The position numbers and the translations under genes are program-made. Positions 1 to 64,000 of a DNA stretch of 64,000 nucleotides are shown piece after piece (the stretch's first letter is position 1; each line of letters begins with the position of its first letter). The stretch lies in the NCBI RefSeq assembly GCF_000189635.1, contig NW_002476407.1:806001-870000 (forward strand), given 5' to 3'. The stretch comes from Tetrahymena thermophila SB210. Its lineage: Eukaryota; Ciliophora; Oligohymenophorea; Hymenostomatida; Tetrahymenidae. The notes below the pieces were generated by a model that did not search any database, was not told the DNA's origin, and saw only the letters and a program-made list of their open reading frames with translations.

Positions 1-39
1 AAAACATAATAATTTTAAAAACATAAAAGCTATTATATA

Positions 40-2921
40 ATGTAAATAACATAAATATTATCTTATTAAAAAGATAGTTTACAAAAAGATTTTGACAAAA
101 CCAATTATAGTCCAACATAATATAAATAATTTAGTATGTAATCGAATGATTAGAGTATTGAAAAATCCCTATCTGGTTAAAATTATAGTAATTAGAGTCC
201 TTCTATTTCTTATAAAAAATAAATTTTTAAATAAAACAAAATACAAGAATTTGGTGAAAAAAGTTTGAAAAAAATAGATTTTTTTGATAACGTGTAAAAT
301 TCTAAGTAATTTGATGGCTCAAACTTAATCAGTAATAGTATTTTCGCTAAATTAGATGATTTAAAGAAATTAGAAATAAATAATAATTTAAATTTCGATA
401 GTAAAATTAATTCCTAATTTATTTATAACTATCCCGAATACTAGATTTCTCCAAATAATTATACAATGAGCTTTAGTCCTTAAGCATTTAATCCCTCACA
501 CTAAATCATTAGTTCAAGACAAATCATTTAGACTGAACTAACTTAAAGAGATTAAATTATAAAAAGTAGAGATACACAACAAATGGATTATCAAGATTAA
601 TAATAAAAGTAAGAGCATACAAAAGATACCAAACTAAATTTGTAATCCAGTGATGTATTTTATCTTAATTAATATAAAAGTAGCACAAAAATAGAAAAAA
701 ATTAATCTGATATATAGGGTACTGTATTTGCCGATAAAAAATAAAATAATAATAAATTAGAAAATGAATTCCATCAGTAAACTTCTTTGAGCTCCAGTTT
801 TGTCCACAAAAACAAATATCAAAACCAAGATATTAGGAAAATAATTTAAATTAAAAATATCCCCATATTGAAACTCCCATTTTTGATAATAAGTAACTTA
901 CTTAATTATTTTTGTTTTACTAAAGCATAATTTAAATTATTAAAATAAATAAAAATAGATTTAAGATTATTGATGTTTTTGTCCTTTATGGTAGCTGCTT
1001 CCTTGGTAACATCTTTGAAAATTAATTAAATATACGGCTAAATAGGTAACTCAACTTAGATAGGAGAGTTTATAAAATTCTATTCAGAATCATATTTGAT
1101 GAACCAAAAGAGTTACTTGATAAATTAAAATTTGCTTGATTCCTAAATAATACAAGAATTTTCAGATTAAATACAAAATAATTTGAGTCAAATTGAAGAT
1201 GAATATGACCAAGTTTTCTATGATAAAGTAAAAATTATAAATACTCTTTAAGAGTAAGATAAGTTATATAACATTACTATATTTGCATAAAAGTAAATTC
1301 GTTTTTTTAAATAACATTAATAAAAAATCCTTCAAATTAAATAAAAATAAATAGGTAGCAATACTTATCGTAAGTTACTGCCTTTGAGTTCTTTTTGAAT
1401 GCCGTAAACTCGATATGGGTTTTAGGGAAGGGAGATATTATATAATTTATTAATAACCTTTACTTTTTAGTTGAAAATTATTTAAACTACTGCCAAATGA
1501 TCGACGATTTTAATGGAAAATTATTTAGCTAGTTGTTAAATCTGAAAGATAACTTAAAAATAATTTATATAGCTTTGATCATAACGCTTTTCATAATTAT
1601 TGCGCTCTTATTTTTTATAGGAGCTTACTGCATTTATCGGCTCATATAATACAAACAAAAAATAATTCTGCTTGTTACAAGATTATCTATGAAAGATGTA
1701 GATAAAGAAATATTAACAATGAGTAATTTTCTAAATTATTTACAAGACTAAAACTTTTCTTGGCAAGACTTCAATTTTCCTGAGTATATTATTTCTCATA
1801 GCGATGCTAGCCAAAGAGAGGAAAATAATACTAAGGGAAGTTATATAAAAAAGCATTTAATCCATAGTAAATAATAGGTACTAAGTGACACTGCTGTGAG
1901 TGGAGCAGATTCAAAACATAAAAAGAGACTTACTACTTAGAGCACTGAAAAGAAAATTAACAAGATTAAAAATATAAAAGAGTAAGAAAATTCAAAGATA
2001 AGCAGCTAATCCCTTATTTCTTCTAAAGTTTAAGGTTAAAGCTTAATCTAATGGAAGTATAATCTGCTTTTTATGACAAGTTTAATAGTGTGTGGTATTT
2101 TCTATCTCTTAGTCCTGGGAATATCATATGTAATTACTCAAGGTTTAGATCCTAGTTTTAATTTATTATAGTAAACATCTGAATTTTATACTAAAATAAA
2201 CAAAGCTTTATTATTGAGCTAAAATATAATAGGTTTGCCTTTAATTTCTAATGTAGATACTAACTACCCAAATTCAAATTTTTAGCAATAAATGAATAAT
2301 CTAATTAATTCCATTTACGATATTTAGCTTTTTAATAATAATTACTTAGGAGTCTTATCAAAGGTTACTGCAAGTAGCTAAGAAGATATAAAAATTATTG
2401 AAAATTTATTCACGCAAGATATTTGTAATTATTTTTAAGATAGCGATCTATGCTTAAACCCTTAAAGTTAAAGTTAAATTGATTTAAGAAATATTATTAA
2501 AAATGGCGTTTCTGGGCTTATAACTTCTTATATAACACATTTCGACAATATCATTTAGATAATAAATTATTATTCTCTAACAAAATCATAAAAAGAAATA
2601 TCTTAATATCTAAACAACGAAAGTTATTTCTATTTCATTATAAATTCATATGATATACCTTTCTAATCAATAAATCTAATCTTTGAAAAAGTAGTTTATA
2701 TAAACTAAACAACTGTTTCATAACTATTGAATTTAACTCTAATTTATTTTGTAACTTTTGGTGCTATTTTAATTGCTATATAAATGATAGTAGACATACT
2801 AATTAAAAGTTAAATAAAAAATAATGTTTTATTGTATCACTTATCTCTCTCTCTGATACCTATTCAAATATAAGCTTTAGATACAACATCTTAAATTCTA
2901 AAATCAATTTATAAATTTTGA
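40..2921 (+). CDS. multi-pass transmembrane protein, 5' end uncertain
   Basis: With UAA/UAG as Gln one frame is open from base 1 to a TGA at 2919-2921. The first ATG is at 40, but the frame stays open upstream, so the true start may lie outside the window. A frame change is resolved by a canonical intron at 1254-1354 (GTAAGA...AATAG, 101 nt), giving about 926 aa. The first 300 residues are hydrophilic and Q/N/S-rich. Hydrophobic segments lie near residues 307-326, 474-505, 640-665 and 865-890, with long loops between them. The C-terminus carries LIPIQIQALDTT followed by a short basic tail, weakly reminiscent of ciliate Tmc-like membrane proteins. I do not recognise a named family. It converges with the channel gene to its right. 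Confidence 0.72.
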
Positions 2922-3421
2922 TTCAGACATTAAATAAAAATAAATTAATATAAATTAACTACATTCCAAATTATAAAATATATAAATGTAAATATTTATT
3001 CTATTAAAAACTCTATTTATTATTTTTGTATTTTACTTATTTAAATAATTTATTGTTTCTTTTTATATTTTTTTAAATAAATATTAAGGTAGATAAGAAT
3101 TACTTTTTAGTTATATAATTAGTGATCTATTTTTAATCATTTATGATGATTTAAGGTTTAAATTTTTTTATAAAATCTTATCAACCCTTACTTAATTTTT
3201 ATATTAAAAGTTATTAATTAATTACTAATTTATTTAATATGTAAAATAAATTAAAAAGGAAATTTAAATTTAGGAAAACAAAGTTTACTATTGTGTAAAA
3301 TAAAAGCAGCTTTTATTAAATAATAATTAATATTTAATTAAAAAATATTGAAAGGCTTTAACGATTGATTATAAAAAGATATTTAAAAAACTATTAAAAT
3401 TTTTATTTAATTAAATTTATT
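2922..3421. other. convergent intergenic spacer
   Basis: About 500 bp of very AT-rich DNA between two genes that end towards each other. It probably holds both 3' UTRs and polyadenylation regions. No open frame or structured RNA was seen. Confidence 0.6.
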
Positions 3422-6400
3422 TCATTTACTATAATAGGGATATTTGTTGATTCCTGCAGCTCCATATATGATGGGATGAATATTCAATAATATTTTATTT
3501 TTTATGTTTTATTTTAAAATGCTTCTTTTGCTTGCTTTGCCTTAAAGATTTATAGTGTTTTTTTTTAAAATTTGAATTTAATTCCACTTTTTACATTTAA
3601 ATTTTTTGAATTTAGATAGCTTTCTTTTCTGTTGCTAAATATCTTATAAGACAATATTATAGTTAAATGATGGGTAATATAGCTTAAATATTTTCATTTT
3701 ATCAAAGTCATGAATCACAAAAGGATAGCATTTAAATTGTTCAATTACTTCCTTTAAGTTATCCTATTTCAAATCTATATTTCTAGAGTTCTCCAAAGAA
3801 TTTTATTATTTAGTTGTATGATCTAACTTACTATTTCTTTTAGTTTCATTGCCCAATAAGTTAATTATAATTGAATCTTTCCTGTCAAAAGTAGAATCTC
3901 TTTTATACTCCCTTTTTGCAAGAGATGATGACGTGATCGAACTCTATTTATTAGTAACTTTATTAAAATCGTCCTCTATCTTTGATATTCTGCTCCTATT
4001 TTCAAATTCACTCATTAGCTTAATCTACATATCTACTTAATTCTAATTTTTTTCTAAATCAATTCCATCTTATTCTTATTAGATTGACTCTAAAATAATT
4101 AAAAAAAACAAAAACAAAAATAAAAATTAATTTAATTTATTGATTATATATTTGTTTTACATAAAGTTTTGATATTTGTATTGCTATCAACTACTTTAGA
4201 GTTAGTAATATTATTTAAGAATTTAGTTTTCATTCTAGTAATATCTTTTTAATTCTGTTTCATTCTATTATCTGAACCAGTTAAAGAGTTAGAATTAGAA
4301 AAACTAGAAGTAGCCACTATTATTTTTTCACTACTCACATCTTATTAAACTTTTTTTTCTTTTTTAACTTCTTCCTCTTACTGTTATTCTATTTTTTTTT
4401 CTTCCTCAATATTCAAATTTTTATAAGACTAATTTTCTTTAGATTGTTTTAAATCATCAAATGAATGGATTTTCACTTTACTAGTGGTTTAAGAGTCGTC
4501 TAAAGAATCATTTTCTTCATTCTCAAATTCTAAAATTGTTTTTATTTGCAGTTTCTGTTTGCATTAAGTAAGTAAGGATATTAGAAATATTTAATTCCAA
4601 ATAACTTTACTGTTTAGACTGAGTCAATTTATATCTAAGAAATCTTAATGAAGTAATCGTCAATAAGATCTTTCATAGTACTTTGAAAATTCTTTAAGGT
4701 TTCATTTTGAAAAATTTTGAGAGTATTTTTTTTCTTCTGCCTGTATCGCTAAAATAACTGCTCGTCTTAATATTCAGAGTAGTTTATTCTGAAAAATCTT
4801 ATTATTCTATCAACATCATAAGTCAAGCGAGGGCACTAATTAATTTAATTACAAATTCATTTTAAAATAAAAAAATTAAATTAAAACCTTTAAATTAAGT
4901 TTATTTTTTTAACATACTAAGTATACCTAATTTACTCTAAATATCAATCCACATATTTCATATTATTTGGTATACTTAAATATTATTTTAACTTAAATAT
5001 TTAATTAAAATTTACTAAAATTAATTTTGCAAGATATTAAGAGAATATGGTAGGTATATAATTTATTATTGATTAAAAAAACAAGTAAAGGTAAATTTAC
5101 CTCTTATATTAGGTGTCCTTGTTCGTTGCAACTATAACAATTAAGCTGTATATTCTCAAAGTTTTTTAAATTTATTTAATCTCTTATCATGCAAAATTTT
5201 TCAAAGTCTTACTCGTTAGACATTTTCAAAGTTTCAATAAATTACTATTATGTAATTTTATACATAGTAGTTAATGATTAACTTCTTACATTAGCAGTTC
5301 TACTTACTCCTGTAAAAAATGAAAGTTCACCAAAATATTAACCTTTACTCAGTTGAGCTAAAACTTTTTTATTTGATAGTTAATTTTAATATAGGGGATC
5401 TCCTAAACTATAAACTTCGACTGTTCCTTTTGTAATTAAATAAAGTGAACAATCATCAAATTGACCTTCTTAGATAATAAGCTCATTAGGAGTTACAACA
5501 ACCTTTATTCATTTTAAGTTTATTGAAGAAATTATATTTATTGTTTTAATTGTATATTTATTTACTTCTTGCATCACAAATACAAGTCTTTATAGAGCCT
5601 TCTCTGAAAAATTCTTTGCAAAGAGAGGATATTTTCTTAAAATTTTAGTATTAACTTCAATGTTTATTTGGTCTTTTAAATTTTGAGAGAGTTTATCAAT
5701 CACTGCATCTTCTGCTTTTTTATTCACTTCTTTTTCTTCCTAAGCCAAAAACGACAAATACTTCTTAACTCTAAATTAAAGATCGATATTTACTTATTTC
5801 CTACTTAAAAATCTATTCATTATGCTTAAATCTTCCTTGTATTATTTGCTTACTTTAGCTATATCACTTAAAATGATACCAATAGAGTTGATAGAATATG
5901 CAAAAACTGTACTACAAAAAATAATTACAATCGTAACAAAACCAACTTCATATTTATTCAAAGGTGTGATATCTCCATATCCAACTTTAAAAATATTTAA
6001 AATGATTTTAATTATATAAATAAGCATTTTATTTATTTACTTGTAAACATCGTAGTAACAGACCAATATAGTGAATAAATATACCTTATATCCCAAGATT
6101 CGTTATTTATCCCTAACTTTGTTTGCCAATTATCAAGTCCTACACTCTACTCATACAAAGCAATTTAATTCCAAACTATAGCAACTATTTAGTAAATATC
6201 ATATAAAAAATATTTTTTAATCTTTATATAGAATTTGAAATAGAGGTTTATTTTCTTTCTTAATTAGTTAAAATAAATTTAATTACAAAATTTAAATTAT
6301 TTCTGTTTATTTTTTCAGCCTTTAATTAAACATTTAATTTATTAAAAATATCTAGTAATAAATTTATTTATGATATTTATATTTTCGTTTTAAATAAAAA

Positions 6401-7890
6401 TGAAAACTCTAGTTTAAAATATTTAAAAAAAGAAATATAAATAAATATTAAAATTTTACCACAGTGTGCTACTATTACAAGAGAAGCAAGAAGTCCTATT
6501 AGAGCTAACATGTGTCTCCATACTTCTTTCATAGGTACAGATTATTCTAAATGCTTAATTTTATGCTAAAAGCTGGCAATTTTTAAGAAGACTATTGAGT
6601 TTTAGATATATATTAGGACACTATTTGTATGATTTTCTACCATGTTATCCTTATTCATATTTAAGCCAAGTATAAAGAATGACAAAATATCAAAAATAAA
6701 AGTAGATCTAAGATATCTATTAATTGTTTAAGAATATCAATCATGAGGATAAGTTTAATAATTAAATAAATGTGTATTTATAAAAAATAAATTAATTACT
6801 ATTTGGCGATATGCACTCGCTCTCTTATTATTGATTCTTTTGAGTAAAAAGATGTATTGAAATTCAGTATTATGTCTATTAATAAACAACTGAAAGCCAG
6901 CTTTGCATAAACTGATGATATATATTATTCTTGTTATGCAAAAAACACCAAAGCTGAATAATAAAATAAAAATATTCCCATAGCTGTGATCATAAAAAAA
7001 TCCCACAGGAGTCTAGAAAAATCTGTTGGGTTAAGCAGAGGAACATAGTAGAAAATTTTACCAAAATAAAAATATATTTATTAAATTGACTGAAGTAAGC
7101 AAACATATTAGTTTTCTTTAGTAGTTTGATAAAAATAAGATTTATCATTTATTAGATTCAATTAATATTCATTTAAATTCATTCTCCTATTTTACCATCT
7201 AGATACCAGAATCCTTAAAAATTTTAAAACTTTCAAATCTCTTCTTACTTCAAATTTCTTCTAAAATATATTTTTAATCTTCATTTGTTCTTGAGTCATC
7301 ACTTAATTTGTCAAATCTAAAAAGCATGGTTTATTTTTTTTATCAGAAAATATTGAACTCCTTGGAAATCTTAAATTAGTTTCTGTTCCAGGTCTACTTT
7401 TTTTTCTTTTATCATCACTTTATGCCAATTACAAATTCAAAAACCTGCTTGATTTTGGACTTGTTTCCATTATTTTATTCATCGGATTTTATGTATTATT
7501 GTGCTATTCTATGATCTAAGACATTCGAAATGTTTAATTTGGAGTTTATGACTCATAAATCTAAACACTTTATTTCTTTTTTTTCCCTTTTATAGGTGAT
7601 TTAATACTTTCTAAAATATTTTCATCTTATTTATCAGGAAAATTTTATATGCTCTAAGTAGGATTTTTATTTATATCAAAATTTTTTGTTATATTAAACG
7701 ATTCATCAAGAAAGTCAACTTCTCCTATATGTCCTTTCTATAGAAACGATTCTTCAGCTTTCGAATTAAACAGTTACTTTTACTTCATCATACTTGGAGA
7801 AGGTAGAGAATAGGAATATTAGGTGTTGATAAATTCTTATACTGTTTCCATTTATGAAGTCTTTTAAATGAAATTTTATTTTGAAATCAT
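3422..7890 (-). CDS. cyclic-nucleotide-binding, voltage-gated-type K+ channel
   Basis: Seven exons, about 1220 aa; start ATG at 7890, TGA at 3422-3424. Introns: 6717-6799, 6185-6459, 5985-6040, 4836-5100, 4555-4610 and 4090-4160, all GT...AG with matching phase. A hydrophilic N-terminus of about 290 residues precedes six membrane segments: S1 about 290-315, S2 about 325-345, S3 about 365-380, S4 region about 405-420 with few positive charges, S5 about 430-450, S6 about 508-535. The selectivity filter TIGYGDITP, near residue 497, appears only after the 56-nt intron is removed. A C-linker and a CNBD follow at about 640-770 (GQYFGELSFFTGVSRTA), then a CCHC knuckle, CYSCNEQGHLIQECP. The Q/K-rich tail ends near FDKMKIFKLYYPSFNYN, a type of ending I recall from ciliate channels of this class. 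It should be a plasma- or ciliary-membrane K+ channel. Ligand control by cAMP/cGMP is inferred from the fold only. Confidence 0.9.
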
Positions 7891-8503
7891 TATCTCTTTG
7901 TAAAAATAAAAACTTCTACTATATGTTATGTAAATATAAATATACTGATTTAATTAATTGGATTTTAATAAAAGAATGATAAATTTAACAGATATCGATG
8001 TTCGACTATAACTAAAATTTAATTAACTTTGGTGAAATTCAAATTGATAAAATAATAAATACATCATACCTACCTACATACATACATATTAAAATTAAGT
8101 TCAACATAAAGTAAATATTAAATAAAAATAAAATTATTTTTTTCTTCTTAAATTCTCAAAGAATTTTGATAATAATCTACATTTTTAACAAATATAATTT
8201 CAATTTATCCACTACATTAATTAAGAAATAAGTAAATAAATATTGAGATTTCATAAATTAAAAAAAAATAAAGCTTCAATTATATTTTAATTTGGATGAG
8301 ATATTAATTTTATAAATTTAAGTTATTAAATATTTTTTATTTTATCTTATTATTCTTTTTGTTATATTAGATTTTTTTGACCTTTATCAATATTTTTAAA
8401 CTTTTTTTCAAATATATTTTCTTTCAAATTATCTTAGACAAATTAAAAATTTCCTATTTAACTATTTTTTTATTCTTTTATTTTTATTAATAATAATTTA
8501 TCT
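7891..8503. other. intergenic, upstream of the K+ channel gene
   Basis: About 610 bp between the channel start and the 3' end of the next minus-strand gene. It must carry the channel promoter. It contains a small TACC/TACA microsatellite at about 8067-8089 and T-rich tracts. No gene was seen. Confidence 0.55.
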
Positions 8504-11000
8504 TCACTTTTTAAATTATGACTTATTATCATTACTGAGCTATGTCTTTAAATTATTTTTTTAGGAATCACCTTCCTTTTATGATGGCTGCTTTTCAAAA
8601 TGAGATTTCTAATCTTATGACCCCTAACTCTACTAGAGTAGCATCATTCTAGAAATGTTCGACTGCTTAACAAAACTATGATTCTACAACTATTTACTTT
8701 AATCAGTCGAATTAGGTCTTTGCTGGCTGGACTAATTTTTTTAAAGCTAAAGATTTTCTACAGGACTCTAATCAGTATCTTTTTCTTTAAAAGCAAATTA
8801 ATTTTTTAAAAATACTTAAACAATTTACTTGGTTTCAATAGGTCTAAGTTAATAAGCTAGTATGCTTCAGATCTTTATTTACCATCATTTAATAATGAAT
8901 TTTTTTCTATGTGCAACTTACTTTCACCATGAATCTAATTATAAAAAAGTCTAAATATTTCTAATAAATATAAATGCTTACTGCCAAATAATCTGCTTCT
9001 GATTATGTAAAATAGTCTAAATAAGGCTATTTCATGATCGAGCCATATTTAGAGGTTTATTCCTTTTCTTTTTCTAAAAAGTAGTTGCTTATATTAAAAG
9101 TTTTTGTTAATCCCCTTGAAGAGTGAAAGCCAGACTTATCCGAGTCCTTGAATGTAAGATTTTTAAGAGTGTTATTTTGAGTAGAAGTATTTGTATCAAA
9201 TAAACATCTTGGAGTCCTGATCATTTCCAAATTTTCATGATTTAAGGCTGTCTATATTCTCACACCATGAGTATAACTTAATTCTCTAACTGTATAATCA
9301 GATTTCCTAAAAGTTAAATCAACCTTAGTAGATCGAGGTAGGCCTTAAGTTTTAAGAATGCTCTTAGTAAAGAACTAATCATTTTATTTATTTTATTAAT
9401 TATCATTTAACAACCCTTTTAAACTAGTATTTCTCCTATGGCTCTAAATAGTTTTTTACTTTTAAAATAGATGTTGATTTTATTCTTCATTTACTTAATT
9501 TTAATTATTATTTAAATGTAGAGTTTCTTCTGTTTATTATTCTAAGTTATTATGAGATTATAATTACTTTTACTAATTATCATTTGATTTGGAGAAAAAA
9601 TAATCATCTAATCTCTTTCTTTGAGAATATTTTGTAGTGATATCAATGGCATCATTTCTAAGCATACCTTCCCACAAGTTTTTCTACCCTAAATACTCGA
9701 ATGGATCCTTTAAGTGTTCTAAATATTCTCCCTACTCTTTTTTTGCTCTATAAGTATCTTCACTTCTCATAAGTAGAGTATCTTCAATATTCTACCTCGT
9801 ATAATTTTTATACTTTTTATAGCTTTTTTATGCTAAAGCACCTTTACCTAGTAAAGCTTGGGATGGATCCTACTTTGCAATTAAAGTTTGTGCTGTGGTT
9901 AGCCATTTCTCTCTTTAGGTGTCATAATTGTTCAAACTTCTTAATTATCTTGTCTCGTCTAAGCGCTCTTAAAATCTCATGCTGCTTTATTCATCATATT
10001 ATTTTTACTAGTTCTACAGAACTCTATTTTCTATCTCGTTATACTTCATCAACAAATGATCTTTTGTTACTGTTTGAGACTTACCATTTTTTTCAGTACT
10101 TCCACCATCCCCACTTACTCTATTCGTTTTTCTAGCTTTAGACAAAACAGACTTCATATCAAAATTTTGTTATTTCAAACCTGAAGCATTACGATTCTAG
10201 GGGATATTTTTCATATTCATGTGAGTTAATTTACTCCCATTTTTTTATTAGTCTATTTTTTAGTACCACTCAGGTTTTCCAACTATAGAATAAGAAAGTA
10301 AATTTTTATTTTAATCATACCTAGGTCCTGTATCAAATAAAGGTGTCACATTACTTGATTTTAAATCGATATTATCATTAAATATATTTTTTATTTTAGG
10401 ACTTTCCTTTTCCTCTATAGTTGATGAATCTGTTTTTGTAATTGTGGGTATTGTAGCTGATTAAGCTGCAAAGTTATTTTCATTCTTCTATGAGTGTGAT
10501 GATTTCTGCTTTGTAGGTGACAAATCAAATATCTACTTTATTTTGGTTGAATTGATGCTACTTAAACTTTGGGTTTATTTTCCAAAACCAAGAGGTATAT
10601 GATGAGAACCATTCTTAGACAGAGCCCCTTTATCCTTTCCAAGAGTGCTATTAAAATTTAATTTCAAACTATTGCTCATTTTATCTTTTTGTTGTTCCTC
10701 TAAAAATTAATCTAATGGCTTCATTACAAATTTTGCTTCCTTAAAAATAAGGGGAGTCTTATGAATTTTTTAAATATTAGAGTCAGTATCTTAATCAGTA
10801 TATTTAGTTTGGAAGTTCAATTTTGAAAATGGGTTTTAACCACTGTATGGTTTACCTGTTTTCCTATTTAACTTTTCGCTAGGACTAAAATCATCATCGA
10901 ATTCTTCATCTTCTTCATACCTGGACTATTCAGAAACTAAATCTATTTTATTATTTCTTGAGCTTTCCATCATAAAGCTTGATTTTCTATATTCCTTCAT
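8504..11000 (-). CDS. hypothetical Q/N/K/S-rich protein
   Basis: ATG at 11000 (MKEYRKSSFMMESS), TGA at 8504-8506, about 760 aa. The frame is open from 11000 to about 8982. A change of frame there is best resolved by a 214-nt intron at 8768-8981 (GTAAGC...GATTAG), which makes the total divisible by three. The protein is hydrophilic throughout, with no membrane segment. An acidic patch (YEEDEEFDDD) lies near residue 28 and a long basic, Gln-rich middle follows. A better-ordered stretch around DYTVRELSYTHGVRIQTAL is the most likely conserved part. The last 85 residues are Gln/Ser-rich. No catalytic motif or known domain was recognised. The last exon is less secure than the rest. Confidence 0.75.
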
Positions 11001-11518
11001 TTATCTACTATATAAATTAGAGCAAACGTAATTATTCTAAGCTCAATTTAAGTTGCTATTGAGTATTTTATATATGCTTTTTAATAAAGTATTTTATGTA
11101 CCTTAATAAATAATTAGCAAAAAATTAATAACTTTGCTTACTTAATAATTTTGTTTATCACATAAATTTCTATAGCTTTTGATAACTTAACTAAACATAA
11201 AAATCAAAAGTTTTATTTAAATCGCACTTAAATATAGAACAAAAAAATAAATGATATTCAGTGAATTTTATTTCAATTGTTTTTAAAAATCTTAATTTTT
11301 TGTGAAATTAATACGATTCTTCCTAAAAATAATTATTTTTTAAAAATTCCAAAATAAAATATTTTCAATTTATTTTAATGATATTTACTATTTATTTTAT
11401 ACAAAAAATGGATTTAAAATTCATAAATTAGGGTTGATATTTAATAGAAGATTTTACATTTTTTGATGTAAAATTGTTTAAAATAAATGAAAACTAGATT
11501 TTAAAAAGTTATCATCAA
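11001..11518. other. intergenic between the hypothetical gene and tRNA-Asp
   Basis: About 520 bp, AT-rich. It holds the presumed promoter of the minus-strand gene ending at 8504 and the upstream flank of the tRNA gene. No open frame of interest was seen. Confidence 0.55.
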
Positions 11519-11590
11519 TCCGAGATAGTATAGTGGTTAGTATTCCTGCCTGTCACGCAGGAGACCCGGGTTCAATTCCCGGTCTCGGAG
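11519..11590 (+). tRNA. tRNA-Asp (anticodon GUC)
   Basis: A 72-nt cloverleaf in one of the few GC-rich islands of the window. The acceptor stem TCCGAGA pairs with TCTCGGA, followed by discriminator G. The anticodon stem CCTGC/GCAGG encloses loop CTGTCAC with anticodon GTC at 11552-11554. The T arm is CCGGG-TTCAATT-CCCGG, so the B box is intact, and the D arm contains TAGTGGTTAGTA as the A box. There is no intron and no encoded CCA. A T6 tract at 11592-11597 is the expected RNA polymerase III terminator. GUC reads both Asp codons. The UAA/UAG-reading tRNA-Gln genes that this code needs are not in this window. Confidence 0.97.
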
Positions 11591-12474
11591 CTTTTTTAAT
11601 TTTTATACCTTTGAAAATATTTTTCTGATCTTATTTAAAAATTAATTACTTATTTATTCTTTAGTAGTTGTTAATTTTAAAAATATTCTAAGATAATTTA
11701 TTAAAGTCTAAATTTGTATTTTTTTAAAGCACATTTACCTTTTCATTACTTATTAGAGAAAAAGCTGAAGGATTTCTATTTGAATGGCTTACAGAATATG
11801 AATACAATTAAGATTTATATTTTTAAATAAATACTGAAAGTTCTCTCCCTCTTTCTCATATCATAAACTTAAATTAACTATTATAAATATATTAAATTCA
11901 AGAATTCTAAGAAATAATGTATTAACTTTTTTTATATGATTAAATAGATTTTCACTTCAGCGAAAAATATCTTTAAATAAAATTTTGCTAAGTAAATAAT
12001 TTAAATTGTTAGATTTGATAAATTTTTTCAACCACTTGAAAGTATTTTTTAATAAATAAACATTTCATATTAAATTTAGATAAATTGATATTGTTTCTAA
12101 ATTTTATAATATTCCTACTAAATTCAATAATTTTATATCCCATTTTTAAAAGAATAAATTTATTTTATGAGTAGTTTGTTTGTTTGTTCAATTTTATTTA
12201 AATTTTTGTCTTATTAAAAATAAAATTTATTGGCTAGTCGATTTTTTACATTCGTATAATTTTAAGAGTGCTAAAGTTATTATTAAGAAACATCTTGATA
12301 GAATTATTTAGTTAGTCGTTGTAAATCTCTATATTATATTTTAGTTAGAAATGCTGGCCAGGATTAACTTGTATGTATAAATAGATATATTTTTTTTAAA
12401 ATCATTCAATAAATAATAATCACTTAATTAATTAACTAAATAATAACAATAAAAAAATACGATTAATAGATCAG
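11591..12474. other. intergenic, upstream of the glycine-zipper gene
   Basis: It begins with the Pol III T-tract at 11592-11597, then about 870 bp of AT-rich DNA leading to the next plus-strand start. No further RNA or protein gene was recognised. Confidence 0.55.
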
Positions 12475-13782
12475 ATGAATATCGCAAAAGCCACCAGTCA
12501 CATTTAGACTTCTCAAAAAAGCAAAGTCCAACCTCAAAAGAAAAAAGAAAAGAAAGAAATATCTACTTTACAAATCCTTATTATAATTTTAATATGTTTG
12601 GTATATGTTTTTATTCAAAACTAAGAATCTATCTTGAAACAATTAGCTTAACAAAGAGCTGATTTATTCTCAGAAGAGTAAATGGCATCACAATATTCTT
12701 AATCCTAGTAAAATGGCTAAAATAGTTTTGAAATTTATTATAAACAAGATCAGCTAATTAGTAAAAATGAAGGAGAGTAATAAATTTAAAAATAAGAGAA
12801 TGAAAGAAGCAAATACGAAGGTATCAAACCTTTATTCAAATAGCTTTTAGAAAACAAAATTGAATAACTCATACTCAAAAAATAATCTTAATAAATTAAA
12901 AATGAAATTCCTAAAACTAGCTGGACAAAAATTAATATTGAAGATATTTCTTTAGGAAGTATATAAAATATTATTAGTAAGCAAAAAGAATAATAAGTGC
13001 TCAAAGGATCTCAATTTTTTGGAGGACAGATGTCCTTTATTGTTAGTTTGAAAGCTTCAGCCAACTTTATTCAAAATTCTTTATTCCTAGAACACACCAT
13101 GATTGAGCAAATGGGAAAAGGAAAGCAGCTATCAAAGATTATTGATAACTCATTCTAATATATATTGAAAAATACAATAGGGTTTGAAGGTATTTCTAAA
13201 TTCGTCAACTCTTAAAGAACTATTAATAAATAAATTCATGGCATCGCTGCTCTTAAAAGTGCTTCTAAAACAATAAGAACCTAATTCACAGTTGATATAA
13301 TATACACATTAGTTGAAACAACAATCGATATAACTAAATTAATCAGAGGAGATATTAAACCAAGAGATTTGGCAAAGAATATATTTTTTAACTTATTTTC
13401 TTCCACAGGAAGCACTATTGGTTTCACCTATGGAACAATTAAGTTTGGCAATTCACTTGGAGGAGTTATGGGTTCTATAGCAGGAGCATTTACATCAAAC
13501 TTTATAGCACAAGTTGTATATAAGGAGTTTCTATCTGACGAGCTAATTATTAATGAAGAGTAGATAATTTAAATTGTAAAAGAAATAATTTTTAATAAAA
13601 GTTAGAATTCTGATTTAAATATGAATGAAATGGAATTACTCCTCTAAAAGGTAGGAAATGCTCCCTAATTATAAATTGATAACTCATTCAATGAAACATC
13701 ATTTAAATCAAAGCTTGAAGAATTGGTGTTACTTTTTATATAATAAATCAAAGAAAATAGAAACAAAGTAATTTAGCAATGA
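12475..13782 (+). CDS. membrane-anchored glycine-zipper protein, unknown function
   Basis: Single exon, 435 aa, ATG at 12475 and TGA at 13780-13782. After a basic N-terminus (KKKEKKE) one clear membrane helix, LQILIIILICLVYVFIQ, spans about residues 39-55, followed by a long Q/S/K-rich helical region. Around residues 300-350 a small-residue-rich hydrophobic segment carries GSTIGFTYGTIKFG and SLGGVMGSIAGAFTSN. This is the GxxxG-type spacing of glycine zippers that pack helices in membranes. A charged C-terminal helix ends the protein. I do not recognise a family; glycine zippers occur in many unrelated membrane proteins. The arrangement suggests a membrane or secretory-pathway protein that oligomerises or inserts a helical hairpin, which is inference. 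Confidence 0.82.
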
Positions 13783-15122
13783 AGAAAATTATGAAATCCT
13801 ATGCAAAAAAATGTAATTAAATTTCAAGTAACAGCAAACAAAACAACACAATTAATTAATTCATTAATTACTTAAAATACTATATCCTAAACAAAATATT
13901 ATTACAATTACTAAATATATATAATAAATTTAATGTCATCTTTGGCAAATAAATAAAACTTAGTGATTAAATTTCCATTAAAAATTTTTTTTTATGTTTT
14001 ACTTTGTTTTCAGCAATTTAAGTAAGCAAAATTCTTAATTATCTGCTGAAAAACACCCCCTAATTTAATCACAAAATATGGTTTTATAATATTTGCCAAG
14101 GTATGTTTGCTTATCTGTTGCAAATTAATGTTATCAAAATTCATTTATTAAAATTATAAATTAATTTAAAAAATTTATTTTGACAAAGATTTTTATGAAA
14201 AATTCAATGATTTATTTTGTTCAGATTATTAACTACTTTAATTTTGAAATAAAATATTTTGTATATTAAACAGTGCGATGAAAATTGAATTAATAACTTT
14301 TAATAAATGAAATCAAATATCATAAAATATTTCTAATTTGAATATTCTAAATTTTTAATTAATTTAAAAAAAAAATATTTTGAAATATATTCTATGAGAT
14401 TTATGAATAATCTGATAAATAATTTATTTTCTAAATAATAACATATTTTAAATAAATTAAATAATTAAATTTTATAAATATTAAAATAACCTACTCATTA
14501 ATATAATTTTATTAAATAGTTTAATTATTTCTATAAATAAAAAATGAGGTAAGTTAAATATTGTTACTTAATTTAAATTGATAAATAACTATTTGCTTTA
14601 AAATTAAAATATTATTTTTTTCTATTAAAAAACATACAAATTTAATGATTTTATTAATTAACTTAAAACTTTTTAACATTAATTTTGGTTTTTATTAATT
14701 AGTTAATACAATCAAGATAGTTAATATCATATTTTTACTCTTTTATGATATTGATTTGTTAAGAGGTTTCATGTTGAGAATTATGTCAATATTTATATTT
14801 AAAAAATAATTCAATCGAAAATTAGCTAGCAATTTATTTGCTTGCAAATATTTAAATAATGAAAGAATAAAAATAATAATTTATATTTTCATAATTTATA
14901 AGTATTAAATTTATCACATTTTATTATCTCAAAAGATCTAATTAATTTAAACAAATTTTATAAGTTAAAAGTTTAGAAAAATATTAATAAAATATTTAAT
15001 TTAAAAATAATTAAATGCAAAAAATTATGATTTTTATATTTAATTAAAAAATATATATATAAATATATGTAATACAAATTATTTATTAACTTGGAGATTG
15101 GCTAAATTTTAATTAATTAGGT
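13783..15122. other. convergent intergenic spacer
   Basis: About 1.3 kb of strongly AT-rich sequence between two converging genes, with many runs of A, T and TTAAT. No coding pattern or conserved RNA was seen on either strand. Confidence 0.6.
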
Positions 15123-15986
15123 TCAACTGCATAATTTACCTGCAGCTGAAAGATCCCAATTAAAGAGATTCATATGATCAGCTGGATTGAAAGCAGTGTA
15201 AATTGATTATGCACCACATTTAGTATCTTCTGCTTATGGACAGAGTTTAGGTTGGCTGTTAAAATCAAGGTAGAAGACTTCGAAGTGAGTATGATAATAG
15301 TACAATGGCCACCAACTAGTAGGATTTTAAACAACAGGATCGTAACCGTGAGTAATTCTTCCATAATATACTGAAAAATTAGAAGCTCTAAGCCAATTAG
15401 CAAATGCTTAATTACCTACTCTAGGTGATTCGAAATGATAAACAGCATCAAGTTATTTATTTCCATTCCAAGAATAAATATCAGGTAAGGAAAGAGTTGC
15501 AAGAGCAGCACCAAGTGAATGTCCTGTTAAATATACTTTAGCTGAAGGATATTTTGCCTTAAGAACCTTGAAATTAGACTTGAGTTAGTTAACAATACTT
15601 TGATAATTTGTGAAAAAACCTGTATGAACTTAGCATGTGCCTGTACATAATTAGTTAGGATAATTATACCAAGCAGCAGAGAGATCAGCTCCCCAGTTAT
15701 TTAAATCAACAGTACCTCTAAATGAAATAACGATGGCATCGTTATCAGGAGAAAAGCCTAAAATAGCTCTAGTACTAGTTGTGTCGTTTTTCACTTCTAT
15801 GAAATTTTGAAGGCCTTAAGGATTTTAATTGCAAGGTGCACCACAATTATTCAATGGGATACTTGTATTGTTGCAATAAGCTTGAACAGCAAATCCAGCT
15901 AAATTTTTAGAAATTCCTTCATTATAATTAAATTAGCAATTAACAACAAAGCACAAAACAGCTAAAGCAAACACCAATTTTTTCAT
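15123..15986 (-). CDS. secreted lipase, class 3 family
   Basis: Single exon, 287 aa, ATG at 15986 and TGA at 15123-15125. The N-terminus MKKLVFALAVLCFVVNC is a typical signal peptide, so the enzyme should be secreted or sent to phagosomes or lysosomes. The alpha/beta-hydrolase nucleophile elbow is GHSLGAALATLSL at about residue 155. The oxyanion-side strand IVISFRGTVDLNNW is intact, the acid is probably in HGYDPVV, and the His probably lies in DHMNLFNWD near the C-terminus. Eight or more Cys in the mature part suggest disulphides. It would hydrolyse triacylglycerols or related esters. Length and motif order fit the family, which is expanded in free-living ciliates. Confidence 0.93.
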
Positions 15987-17941
15987 TTTTTATTTTAGAT
16001 ATGTTTTTTTATAATTGAATTAAAATTATTAATTTTTCAATCAATCAAAGTGTTGTATTTATAAGTTATGGAAATTAATAATTTGAGAAAAAAATTATAT
16101 TTAACTTAACTTATAAGATAAATAAATAATATTTTTTAACCTATTCAAGCATAATTACTGGTGAAATATTTAATATCTAGTTTTTCCTTATTACGAATTT
16201 TATTTTTGTGATAAAAAGATAATTACTGTAAAAATTTAGATAAAATATAAATTAAGATCATACAAATAAATAGAAACAAAAAACTGAAAATATATTTTGA
16301 TTTATTGCATAGAAATACATACTGATAATTTTTAAAATTATTTATTAAAATAATATTAAATTAATAAAGAAATTTATTTTATTTACCTTAATAATAAAAT
16401 TAAGAAATATTTTAGCTATATTTAGATAGCTAAAAATATTTCAATCCTCAAACAATAATCTATAAATTTAAAAAAAAAAATCAATCATTATAGAAGGAAA
16501 AAAACACTTCAGTATTTCCTAAAAGTGTGTTATTAAAAGTTAAAAAATAAAATCAAAAAACATTTGAATTTTTACTGCATGCTTTTTCTAAATTACTTTA
16601 TCAAATGTTACTGTCAAAGTTCATACTTCATAGCTAAATAATTACCTTAAAATATAAAATTAAAGTATCTTGGCGTTATCGTTAAAGTATACACTTTTAA
16701 TAATTTTAATACATCAAATTACATTTTCTTTTCTTTGCTTTTTTATATTCATTAAATTTCAAAATATAAAAACATTAAAGATAGCTTTTCTTATTTTCAT
16801 TTTATAAAATATTTTACTTCTTTTAACTGTTTTTTTTGTTGTAATTAGTGGGGTTTATTATTAAAGTATTAAATAGAATTTGACATATCTTATTTTTAGC
16901 ATACAAACAACAAAACAAAAATTACCAAATTATTAATTATAAAAATAATAGATATTTAAATATACCATCTGATATGATTTTAAATGCAAACAAATATTTA
17001 AAGATAGATGAATAAATTATTATTCTTTTATTGAGAAGCCTTTTTTAAATTAATAAGGTTAGATTGTAAATTTCAAAAAATATTTTTAAATATTTTATAT
17101 TTGATTTTTTAAATTAAATTAAGAGGAGAAATAAGAAAAATCTAATATGAATAAAAAAGGTAAATCTTAAAAAGTAAAAAATATTTTATATATTTTAGGT
17201 TTTATTTAAAATATCACGAAAAATCAAGAATTATTGATATTAAAACACAATCTTTGTTAAAATTAAATTCATTTAATTTACTCAGAATAAATTAACTTTA
17301 ATCACTTGAAAATTTAGGTAGGAATTTATCAATTATATTAAAAATTGATATTAAATCTGAAATTCATAAAACAAGCTCTAAATTGAATCTAAATTAGCAG
17401 TAAAAAGAAGACCATAGTTTTTCTTCTTTTCTTCTTTAATTTTCCATAATTTAAGACAGATGAGGTATTAATATTTTGTATAGAGTCTAATTAACTATTT
17501 CTTTTCTGTAAAATCATATTTATCTAACATCTTGGTCTTTTAAAGAAAATATATTTTATTTAATTAATTCTTTTTATTCAACAAATTCTTCACTTTTATT
17601 TAATAAATATAAAATATTTAATTTTTTAAACTTTAGTAAATAAATAATCAAATTAGAACTAATAGCTTGTATTATTTCTTTTAATAAGTTAAAATTTCAA
17701 AATATTGTTTGACATATTTATTGATCGACTAACTGTCTGTCTGAATGGCATTTGATTAAAATACTGGAAAAATATATTTTTAATACACGTTTTTGTTTTA
17801 ACTCATACAAATAATTATTTATTTGCATTTCAATTTAAAAATTTAATAGAGTTCAAATAGATATAGATTTTACAATATTAAACAAACAGAAGTGTAGAAA
17901 TACATTATCATATTTAAAGGTATAATTGAAACTACTAAAAA
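15987..17941. other. divergent intergenic region (lipase / acetyl-CoA transporter)
   Basis: About 1.95 kb between two genes transcribed away from each other, so it holds both promoters. It is very AT-rich. A weak pyrimidine-rich stretch lies near 17400-17440. No gene was recognised. Confidence 0.55.
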
Positions 17942-19519
17942 ATGAGTAGGACTGATAATAAAAATATAGAATTGTAGTCTGCACTATAAAGCAAAGATTT
18001 ATATAAGGATGCTTCTGAAGATCAATAGCAGAATAATTAAGAATAAATTGACGATAATGAATTAGATAAGGAGTTATCAAATGCAGATACAAACATACTG
18101 AATGACATGGAGTAAAATGAAAACTTGACAGACTCGTAGTTATTTAAGAAAGATTTTACAAATATACTTTTGCTGATCGTTCTCTATATGTATTAAGGAT
18201 TTATCTTAGCTTTCTTCCTAGAGTATGTTAAGAATTATTTGATTTAGGAAAAATAAATCAAAGGAGAACAAATAGCGTTGATAAGAGGAATAGCTTGGCC
18301 TTTTTCAATTAAATTTTTATGGGCTCCTTTGATGGATACATACTATATAAAGGCATTCGGAAAGCGCAAAACTTACATAGTTCCTGCTTAGTTTATAATG
18401 TCTATATTACTGTTTTACTCTGCTTTTTACTTTGAAGGCTGGATGGAAAATACTGATGTCTTATAGATAAGTACAATAGGTGTAATATGTGTATTCTTAC
18501 TCACAGTTCAAGATATAGCAGTTGACAGTTGGAGTGTTACACTTCTCCATGAAAAGAATGTTGCTTATGCAAGCTTCAGTTAGAGTTTTGGACAGCGTAT
18601 TGGAAACATATTTGGTTATTAACTTTTTATCTACCTAAGTGATGAGCAGCTAATGGAGAGTTTATTTACTTATAAGGAAAAGGTCTTAACTCCTTTTTCT
18701 ATGTGTGTAGTTATGAGTGTTTCAATTTTGTTAGGGACCTTATTTATAATATTATTTCGTAAAGAAAGTAATGAAGAGCAAAACAGCTCTGCATATAGAT
18801 AGGTAGAAGGTAACTCATCACTAATTAATGGCAATCAGTAATAATCAGAAGGACAAGAATAAGAAGGCTTTGTTAATATGCTTAAAAACATTGTGAGATT
18901 CTTTAAAAATAAATAGATTTTACTCCTTATTTTCTTTTTGCTATCTACTTCTTTTGGTATCTTTTGTGTCGATATCACAGGAGAAATTATACTTTTAGAG
19001 AAGGGTTTTAACAGGTCTACATTAGCAACAATCGAATTGTGCTTAATACCTTTTACTTAAGTAATCAGCGCATATGCAGCAAGACTTTCATCAAAAAAAT
19101 TAGAATTTAAAATTTGGATTTACTGCTTTATTGTTAAATGCTTCTGGAATGTTGGTAACTACTTCTTGGTCAATTCATTTGAAAAAGAAAATATGTCATA
19201 TTTTATTATTCCAGTTGCAATAATGCAAGTAGGAGATTCCATACTCTTCACACTTCCTTTCATAGGAATATCTTCTTTCTTTTTGAGAATATGTGATTAA
19301 TCGATCGGAGGCACGTATATAACTTTCTTAAATTCTTTCTCAAATTTTGGAAGATTATGGCCTTCTATTTTAGTTACCACATTAAGCACTCGCCTTTCAT
19401 TTACAACTTTGTTTATTATAGGTAGTATTTATAACTTTGTTTTAGTACTATTCTGGAGAAAAAGGGTTTTAAATATGTAAGAAAGTGATAAAAAATAATG
19501 GTTAATTAAACAAAGGTGA
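17942..19519 (+). CDS. SLC33-type acetyl-CoA transporter (AT-1 family, MFS fold)
   Basis: Single exon, 525 aa, 10-12 predicted membrane helices. The N-terminus of about 60 residues is acidic and cytosolic. Family motifs are clear: WAPLMDTYYIKAFGKRKTY after the second helix, VQDIAVDSWSVTLL, and near the C-terminus GGTYITFLNSFSNFGRLWPS. These match the Acatn family, which carries acetyl-CoA from cytosol into the ER/Golgi lumen for protein and sialic-acid acetylation. A Q/S-rich cytosolic loop (about 275-310) separates the two halves, as expected. The start chosen is the ATG at 17942. The gene stands alone between two long spacers. Confidence 0.9.
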
Positions 19520-20061
19520 GAAGCTTATTTGGAATGATAATTATTTTTCATTTAAAAATAAATTAACCATTATAATATCTTTAAAGCAAGAAGATATCTA
19601 AAAAATATATTTTTAAAAGATCAAAATTGATATTAAATTTTATATTTTAATATGTTTATTTGTCAATAATTAGTTAATCAATTAATAAATTAAGATTTTT
19701 TTCTAAAAATTGTTTTAATTTATATTTTTTTATAAATACAAACATTAATTTTATTTAAGTATTTGATGGTAACTTTTAATATAAGTACCGCAAGAATAAT
19801 TATATTAGGGGATTCAAATTTAAAAGAATTTACAAATAAAATTTTATTAAGAACCAACAACAAATCTAAAAATATGAATCAAATTTATTCTAAGGAATAT
19901 TTATTTACCTACCTATATTTATTGGATAATTTTTAATCAAAATAAATTCATTTAAAAATGTTAAAATACTATATTAATTACAAATCACTTCTATATATAT
20001 TTAACAACAAACGATACTTAATAATATAGTTTAAATTTATAATAAAAATACTCTTATATGA
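19520..20061. other. convergent intergenic spacer
   Basis: About 540 bp, AT-rich, between the transporter 3' end and the converging B-box-like gene. Nothing else was seen. Confidence 0.55.
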
Positions 20062-22020
20062 TCAAATAATTTATAATTAAGATTAACCAGATAATATAAA
20101 ACCTAGTCGGTAAATTGTTTTTTCTTAGAATGAAAATTTCTAGTTATAACCTTTTTTTGTTGTTCTATTATAAAATTTTATTTCATTCTCCTTAAAAGTA
20201 ATTTCTATAGTTTAATTCGATTCAAATTAAAATTCTACAAATTCTTATTTTAAAGCACATAACCCTTTGTTCGATATTAAATTTTATTATTAGCAATCTT
20301 CTAGAAATGAAACTCTATTTTTTTGTTTTAAAAGGAGTTCTTGGTTGATTAAACCAATTGCTTAAAACATGCTAGTTTTTTAAAATTGAAATATGATTTT
20401 TATTTTTTAGTTAATCATATCTTTATTTATAATACAATCAATAGCTCCAATTTATATCTCTTCTTCTTTAATTTAAGATAGGATTTTATATTTTTCCCCT
20501 AGAACTAATTTCCCCAGGTAGTTTTGCTTGTAAGCTATGAGGGACATTTTTATTATATCTTATAAAATTTTTTGTTGAGTATTTAAAAAAATTTTTTTAC
20601 CATTGCTTTCTTTTTTCTCAATTATTTCTTCTCTTTATTAAATAATTGTTTGTTTAAATTATTATGTATTATTCTTATGTTAGTGGTTATTATTTTTGTT
20701 AATTTTGTCTTAATTGTTCTAGTTGATCTATAACATTTGATCTTATCTGAATTAATTAACTTAGTTAGGCATTTATTAATTAGTATTATTTTTATTCTTT
20801 GATATAACTTTTGCAAATTAACATTAAACTGGTTCTTAATGATTCATAGATTTATTTCTGTAAGTATAGTTGTTATTTTTTTATAATTCACCATTATTTG
20901 CAGTTTACAAGGGCCTTCTAAAAACCATTTCTTAAAGTAAGTATGTATTTTATTCGTTATTTATATTTTCTGTTTAGATATATCGTTTAAATTATATTGG
21001 TTAAGGTTAATGATTATTGTTTTCTTTTTGATTATCAAATTAACACAAAAAATTTAGTTTATTTTCTACTTAAAAGTTATTATCATTATAATAAATATTT
21101 TAATTTTTATTAATTATATTATTATAGTTCTGATTTAGATTATCATTAACAGAAATGTAATTTAGTAACTGCTATTAAACATTGTTATTCTTATCTATAA
21201 TATTTTAGTTTACTGTTTATTTTGTATTGTTATCAATTATATTTATGATATTTAAATTCTCACTGTTATCTTATTTCGATTCTTCTTGCTACACAATAAT
21301 TTAATTATTTTGATTTTTTTATTAAATATTGTTTTGAGAAATATTATCGACTTAGAGATCTGTTTTTAATCTATCAGCTAAATTCTTTACTCCATTAACA
21401 ATTTATTATAACTCCTTTTTTAAAAGATTTATATCCTTTTTCTATGAAATTTTATTTAGTATTTCCAGTTTTTGCTTAAGAATTTATTAGTTAGAGTATT
21501 GTTAAGAATGAAGTTGGAAGAAAAAGTTAAAAAGGTTAAAGTTTTACTAATCGTTTGTATTTTAAATTATATTTTTAAGTTTTTCTCTTTGTGATATTTA
21601 AAAGTAAAAATCATAAAATTCACTTGGTTCAAATAGATCTTATTTTGATAAATAAATCTTTTTTATTTCTTACATCGCTTCAATTAAGTCATTTGTGTAG
21701 CTATGAATAAGATCTTCTATTGATTTATAATATTCTTATCTAGCAGATTGATCAGACTTTAGTTGTTTGACTTTTTCAGCAAATTATTTTAAAGAGTCAG
21801 GTTCTGAAAGGTATGGCAAACCTTTAATGATATAATCTTTTTTTTCTTCCATTATTACGCTTAATGCAAATTTAGTAAAAGTTTAATACTCATCTGATAT
21901 AGCACATATATCGCAAGTAAAAACTGTTATAAAGCTAAATGGAGGAGAGACAAATAAATGAGTTGCTTACTTGTCGGTATGATTTGAGCATTTTATTTGC
22001 GCTTACTATATTTAATCCAT
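20062..22020 (-). CDS. B-box-like, Asn/Gln-rich protein with SPRY-like C-terminus
   Basis: ATG at 22020 (MDQIQQAQIKCSNHTD), TGA at 20062-20064, 652 aa as one open frame. Residues about 11-45 contain CSNH and later CDIC. Removing a possible 36-nt intron at 21935-21970 (GTAAGC...TTTAG) keeps the frame and gives CSNHTDNFITVFTCDIC, close to B-box spacing. A helical region follows (about 60-230), then about 220 residues rich in Asn and Gln. The last 160 residues look folded: LIAYKQNYLGKLVLG, GLINQELLLKQ, IEITFKENEIKFYN and LGFILSG resemble a SPRY-type sandwich. This suggests a TRIM-like scaffold without a visible RING. No enzymatic motif was found, and the function is unknown. Confidence 0.75.
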
Positions 22021-23106
22021 TATTTGAAGCTATTTTTTTTTCTTTTTCAGATTTAATTTTTCTGTTAAAAAATATCAAACTCGTTTGCTATTAAGAAGAA
22101 TTTGAATTCCATATAATTTAAATATATTTTAACGATAAATTGTTATTTAAAAAAAGAGAATTAATTATAAATTATTTATTTCAAATAACCATTTAAATTT
22201 TCATTATTTTCAAATAAAAGAAATAGATATTTAAATCAAAAATACCTTTATTTTCTTTAATTAATCTGTTTAAATTAATAATTATTTAAATTGACTACCT
22301 AATTTTCTTTAAGGTCCAATCTAAATTATAAATGTAAAACTAAATATAAATAAAAAACCAAAAAAGTATATAAGATAGTATTTTAATAATTATTTTGAGG
22401 TTATTTAGTTAAATAAATTTATAAAATAGTAAAATGAAAATTAAAAAATTGAAGTTTCTTTTACAAACCAAATCTTTAATTATTTAATTATTTACATTAA
22501 AATTCATGCTAATAAATGAATAAAATTTAATAACTTCACCATAAAAGATATTATTCAAGAATATATTTTTGAAAATTTAATTATTTAATTTAATAAAATT
22601 TAATACAATTTAATTTGTATTTTAAAATAAATTTTTTAATGAAATATCAAAATTTTTGATTGAAATAATAAAAGAGATATTTTGTTTACTAAATCTGAAG
22701 TTAATTAATTAATTACTTTATTCAAATATTTTAGTCCAATCAATTATTATAATTTAAAATGTTTAATCATATTATTATTATATCAATGCAATTTTTAATT
22801 AATTTATATTTTATTTCATAAGTTTTAAAAGACAGAAAATTAATTAACTGTTTATGCATGTATGATCAAATTATTTAGGCACACATGTTTTAAAATTATA
22901 GAATAATAATTAAAAATCAAAAAGTGGATATAAAACCTTAAACATAAAACAAATAAATTATTTTAATTCTAAATTAATAAAATATTGTTTATTATAAAAT
23001 CATTTATTCATATTAAAAATCTTATTTATATTTTTTATCATAATACCTTAAACACACACATATATATATATTATTATTTATTAATTAATTAAAACAAATT
23101 AATTTT
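22021..23106. other. intergenic
   Basis: About 1.1 kb of AT-rich DNA upstream of the B-box-like gene and downstream of the aldolase gene (both minus strand). It includes an AC/TA microsatellite at 23052-23071. No gene was seen. Confidence 0.55.
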
Positions 23107-24093
23107 TCAGTAGGCTTCAGTATTTTATTTTTTTTCTACGGATTCAAATTAGTCTAAATTTTATTTGTGATCATGATTCTTTATAGCTTCAATTAAATTA
23201 TTAGCCAATCCAGAAGCTCCAATTCTAAAAACAGTGTTATCAGATTTGCCAAGTAAATTCTTGGTTAAGGTGAAGAACTTCATTGCTGTTTAAGCATCAG
23301 AAATACCACCAGCAGCTTTGATACCTCTGTGGTTAGTTTGAGTATGAGCATTATAGTCTCTTAAAGCAAGACACATAGCTGTATAGTGCTCTAAAGTAGC
23401 TCCGTGCTTTCCTTTACCAGTAGATGTTTTGATAAAATCAGCTCCATTTTGAAGAGCTTCATAAGAAAGTTGGTAAATAGAGGAAAGAGAAAGCAATTCG
23501 CATGTTTCTAAAATAACCTTTAAGTGAGCTTTTTCTCCACAAATAGCCTTTTATGTTTTTATTTCATCAATGACCTTCTCTTAAAATCCATCATTCCAGT
23601 AACCTCTTGATACTACCATATCTATTTCTTAAGCACCTTGTTCAACAGCAATCTTAGTTTCTAAGTCTTTAACTTCTTAAAATGTTTAACCTGTAGGGAA
23701 GCAAGTAGAAACGACTGCAGTTTTGATTCCAGTTTCTATTTTTAAAAAAATAGATAATGTAAGCCAAATTCATTAAATATATACTAATTATAATGATTTA
23801 TAAATACCTTTTAATTTAGTGCTCACTAATCTGGAGAAATTGGGATAAACGCAAATTGCAGCTGGCTTAATATCATGATGAGCGTCGAGGACTTTGAAAA
23901 CTACTTTGTCAATCCAATTATCAAGAGAAGTTGGTCCATCAGTAGAGTTCAAAGAAGTTAAATCAATGCATGAGTAAATCTTTTTTAATGTTGCAACATC
24001 TGCTTAAGGTAAATTTTAGACCTTTTCAATTTCTTCTGAGATGAGCTTTTTAAGTTCTTCTTCAGTTGGGTATTTAACTGCTTGCTCAGCCAT
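23107..24093 (-). CDS. DERA: deoxyribose-phosphate aldolase
   Basis: Two exons, 304 aa, ATG at 24093, TGA at 23107-23109, one intron at 23736-23807 (72 nt). The enzyme cleaves 2-deoxyribose-5-phosphate to glyceraldehyde-3-phosphate and acetaldehyde in deoxynucleoside breakdown. It is a TIM barrel with Schiff-base chemistry. Visible signatures are CIDLTSLNSTDGP, FPTG, EIDMVVSRGYWNDG with the catalytic Asp, the Schiff-base Lys in GADFIKTSTGKGKHGAT, and the second Lys in GIKAAGGISDA. The phosphate-binding GASG follows. Length is close to the eukaryotic enzyme (about 318 aa in human), longer than most bacterial DeoC. A short acidic and Q-rich tail follows the barrel. All catalytic positions are present, so it should be active in the cytosol. 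Confidence 0.96.
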
Positions 24094-25170
24094 TTTACTT
24101 GCTATGTATATTTTGACAAAATTAATAAAATTTTTATTTATAAAGATATTTATTTCGATTTATCAACTTATTAGTGATTAGTAATATTATTTAAATAAGA
24201 TTTGTCGTTCAATTTTAATTAAATGCGCACTTAGCACTTTCTAGATTAAGATTTAGACTAATAAAAAGTAAAAATCAATTCGTAGAACTATTACATAGAA
24301 TAAAAAAATAATCCAAAATTAATAAAAGTCAAAACAAAAGCAAAGAAAAATAGATAAAAAGATTGATTACACTTTTACACTTTAATTATTTTTCATAGCC
24401 TTTAATTATTAATTTTCTATTTTTTCTTGGATCTAGCTAGATCTGTCAAAAAATGAATATTAACTACCTTTCATACATAGTTTTCACTTAAATAGGATGA
24501 AGAATAACAAAATATAAAAACTTGCATAAAGATAGTAATAAAAATTTATGAGTACAATTGTAGATAAACTTTGTATAAAGTACTTAGTAATAACACATAT
24601 GAATATCTAAGCTTTAGCTGAGGATATCTTGATAAAAATATTTATAGCATTTTGGTAAAAAAAATGAAATCATGAATAAAAATGTGAGTGATGTCTTATT
24701 AACATAGCAGATGAAAGCTTGAAAAAAAAAGAGAGTAAATTAAATAGTTAATTAGTATGTGTAATAAAGTTAATATAGAATAATGTTATTTTGCTTAGTT
24801 ATAAATCAGTGAGTGATATTTATTGAAGAATTTACATATTTGAAAAATCTTTTTTATTAATTTTAATAAAATGCTTGGCTGAGTTTCGAATAATTTCAGG
24901 TTAATAAATTACAATAAAAAGAAAAACAAGAATTAATTAGAATAATATGACTAATATAATTACATATTGAATGAATGATTAATGAATTATTTATTTATTA
25001 GGCAAATGAATAATTTATATTTAATTACTTACTTACTGATTTTAAAGCTAATTAATTAATCAATAACTAAATAATTTATATTAATTAATTAATAAATTTA
25101 TTATATTTATTTGCCATTTTGTATTTAATATATGTTTGTCTGTTTGTTTAAGCAAGCTGATTTATTACTT
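24094..25170. other. intergenic, upstream of the aldolase gene
   Basis: About 1.1 kb of AT-rich DNA holding the aldolase promoter and the 3' flank of the sugar transporter gene. A short palindrome, ATCTAGCTAGAT, lies near 24430. No gene was recognised. Confidence 0.55.
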
Positions 25171-27268
25171 TCATGAATGTTCAGAATCTTAATGACTCCT
25201 ATTTTATTACACTTTTTATTTTGCAAATTCCTTTGCTTCTTTTTCAAACTAATCAATGTCCTTTTATTTATTAAATAATTTCATAATTTCTAATCTTGAC
25301 TTTCCCTTTGTCTCATACATGAAAAGCCAGAAATAAATTAAACACATGAAAGTAAGTCCACCAAAAATAAGGAAGGCACCAAATAGACCCATCGAGTTAT
25401 TCATATATGGGAATACAACACCTACTAACATAGTAAATAGCCATCTAATAAAAGAGGACCATGCCAATCCTATTCTATCTAAAATTTCATTGTTATAAAC
25501 CCAAACTGTAGTACCAAGACCTGCTTACCATCCAAACATATACTTTTTTGATAAGATTAATTTATTTAAATATGTAAGGTTGAAAAAAAAAAAAAAATTT
25601 ACTATAAAGATAAATAAAATTCCTGTAATCTAAATTCCGTAGGTTGAGGGAAGTTTTTGTAAGATAGCAAATAGCACAAGCATTACTGTTGTTAGTAATA
25701 CTGAGTAATTCATAATCGATCTTCTACCGAATTTTATTACAAGCTACATAGAAATCAATGAATATACAGCCATGGAAAGACCTAAGAAAATTGTGCAGAT
25801 TCTTGAAGTCATTTCTGAGCCAGTTGTTTACTAAAAGATTTAATTTGAATAAAAGAGCAAAGCATTGACACCTGAGCACTGAGTTCCATATTAAATAATG
25901 CAGCCAAGCGCTATTCTTTTCCAATAACTTTTTTTGTCTAGCAATTCCATTTACTTTTCATAACTAATATGTTCTTCGTTCATTATAGTCATATCGATTG
26001 CAACATTGTTGTTATGAGATTATTAAGGAGAACCTTCCTTTTGATTTGGCTTTTTATGATTTTTATCAAGCTTTTCTTCTGATTATTTAATGGATTTTCC
26101 ATTTTAATCTTAAACAGAACTTTATAGCTAATCTACTTATTCTGCTTCTGATCCAACTCCTGCTACTTCACAAATTTCAGAGTAAGCCTTTTTTTAGTCT
26201 TCATCATCTTCGTAAACCATTTATAAATATTCTCTAACTTCCTAAAAGTGATGTTGTTTAACCATAATAGTAGGAGTCTCGTGAGTGAACTTAAACCAAA
26301 GTAGAAGAAGTCTCAATGTGCATGTAGCTATTGGAAGACCCAAAACAAATCTCCAGTTGACATCATAGTTGCCATCTGGATTTGTCTTGAGTTCGTTAGG
26401 AAGAGGAAGAATTAAACTCATTAAATAGCTGATGAAAACACCTGTTGTCAATAAAATTTAATTAATTGATCCCACTCTACTTCTTATTTCAACAGGTGAA
26501 AAATCTCTAATGTATTCTGGTACCAAAGATGTGTTCATACCTTAATTAATATAAATAAATCAATCAATCAATGAATTAGTGAGCAAGTTAATTATTTAAA
26601 ATTAAACAATAAAAACAAATAAATTTTAATTCAAATAAAAATTCATTTAGCTTTTATATTTTTACAAAGCTTCTATTATGTTTAAATAAATAAATTTTTT
26701 CTACTAAAATTTTATTGCAAAATTTGGATGAATAAAGGTTTGTTTTCTTGAAAAAAATATTAAGTTATGCCTAGTATATTAATTTACCTATGCAAAATCC
26801 ACTAACGATTCTTCCGATGATAAGGTTGGAGAGATCATGTTAACAAATTAGAATTATGGTACCGATTATACCAATTATATCGAAGAGGATCATAGATCTT
26901 CTTATACCTTTGAGGGCTGCTATGAGTTTCTTACTAAAAATAGCTGCTATAAGAGCACCTAAGGGCATAGCTGCAGTAATAATGGATGTAAATTAAGTAC
27001 TTTAGTCACTATCCCAATTGTTCAATTTTGCTATTACTTTCTAGCATGTGTTGTAAACTCCCAAGTTGTAGCCGAAGAAGAAAGAACCAAGACAAGCGTT
27101 TAGAGACATTAAATAAATGAATGCGGTGTGCTTTAAATGTTTCTAATGTTACTATTGTTGTTGGTGAAGATCAGGACCTGTCTTGAGGTGCTAATCCTCA
27201 TGGTTTGGCTGATTTATAGTATTACTAAATGGGTTGTTTTATGAAAGTTCTATATTCTATTTAAGCAT
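25171..27268 (-). CDS. sugar transporter (MFS, facilitated hexose-type)
   Basis: Three exons, 596 aa, ATG at 27268, TGA at 25171-25173. Introns lie at 26541-26787 and 25543-25602, the second containing a T15 tract on the sense strand. Sugar-porter signatures in order: FFFGYNLGVYN in TM1, the TM2-3 loop, GRIVSGFCIG spliced across the first intron, PEYIRDFSPVEIRSRVGSIN, the PESPR-equivalent HETPTIM, a long hydrophilic central loop of about 90 residues (about 255-345), QYGTQCSGVNALLFYSNQIF matching the QQxSGINA sugar-binding helix, IKFGRRSIM, and the closing YETKGKS. Twelve helices are expected. The longer central loop is unusual and Q/K/E-rich. The substrate is probably a hexose but cannot be fixed from sequence. 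Confidence 0.92.
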
Positions 27269-28229
27269 TTCCTAAAAATTTGTTTAATTGAGTTTTTAAT
27301 AATAATTTTTTAATTATAAATTCAATCATGAAACATTTAAATTACATAATTTACATTCGGGGAGTATTATTTTATTCAATTAATGCAATTTTTATTTTTG
27401 TTTTTAAAGAATGCAGTATTTAATAGTAAACACTCGAAGTAAACATGGACAATCCTATGATCTTTTTAGAAATAGTAAATTAAAATAGCCTACTAAATAG
27501 TTTATTTGTAAGGGAGAAACAAGAGATTCAATTTAAGAAAGTAGTTATTAACAAATGCCTTTATTAATCAAAGTATCTTTCACATTTTAACCATTTTATA
27601 AGCTGAGAAATGCTTGAAATAAATTTGCATTCAGCTTAAAAAGTTTTTTTAGAACTAAATTTATATTAAAATATAACAGAATCTTATTAATCAAGTATCA
27701 CTTATCTACATTTTAAGCAATATTTAAAATATAAAATGCTGATATATATTTTATCATTGAGTTAAAAGTCTGCAGTAAACACTAAAAAATAGTTATTCTC
27801 CTTACATTAAAATGCATATTGGTATTTTTAAGTATTATTTAGTTACGAAATTGTAAGCAGTGGCCTAAAAAGTAAATATAAATAAAGGAGATGATTAAGA
27901 AAAGACCACAATTGAAATCAAATAAAATACACAGTTCAAATTAATTTTACAAGCAATTTTATTCAGAAATATAAGTCAAAATTCAATATTAATAAAAATT
28001 TGTATCTTCGTAATCAAAAATTATGATTCATAAAGAAAAGAAGTTTCTATATAAATTTACGCATTAATTACTTCTACAATCAATTTATTTCTAATTGAAA
28101 GCTTCAATTATGTAAAACATAAACATAAAAAAAATGCATGTATATTGCTTTATCCATAATGCTCAATTTATTATTCAACAAAATTTGAGGAATTCACATC
28201 TTCATACATGAAAATAGGCTTGTATTTCC
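27269..28229. other. intergenic with one possible small frame
   Basis: About 960 bp between two minus-strand genes. Mostly AT-rich. A plus-strand frame at 27411-27617 is less biased than its surroundings and is listed separately with low confidence. Nothing else was supported. Confidence 0.5.
27411..27617 (+). CDS. possible small ORF, doubtful
   Basis: A 68-codon frame from ATG to TGA beginning MQYLIVNTRSKHGQSYD, with mixed composition (Arg, Gly, Cys, Pro) that stands out from the AT-rich spacer. No domain, signal peptide or neighbour supports it. It could be an exon of an unrecognised plus-strand gene, a relic, or chance. In this code TGA is the only stop, so chance frames of this length are common. 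Confidence 0.22.
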
Positions 28230-30281
28230 TCAGCAGCAGTTTGTTTTTTCTTAGGATTAAATTTACTAATATTTTAAACGCATTTCGCATAAAACACCAA
28301 AAAGAATATCCAACTCTTCTTATTTATTTTAAAAAAGGTTTGTATACTATTACTTTTATTAATCAAGTTTTTTGTCTTTTTAGTCTATTTAATTTTGAAG
28401 CTAACTAATCTATTAATTATAATTAGCAATTTACTTTTAAAGATCGTTTACCTTTTTCTCCCATTCGTCTGCTAACCTTGCCTTTTCAGAATTTAACTGA
28501 AGTATTTTTGAATTCTAGTCTTAATATTTTTCTTGGTATTACTATATTTCAGATTCTCTTCTTGTAATCTCCTCTTGCAAAGATCTTAGCGTCTCCTCTT
28601 GCTCTTCTTCGCGTCTTTCTTTTCTTTTCAAGCTCTTGGCTAAGAGATTTTAGTAATCATTTTTTAATTTTTCGTTTTCTTCTTTTAATTTTTCAACATC
28701 ACATTTTTCGTAAACTGATAATTTTGATTCTAATTCATGTTGAATCTTTATTTATTCAGTTAGTTTTGTTTATAACAAATTAATTTATTCTTTTAAACTA
28801 GAAGCATCTTCAAGATGAATTACGCTAGGATCTAAAGTTGTTTATTCAGATTTAAGTAATATATTTTCTCTTTCAAGATCATTAATAATTTAATTTAGAT
28901 CCTCACTCAACCCTTTGGGTCCATCATTAACCTTTTTTGCACTGACTTAATTGCTTGATTTCTTGTAATCACTATGACTTTAAGATTCATCTTGCTGATA
29001 GCGCTCTAGAATTTAACTCATATCTTACAGTTTCTCTTCTTAAAGCTAGTACTTACGTTAAACTTAATCAACTTCCCTGCGAAGCTATTCAATTTAATTA
29101 TCCCTTTAAGATATTTCTATAGCCTTTTCCATTGATTTTTTTTTCTCTTCATTGTAGCTTTACTTAAATTCTTGTAGCTTTTCCATGAGCATCTCAATTT
29201 GGCTATCCTTATCTTGCAAATTCTTATCAAATTATTTGGCCTTCTTGTCAGCTTCAGAAAACTTCTCAGAAAGCTGAGTGTATTCATCATACTTTTATTT
29301 ATAGAAGTCAAGAGATTCGCTAATTTTTTGAAGCTGCTTTAACTTTTTATTTAAGAGCGAGATTTCGTCATTCAACTTGTCTTTTTCTAATTAAGCCTAT
29401 TACTAAACAGCAACTATAGTTTGGTTTAATTATTCTATTTTTAAGTCCTTTGTTTTGACAACACTTTCAATATCTTCATTAGTACTCATACCAAGGCTGA
29501 TCATCATGCTATCACGAGACAATTTCAACTTTTTCATTTCGTCATCTTTTTTGTTAAAGTCTTTTTCATACTCTAAAATTTTACGATCTTTTTCAATCTG
29601 CTCAGTACGAAGCTCTTCTATTTTCTCATTCAAAACATCGTTTTCGCGTTCAAGCTCATCAATCTTTTTTAGAAGCTATTGATTCTACTAATAATAGTAC
29701 GATTGGGTATTATATTATATACTAGCAGAGTTGAATCTTTATGAGCTCATGCTCTCCATAGAGGCATTATCATCTCCATCTGTGTGTAAACGATCTTAGA
29801 CAATCCATTTCTCCATCAAATGCATCAAAACAGCTTAATACTTTTTCTCTAACTATGTGATGGCATGTATAAAATCACTCTTTTACTCGCTCTAAACAAT
29901 AATGCCCAAAACCAATTCTACTAATTTAACAATTTCATTTTTATTCTTATTTCTTGATATTTCGCTAGCATCTAAGTAGGTGTCTTTGTCAAAATCTTTT
30001 AATTTTAATATATCATGATAATAATGCTCAATGCTGTCAATTAATCTCTTAATGTTTCTATGATTTAAAGCCCAGTTATCTTGTGTGTCTCTTTCTACTT
30101 AATCGACATCAAAGATGCTATCATTAATCTTAGAGAGGAGTTCAGTTAAAACGATACCATCACTTAACTCTTCAAGATTTTAAGGAGTTTTACTGAGATT
30201 ATTGATTGTTTTCAAAAATTCAATAACACTTTATTCAATATCATCCATATTATAATTACTGTGTATTCCGCTCTAATCCAT
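28230..30281 (-). CDS. HOOK-domain coiled-coil protein (cargo-dynein adaptor type)
   Basis: Single exon, 683 aa, ATG at 30281 and TGA at 28230-28232. Residues about 10-165 match the HOOK-type calponin-homology-like domain: LEELSDGIVLTELLSKIN, NWALNHRNIKRLIDSIEHYY, and NEIVKLVELVLGIIVQSEQK followed by the conserved helix before LMEKW. From about 190 to the end the protein is almost entirely heptad-like coiled coil (EKIEELRTEQIEKDRKILE, KKLKQLQKISESLDFYKQK). In animals and fungi this arrangement binds the dynein light intermediate chain through the N-terminal domain and cargo through the C-terminus. The length is close to animal Hook proteins (about 720 aa). The role in this ciliate is inferred from the fold. 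Confidence 0.88.
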
Positions 30282-30865
30282 TTCTTTCAACCAAAAACTA
30301 TAAATTGATTTTTAAGCTAAATTATTTAAGTTAAAATGCTATTTGAAATGCTAATTCTATTTCTAAAGCTTTTTCTTTTGATATTAATTACTTTTACTTA
30401 CAGAAAACGAATTTTATCAAAAAAGTGTTTTAAAAATACAAATTTTTTTAAAACAAATGAAAACTATATATATATGTAAATATTCAAAAAATAGTCTTAA
30501 AAACTCATATAATTGCAAAAGGAGGAAGCATATTAATTTTACTTTTTTTAAAAAAAATATAGAAGATTAATCTTTAATTTCTTACATAAAAAAAGGAGAA
30601 AAATTTTTTGTTATGTTTTTTATTGTGTGTAGTATTATTCTGATTAAAGCAATAAATAAATTAGGACAAATAAAGTAAATAAAAACAATAAATTCTAAAC
30701 TCAAAATAATACCAAAATAAATATACATTTATAAGCACTTCACAAAAATATTTAATAAAATTCATTTTAAACTAAAAAGAATAATTTTAAATATTTTGGT
30801 TATTAATCATAAATTGAGCAAGATAATTAATTGTTGATGAATGAGAGAGTGAGTGAGTACACAAA
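30282..30865. other. 3' flank of kinase A1, left edge of the duplicated array
   Basis: About 580 bp. From roughly 30487 it contains sequence that recurs about 2.33 kb to the right, near 32816 (core AATAGTCTTAAAAA, then AAAGGAGGAA). The duplicated unit therefore includes at least 370 bp downstream of the kinase stop. No gene was seen. Confidence 0.65.
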
Positions 30866-32308
30866 TCAAAATTTGTATATTTTTTCCTTAATTTCTTAGA
30901 TTAAGTTAGCATAGTACATTTTATCACCATTGATGCGTTAGAATATTAGTGATCTCATTTCTTGTTTTTCCTATTCAATAACACTTACTATTTCTATTTA
31001 CATTTTAATTTTTTCAATTCTATTTGATTAAATTAGCTCATCAGAATCCTCTTCATCTTCTAAAGGCTACTCAAAATTGTATTTTGTATCAATTTCTACA
31101 GTTTAATAATTTAATTCAACTTCTAAAGTTAAACTGTCTTTTCTAAAAATATTTTAGGTAAATATTTCGTTATTATTTTATACTAAAATGCTTAGTAAAA
31201 CTTTTAAAAGATCTTAAGTACTCATTTCAGTTAAAAGAGAACCACCATAAAGCTCAATTCTATCAATTTTGCGTGGCTATTATTTGAAAAATGTTTCTTA
31301 CCACTCTTTAAATGAATCAAAGTTTTCGCTTTCACTCATTAGATCGCAATATTATTTATGAACTTAATTTATTTTATATTAAATTGATTCACCTTCACCT
31401 CTGTTACCATTTTGATCTTCTCCGAATTTTACCAGAAATTAAAACATAAGATTCTCATCTGATTTAGATTTTTCCTCGAAATTTTTTGTATAAATGTCAT
31501 GTTATTATATTTAATTTATATCTTTGATTTCTCCGCTCAATATTTTATAAATTAAATCGAATATATCTTCATCTAAATCTAATTCCTTTTTGTAAGCTTC
31601 TCTATAAGAGCTCAATATTGCTCGCTTGAACAAATGTCTTTTCTTTAGTTATGCAACTTTCTTAATACCTGTAGTTAATCTTATGTAGAATAAAATGTGA
31701 AAAAGTAGCATTCCCAATTAGTATACATCAAGCTCTTATGGGCTATACTCTTCAATTTACTTACCAGATAATAAGAATTGTTCAAAATCTTCAATTATTT
31801 TAGGTGGATTATAACTAAGAGTTCCGCAAATCTCTCTAGATTTACAATTCTTACAAGCTCTTTAGTAATGACCAAAATCAATTATAATAACCTTATAATT
31901 TTCTTAATCTTAATTATCTAATAAGATGTTTTCAAGTTTAATATCACAGTGGCAAACATTTTTTTCATGTAAAATTTTAATCTTCTCAACAACTTATTTA
32001 AACAGTTTCAAAGCTAAATATCTACATTTTATTCCTTTTTAATTCGAAACTAATTCTACTAATTATGAATTTATAAATGGAAATATCAGTTCCTTCTTAC
32101 TATCATCAAATAAAATTAGCTCTAAGAAAGAACTTTATTGTTCTTTAGCAATTTCATTTTTTAGAACTTTTTCATAAAATTGTTTCTCTCTTACATAATC
32201 ATTTTCGAATTCAAATATCTTCCTAAAATAAACATTCTACCTTGCTTCGCATTTAAATACCTCGCCTCTAGCTTATCCTCCATAAAATTCAGCTTTATCC
32301 TCTTCCAT
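30866..32308 (-). CDS. protein kinase A1 of the tandem array
   Basis: Single exon, 480 aa, ATG at 32308 (MEEDKAEFYGGQARG), TGA at 30866-30868. A compact kinase domain fills residues 1-280: possible beta-3 Lys in VYFRKIF (about 30), hinge region LIFPFINSQL, catalytic loop HCDIKLENILL (Asp122, Asn127), IIIDFGH (Asp144), activation-segment end CGTLSYNPPK in place of APE, and YSPQELDVYQLGMLLF for helix F. The glycine loop is reduced (YGGQARGEVF). Residues about 330-480 form a second conserved module with PRKIDRIELYGGSLLTEM and LTLEVELNY, shared by all six copies. Catalytic residues are present, so it may be active. No membrane segment is present; the substrate is unknown. Confidence 0.88.
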
Positions 32309-33154
32309 TAGTGCCTAGTTTCAATGCTTTTATAATTTTATTAATAATGAACTTTTAATTCAAGATAGATAAATAGATATAAAGAAACTATTTTCTTTAT
32401 TGAATTTTTTATTGTTATTATTATTATTCTTCTTCTTCTTCTGATGATTCTCTCTCTAAATTTATAAAAGCAGAAAAAAATCTTATGAATCGAGCGAGTT
32501 AATCAGATAAAAAAAATTTGATTAATAATTATCGAAACATATCCTTCCTTTATATAAAAGTATTTTATTTTTTTATCTATCTTAATATAAAATATTTTTA
32601 ATTGATTTCAATAGGGGAAAAAACATAAATATTGAAATTAAAACTTTGCTCAAGATTGAATTTACTATCTTATTTATATATTTTTAATTAAAATTTTTCT
32701 AATAAGCTTGGCTTCTATGAAGAAATAAACAGTAGATACCCATTAATTTGCAAAAAAAAAGATTTGAGATTTTGCTTATTCTTTGACTTTTTGTCAAACA
32801 AATTAACAAAATTCACAAAATAGTCTTAAAAATGCATATAATTATAAAAGGAGGAACCATATTAATTTGCTTTTTTTTTAAAAATATAGAAGATTATCTT
32901 TAATTTCTACATAAAAAGGAGATAAATTTTTTTGTTTTGCTTTTTATCGTGTATAGTATTATTCTTATTAAAACAATAAATAAATTAGGACAAATAAATT
33001 AAATAAAAACAATAAATTCTAAACTCAAAATAATACTAAAATAAATAACATTTTTAAGCACTTCACAAAAATATTTAATAAAATTCTTTTCTTAAAGTGA
33101 TAAAATTATTTTAAATATTTTGGCTATTAATCTTAAAATGATAAGTAATGCAAA
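32309..33154. other. spacer between kinases A1 and A2
   Basis: About 850 bp. The right part (from about 32816) repeats the 3' flank of A1. The left part holds the A1 promoter and shares AGGGGAAAAAACATAAATA with the upstream regions of A2 and A3. No gene was seen. Confidence 0.6.
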
Positions 33155-34627
33155 TCAAAATTTGTATATTTTTTCCTAAATTTCTTAGATTAAGTTATCA
33201 TAGTATATTTTTTCACCATCTCTGCTTTAGAATATTAATGATCTCATTTCTGGTTTACCCTATTCAATAACACTTACTACTTCTATTTACATTTTAATTT
33301 TTTCAATTCTATTTGATTCAATTAGCTCATCTAAATCTTCTTCATCTTCTTAAAGCTACTCAGAATAGTATTTTCTATCAATTTCTACTGTTTAATAATT
33401 TAATTCTACTTCTAAAGTTAAACTGTCTTTTCCTTTTCTAAAAATATTTTAGCTAAAAATTTGGTTATTATTTTCTGCTAAAATGCTTAGTAGAACATTT
33501 AAAAGATCTTCAGTACTCATTTCAGTTAAAAGAGAACCACCATAAAGCTTTTTTCTATCAATTTTGCGTGGCTATAATTTGAAAAATGCTCCTTACCACT
33601 CATTAAATTAATCAAAGTTTTCACTTTCTCTCATTAGATCACAATATTTTTTATGAGCTTACTTTATTTCATTTTAAATAGATTCACCTTTACTTCTACT
33701 ACTATTTTAATCTTCTTTGAATTTTACCATATCTTCAAATTGAAGATCTTCTTCATCTGGTTTTATTTTACCCTAGAGATATTATTGATAAATTTAATGC
33801 TATTATATTTAATTTATCTCTGTGATTTCTCGGCTCAGTATTTAAAATACTAAATCGAATATATCATCATCTAAAATTAATTCAGTTTTGTATTCTGATT
33901 TATATAATTTCTTAATTTATTCCTTGAAAAAGTCTTTTTTCATCTTATTTTATGCAACTTTCTTAAGACTTATACTTAAATATAGCTAGGTCAACATACG
34001 AAAAAGTAGCATTCCCAATTAGTATACATCAAGCTCTTATGGGCTATACTCTTCAATTTACTTTCCAAATTTTTTTAATCGATCCGCATCTTCAATTAAT
34101 TTTGGTGGATTAAATTCAGTAGTTCCACAATTCATAGTAGATTTACGATTTAGTTCTTAGTATTGACCAAAATCAATTATAATAACCTTGTAATTTTCTT
34201 TATCTTAAACATTTACTAATAAGATGTTATGTACTTTAATATCACAGTGGCAAATATTTTTTGAATGTAAAATTTTAATCTTCTCAACAACTAAGTGAAA
34301 TAGTTTCAAAGCTAAATATCTCGATTTTATTCCTTTTTATTTGGTACACTTATCTACTAATTTTGAATTTATAAAGGGAAATATAAGTTCCTTATTATTA
34401 TCATTAAAGTGAAGTAGCTCTAAGAAAGAGCTTCTATCTTTTGGATCAATTTTTATTAGAATTTCTTTATAAAATGCTTTCTCTCTCACATAATCTATTT
34501 CTTCATCAAATATCTTCTTAAAATAAACCTACTTTGTCTTTTAGTCTGTATATATCAAGCCTGTAGATTATCCTCCTTCAAACTTAACATCATTTAACTA
34601 ATAATTGCTGTCATCCCAGTCTTCCAT
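33155..34627 (-). CDS. protein kinase A2 of the tandem array
   Basis: Single exon, 490 aa, ATG at 34627 (MEDWDDSNYQ), TGA at 33155-33157. Closest in layout to A1 and A3. Glycine region FEGGQSTGLIYTD, Lys in VYFKKIF, catalytic loop HCDIKVHNILL, DFG in IIIDFGQYQ, CGTTEFNPPK and SPQELDVYQLGMLLF are all present. The C-terminal module is conserved (PRKIDRKKLYGGSLLTEMS) and ends EKIYKF as in A1. About 10 residues longer than A1 at the N-terminus. All residues needed for catalysis are visible. It is probably expressed from its own short promoter, as the spacer upstream (598 bp) is conserved with that of A3. Confidence 0.88.
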
Positions 34628-35225
34628 TTGTGTTAAGCTTCAATGCTTATATAATTTTTATTAATAATGAACTTTTAATTCAAGATAGATATAAAGAAAC
34701 TATTTTCTTTATTGATTTTTTTTATTATTATTAATTTTTTTTTTTTTTGATTTTTCTCTCTCTAAGTTTATAAAAGTTGAAAAAAATCTTAAATATCAAG
34801 TTAATTTTTTATTAATAATTGTCAAAATATATGTTCCATATATAAAAGTGTTTTAAATATTTGTTATTGTTATTTATTCAGATTTTTACTTAAAAGTATA
34901 AAATAGTTTTAATTTATTTTAATAGAGGGGAAAACATAAATATTGAAATTAAAACTTTGCTCAATTGAATTAATTTGATAAAAATGACTAATTTTAAAAA
35001 ATTTTCTAATTTGAAAATACCTTCCATAATTATTAATTTAATTTTTGTGCTTTTTTTATTTAGTTTTAAAAGGAGTGAGTGAATGATGTAGAAATAAAAG
35101 TATATTGAAAAAAATAAATTACAAATAACAAATTAATGAAAAATATAAATGAATAAATAAAATAAATCTATCTGTCAATTAGTATAAACATTATTTATAT
35201 ATAAATAGTTGAAAAATGAATAAAG
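34628..35225. other. spacer between kinases A2 and B1
   Basis: About 600 bp, homologous to the A3-B3 spacer at 40764-41301. It contains the A2 promoter side (TATATAATTTTTATTAATAA) and the 3' flank of B1 with AAAAGGAGTGAGTGAATG. No gene was seen. Confidence 0.65.
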
Positions 35226-36647
35226 TCAAATAATTTTTTGTAAATCTCTTGAGAGATCTTCAATTAAATTATTATAATAGATAGATTCTCCTTTTATGGG
35301 TGTGAAGATAATAGATTTTATTTCTGATTACTTCAATTCTTCAATCATAACAATTTCTATCTGAAATTCAATATTATTTTGTATTTCTTCAATTTCAAGT
35401 TCTTATAAATATTCTTCATTGTCATCATCAGTACCCTCTTCAATAATTACATCTTTGGAAATATATTTTAAAGTGACTTTCAAGGTTAAGTCTTATGTTT
35501 ACCCAAAAATATTTTGATCAAATACTTCAGAATTATTTTTACCAAAGCAATACAATAAGTGTTATAATATTTAAGATGTTTTCATCTCAAATAAGAAAGA
35601 TCTTGTTTTGAGTTCTCTCTCCTTTATTTATCGTGGGTTTTTATCACAAAAAAATTTGATTTCTTAAATTAGTTCATCATATCTTGTGCAATTTGACTTT
35701 AACATATTATTAAACTCTTTATTAATGCTTATTGTATTATCATTTCTATTTCCATCTTCATTTTTCCTAATAAAAATGTTGTTAAATTCTTCTTCAATCT
35801 AAAAAACTTTTTTATTTCCAGTTTATGGGAGGTCTTTCAACATATTTTTGACTTCCTATAAATTGTAAACTTAGTGGTGGAAGATTTAAGCAACATCTTC
35901 AATTTATCCAGTTAAAAGATCCCAAATAAGATCAAATACTTCAGATTACATTAATAATTCAGTATTATATTATTCTCTGTATTAAGATAAAATAATTCTT
36001 AAAAATATATTTTTTTTATTCGAACTTATCACATTTTTAATTTTATTAGGAATCTTAAGACATGTAATTAAAGTCAAGAGAAGCATACCCAATTAATATA
36101 AATCCAACTTGTAGGGATTGTATGGTTTAACTTATGATTAAGCAAATCCTTCATTTAATTCAAATGAATTATAAGCTTATGATAGTTCATTTTATTTTAT
36201 TTTTTAGCAGTACCCAAAACCGATAAGAATATCTTTAAAACCATTAGAATATTACTCTACAAGGATATTATCTATTTTTATATTACAGTGACATAAATTT
36301 AAAATGTGCAGTTGTTTAATGCTATTAGCAACTTATGTAAAATGGTACAGGGCTCTTATCCATTTCATTCCTTTAGTATTATCACTATTTCGTTGATAAA
36401 AAATCTGATCAAGCTAACAATTAATAAAGGGGAATACAATCTAACGCTTGTGGTCATCATATTTAATCACTTTTAGGATGCTAAGATCAACTTCATTGGT
36501 AATTTCATTTAAGTGTTAGTAGATTGCTTTTTAGCAATTATAGACTCTTTTGCTGAAAAACTATTTGGTAAAACAGACTTAGCCATTTAAGGTTTATACC
36601 TTGCAAGTAGATGATTAGTGATAAAAATTAATTTTAAAATCTTCCAT
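35226..36647 (-). CDS. degenerate kinase B1 (predicted pseudokinase)
   Basis: Intact single-exon frame, 473 aa, ATG at 36647 (MEDFKINFYHQSS), TGA at 35226-35228. It aligns residue for residue with B2, but key kinase positions are changed. The glycine pair CGGQS of B2 is YHQSS here. The catalytic loop reads HCNIKIDNILV, so the catalytic Asp122 is Asn (codon at 36282-36284). DFG is GFG in LIGFGY (codon at 36219-36221). The activation-segment CGTLTYN is missing. Helix F (LDLYQLGMLLLTL) and the C-terminal module are preserved. The open frame over 473 codons suggests it is still translated or decayed recently. It cannot be catalytically normal. It may act as a scaffold or decoy of the B copies. 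Confidence 0.85.
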
Positions 36648-37246
36648 TTTTTGCTTTTTTGTTTTTTAGATGTTTTCTTTATGAAATTTTTTTAAAAAAT
36701 AAAATTAATTAAAAAGTCTTTTATTTTTAATAAAATAAATTATTAAATTTTCCATCTGTTTAGACTAACTTACAAATTCAGAAAAAAAGCACCTACAACT
36801 TATAAAAATAAAAGTATTTTTTGAGTAGAAAAAGACAGATTATAAGAAGGATTTAGAAGAATCTGATCAACTGAATTAAAATAATAAGATTTTTAATTAA
36901 AATCTATTTTAAAAAGTTTATTATGAAAAAATATTAATTATTAGTAAAAGTCTATGCAAAAAATTATGATACCATATATTTTAGAAAGAATGGGATTAGG
37001 ATATTATTAAAATTTATATTATTTGGTACAAAAAATGTTAATTTATAATTGTGTTTTTTTTTTTTTATGTAATTTTAAAAGGAGTGAGTGAATGCAGTAG
37101 AAATAAAATAATATTGAAAAAAAATAAATTAAACACAGCAATTAATAACAAAAACTATGAAAAATGTAGATGAATAAATAAAATAAATCTATCTGTCAAT
37201 TAGTATAAACATTATTTATATATTAATAGTTGAAAAATCAATAAAA
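36648..37246. other. spacer between kinases B1 and B2, with a gene relic
   Basis: About 600 bp. It holds the B1 promoter side, the fossil described at 36747-36876, and the 3' flank of B2 (AAAAGGAGTGAGTGAATG). Confidence 0.65.
36747..36876 (+). pseudogene. relic of the first exon of the gene at 43110-45141
   Basis: The stretch from TTTTCCATCTGTTTAGA to GGATTTAGAAGAATCTGATC matches the start region of the plus-strand gene beginning at 43110 (its exon has GGATTTAGAAGAGTCAGATC). Relative to that exon there is a one-base change in an A-run that breaks the frame, an in-frame TGA, and no ATG at the expected place because about 70 bp are missing. Homology ends abruptly after about 105 bp of coding-like sequence. 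It was carried along when a B kinase with its upstream flank was copied. Confidence 0.75.
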
Positions 37247-38695
37247 TCAAATGAGTTTTTCTAACTCTCCTAAAATATCTTCAATTAAATTATTATAGTA
37301 GATAGATTCTCCTTTTATGGGTGTGAAGATAATAGATTTTGTTTCTGTTTACTTCAATTCTTCAATCATAACTATTTCTACCTGAAGTTCAATATCATTT
37401 TTTATTTCTTCAATTTTAGGTTCTTTTAAATCATCGTCATCATCATCATCAGTACTATCTTCAGTAATTACTTCTTTGGAAGTATATTTTAAAGTGGCCT
37501 TCAAGGTTAAATTTTATGTTTACACAAAAATATCTTGATCAAAGACTTCAGAATTATTTTTATGAAAGCAATACAACAAGAGTTATAATATTTAAGATGT
37601 ATTCATCTCTAATAAGAAAGATCTTTTTTGGAGTTCACTCTCCTTTATTTATCGTGGGTTCTTATCACAAAACTAAATGATTTATTCTTTTAATTCCTCA
37701 TATTTTGTGCTCTCTTGTAACATTTCCTAAAACTCTTTTTCAATGCTTACTGTACCATTGCATCTATTTCCATCATCTTTTTTGTAAAACCTTATGTTAT
37801 CAAAGTTAAATTCTTCTTCTTCTTCCATCTAAGAAGCTTTTGTATTTCCAGTTTATGGGAGGCATTTCAACATATTTATGACTTCTTATAAATCATAAAC
37901 TTCGTGGTCTAAGATTGAAGCAACATCTTCAATTTCTCCAGTTAAAAGATCCCAAATAAGGTTATATACTTCAGGTATCATTTGTAAATTAGTATTATAA
38001 GTTTCTTTGTATTTTAAGGTAATCAATTCTAAAAATTTATTTTTTTTCTTCAAACTTATTAACTTTTTATTTTTCTCAGAAATAGGAAAATATACAATTA
38101 AAGTCAAGAGAAGCATACCCAATTAAAATAAATCCAACATGTAAGGGCTGTATTCTTTGATTTGTTATTTAGCAATTCCTTCATTTAATTCTAATGGATT
38201 ATAGGTTAAAGTTCCACAAACTGCTTCTGATTTTTCATTTTATTTCTTACTTTAGCAGTGCCCAAAATCGATAAGAATATCTTTCAAACCATTTGATTAT
38301 TACTCTACAAGGATATTGTCTACTTTTATATCACAGTGGCATAAATTTAGACTGTGCAGTTTTTTAATGGTATTAACAACTTATGTAAAATGATACAGAG
38401 CAAATATCCATTTCATTCCTCTTGTATTGTTTTGTTTTACTTTAGAGCAAATCAAAGAAAGCTAAAAATTAATAAAGGGGAATAAAATCTAACACTTGTG
38501 GTCATCATGATCGATCATTTTTAAGATACTGAGATCAATTTCTTTGGTAATTTCATTTAAGTGTTAGTAGATTTTTTTTTCGTGATTATATTCTGTTTTA
38601 GTGAAAAACTCTTTCAAAAAATAGATGTTGCCTTTTTATGTTTCTACCCTATAGCAAACAGATTAGCCTCCACAAGCAATTTATTTAGCTTCCAT
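37247..38695 (-). CDS. protein kinase B2 of the tandem array
   Basis: Single exon, 482 aa, ATG at 38695 (MEAKQIACGGQSVC), TGA at 37247-37249. Kinase landmarks: CGGQSVCYRVE, Lys in IYFLKEFF, LFPFINFQL, HCDIKVDNILV (Asp122), LIDFGH (Asp143), CGTLTYNPLELNEG and LDLFQLGMLLLTL. The C-terminal module contains NPRQIKESELQ, SQILQLLLYCF and an Asp run (TDDDDDDDL) before the closing LGELEKLI. It is nearly identical to B3 at DNA level, with substitutions scattered and the frame kept, so both are probably recent and functional. The upstream 300 bp are also shared with B3 until a breakpoint near 38980. Confidence 0.88.
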
Positions 38696-39290
38696 TCTTT
38701 ATTTTTTTATTTTTTAGATATTTTTTGATTAAATTAATTATATATTATTTAAGAGAAATCATAGAGAATTTTAATCAATTAATTAATGAATTAAAAAGTC
38801 TTTTATTTATTTTTTTAATAAAATAAATTGTTTAAAAAAAAAAACACTTTTATTTTTAGTAAAGATAAAATAATAGATAGATAGAGGAAGTCTTGAAAAT
38901 AAAATTCTTTTAAAAATGCATTATTTTGACTTTAATTAGCTTTAAAAGGAAAACAAATTCCATTTTATTTTTTCTACCTGTTATATAAAGGATATTGACA
39001 ATGCGAACCCAAAAATATAGTTCACCATTTTTTCATTTTTACACGTTTTTATTTTAAAATTACTTTTGAAATTTTATTTTTTTACATTTTATAAAATAAG
39101 AGAAATTTTTTGGATAAATTTTTTAAATTTTATTTGTTATAATTAATCATGGTTTTTTTAAATGTAACATTTACAAGCACTTCACAAAAAGATTTAATAA
39201 AATTAATTTCTTAAAGTAATAAAAATAATTTAAAATATTTTGGTTATTAATTATAAAATGAGCATGATAATTGTCGATGAGCGACACAAA
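38696..39290. other. spacer between kinases B2 and A3
   Basis: About 595 bp. 38700 to about 38980 matches the region upstream of B3 and stops just where the neighbouring plus-strand gene would begin. The rest resembles A-type 3' flanks (ACAAGCACTTCACAAAAAG). No gene was seen. Confidence 0.65.
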
Positions 39291-40763
39291 TCAAAAATTG
39301 TATATTTTTTCCTTAATTTCTTAGATTAAGTTAGCATAGTACATTTTTTCAGCATCGCTGCTTTAGAATATTAGTGAACTCATTACTTGTTTTCCCTTTT
39401 CAATAACAGTTACTATTTCTATTTACATTTTAATTTTTTCAATGATATATGATTAAATTAGCTCATCAAAATCTTCTTCATCTTCTTAAAGCTACTCAGA
39501 ATTGTATTTTCTATCAATTTCTACAGTTTAATAATTTAATTCTACTTCTAAAGTTAAACTGTCTTCTGCTTTTCTGAAAATATTTTAGCTAAAAATTTAG
39601 TTATTATTTTCTGCTAAAATGCTTAGTAGAACTTTTAAAAGATCTTAAGTACTCATTTCAGCAATAAGAGAACCACCATAAAGCTTTTTTCTATCAATTT
39701 TGCGTGGCTATAATTTAAAAAATGCTCCTTACCACTCATTAAATGAATCAAAGTTTTCACTTTCTCTCATTAGATCACAATATTTTTTATGAACTTAATT
39801 TATTTTATTTTCAATAGATTCACCTTCACTTCTATTGCTGTCTTAATCTTCTTGGTATTTTACCATATCTTCAAATTGAAGATCTTCATCTTCATCTGGC
39901 TTTATTTTACCCTCGAGATATAATTGATAAATGTAATGTTATTAAATTTATTTTATCTCTGTGAATTCTCGGCTCAGTATTTAAAATACTAAATCGAATA
40001 TATCTTCATCTAAAATTATTTCAGTTTAGTATGTTTTTTGATATAACTTCATTATTTTTTTTTTGAATAATTATCTTCTCTTATTTTATGCAACTATCTT
40101 AAGATCTATACCTATTTGTAGCTAGGTCAATATTCTAAAAAGAAGCATTCCCAATTAGTATACATCAAACTCTTATGGGCTATACTCTTCAATTTACTTT
40201 CCAAAGTTTTCGAATAGTTTCTGACCTTGAATTAATTTTGGTGGATTATATAACTCAGTTCCGCAAATCATTGTAGATTTAATATTTAGCTCTTAGTATT
40301 GACCAAAATCAATTATAATAACCTTGTAATTTTCTTTACCTTAGCCATTTATTAAGATGTTATCGAATTTAATATCACAGTGGCAAATATTTATTTCATG
40401 TAGAATTTTAATCTTCTCAACAACTAAGTGAAACAATTTCAAAGCAAAATATCTGGATTTTATTCCTTTTTATATGGTACACACTTCTAAAAATCTTTAT
40501 TTTATAAATGGAAATATTAATTCCTTATTATAATCATTAAAGTGAAGTAGTTCTAAGAAAGAGCTTCTATCGCTTGGAGCAATTTCCATTAGAACTTTTT
40601 AATAAAATGTTTTCTCTCTGTCATAATCTTATTCATTATTAAATATCTTCTTAAAACAAATCTGCTATGTGCTTTAGTCTGTAAATATCAAGCCTGTAGA
40701 TTATCCTCCTTCAATTATTCGAACAGCATTTTACTCATAATCGCTGTCATTTATGTCTTCTAC
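39291..40763 (-). CDS. kinase A3, expected start codon lost
   Basis: A 491-codon frame aligned end to end with A2, TGA at 39291-39293. Where A2 has ATG-GAA-GAC, A3 has GTA-GAA-GAC at 40763, two substitutions. No in-frame ATG occurs in the flank read upstream. The next in-frame ATG is over 60 codons inside (VLMEIAPSD), after the glycine loop and beta-3 Lys. The kinase core is otherwise complete: EGGQSTGLIF, HCDIKFDNILI, IIIDFGQYQ, CGTELYNPPK, SPQEFDVYQLGMLLF. The C-terminal module is also intact and ends EKIYNF. Either it starts from an unseen upstream exon or a non-AUG codon, or it is a very young pseudogene. Coordinates give the homologous extent. Confidence 0.7.
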
Positions 40764-41301
40764 TAGTGTATAGTTTAAATGCTTATATAATTTTTATTAA
40801 TAATGAACTTTTAATTCTAATAAATATTAAGAAGCTATTTTCTTTATTGTATTTATTATTATTATTAATTTGATGTTTCTCTCTCTAAATTTATAAAAGT
40901 TGAAAAAAATCTTATAAATCAAGTTAATAGATACACTTGATTAATAATTGTCAAAATAAAATATAAAATATTTTTAATTTATTTTAATAGGGGAAAAAAC
41001 ATAAATATTGAAATTAAAACTTTGCTCAAGATTGAATTTAATGAAAATCACAAATTAAAAAAATTTTCCAAATTTGAAAATACCTTCCATAATTGTTAAT
41101 TTATTATTGTGCTTTTTTTTTTTATGTAGTTTTAAAAGGAGTGAGTGAATTCTGTAGAAATAAAATAATATTGAAAAAATAAATTATAAACAGCAATTAA
41201 TAACAAAAACTATGAAAAATGTAGATGAATAAATAAAATAAATCTATCTGTCAATTAGTATAAATATTATTTATATATTAATAGTTGAAAAATGAATAAA
41301 A
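40764..41301. other. spacer between kinases A3 and B3
   Basis: About 540 bp, homologous to the A2-B1 spacer: ATGCTTATATAATTTTTATT next to A3 and AAAAGGAGTGAGTGAAT next to B3. This supports an ancestral A-B pair copied as a unit. Confidence 0.65.
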
Positions 41302-42753
41302 TCAAATGAGTTTTTCTAACTCTCCTAAAATATCTTCAATTAAATTGTTATAGTAGATAGATTCTCCTTTTATGGGTGTGAAGATAATAGATTTTGTTTC
41401 TGTTTACTTCAATTCTTCAATCATAACTATTTCTACCTGAAGTTCAATATCATTTTTTATTTCTTCAATTTTAGGTTCTTTTAAATCATCGTCATCGTCA
41501 TCATCAGTACTATCTTCAGTTATTACATCTTTGGAAGTATATTGTAAAGTGGCTTTCAAGGTTAAATTTTATGTTTCCTCAAAAATATTTTGATCAAAGA
41601 CATCAGAATTATTTTTATGAAAGCAATACAACAAGAGTTATAATATTTAAGATGTATTCATCTCTAATAAGAAAGATCTTTTTTGGAGTTCACTCTCCTT
41701 TATTTATCGTGGGTTCTTATCACAAAACTAAATGATTTATTCTTTTAGTTCCTCATATTTTGTGCTCTCTTGTAACATTTTCTAAAACTCTTTTTCAATG
41801 CTTACTGTACCTTCGCTTCTATTTCCATCATCTTTTTTGGTAAATGTTATGTTATTAAAGTTAAAGTATTCTTCTTCTTCTTCCATCTAAGAAGCTTTTG
41901 TATTTCCAGTTTATGGGAGGCATGTAAACATTTTTTTGACTTCTTATAAATCATAAACTTCGTGGTCTAAGATTGAAGCAGCATCTTCAATTTTTCCAGT
42001 TAAAAGATCCCAAATAAGATCATATACTTCAGATTTCATTTGTAAATTAGTATTATAAGTTTTTTTGTATTTTAAGGTAATACATTCTAAAAATTTATTT
42101 TTTTTCTTCAAACTTATTAACTTTTTATTTTACTCAGAAATAGGAAAATAAACTATTAAAGTCAAGAGAAGCATACCCAATTAAAATAAATCCAACATGT
42201 AAGGGCTGTATTCTTTAATTTGTTATTTAGCAATTCCTTCATTTAATTCTAATGGATTATAGGTTAAAGTTCCACAAACTGCTTCTGATTTTTCATTTTA
42301 TTTCTTACTTTAGCAGTGCCCAAAATCGATAAGAATATCTTTCAAACCATTTGATTATTACTCTACAAGGATATTGTCTACTTTTATATCACAGTGGCAT
42401 AAATTTAGACTGTGCAGTTTTTTAATGGTATTAACAACTTATGTAAAATGATAAAGTGCCAATATCCATTTCATTCCTCTTGCATTGTTTTCTTTTACTT
42501 TAGAGCAAATCAAAGCAAGCTAAAAATTAATAAAGGGGAATACAATCTAACACTTGTGGTCATCATGATCGATCATTTTTAAGATACTGAGATCAATTTC
42601 TTTGGTAATTTCATTTAAGTGTTAGTAGATTTTTTTTTCGTGATTATATTCTGTTTTAGTTAAAAACTCTTTCAGTAAATAGATGTTGCCTTTTTAGGTT
42701 TTTACCCTATAGCAAACAGATTAGCCTCCTTAAGCAATTTATTGAGCTTCCAT
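41302..42753 (-). CDS. protein kinase B3 of the tandem array
   Basis: Single exon, 483 aa, ATG at 42753, TGA at 41302-41304. It differs from B2 by scattered substitutions and single-codon length changes. HCDIKVDNILV and LIDFGH are intact, with the same CGTLTYNPLELNEG activation segment and LDLFQLGMLLLTL. The Asp run before the final helix varies slightly in codons from B2. It lies head to head with the plus-strand gene at 43110, with only 356 bp between the starts. Relics of that neighbour beside B1 suggest that the B3 position is the ancestral one. All catalytic residues are visible, so an active cytosolic Ser/Thr-type kinase is likely. Substrates are unknown. Confidence 0.88.
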
Positions 42754-43109
42754 TCTTTATTTTTTTGTTTTTTAGATATTTTTTTATTAAATTAATTATA
42801 TATTATTTAAGAGAAATCATAGAGAATTTTAATCGATTAATTAATGAATGAATTAAAAAGTCTTTTATTTATTTTTTGAATAAAATAAATTGTTTAAAAA
42901 AAAAACACTTTTATTTTATTATAGATAAAATGATAGATAGATAGAGGAAGTCTTGAAAATAAAATTCCTTTAAAAATGCATTATTTTGACTTGAATTAGC
43001 TTTAAAAGGAAAAAAAATTCTATTTTATTTTTTCCATCTGTTTAGAGTAGTTTTTAAGATTTATTTTTGAATAATAATTAATATTTAGTTATATTCTCTA
43101 ACAATTTAT
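42754..43109. other. bidirectional promoter region (kinase B3 / RS-rich gene)
   Basis: 356 bp between divergent starts. Large parts recur upstream of B2 (38700-38980) and partly upstream of B1, including GATAGATAGAGGAAGTCTTG and CTTTTATTTATTTTTT, consistent with a duplicated B-type promoter. Confidence 0.6.
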
Positions 43110-45141
43110 ATGAACACCTCCAATCTGAGAAAAAAAAGTACCTACGACTTATAAAAATAAAAGTATATTTCGAATAGAAAAAGGCAGGATTATGAGAAGG
43201 ATTTAGAAGAGTCAGATCCTGACGAATATGAAAACGATTTAAATGATTTAAAACAAAGATTGCATATTATAAACTACAATTATTACACAGAAGCATTGAG
43301 ATTAGCTTTAATTGAAAAAAGTGTATTTTTTACTCTTTATAAGAAGTTCTACAAATTTTCTATTTTATTTCATCATAAAATGTTTTTTCTACCATTTATA
43401 TTTTTTTTTTTTTTTGCTATAATATTGCGTAGCGTCCACTGATGCCTTTGAAGTTGGGGCCTTTAGTCTAAAAAGTAAAACACATTTTTTTTAATAATAA
43501 ACTGATACATACGAGTTTGTCTATTTCTTTTTTTGGATTATAATCTTTTTCTCTCTTATTTAGTAAACACTTTAAGCTGACTATCTTAGAGGAGTAAATG
43601 GATAAACAGCCATTACAGGATAGTTTAACTAAGGTAATATATTATAATATAATGATTTAACATCCTAGACTTACAAGCAAATGTATCAAAATCAGCAAAA
43701 TTATTAACATATAAGACAATCCTAAAGCAGTCCAAAGTTAATGTAATTTTCTTTCTTCAAGATTTATTTTAATAAAGTGTTTTAAAATAGAAATAGTCAA
43801 AATAATCCATATGGCAATTAGCAATATTAAAGAAATTCATTTTAGAATTATCCTGCTTAAAATCTAGACGCTGTATAGCTTCCACAAATAAACCAAAGTG
43901 CAGTTTATTAAAAACCTAAGTATAAGGAATAGCTACCAATGATAAGTTCTCCAACAGGTTCAAATTAGGGTCAAAATAGACTTTCTTTTGACTAACAGCA
44001 ATATATAAACAACTTATAAACTTAATAAATGAACTATCCTTAGTACGATACAACTAAATTATAACAGCAGCGTTTAACTTAGCTTGGAACTCCTTATGAT
44101 AACTAAGAATATTTTTAAGTAATAGATGGCAAAAAATATAAAATTAAGCAAATGTCTGTGAATAGTCCTTAGATTTAAGTCTTCGGAGCTGATGAATATG
44201 CATAATAGAGGAAGAAGAAAAAATCAGTCTTTCACTCTAAATAAAATGATTAAATGTATTCTAAGAAGTAAATTATTTATTCGATTATACAAAATAATGC
44301 TTTTATACTAAATGATTCTTTATTATGTAGATAATTAAGAGATTATGAATAGCAGGAAGAGGAAGATTAATATGATTAACCAGTGTCTAAAAGCAGAAAA
44401 AGTATAAATGCAAGATCCAAAAGAAACATAGAAATGAAGTCATAAAAGAAAATAGATAACTATGAAGATGATGGATATGATGACTAAGAAGATTATGATG
44501 ATAATTATAAAAGATCAAGATAGTCTAAAAGCAAGCTGAAGTCAAAACAATAAATTAAATATGATTAAGATGATGATGAAGAAGATCAATACAACACAAG
44601 ATCTAGGAAAAGAAATAAATCAAGAAAACTTTCAAGAGCTTAAGAGCAAGAAGATGGTGATTATGATGATAATAGATCAGTTAGAAGTAACAAGAGAAGT
44701 AAATCAAGAAAAAATACTGTCTCATCTAGAAGAGGTGGTGACTATTAAGAAGAAAATGATGATGATTATATTTAGAAAGGCAAGAAAAAGAATAAATCTA
44801 AATTTTTTAAAAATGAAGATATTGATGACTTAGATGACTTAGATGAGTTTAAGCCCAAACAAAACGCAACAAATGACAATCAAAGTGAATATGACAATAC
44901 CAAAAATCAAAGGAAAAAGACTTTTATTAAATCTAGAAATTAAGATGATGAATTCAACTAAGATGATAGAACCTAAAACCAAACCCAAAAAAAGAAAAAG
45001 ACTATTATCATAAACGAAGATAACTAAGATAGCAAATATAAAAGAAGAGATGCCACTGAAAAAAAGAAAACTGTGCTCATGTCTAAAAATTAAATTAAAA
45101 GTTTAAAGCATCTAAAAGACTTAGAGGCTGATGATTTATGA
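43110..45141 (+). CDS. Gln-rich, Arg/Ser/Asp-rich low-complexity protein
   Basis: ATG at 43110 (MNTSNLRKKSTYDLQ), TGA at 45139-45141, about 584 aa with introns at 43321-43432, 43475-43576 and 44268-44330. The first has a weak GTGTAT donor, yet splicing gives a smooth join (IEKTSTDAFEVGAFSL). A further in-frame 48-nt intron near 43740-43790 is possible. Domain order: helical N-terminus with DYEKDLEESDPDEYENDL, a Q/N/P/Y-rich middle (about 90-300), then a long tail alternating basic SR/RS/KSRK patches with Asp-rich runs (DDEEDQYN, IDDLDDLDEF), ending LKHLKDLEADDL. It resembles RS-type nuclear proteins but has no RRM or zinc finger. Probable nuclear localisation is inference. Confidence 0.75.
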
Positions 45142-45581
45142 ATGGAATAATTAAAATAAAATATAAACTTGTAAAAAATAAAATAAACAATTAAAGTTAA
45201 AATAATTATTTTATCATAAAATTAATTAAGAGTTTGTATTATATTATTAGACATTTTTTTAAGTACAAATAAATTAACTTTAAAGGGTTTTTAAGATCTT
45301 TGTTTGAAGTTTTTAAAAAATATTTTAATAAATAATTTCTAATATTTTATGTTAAATTAATTTAATATCTAAAGTTAATTTCTAAAGAAAATTAAAATTA
45401 GCTTTATTTTATCAGAATAGAAAGAAAATTTTTATTCAATATATGAAGAAGCCTTTTTGATATTAAAAATCAAAAATCTTTTTACTATTTATCTAGAATA
45501 ATTTACAATTTAAAAATAGAAAAAGATATATATTTGCAATCCTATCTGAACAACTCTCATTATAAATTTAATTTAATTAAC
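45142..45581. other. convergent intergenic spacer
   Basis: About 440 bp of AT-rich DNA between two converging genes, with nothing recognisable. Confidence 0.55.
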
Positions 45582-46847
45582 TCATTTTTTATAAATTTAA
45601 CTTGAAAAAGATTTCTTTTAGTTTCTTTAAATTGTTTTAATTAAGCTAATGTTATCAATTTTAAATCTCTTTAACCTATCTGTATCTAAATGCCTATGAC
45701 TATCAGAGTCTGATGAAGAACTCGAATCACACCTCTAGAATGATACCTAATCTTCAAATTGATTCAAATTTGTAAAGCTAAGGTTATGGAAATTATTATT
45801 GATTAAATTATCTTATCTTGACACTTAAAAACTTCTGTTTAAATTTTAGTTCACTTCTTACATAGGATATTTTTGTTATTTATTTAAAATGCTTCTGTTT
45901 AGATCAACTGAATAATTCTTTTCTTGTTTTTTTGCTTAAGATTATATTTACTGTGGCGAATTTTGTTTTTCTCTTAACGATTATCTTATTTACTTGATTG
46001 CATCCCAATTTTTTTATTTTGATGCATTTGATTACATGTTTTATTAATTTTAGTTAAGGTAAAGAGACTATTATTAGCATTCTTGGTTTTATTTTTTTTT
46101 GTAAATTGAATCAAAACCATTTATTTAATTATAATTGTTCTTTAAAATTGATTTGCTTTTTTAATTTTTTCCTAAATAAAAACTACTTTACTCAAAATAA
46201 TTTTCTTTATCAGCAAAATGCTAAACTTTAGAGTTTCTATCATTATTGATGTCATCACTACGCATTTATTTATTATTTTTAACTGATATATTAGTTCTAA
46301 AACTAGATGGCTGATTAATATAGCTTGCTATGCTACTTTGTTGTATAAATGATTAATTCTATTATTATTATTTGTTAAATAATGAATTATCGTGTGATTC
46401 AACAAAATTGAATAGATCATTAACGCTTGATTAGTTGAGAGTTTATTCTGTGCAAAGTGTTTAGGAGATATCATTAAATTACTATGAAAAAGAGTTATTG
46501 TTAGAACCGTATTGTATACTAGATTTATTGATACTCTAATCATTTTCGCTCATTTATTTTAAAAACGTTTCCATCTTTTTTTCAAATGAATACATTTCCT
46601 TTTTAATTTCACTTTGGAGTTACTGCTTGAGTTATTCACATTAGTACAAATATGTCTAATGTAGAGATTCATATTTCTGCTAATAATTTTTTTTAATATT
46701 TCTAATACGAGCTTCCATTATTAAGTTTTCTTCGTATCTTTTTTTTTCCATTTCATTGCTATAACTTTTTGAGATAAGCCTTTTTTCATCAAAAACATCT
46801 CTTGTATCTATACAGCTTTCAATAACCTATTTTTATAGTTTATTCAT
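45582..46847 (-). CDS. hypothetical Asn/Gln/Ser-rich protein with N-terminal coiled coil
   Basis: Single exon, 421 aa, ATG at 46847 (MNKLQKQVIESC), TGA at 45582-45584. Residues about 1-110 are strongly helical and charged (EKKRYEENLIMEARIRNIK, QLKQQLQSEIKKEMYSFEK), consistent with a coiled coil. The rest is low-complexity and rich in Asn, Ser, Gln and Lys, with a Ser/Asp patch CDSSSSSDSDSHRHLD near residue 380 that looks like a casein-kinase-type phosphorylation region. No domain was recognised. The stop is reached just before an AT-rich spacer, and the frame has no TGA over 421 codons. Confidence 0.75.
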
Positions 46848-48153
46848 TTTTGAGTGTTTCTTATATTTTCAGAGAAACAATATCTTTACTGATCAATCAA
46901 AATTAATTAATTAAATTGTTAATTGTTAAAAAAAATATTCGTTGAAATTCCTAACTAATCTTATTTTATGCTTATTTTCTTTACTAATTCATTATAATAA
47001 CCATTAATTTATGAAAATAAAATAAATTTGGTTATTCGTATGATATATTGCACAAACAATTTAACAGAAAATTAGGTGTTAATTAACATTTTATTAAATT
47101 AAAATACAAAGTATTTAAATATTTTTATAAAAATTAAAGTAAATTATTTTTAGTTTTAAACTTTTAGGATAAAATTATTTTTAACTTGACTTAAGGATGA
47201 TTAATTTATGAAAATAAAATAAATTAATTATTCATTTGATATGTTCAAGAGACAATTAAACAGAAAATTAATTATGTGTGAATTAACATTTTATTAACTT
47301 AAAATACAAAGTATTCACAATAAATAAATATTTTTATAAAAATTAAAGTAAATTATTTTTAATTTAAAACTTTTAGGATAAAATTATTTTTAACTTGATT
47401 TAATAACGATTAATTTATGAAAATAAATTAATTATCCATTTGATATCTTCAACAAACAATTAAACAGAAAATTATGTGTGAATTAACATTTTATTAACTT
47501 AAAATACAAAGTATTCACAATAAATAAATATTTTTATAAAAATTAAAGTAAATTATTTTTAGTTTAAAACTTTTAGGATAAAATTATTTTTAACTTGATT
47601 TAAGGATGATTAATTTATGAAAATAAAATAAATTAATTATCCATTTGATATCTTCTACAAGCAATTTAACATAAAATTTGATGCTAATTAATATTTTATT
47701 AGTTTATTAGGAAATATTTTAGTAATAAATAAATAAATCATTAAAATAAATTAAATTGATTTATTATTAATTTAAAATTTATAAATTAAAAAAATTAATT
47801 AAATTATTTAAATGAAAAAACAAAATGAAAATTAATATTTTTGATATGAAATCATTTATTTTATGAAATATGTGTTCTATCTAAATTAACCTATAAATTT
47901 ATCTTTTTCATACCTTAAAATAATTTTATATTTAACCTTTTTTTAAGATTTAGAGTTGATTGAATAATTTATTTTTTATCAATTTTACTCTTTGATAAAG
48001 AAATATTTATATCTGAATTATAATTTTTTATTTTAGAATATAATTATTATAATTTTTTTGAAATAAATCTACAAATTAATTACATTATATATTTAATATT
48101 TATAATTAAGTTAACAACAAAAGTATTTAATATTTATATAATTATAAAGTAAT
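46848..48153. other. intergenic with AT-rich tandem repeat
   Basis: About 1.3 kb. It contains the four-copy repeat at 47004-47700 described separately. The remainder is AT-rich with no gene seen. Confidence 0.6.
47004..47700. repeat. tandem repeat, about 200 bp unit, 3.5 copies
   Basis: Units start at TTAATTTATGAAAATAAA at 47004, 47201, 47410 and 47610 (periods 197, 209, 200). Each carries AACAGAAAATTA, AACATTTTATTAA, AAAATACAAAGTATT and AACTTTTAGGATAAAATTA in the same order. The fourth copy diverges after about 90 bp. Copies differ by substitutions and small indels. No long frame is shared. It could be a structural or matrix-type AT repeat, or a noncoding array of unknown role. Confidence 0.85.
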
Positions 48154-49746
48154 TCACATATAGACATCTAAGACTAGAGTGTTAAAGTATTAGTTTCTAT
48201 TAGAAATCTCAAAGTAAGTATGTTTAACTAAATAGAGTTTTGAATCACAATATATGGCTTTTGTATACATTTCTTTTGAAGAAAAGATTTGTTTAATTGT
48301 ATAATCTTGCAAATTTACAATTTAAACGTTAGTTTTGTCCTTTGTTTTTGCTAATAGGAGAATATTTTCATAAATAATGGCTGTAGATTCACACTATAAA
48401 TTTTCTATTCTTTCTATAAGAATTAAATCAGCTATTTGTCTAATCTCAATATAGTCCTGATATTAAATAAGCAACAGTTAATTATTTATTTTTTTTATGT
48501 TTTAGATAGAGAACTTTCTTAGAACTCCAATGCTCTAAGCAAGGATATCATTTATCAATTCATCTACGTTTTATTAAAAGTAATTTGGATTATAGTCTAT
48601 ATATTCTCTTGTTAGGACAGAGTGCTCAATATTTCCTGTGATTAAATTTATTGTTAATACAGAGAAAGCTGAATACCAAATTATTTTTTTAGAGTCTTAT
48701 AATACTATACACTTATTATTATAGTATTAAATTACAGGATGAAAAAATCTCTTCAGACATCTAATTCCATTGTTATCGAGGAGCCATAATTCTAATCGGC
48801 CTTTAAATTAGAGAATAATTTTTTTGCTATTTTTACCAAAGGGGGTCAAGCTTTATATTAGATCACGAAAGATATATTTCTTATATTTTTAAGGTGACTA
48901 TATATCGACAAAATGCAAGCTTTTTTAATGATGGATAGCAATAATATTTCCTGTAACAGGAGTTATTTAACACTTAATAGGTATTTTAATCCTATCAGGC
49001 AAATATATTTAATTGGGTAACTCAACTCCTAAACTCAAATCAAACTAGCTAAAAAACTACTACTCTTGATTATAAACGTATAGGAAACGGTTTAGTACTA
49101 CAAAATATTTTGGAAATTATCTTTATATACCATCAAATTTCTATTATTTAATATACTTGCCTTTGAGCCCAGAGAACTATTTAAATAAAGTATTTTAATA
49201 AGAAATAGGTTCTTACTCAGCATTTACTATCGCTTGAAGCAAATTTGAATATTTCTGAACTATTTTATCAGAATAAAAAATTCTAAGCTATTAAATATTA
49301 GATTAACTAAGAGTTAGTTCGCTAATTTGCTATCGAGAATTTCTATTTTATTAGCTAAGCTAAAGCAAATTATTTTAGAATACAGAACAGATTTTCAAAC
49401 TCACCTTTAAATCTAGCAATATGCGCATTTTGAGTTTCTGAGATTGGATTTAACTTTATGTGTACAAACAAAGTATTTAGTTGAAAATCTAATAATAATT
49501 TTCATTAGTTACGCATAACTGCTCTATTTTATTAATAAACTCTTCATAAAGCTCAAAATCGTGTTCAATCTGAAGATAATTTTCGTTATCAATGTAATTT
49601 TTTTTCTAATTTTTTTTTTTGAAACTTGAGACGCATCTTTCACAAAATAGTTTCAAGCAGCACTCACATTTGTCAATATTTCTGCAAATAAAAAGCATTT
49701 TTCTTTTGTGTTTTTAGCAGGTTACCAAATTTGATTGTCGCATCAT
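48154..49746 (-). CDS. Cys/His zinc-binding N-terminus plus possible beta-propeller
   Basis: Single exon, 530 aa, ATG at 49746 (MMRQSNLVTCQKHK), TGA at 48154-48156. Residues about 10-40 read CQKHKRKMLFIC, then CECC and FCERC, a B-box-like Cys/His cluster able to bind two zinc ions. A helical stretch (about 45-165) follows. From about 180 to the end there is repeated beta-type sequence with blades such as YFVVLNRFLYVYNQEQ, KKIILQFKGRLELWLLDN and TNVQIVNLQDYTIKQIF, suggesting a divergent propeller. The order zinc-helix-propeller recalls TRIM/NHL-like scaffolds, but there is no RING and no clear NHL motif. An intron around 49430-49470 cannot be excluded, as that part is poor in typical composition. 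Confidence 0.75.
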
Positions 49747-50651
49747 TTCAATTTATGCAGAAATAGGTTAAAATAAATAATTAAATCCTTTAAATTTATA
49801 TTAAATATATAATTTTTAAATCTATGAAATCCTCGATAAAATAATATAATTAATTAATAATACTAACATAGAGCAAAAACTAATATCAACTTAAAACAAG
49901 TAAGAATCGCTCAGAATATTTTCAAAAAGTTAGTAAAGTAGCTATATTTTTGTAAGAAATTATTAATAATTAATTTTTGATCAATTTAATTTAAAGGAAG
50001 GAGACTTACTTATCCATTAGTCTAATTTATTTTAATAAATATTTCTATTTAAAAATAAAAAGGCAATTAGTATGTATGTATATCGATTATATTTTTATGG
50101 AAGTGCAAATAATATTTATATAGAAAATTTATAATCGTTAACATATTTTTTATTTACATAGGCTACTTTTAGAGAGAAACAAACAAAGAAAGGAAATTTA
50201 AAAATTAAGAAACAGGAGGAAGAATAAAATTGATTAACAATGTGATAAAAAATTAGTTAGTTAATAAACTATATTAATGAAAATCAAATTTCAATCATAA
50301 CAATTGCTATCAATTGAACCTTATCTAGTAAATTTTAGCATGAGAAAACTATGTTCAAGCTGATCTTCAAAACAAACAAACAAATAAAGAAAGAAAAAAA
50401 GGAAAGAAAGAAAGAAAAATATAAATGAGACTATGAGATTTGATAGAGAGAGAAAATATATAGATATTTATATATTATTAAAAATTAATTAAGGATTATT
50501 AATTAAAAATATAATAAAGTTTTTCAAAATATAATAAAAAAATATCGAAAAAAATATTAAAAAGCAATTAAACAAAAGAAGAAAGAAAGAATTACATAAA
50601 TCAAGAAAGTTATTGATATTTACTAGTTTTGTTATAAATACTTAATCAAAT
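49747..50651. other. divergent intergenic region
   Basis: About 900 bp between two divergent genes, so it should contain both promoters. A purine-rich microsatellite (AAAC then GAAA units) occupies about 50371-50425 and an AG-rich run continues to about 50455. No gene was seen. Confidence 0.55.
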
Positions 50652-52655
50652 ATGAATCCATCACAAATGAATATGAATCCCATGGGTATGCCCTAGAATA
50701 TGAATTCTGGTATGATGCCTTAAGGAGGTTAAATGAATTCTTAAGGAATGATGCAACATTAACATTACTAAAATAATGGATAAAGAAACATGCAATAAAA
50801 TAATATGAATAATGTAAGATTTTATTGTTATAGATATACTTAGTATTAAATATTAAACATGTAAAAAAATAGAGAGGCGGCAACAGAGGAAACGGCGGCT
50901 AAAACGGTGGAGGTTACAAAGGTGGAAACTAAAGAGGTAATTAGAATTGCACATAATTTATTTAGTCTTTACTTAGAAAGAAAGACATATTTATTTAAGT
51001 GTCTCCTTCAAAAATTAAATAAAATTTTGAATATTTTTAGATAACTATGGAGGCTAAGGTGGAAATAGTAGATTTGGAGGAAACAATTAATATGTTGGAA
51101 GTGGCAGTGGAAAGTTTAGCAGCTAGCATTAATAATAAAAGGGATAATAAAATGTACATTTTTGAAAAATTTTTAATAATTTATTAAATAGTGTCTAATT
51201 TATTTAATTTTTTTGAAAGTTAGTCAGTCTATTGAGATGTGACTACTTAATTAACCTTTACTCTATTTTAAACATAAATAAATCTTTATAAAAAGAAAAA
51301 AACATTTATTAGAAAAATTTTCAATTATTTTATTAACAGGCACCACCTATGGTGAGAAGACCCATTCAACACAATAACCGTTTAGGACAAGGAGGCAGAC
51401 CTGGCGGACCAAGCGGATAACCCCCCAGAAGAGATATGCGTGGGCCCAAAAATGAAGGTTAGGACAATTAAAGTTATTAAAATAATTAATAAGGATTCTA
51501 AAATGGGTCTCGTGGTGGACCCAAGAAACAAAGCAGTGGTGTATAAAAAAATAAAAACCACAGCCATAAATAAGACATAAATAGCAATAAATGTATTTGC
51601 TTATTTAATTAATTAATAAACCATTTTTTAAAAGCAGTCATTAAATAATTTAAATAAAAACAGTAAGTGTGACAGCTTTCCATAAAACCAAAATGTGTCC
51701 TACAGTAGAAGCCGGTCAATAATGTAAGAAAGGAGATAAGTGTGGATATGCTCATACATAGGTTGAATTAAGAGAGCCTCCTAACCTTAAAAAAACAAAG
51801 CTTTGCTAACTCTTTAAAACAAGTAATTAAAATTAATTAGCATATTTATTAGTTCATATATAATAAAATATTATTAATAAATAGCACGTTGCAACAAGGG
51901 AGATTCATGTGATTTTGCACATGGTACTGAAGAACTTAAAAGTTATGTTGACCGCTATAAAACACAAATTTGCTAGTAATTTACATAAAAAGGTTCTTGC
52001 TAAAATGGTGACAAGTGTCACTATGCTCATGGAGAACAAGAAATCAGATAACCGTAAATTAATTAATTATTTTAAGCTTAAATATATTAAGATTCAAAGT
52101 TGATCTCCAAAATCTGGTATTGTATTCCCAATGCAATCAATCAATCAGTCATTCATTAAATCTATAAATCAACTTGATAGCCAAAAAATGAATTGCAAAA
52201 AAATATTTAAAAACATTATTGTTAATAAATTTAGATAATTTTCTCATTAGAGTTAGCCATAGTAGGTTCCATAAGGCCAGGTTTAAGGGGGTCAACTATA
52301 ACCCTCTCAGGGAGCACATATGAGTCTAGCTCATCAGCAACAAGGCCAACAAGTCGCAGGAACAACAGCAGCATACTAACAGTAAATGAATCCTTCTTAA
52401 ATACCTTATGGTTATACAGATTAGAGTGGTTTATATGCAAATAATACTCAATATGTATAATATGCCCAACAAGGCGCAGCTACAACCGCCTATGGTTAAG
52501 CTCAGCCTGTGCAATAGGGACTTTATACATAACCACTCCCTTAAACTTAAGTTTACACTCAATCCTATCCTACCTCAACTCTTTAATAATACACTTCTTA
52601 ATAGCCACCAATTTAATACTTTTAGCAGCCTCAACAGTATTAAAGTTATGTATGA
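50652..52655 (+). CDS. CCCH zinc-finger RNA-binding protein (three fingers)
   Basis: Seven exons, 440 aa: 50652-50813, 50873-50936, 51041-51153, 51340-51592, 51664-51822, 51885-52053, 52253-52655; all phases close. The N-terminus is Met/Asn/Gln-rich, then RGG-rich (RGGNRGNGGQNGGGYKGG), then Gly/Pro/Arg-rich. Three CCCH fingers follow: C209-x8-C218-x5-C224-x3-H228 (CPTVEAGQQCKKGDKCGYAH), C245-x7-C253-x5-C259-x3-H263, and C280-x8-C289-x5-C295-x3-H299. The linker KTKLC and the F/YAH ends match TTP/Cth-type mRNA-binding fingers. The C-terminus is Gln/Tyr/Pro-rich. The RGG, CCCH and Q-rich mix suggests an mRNA stability or translation factor in granules (inference). The last acceptor uses the second AG of a TAGAG pair. 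Confidence 0.9.
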
Positions 52656-55138
52656 TCCATCCCGAAAACACATAAACTTTACTAAAAATTCATACAAAAA
52701 ATAAATCAATAAAAAAATAAATATATTTAAAATTTTTGGAGAGGAAAGAAATAATTAATTAAAAATACAGCAAGCATTCTATCTATCTTACTTAAAATAA
52801 AATAAACTTGATGGATCTTGAAACAACAAAAACCATAAATTATAAAATTATCACCTTTATTCTTATTATCATCACACAACACAACATAAATAACACACGC
52901 CATCCATTATCATATTTATCAATCAAATCAATTAATATTTCTACTTAAATAAATAAAAAAATAAATAAACTATCAAGAATTAATTTATGGGAGCATTATT
53001 TGAAAGAAAGGAATGAATGACTTTTACTTGAAAAAATTTTTATATTTAGTATGATTTTAAATTATATTACCAAATCAATTTTTGGCCATCTATAATCAAA
53101 GTCTTGTGACGAAATCTATTCCTATTATTTTTTTATTTTTCATACTTGCATTTTTAAAACATAACTCGAATTTTATTTCCTCTTTTTCAACTTCTTTTTC
53201 TAATTCTTTCCTATTTTATTTAATTCGTTTCTTATTTTTAATTTTCCAATCATTTTTTATACTTTTTCTGCTATCAAGAGGCTTATTTTTCAATAAAATA
53301 TGGCACTTTTTATTCAATAAATTTACTAATTTTTACATTTTTCTTATTTACATTTTTGCTTTTCTTTAATCTTTTCTCTCCGTTTTATTTTTGTGTTAAT
53401 TTTAACTATGTTTAATAAATCGCTTATCAAATCCCTCCTTGATTCATATGAGTCTGCGATCGTAATAAAAATATTAAAAACTATTGAAATTTACAAGACA
53501 TATTTAGAGATTGATTACCAACAATTAATTAATAATCTAATAAATTGTTAATAAAAAAAAAAAACCTCACGAATGATGATAATGATGATAAAATATTTCA
53601 AATCTCTTTCAAGGTATCTTATAATAAATAATTTTGTTGGGATACAAAAAGAGATTTAAATGAATAAATATATCTATAGGTGATAAGTTTGCAAATAAAT
53701 AATTCAAGGTCCTAGAAATATTTCTTGATTAATCTACGTTCTTTAAATTTATAGAACCAAACTAAATCCAAATACGTGACTGAATAAATATAATTAGTAT
53801 AGCACAAAATAGATTTTGAAATACTTACTTACTACTTTTCCATTCATTTGTTCGTTTATTTTGCAAACGAGCTACTAAGTCTTTTTTACAATCTTCAAAT
53901 CAACGGACTTAATTACTTACTTACTTAAACACATACTTATTTTTTAGACATTTATAAAAAACTAATAATAAATATTATTTTGAGAGAACACGAGTTAGTT
54001 CTTTATTAATTCACAAGAAATTTTGAAATAAATCTTTTACTTACTTGCTTTAACCTTGGTATCAACGACCTAATATCAAAAAAATGAACATACAAAATAT
54101 TTATTTTAAATTAATTTCTGTTTCTTAAAAAAAAATTTTAATTGAAAAATAAATATATTTATTTTTATTAAATCCTAACACTCACATAAATAAACAAACA
54201 ATTTTACTATATTTTTTATATTTACAAAATTCTAAAGAATAGTTTTTAATTTATTATTTATTATAATTTGTTTTTATTGCATGTTTTTATGTTGTGCAAT
54301 TTAAACTCAAGTATTTTAGTTGTTTTTTCTTTTAGACATTAATTCTTTTTATTTGATTATTGTTTAAACTTTATTTTAATTCATTTTAACTTTTCAGTAA
54401 CAGCTTTTTTTAAAGTATCAAAAATGCAAAAACATGAATCCTTCATTTGTTTTGACTATAGAACTTTCTTAAGAGTAACAGCAAATTTTATACTGATATG
54501 GTTAATTAAATAGCAACATAAGTTATTACATTAGAGTCTTACAATTTATAATGAATTAATTAATTTTTAAAAGATTTGTATTAAAATCAAGTATGCAACT
54601 GCTTTATAGAGTGCCTTACACACTTTTAATATTTAATAAATTAAAAAAATAAATTGAAAATAGTAATGTCAATCAATCTATTTCAAAATAAAAATCTATA
54701 TTTTAATTTGTGATTAGTTCAAAAGATTTGTTTAAAAGTTTAATGAATGATTTGTAAAATTTATCATACAAAAATATAGGTGAATGAATATAAATAAATG
54801 GATTTTAAACTAATTATTATAATAAGGAAGGATTTTTATATTTACATATTTGGTATTATTAAGAAATTTTATTATCACCAATAAATGAGTTATATTAAGA
54901 TTTTACTCATTTTATTCTTTAAATAATTCTTTTATATTTTAAATTTGAGTAAAAGAAATAGTAATGTTTATTTTATTTTAATTAGATTTTTGAGAAATTT
55001 ACTCTATTTTTAGATTCATTTCTTTTATATTTTATAATTCTTTTATATATATCAAAGCCAATTTTGTGCTAGCTAACTTTTTAGTTTAGTTTTCTATTTT
55101 TTAGTTCAATCTAAAGCTTTAATGCTACTAGAATTCTT
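52656..55138. other. long intergenic region
   Basis: About 2.5 kb between two converging genes. T-rich on the plus strand at 53080-53400. Weak frames at 53096-53338 (-) and 53408-53683 (+) were examined; only the latter is listed, at low confidence. Repeated TTAC/TTACTTACTT motifs lie around 53820-54050. No clear gene was found. Confidence 0.5.
53408..53683 (+). CDS. possible small ORF, doubtful
   Basis: A 91-codon frame, MFNKSLIKSLLDSYESAIVI at its start, with a helical first half. The second half is basic and compositionally like spacer DNA (KKKTSRMMIMMIKYFK). No conserved motif was recognised. It may be an isolated exon or chance. Confidence 0.18.
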
Positions 55139-56095
55139 TCAAAAAAAAGTACAATAGTTCCTTTCTGCTATTTCTAACTCCACAATTCTAGCAAACATTT
55201 AATTTATTATGAGAATTTGGTTATCTTTGAGAGGGTAAATTGAGTTTTTTATGTGCTAAGCTCCCTCTTCCTAATATATTGCTACTTCCCTTTGGTTTTT
55301 TCTTTCATAAATTACTACTTTTCCATTATTAAAAGATACAATCAAGTATTTTTGTTCAGTATCATCAAGGGATTTCATTTGATAAATTAGCTGGTTATTA
55401 TCAATATACTAGTTTGAGCCATTTCTTATGTTCATTCTATTTACTTACTCATGTCCGCGGCTATATGAAACTAGTACATCATTCTTAAATAGAACTGCAT
55501 CTGTAAATAGTCTGCTAGGAAGATCATAGTAATAGTATTTGGTAATCTATCTTGTTTCCAAGTTCAAAACATGTAAATTCTCATAGTATGTTTGGATTAA
55601 TATTTCTTATTTACTCTTTTTATAGATTTTACAGATTGGTTAATCTAATTTCGTCCTGTGGATTATATGATTGTTCTTGCAATCATATCCACTAAATAAG
55701 TTTATCTTTAAAATGTACTGCTTATGAGATAAGAGAACGGTATCTTTGTCTAACACAAGAAAGCTAGTTATTTCAAGTTCTTTTAAACTTAGCTTTTTTA
55801 TTCTTTTCCCAGACAATGTTGAAAAGACTATTAAAGTATGTTTTGAGCATATAACTATTAAATCCTTGTAAAGATGCTCTACTTACAGGATATTTTCACC
55901 TAGTGGTAAAACATTTTTAAATACTCTACTTAGATGCATTTTATTTAAGATACAGATGTCCCTTTTGTTATAGAACAAAAATTTATTTTCAGATAATTTA
56001 ACGATGTCAATTATATCATATTCATCTTATTGAAAATGATTTTCATCTTTGTTAATGTTTAAGTTAGTGTGTTTCAATATTTAAAAGTTTTACAT
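55139..56095 (-). CDS. hypothetical beta-propeller-like protein
   Basis: Single open frame, 318 aa, ATG at 56095 (MQNFQILKHTNLNINKD), TGA at 55139-55141. The sequence shows regularly spaced beta-strand pairs about every 40-45 residues: KFLFYNKRDICILN, LIVICSKHTLIVFS, TVLLSHKQYILKIN, EILIQTYYENLHVLNLETR, DVLVSYSRGHE and KYLIVSFNNGKVVIYER. This fits a six- or seven-bladed WD40-like propeller without strict WD pairs. Compared with the gene at 48154-49746, which has the same kind of C-terminal half, a zinc-binding N-terminus is absent, and an upstream exon could be missing from this model. Function is unknown; propellers usually serve as protein interaction platforms. Confidence 0.72.
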
Positions 56096-57625
56096 TTTCT
56101 GTTTTTACTCTTTTTGATTATCAAATTAATTTAATTTATTAAATAACTATATTGATAATTAGGGTTTGTTAAATCGCTTTTTATGAAATTTTAAATAATA
56201 TCCACATTTAAGCAAATTATAAAAATAGGGGTGATAGCAATCATTCAGATTATATAAGAAGAAAAAATAATGTTACTTTTCACAGAATTAAAGAATAAAC
56301 AAATAGAAATCAAATAAAAAACAAGTATTTAAAAAATGTTAGCTTCTGTAAAAAAAAATATTTTATAAAATAGTTCAGAAAACAGAAATGAGACATTATA
56401 AAAGAAATTATGAAATAAATAGGCACAAATAAAAAATTATAAATCTATTTATGAAAATTCTTACTTAATATTTATTATAGCTTTTCAAATTAGATTGATA
56501 AAAAAAAAATTGTTCAGCTTATTTAAGTTAAACTTCTTTCAAAAAGATAATTTATTTCTTAATTTTCTAATAGTTTTTAGTCTAGATACGAGCATTTTTT
56601 TATAAAAAGATTATTTAACAATTTACCACCTAAAGAAGTTTTTAATCAAATGAAATTTGAATAATTACATTTATTTATTTTTTACATATTTTAAATTAAG
56701 TAAATAATAATTTTAAGGTTATTTAATTATAAATATAATTGTGCTTATCAAAACAATATTTATATTAACAGTTTTTATCCAAAATAAATACTATAAATTT
56801 TATTAAATAAAGTGAGTTATGTATTAAGGTTTAATTAAATTTGCTATCCATTAATTTGATAAATATTGTAAGAAAAAATATTTAGCAAATAGTTAAAATA
56901 TATTTACTTACTATAAAATTTAATAGTTTTTAGTTTGATAGTTCCATGATTTCAATATTAAACAATAAAATTACCATAAAAAACAAAAATAAACTTACCA
57001 TTAACCAAATCATATAGGGAAATATGTTTTATTAAAAACTAATTTTACTAAAGTATTTTTTTTCGATAACTTTTAGTTAAAAATAACCTAAGGTGATTGA
57101 TGTCAGTAACACAAAATTTAATTTCTTAATAGATTAAAAAAAATAGTTTTTAATAAAAAGCTCTAAATTGTAATAAAAATAGTCTAATCAATCAAAACAA
57201 AAAGGGAAATTAATAATTTAATTTAATATATATAAAGAGCGAGAGAGAGAGAGATTGAATACAAATATAAAATTAAGAATTTATATATACTTAAATAATT
57301 TATTCAGATAGCATATAAAAGTTATAAACTTTTACTGTTCAAAATAATTTAGTAATTTAATAGTGACAAAATGAATAGAAATTAGTAGTTTTAGTTAGTT
57401 AGTTAGTTATATATTTATTTACTTATATTTTTAGTGAGTAGCTAATTCTTTTTTGTTTAGTAATTTATGTTGTCCTTAATGGAAGAATTAATTTTCTTTT
57501 GTTTATGTTTATTCTCTTAACTTAAATAAGTACAAAGAAAAAATTCCTTAAGTTAATTCTTAGTTTAGTTAGTTAGTACAATATTTAGAATAATTTTATT
57601 ATGATTGCAATGAATTTTTTTCACA
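56096..57625. other. intergenic
   Basis: About 1.5 kb upstream of the propeller-like gene and downstream of the next minus-strand gene. It contains a GA microsatellite (57237-57254) and a TTAG run (57388-57409). No gene was seen. Confidence 0.55.
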
Positions 57626-58564
57626 TCATAAATTGATACAGGATTTATGATATTATGCCTTGTCTTTTAACTTATTTTCTTTTAATTTTTAATGATTTTT
57701 TTTTAATTATTCTATGTTTTTCACTATTATGTCATCGTTTTCTTAGCAATAAATGTTTTCATCACCTGTGTTATAAGAATCTACTCTAAATCTTAATCTA
57801 ACTTCATCACAGTGAAATATTGGATTTACTTATAATTTTTTTCTATGATTTAGGATACTGTCTTTGCTGATGTCAGCTTTTTCATCTATTTCGTCAAATC
57901 CATCTTCCATCATATCATAACCCCCAAAATAATTGGGTATTTTTTCTCCAAGAAGGAAATTTTATTTTTAAAGAGTTTGCGATGGTAGCTCTCGTAGACT
58001 TTTAATTTGTCTATCATTATCCTAATTATTGCAAGGAATCATTTTGCAAGTAGGAACTTCTTTCAGTTTGTTTTAAAGGCTTTCTTCATTTTAAAATTCA
58101 AAACCATCTTCAGCTTCTATACTGCTTAAATCATTATCATCTTAATTACCTTTGTCAAAAATTTCTTCGTCTTCAACTTCTTATGAACATAAGCTCCTTT
58201 TTTCATGATTTTCAGGGCTACTTTTCATTTTTTCAATGGATAATTTCCTTTGAAAATTTATCTTTTTCTTAAAGTGCGAGTCTTTAGATCTCACTTCTGC
58301 TTTTTCTTCATCACTCTAATCTTCAGAAAGGAAATCATCTTAAAATTACTTAGATGTCCATCTTGTATTTTATTGGCTGCTTGCGTCTGGTGATTTAGTA
58401 ATGCTTGAGCTTTTTCTCTTAAAATAATTAACTTTAACTTACTCTTTATCATCCATTTTTGTATTTTAAGGCGAAACAATATGATCCTATCTCGAAGGAT
58501 AGACTATATATTATAAAGGATCGCTTGATTCATTGATTGCATTATAGTTTTAGACATTGTTCAT
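57626..58564 (-). CDS. hypothetical acidic/Ser-Lys-rich protein
   Basis: Single exon, 312 aa, ATG at 58564 (MNNVQNYNAINESSD), TGA at 57626-57628. Hydrophilic throughout. A basic Ser-rich patch (YFKRKSSSITKSPDASSQ) near residue 50 is followed by acidic clusters (LSEDQSDEEKAEV, EVEDEEIFDKG, SSIEAEDGFEF) and a more ordered segment, GEKIPNYFGGYDMMEDGFDE, around 215-235. The C-terminal end is helical and basic. No domain was recognised. Frame length and codon pattern support a real gene. The acid/base alternation suggests a nuclear or scaffold protein, but nothing proves this. Confidence 0.75.
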
Positions 58565-59133
58565 GTTATGGATATTTATTTAATAAAAATTTTAAGACAT
58601 TTAAGCAATGCTTTTGTATGATCTATTTGCTTTTTATTTGTATTTAATTTTTTATATTAATTTTTTTTAATTCTCTCTTTAATTTATTGGGTATTTATTT
58701 ACTTATTATTTGATGAATTAATAATTAATATTATTATTGTGATAATCAATTTTTTACCTTAAAAAAAATATATATATAACACATCTTATATTAAATAATT
58801 AAATTTTTTACTTGACTAAATAGTAATTACTGCTCCTTTGGTAAGCACTAAAAAGCAAATTATATATTATAACGCAAAAAATAAGCCTTATTTTAGGATG
58901 CATAGCTTTTCTTAAAAATTGTCTCCAGCCTAGTAGAATTACTGCTAATTTCCACACAGCTTAGAATAACATTGTTTTTGAACATAAATCCTACTTAAAA
59001 CACTGATAGTAATTAAATAACAAGATAATTTTAAAACCTTATCTGTAAAAAAAGAGGTAAAATAAATGAAAATTAAGATTAACCTTGTTAGTAAATTAAA
59101 AAATATATGACACAAATAATTTGTTAATTTCAT
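58561..59133 (-). CDS. possible small membrane/Cys-containing protein, doubtful
   Basis: A 190-codon frame from ATG at 59133 to TGA at 58561-58563, overlapping the next start by the four bases ATGA. The N-terminal half is hydrophobic (CHIFFNLLTRLILIFIYF, LSCYLITISVLS) and includes a Cys pair in QKQCYSKLCGN and a later LCILK. Base composition around 58820-58990 is less AT-biased than the spacer. The last 60 codons look like spacer DNA. It could be a short secreted or membrane protein whose true end or introns I cannot place, or a relic. Confidence 0.3.
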
Positions 59134-59965
59134 TTTTTTAATTTAGTTATTTTCAAAAATTTATATATACATTACATTGACTAAAACAAATCAATATTTG
59201 AATGTCATTTTATTCAAATAGACATCTTCGTTTGATATTTTTGTATTAGAGTAATTGATTAGAAATAAACGTTCAATTGAACATTTAATTTTTTATTTAA
59301 ATATTTTTGCATTTATTTGTTAAATGGTAGAAGCTTGTTAATTCACTGATTGAAATTATATTGTAATATCATAATTAAAAAAATTAAACTCTTATTATCA
59401 TACTTAAATAATTAAATCATTTATAATAAAAGATAAGTGTACCATAATAATTATATAATTTATAAAATGAGTAGTTTTAAAAGAAAAATGATCAGTATTA
59501 GCAATTTAAATTTAAGTTTCATATCATAAATAATCATATAATTACTGTCATTTTTTTGAAACTCAAATTATAGGTTATCCCCAAAGAATTTTTAGAATTA
59601 ATGTAAGGTTTATGAGTTTGTTTTTGAGGGTCTACATATATTTTATTTAATTTATTAATATTGCATTTTTATTATTATTATTATTATAGAAATGTTAAGT
59701 AATAATTAATATATAATTTATTAAATGCACAGTTAGAAACATTACTGAAAACTGTAAATTTGAATTGTATAGCAATAGCAAATAAAATAACTAATAATAC
59801 ATGAGAAATTTGTTAATATTGAGTATAAAATTTTCAATTTGTTACTTAAAAATTAAATAATTTTCTTACTTTTTTAAATTTTAAAGATTTACCATAATAA
59901 TAATTTTATATAATTAGAACCTAGCTAGTAAATAAGTATAAAAATAGTAAATAAATAAATAGAAT
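59134..59965. other. intergenic
   Basis: About 830 bp of AT-rich DNA downstream of the TRP channel gene. It includes an ATT run at about 59669-59689. No gene was seen. Confidence 0.55.
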
Positions 59966-61899
59966 TCATCTGCCCATAGTTGTTAATTAAAATTTAAGAT
60001 TTCTATTCAAGTTATCTAAATTATCATGGTAAACTCTGATAAGATAATCTTTATCCTCTCTTTTTAATTTTGCTTCACCTATTTTTTTGTAAGCAGATTC
60101 CATTTCGTCAAGAATTTTTTTGATTCTTTTTGTGTTTATACGTAGCTTATTTAAAACCATATCCTTATCACTTTTAGATTAACCAACATTTTATATGATA
60201 TTGTCTTCTTCCGGCTCAACATCTTAATCCAATTTTTATGCTTCTTCTAAATTTTTATTAAAATAAATTTACTTTACTTTTTATTAAATTTGAAATAATT
60301 TTTTTTACCTTCGCTTTCTTTAACTTCATTTGATTTGTCTCTTTTAGAATCATCATAGCCTTCCATAATAATAGTGATGAATACGTTTTGTACTGCAGTA
60401 AAGAAAAGAATCATGAACACTATTAAGTAAATTTATCCTAAAATACCTTCAGCCCAAGTATCCATAAATGTTTCATTCACAATATCTCCGTTACTCAAAG
60501 AAAAGAGAGTGATGATTGTGGTTGTTGTGTCTTCAAACTTTGTATATTTCCAGAATATGCACTAGCCCAAAAAAACAAAGCCAAAGAAGAAAGGAAGAAC
60601 ACCCAACAAGAACATAAATATATTAGAAGAAGCTTTCTGTAAAGTGGAGGTCATTAAGTTAACATTCTTGTTATATTAGAGATAGTTCAGCATAATAATC
60701 CATGCAAACATAGATCCAAAACCAATGATAGATTCTTTATAAATGAATACATTTAGATTCTATTCCATGTATGTATCTAAAATGGCTATAAAACATCCAA
60801 TTATTTGAACTATATTCCCTACTATTGATACTACTATCCAGAGGTTGAAAAATTTAAGTTTATTAAAGAAACCAATATCATCCCATTACTTATTATCCTT
60901 TAGCAATTCTTCAATATCCAAATCGTCGCTGTCTTTTTTTTCCTCTATTTACAAAAAGTAGTTTTTTTTAATAAATATAGATATTCAGTAGTGTTTAAAA
61001 TAAATACCTTATTCTAGTTTTTGTATGTCAAAAGAGTCGCGAACTTTTAATTTACTTTCTTCTTCTCTGTGAAAATTGAATTACTTTTAGACATTTTCGT
61101 AAATGATTTTATGCTTGATGTACTTTTTACCAACTTCATAAATATACTTGGTAGAGAGAGCTAACGAAATTATAGCAAGGATAGCAACAATACTATGAAT
61201 AAAGACATAGTTATATCCAAATGTTGACTCAGTATTTTGGCCTTCACACAAGATGCTTTGTGTATCTATTGTTGCTTCTATATTAGCATAGGATTCGAAA
61301 TCGTATTCAATAGTAATTGTCCACTCTAAGCAGGACTACTAATCTGGAGAGTCGCTATATCTGGTAAAAGTTTTTATGCCTTCAGAAATAAAGTTCATCT
61401 TAGTGATTTAGTTTAAAAAATTTTTAACAGAAACTTCGTCATCGATATCAAAAGGCTATTTAATGCATTTTTCAATATCAGGAATTTCTACATCTGCTTG
61501 CTAAGCATTTTCTAAATTGAATTCAGAATAGTAAATCTATAGAGAATTCTTGCTGCTTGTAATGTCAGCATACTAAAGAAGTTTATCATTCAAATTAGAT
61601 AAAGTTGTGCATACATTTCTCACGTTTTCAGTAAACTGCTCTAATTTGTAAAAAGGCACAGAATTTGACTCATCATCTGAACCAAATAAAATATATTTAA
61701 AGACTTAATGCTAGGCACGAGAATGAGATGTTCTAAGAGAAACCATAGACAAAGCCTAATAGGTAGTGAATATCACTAAAAGAATATGAATTAAAAACTT
61801 CCATGGAAACCTGTTAAATTTATAGTACTTTTAAAATGGGCTCAAAGTGATCTTCTCATTGAAGCTCATTTTGTATTATCTACTTTTAATATTGTTCAT
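59966..61899 (-). CDS. mucolipin/TRPML-type cation channel
   Basis: Three exons, 602 aa, start ATG at 61899 (an in-frame ATG at 61869 is the alternative), TGA at 59966-59968. Introns lie at 60945-61007 (63 nt) and 60247-60308 (62 nt). TM1 (about 30-50, FPWKFLIHILLVIFTTYQAL) is followed by a luminal loop of about 180 residues with several Cys, then TM2 (about 228-252), TM3 (about 328-350), TM4 (about 368-390), TM5 (about 402-430, LLGVLPFFFGFVFLGQCIFW), the pore IITLFSLSNGDIV, and TM6 (about 465-490, FFTAVQNVFITIIMEGY). The large TM1-TM2 loop and the NGD pore motif point to the TRPML/polycystin superfamily, nearest to mucolipins, which release Ca2+ and Fe2+ from endolysosomes. The C-terminal 100 residues are charged and helical. 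Endolysosomal location is inference. Confidence 0.9.
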
Positions 61900-62843
61900 T
61901 TTTTCTCAAATACTTTATTGCTTCGTATTTATCTAAGGACAGAAAATATTTTTAATATCTCCAAATTTGAAATTAATATAAATAGCTATGTAAAAAAAAC
62001 TAAATATAAATGGCTTTCAACTTGATTTTCTAGCTATTATTAAAAGTTTTGTTGTTTGTTTAACTAATTATTTTGATTAAATTTTAATCAGCTTAAGATA
62101 ATAATTATTAGATTGTTTAATGCAAATTTAATCTTTAATTTACAAATTCTCTCAATGAACTTATAAAATTAAAAGAAAAAAGAGGCTTGACACAATTTTT
62201 AGAAGCTTTTCAATTAGCCTATGAAATGCTCATTTTATAAACAAATAGTCTTTATTTTTAGACTTTTTCTTAAATACAATATCATTCCAAATATTATGTT
62301 GGTGCCTTTTTAACATTTTACACTAGTAGTACTACTTTTAATAATTTTTAATTCCTTAATTATAATTAAGACTAAATATTTTTTTTGTCTCTTTTTCATA
62401 AAAAGTTTAAAAAATAAATCATCTTTTTAAATTTAGTTTTCATGGTTTGAAGCAATCATTATTTTGTTTTTTAACAATTTTGTTAAAATTAAAAAGTTGT
62501 TTGTTATTCATGAGCAAAAATTAAAATAAAAATTTCTGATTTTATTTTGCTTACATCTTTTATTAAGTAACTTAAATTAAATAAATACTTGTGAATTTAA
62601 TAATTTTAGATGGATATAAATATTTTAATAATCTTAAATAAAATTGAGACTAATATTCATATTAATTAAAAAATGTGAAGATATATTATAATTGATATAT
62701 GTATGTATTGATACTTTCTAATATTTTTCTGATAAGGCATTACTAAAATTAACATTTTTATTATCAATTAATACTAAAAAAAACTCTTTGTATTTGGCAA
62801 CAATTAAAATAGAAATAATATCTTTTATTTGTTGTATAAATTT
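61900..62843. other. divergent intergenic region
   Basis: About 940 bp between two genes transcribed away from each other, holding both promoters. AT-rich; no gene or RNA was recognised. Confidence 0.55.
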
Positions 62844-64000
62844 ATGATTGACAATTTAACTAGCACAAGAAATTCTCAAGGAATTAAAGAGAAGGGTGAA
62901 ACATATTCCATTCAAAATAAAACCAACGATTCATATGTTTCAAATTAAAATGAGTAGCTAAATTTTGAAACATCTAAATAGCTCAACGATTAAACTATTA
63001 GTTCTAAAATTGTAATTATCTCACCAATAAGGAAAGAAAGCCAAATGAGGTAATTTAAATTTTATTGATATGCTGCATTAAATTTATTTTATGTTTAATA
63101 GCGACAAAGACTAAAACATATTTAGATTGAATACGCAAAAATTTGGCTTAGATTCATAGAATGTAATTCCTTATAAAGTCTTATTTTATAAACAATATTT
63201 TAATGTACTCCATCCATAAAATAATATATTCAGATTAACCTTGATAGAATTAGAAGTTTGATGACAAATTATGCTTCAAATAAGAGCTATTTAAAGGAAA
63301 TCAATAATGTCACAAAAAAATAAAATGATCCTCATTCTTAGTCAAGAAGTTATAGTAAATCTAGCATAACTTAACTATTAAATGAAACAGAGTAACTTCC
63401 ATAGTTATAAAAGTATACACTTAAGGATATATTTTATAGAACACCTATTGGTCCTGTGTTTCATGATTTTAAAAAAGAAATAGCTTAGCCAGAAGGCGAA
63501 CAAAAATAATTTATGATGTAGTTTGGAGGTTCGATAATGCTCTATTTTAAAACTCTCAAACTTCTACTATTTTGCATAATCTTTATGTCTTTAATGAGTT
63601 TATTTCAACTAATATTAAATATATCTATAAATATTACAGATCCAAATGATAAAGCTTAAAAGTAACTTGATGAATTTTTATATGGAGCTTCCATAGCTCC
63701 TATTGCCTCATTAAACAGAAATTGTAATTTGAAGGAGATAAATTATTCCAATAATGATTATCAGTTTAGTTGTCCTTAAGGTTTTGTAAATGTAGATTCA
63801 ATAATAATTGGGACAATTAACAATTATACAAGTTTTAATAGCAAAGATTGTTATTATTTAGATCCTTTTTTCGATGTAAATCATTTATAAGGATGGAAAA
63901 ACACAACATAATACCAGGATCTGTTCAATACTTGTGATGGGTAAAAGAAGTGTAGCTTTGATATTATTTCATTGGCTTTGTAAAAAAGGGAATATTTAAA
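62844..64000 (+). CDS. membrane protein with Cys-rich ectodomain, cut by window end
   Basis: 5' complete, 3' truncated. ATG at 62844 (MIDNLTSTRNSQGIK). Introns at 63050-63101 (52 nt) and 63163-63233 (71 nt) restore one open frame that runs to base 64000. The N-terminal region of about 190 residues is hydrophilic and Ser/Gln-rich and includes YRTPIGPVFHDF. One membrane segment follows (LLLFCIIFMSLMSLFQLILN). The ectodomain has a regular Cys pattern: NRNCNLKEI, QFSCPQGFVN, SKDCYYLDP, FNTCDGQKKCSFDI. The closing C-D-G-x-x-x-C and the spacing recall SUEL-type lectin domains. Large multi-pass ciliate membrane proteins with such a start exist, but the rest lies outside the window. Confidence 0.75.

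What the first reader, a model, noticed from the sequence alone, without database searches (positions are those of the whole stretch)
30480..43040. Six-copy tandem kinase array with two alternating subtypes
Six divergent protein kinase genes sit in direct orientation as A1 A2 B1 B2 A3 B3, with spacers duplicated along with them. A2-B1 and A3-B3 share the same spacer, so an A-B pair seems to be the ancestral two-gene unit. Both subtypes carry the same C-terminal module of about 150 residues after the kinase domain, for which I recognise no named family. The DNA shows several rounds of local copying followed by different fates, a live lineage-specific expansion.
Basis: partly seen in the sequence, partly recalled or inferred. 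Interest (0 to 1): 0.8.

Follow-up and report, generated by a model that had tools for sequence, protein, structure and literature searches.

The report
Tandem array of KA1-type protein kinases
A ciliate, almost certainly Tetrahymena thermophila, carries a real six-gene cluster of protein kinases, relatives of which were found only in other Tetrahymena, and their unnamed tail is predicted to be a KA1 domain, the regulatory tail of kinases such as Chk1 and MARK; local gene expansion is common in this genus, but the fast-changing kinase halves and the copies with damaged active sites are worth testing.

Summary
Six kinase ORFs (A1 A2 B1 B2 A3 B3) lie head to tail at 30866-42753, all on the minus strand, with spacers copied along. 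The genome is almost certainly T. thermophila SB210; it holds seven full-length members, these six plus a dispersed copy, B4. Full-length relatives were found only in T. utriculariae and T. malaccensis.

All 15 coding indels counted keep the frame (3 of 31 in flanks), so the ORFs are maintained. Yet mean dN/dS is near 1, and the A kinase half is unusually variable. Site models favour positively selected codons, but a neutral hot-spot model fits about as well, so adaptive diversification is not proven. B1 and B4 have different active-site lesions; A3 lacks the aligned start codon.

Best mechanism (inferred): KA1-regulated kinases, some copies of which became KA1-bearing pseudokinases.

The parts
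30866..32308 (-). A1: kinase-KA1 ORF, 480 aa, ATG to TGA; catalytic-loop and DFG motifs complete (CHCDIKLEN, IDFG, CGTLSYNP)
   Evidence: code 6
33155..34627 (-). A2: kinase-KA1 ORF, 490 aa, motif-complete (same as database protein P0009)
35226..36647 (-). B1: 473-aa ORF, predicted pseudokinase (HRD Asp to Asn, DFG to GFG, CGT motif deleted, GGQS changed to YHQS); sister of B4. The database model P0005 starts later (380 aa)
37247..38695 (-). B2: kinase-KA1 ORF, 482 aa, motif-complete; youngest pair with B3
39291..40763 (-). A3: kinase-KA1 frame, 490 codons; the codon aligned with A2's ATG is GTA. Next in-frame ATGs are 41090 (upstream) and 40589 (downstream, giving the 432-aa database model P0010, which lacks the N-lobe lysine)
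41302..42753 (-). B3: kinase-KA1 ORF, 483 aa, motif-complete (same as database protein P0001)
41302..41712 (-). C-terminal region of B3 (residues 348-483) with the predicted KA1 fold; homologous regions 37247-37657 (B2), 35226-35636 (B1), 39291-39707 (A3), 33155-33571 (A2), 30866-31276 (A1)
   Evidence: AF2 model; fold matches; region starts
34628..35225 (.). Spacer A2-B1, copy of the A3-B3 spacer (89.2% identity over 518 aligned sites)
40764..41301 (.). Spacer A3-B3, copy of the A2-B1 spacer

Best explanation
The array encodes a small family of divergent, CAMK-like protein kinases, known so far only from Tetrahymena: an N-terminal kinase domain (about residues 1-270), a linker, and a C-terminal KA1-fold domain. 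It grew from an ancestral adjacent A-B gene pair by at least three rounds of duplication in the T. thermophila lineage. Mechanism, inferred from the KA1 fold and from Chk1, MARK and SAD: the KA1 domain holds the kinase in check by docking on it, or anchors it to a partner, and an activating signal releases it; an invariant Ser just before the CGT motif is a candidate activation-loop site. All 12 KA1 regions are acidic (pI 4.1-4.7), so docking on the kinase or on a protein partner is more likely than the acidic-lipid binding reported for KA1 domains that use basic patches. Copies B1 and B4 (and A3, if it starts at the downstream ATG) would be KA1-bearing, catalytically dead or impaired forms that could act as decoys or scaffolds. 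Shown here: array, frames, motifs, homology, predicted fold, maintained reading frame. Inferred: autoinhibition, activation, decoy role.
Against: No Foldseek match of the C-terminus reaches E 0.001, and rows 1-8 have TM-scores of 0.33-0.40 by the query. A PDB sequence profile of the C-terminus finds no KA1, only PI3K-delta at E 1.5. None of the six full-length window proteins lists KA1 in Pfam at E up to 10. No UBA domain is listed between kinase and KA1. The full-length model has low confidence in the activation loop and linker, so no docking pose can be read. TSSK6, CDKL3, CDPK and IKK kinases score as well as the CAMKL ones, and no kinase tree was built. No expression or activity data were available.
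Confidence: 0.6

Rival explanations
1. Diversifying selection: the kinase halves of the A copies (and perhaps B) are driven apart by an antagonist or partner, as in immune or self-recognition families, while the KA1 half is held more constant.
For: M2a beats M1a by 2dlnL 37.8 in A1-A3 (7.6% of codons at omega about 10), and 0 of 60 datasets simulated under M1a reach that; in B1-B4 the same comparison gives 30.0 (from the lnL values). 25 of 28 A sites with posterior above 0.5 lie in the kinase half. Sites with three states in A1-A3: 36 of 792 in the kinase half, 1 of 356 in flanks, 2 of 639 in the C-terminus. The signal stays when codons within 5 columns of an indel are left out (33.3, 408 codons).
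Against: A neutral hot-spot model (some fast codons, omega at most 1) fits A better than M2a (lnL -3202.5 and -3202.1 v -3206.1) and is within 1 lnL unit of it away from indels and in B. Mean omega of the A kinase half is 1.08, not different from 1 (2dlnL 0.17). Against neutral simulations only A1-A2 kinase lies outside the 95% range (P 0.02; 1 of 21 comparisons). Total divergence of the A2/A3 kinase half (0.145) is not above that of their 3' flank (0.156). In B the two halves have equal omega (1.01, 0.96). Three or four sequences give little power.
Confidence: 0.25
2. Relaxed, nearly neutral drift of redundant duplicates: the array is copy-number noise, with copies on the way to becoming pseudogenes.
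For: Mean omega is near 1 in the A kinase half and in both halves of B and within the neutral-simulation range in 20 of 21 comparisons. B1 and B4 have lost catalytic residues and A3 the aligned start codon.
Against: 15 of 15 coding indels keep frame, while 28 of 31 flank indels would not. No internal TGA in 8712 bases of coding frame, though with TGA the only stop this is weaker evidence. Catalytic-loop, DFG and CGT motifs are complete in A1, A2, A3, B2 and B3. 24-37% of A codons fit omega 0. B2/B3 omega 0.45 (2dlnL 4.9 against 1); A C-terminus 0.67 is lower but not significantly below 1 (2dlnL 2.2).
Confidence: 0.25
3. Assembly artefact: allelic or repeat copies stacked by the assembler.
For: B2/B3 are close (96.4% in coding DNA). 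Reads could not be mapped here.
Against: The other pairs within A and within B differ by 11-20% in coding DNA and have distinct indels; no Ns. The protein database holds B3 and A2 and partial models of A3 and B1, all from a contig of 979536 bases, close to but not the same as C138's 977500.
Confidence: 0.03

Closest known systems
Chk1 (kinase + linker + KA1; human Chk1 ends at residue 476)
   Same: Size and order of domains; its KA1 is the best Foldseek match of the C-terminus (5wi2); KA1 mutations activate Chk1 (PMC4454167, abstract and passages)
   Different: 12-13% identity in the KA1 alignments; HCD in place of HRD; orthology and checkpoint SQ sites not tested
MARK/PAR-1, SAD/BRSK, MELK, Kcc4/Gin4/Hsl1 (kinases with KA1)
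   Different: No UBA domain listed; [quoted passage not shown]
Species-specific tandem gene families of Tetrahymena (Xiong et al. 2019, PMC6564038; abstract and passages seen)
   Same: Protein kinase is one of seven domains prominent in species-specific genes, which show tandem duplication and relatively rapid evolution
   Different: The passages centre on LRR genes; this family, its A-B pair and its KA1 tail were not in the passages I saw

Membership tests
KA1 fold (kinase-associated domain 1) | Two helices packed on a sheet of about five strands | tested here: met
   AF2 model: five strands and two main helices in residues 48-181 of the piece; Foldseek rows 1-8 and VIA rows 1-40 are KA1 or AMPK/SNF1-family entries. 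A prediction, not a solved structure; definition from passages of PMC4454167 and PMC4686854
KA1 fold (kinase-associated domain 1) | Position: C-terminus of a protein kinase | tested here: met
   Six of six window ORFs: Pkinase match in the N-terminal 270 residues, KA1 region at the C-terminus
KA1 fold (kinase-associated domain 1) | Recognition by Pfam PF02149 (a detection threshold rather than a trait) | tested here: inconclusive
   2 of 12 C-termini match, best E 0.041; 0 of 6 full-length window proteins list it at E up to 10
Eukaryotic protein kinase | Pkinase profile above cut-off, with beta3 Lys, catalytic Asp, metal-binding Asn and DFG | tested here: met
   PF00069 above 31.7 bits in 6 of 6. 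Lys column invariant in 12 of 12. Catalytic Asp, Asn and DFG present in 10 of 12: not in B1 and B4
CAMKL subfamily | Kinase domain groups with AMPK/MARK/Chk1 in a kinase tree | tested here: inconclusive
   Best PDB profile hits include MARK, MELK, BRSK2 and HSL1, but TSSK6, CDKL3, CDPK and IKK score alike; structural neighbours Pim1, PhK, CaMKII, Chk1 and CLK3 are tied; no kinase tree was built
Chk1 orthologue | Orthology by reciprocal best match; checkpoint SQ sites | not tested
   Only architecture and KA1 fold were compared
Pseudokinase (B1, B4) | Loss of residues needed for phosphoryl transfer in an otherwise kept kinase domain | tested here: met
   B1: CHCNIK, IGFG, CGT motif absent; B4: CHCDIKVDH, IDFK
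Pseudokinase (B1, B4) | No kinase activity | not testable with these tools
   Needs an assay

The most novel reading that the evidence does not exclude
The array is a diversifying recognition system built on a paired A-B kinase-KA1 unit: kinase heads are selected to vary, KA1 tails keep a common dock, and copies with lost catalytic residues are retained as KA1-bearing decoys that titrate or shield the active kinases against a fast-changing antagonist or partner.
Probability: 0.12. Interest if true: 0.7.

Novelty: new member of a known kind. Interest (0 to 1): 0.4.

Why it matters
It gives a name and a testable mechanism to a module that sequence searches miss: a divergent KA1 domain on kinases found so far only in Tetrahymena. 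Ciliate kinomes are very large and many of their families are ciliate-specific (PMC3341644, passages). Here one locus in a genetically tractable model holds active-looking and damaged copies with the same tail, at several ages, so the change from kinase to pseudokinase and the role of KA1 can be compared side by side. If the excess change in the A kinase half proves adaptive, it would point to a conflict or recognition role that I know of for no KA1 kinase (recalled).

Tried and rejected
Pfam and NCBIfam scans: for the C-terminus only weak KA1 hits (2 of 12); the NCBIfam hits of B3 and A2 are generic prokaryotic kinase models far below cut-off. PDB sequence profile of the C-terminus: eight PI3K-delta sequences at E 1.5-1.6, taken as chance. 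The Kdo/WaaP Pfam match (above its cut-off in A1, A2, B1, B2 and B3) was set aside: it covers little more than the catalytic loop and scores below Pkinase. KA1 in the own genome by PF02149: one match, on contig C276, not followed. Simple positive selection was considered and not accepted, because the neutral hot-spot model fits as well. A faster B1 branch was tested: B1 omega 1.29 v 0.87, 2dlnL 1.47, not significant. Assembly artefact rejected on divergence.

The paper under PMC1557398 is not held. Paper searches. By title and start of abstract, no paper listed there is about this array or about KA1 kinases of ciliates. One search ('KA1 domain' with 'ciliate') listed two papers, PMC6451319 and PMC3019232, neither of which I opened. 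Listings were cut at 6-20 rows, and no paper was read whole. Absence of an A gene in T. malaccensis and of the C type in T. thermophila rests; searches scored only the candidates that share most words, and one search did not list A2 itself, so absence is weak.
Full report
OBSERVATION. Under the ciliate code the stretch 30866-42753 holds six kinase frames, all on the minus strand. The A/B typing is right; the + order is A1 A2 B1 B2 A3 B3, not strictly alternating. Spacers are copied with the genes: A2-B1 v A3-B3 is 89.2% identical over 518 sites. No Ns.

ORGANISM. The window lies in a 101-Mb, 445-contig genome. A protein named 'kinase domain protein (macronuclear) [Tetrahymena thermophila SB210]' on a 359106-base contig (P0002) is identical to an ORF on the genome's contig C135, also 359106 bases. 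So the genome is almost certainly T. thermophila SB210.

FAMILY SIZE AND SPREAD. Own-genome searches with B3, A2 and a T. utriculariae relative find seven full-length members: the six, plus B4 at C135:59009-60427(-). All other listed hits are partial, nearly all confined to the kinase domain, at E 1.8e-10 or worse. In the protein collection of about 5.8 billion sequences the full-length relatives are T. utriculariae P0011 (A type), P0003 (B type) and P0007 (C type), and T. malaccensis P0004 (B) and P0006 (C); the other hits cover at most 44% of the query (searches scored only the best-sharing candidates, and one search did not list A2 itself).

HISTORY. The protein tree of 12 rows gives A1, A2 and A3 with Tu_A, and ((Tu_B,Tm_B),((B1,B4),(B2,B3))). 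The (B1,B4) and (B2,B3) forks have 100/99 support, (A2,A3) 97/98, and the fork joining A1 to A2+A3 only 67/72. Codon-model dS is 0.25-0.31 for A1 v A2/A3 and B1/B4 v B2/B3, 0.24 for B1/B4, 0.17 for A2/A3 and 0.07 for B2/B3: at least three rounds. A2-B1 and A3-B3 as two plain copies of one block does not fit the B tree, though the spacer divergences do not exclude it; unequal exchange is a likely reason. B4 shares about 270 bases of 3' flank and 315 of 5' flank with the array end 41036-43091, so it left with flanking DNA.

THE KINASE DOMAIN. Structure neighbours (Pim1, PhK, CLK3, CaMKII, Chk1) are tied, and profile neighbours include MARK, MELK, BRSK2 and HSL1 with others at similar scores. The activation segment has an invariant Ser (12 of 12) and CGTxx(Y/F)NP (11 of 12, missing in B1). 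Catalytic-loop and DFG motifs are complete in A1, A2, A3, B2, B3 and the five relatives of the other two species. B1 has CHCNIK, IGFG, no CGT motif and YHQS for GGQS; B4 has His for the metal-binding Asn and DFK for DFG: two different sets of lesions in sister genes. A3 has GTA where A2 has ATG; the database model of A3 starts at 40589 and lacks the N-lobe lysine.

ARE THEY GENES? In the four pairs counted (A1/A2, A2/A3, B1/B2, B2/B3) 15 of 15 coding indels are multiples of three; in six flank comparisons 3 of 31 are (Fisher p 1.6e-9). Left out of that count: the flank pairs B1 3'/B2 3' (3 indels, one a multiple of three) and B1 5'/B3 5' (1, not a multiple), and the coding pairs A1/A3, B1/B4 and B4/B3 (all multiples of three). 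Comparisons share branches, so the counts are not independent events. Reading frames are therefore maintained in the array copies, B1 and A3 included.

RATE OF CHANGE. Mean omega is near 1: A kinase half 1.08, A C-terminus 0.67, B kinase half 1.01, B C-terminus 0.96; neither A value differs significantly from 1. Neutral simulations with the flank mutation spectrum give mean counting omegas of 0.81-1.11; 1 of 21 comparisons, A1-A2 kinase, lies outside its 95% range (P 0.02). Site models find more: M2a over M1a by 37.8 in A (0 of 60 null simulations reach it) and 30.0 in B; 25 of 28 high-posterior A sites are in the kinase half. In the A kinase half 36 of 792 sites show three states, against 1 of 356 in flanks and 2 of 639 in the C-terminus; rate heterogeneity is found in the kinase half but not in flanks or C-terminus. 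Pairwise, the A kinase half differs by 0.22, 0.25 and 0.15, the 5' flank by 0.12, 0.11 and 0.09, the 3' flank by 0.16, 0.11 and 0.16 (A1/A2, A1/A3, A2/A3), so the excess is clear for A1 and not for A2/A3. A model with neutral hot codons fits A better than M2a and is within 1 lnL unit of it elsewhere. So the kinase half of A changes unusually fast, but selection is not separated from mutational or conversion hot spots.

MECHANISM. KA1 mutations make Chk1 constitutively active (PMC4454167, abstract and passages), and KA1 domains take part in membrane or lipid binding in MARK and SAD; in SAD the inhibitory element is a neighbouring sequence, not KA1 itself (PMC4686854, passages), which is a caution for the autoinhibition model. 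The 12 KA1 regions here have pI 4.1-4.7, the kinase halves 5.7-8.8. I therefore favour docking on the kinase or a protein partner over acidic-lipid binding. Copies with dead or impaired kinase heads but an intact KA1 could act as decoys. This is inference.

CONTEXT. Xiong et al. 2019 (PMC6564038; abstract and passages) report protein kinase among the seven domains prominent in species-specific Tetrahymena genes, with frequent tandem duplication and relatively rapid evolution. The Ich genome paper (PMC3341644, passages) notes large ciliate kinomes and likely pseudokinases. The array is thus an example of a known trend; the KA1 identification, and the contrast between kinase half and tail in the A copies, are what is added.

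Noticed in passing
L011, G000:C135:59009-60427: Dispersed B copy (B4) carries about 270-315 bases of array flank on each side and has its own active-site changes (Asn to His, DFG to DFK).
   Followed up: partly
41090 (-) and 35027 (-), leaders of A3 and A2: Both A leaders contain a similar upstream ATG frame (MEGIF...); in A3 it is in frame with the kinase and open throughout, in A2 it ends in TGA at 34878 before the kinase start.
   Followed up: partly
28230-30416 (-): Neighbouring gene is a HOOK-domain coiled-coil protein (PF19047, E 1.4e-22).
   Followed up: no
25171-27325 (-): Sugar transporter (PF00083) split over two open frames, perhaps by an intron.
   Followed up: no
T. utriculariae P0007 and T. 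malaccensis P0006: A third (C) type of the family exists in both relatives; in G000 its best matches are the B genes at 39-43%, so T. thermophila may have lost it.
   Followed up: partly
A1, 30866-32308: No database protein equal to A1 was listed in the A2 search, although A2 and a model of A3 were; A1 may be unannotated or modelled at another length.
   Followed up: no
43300-45141 (+), at 44104-44162, v L011 3261-3316: A 59-column match (90%) to the flank of B4, just beyond the main flank match; it may be low-complexity coding sequence or a further piece of the moved segment.
   Followed up: no
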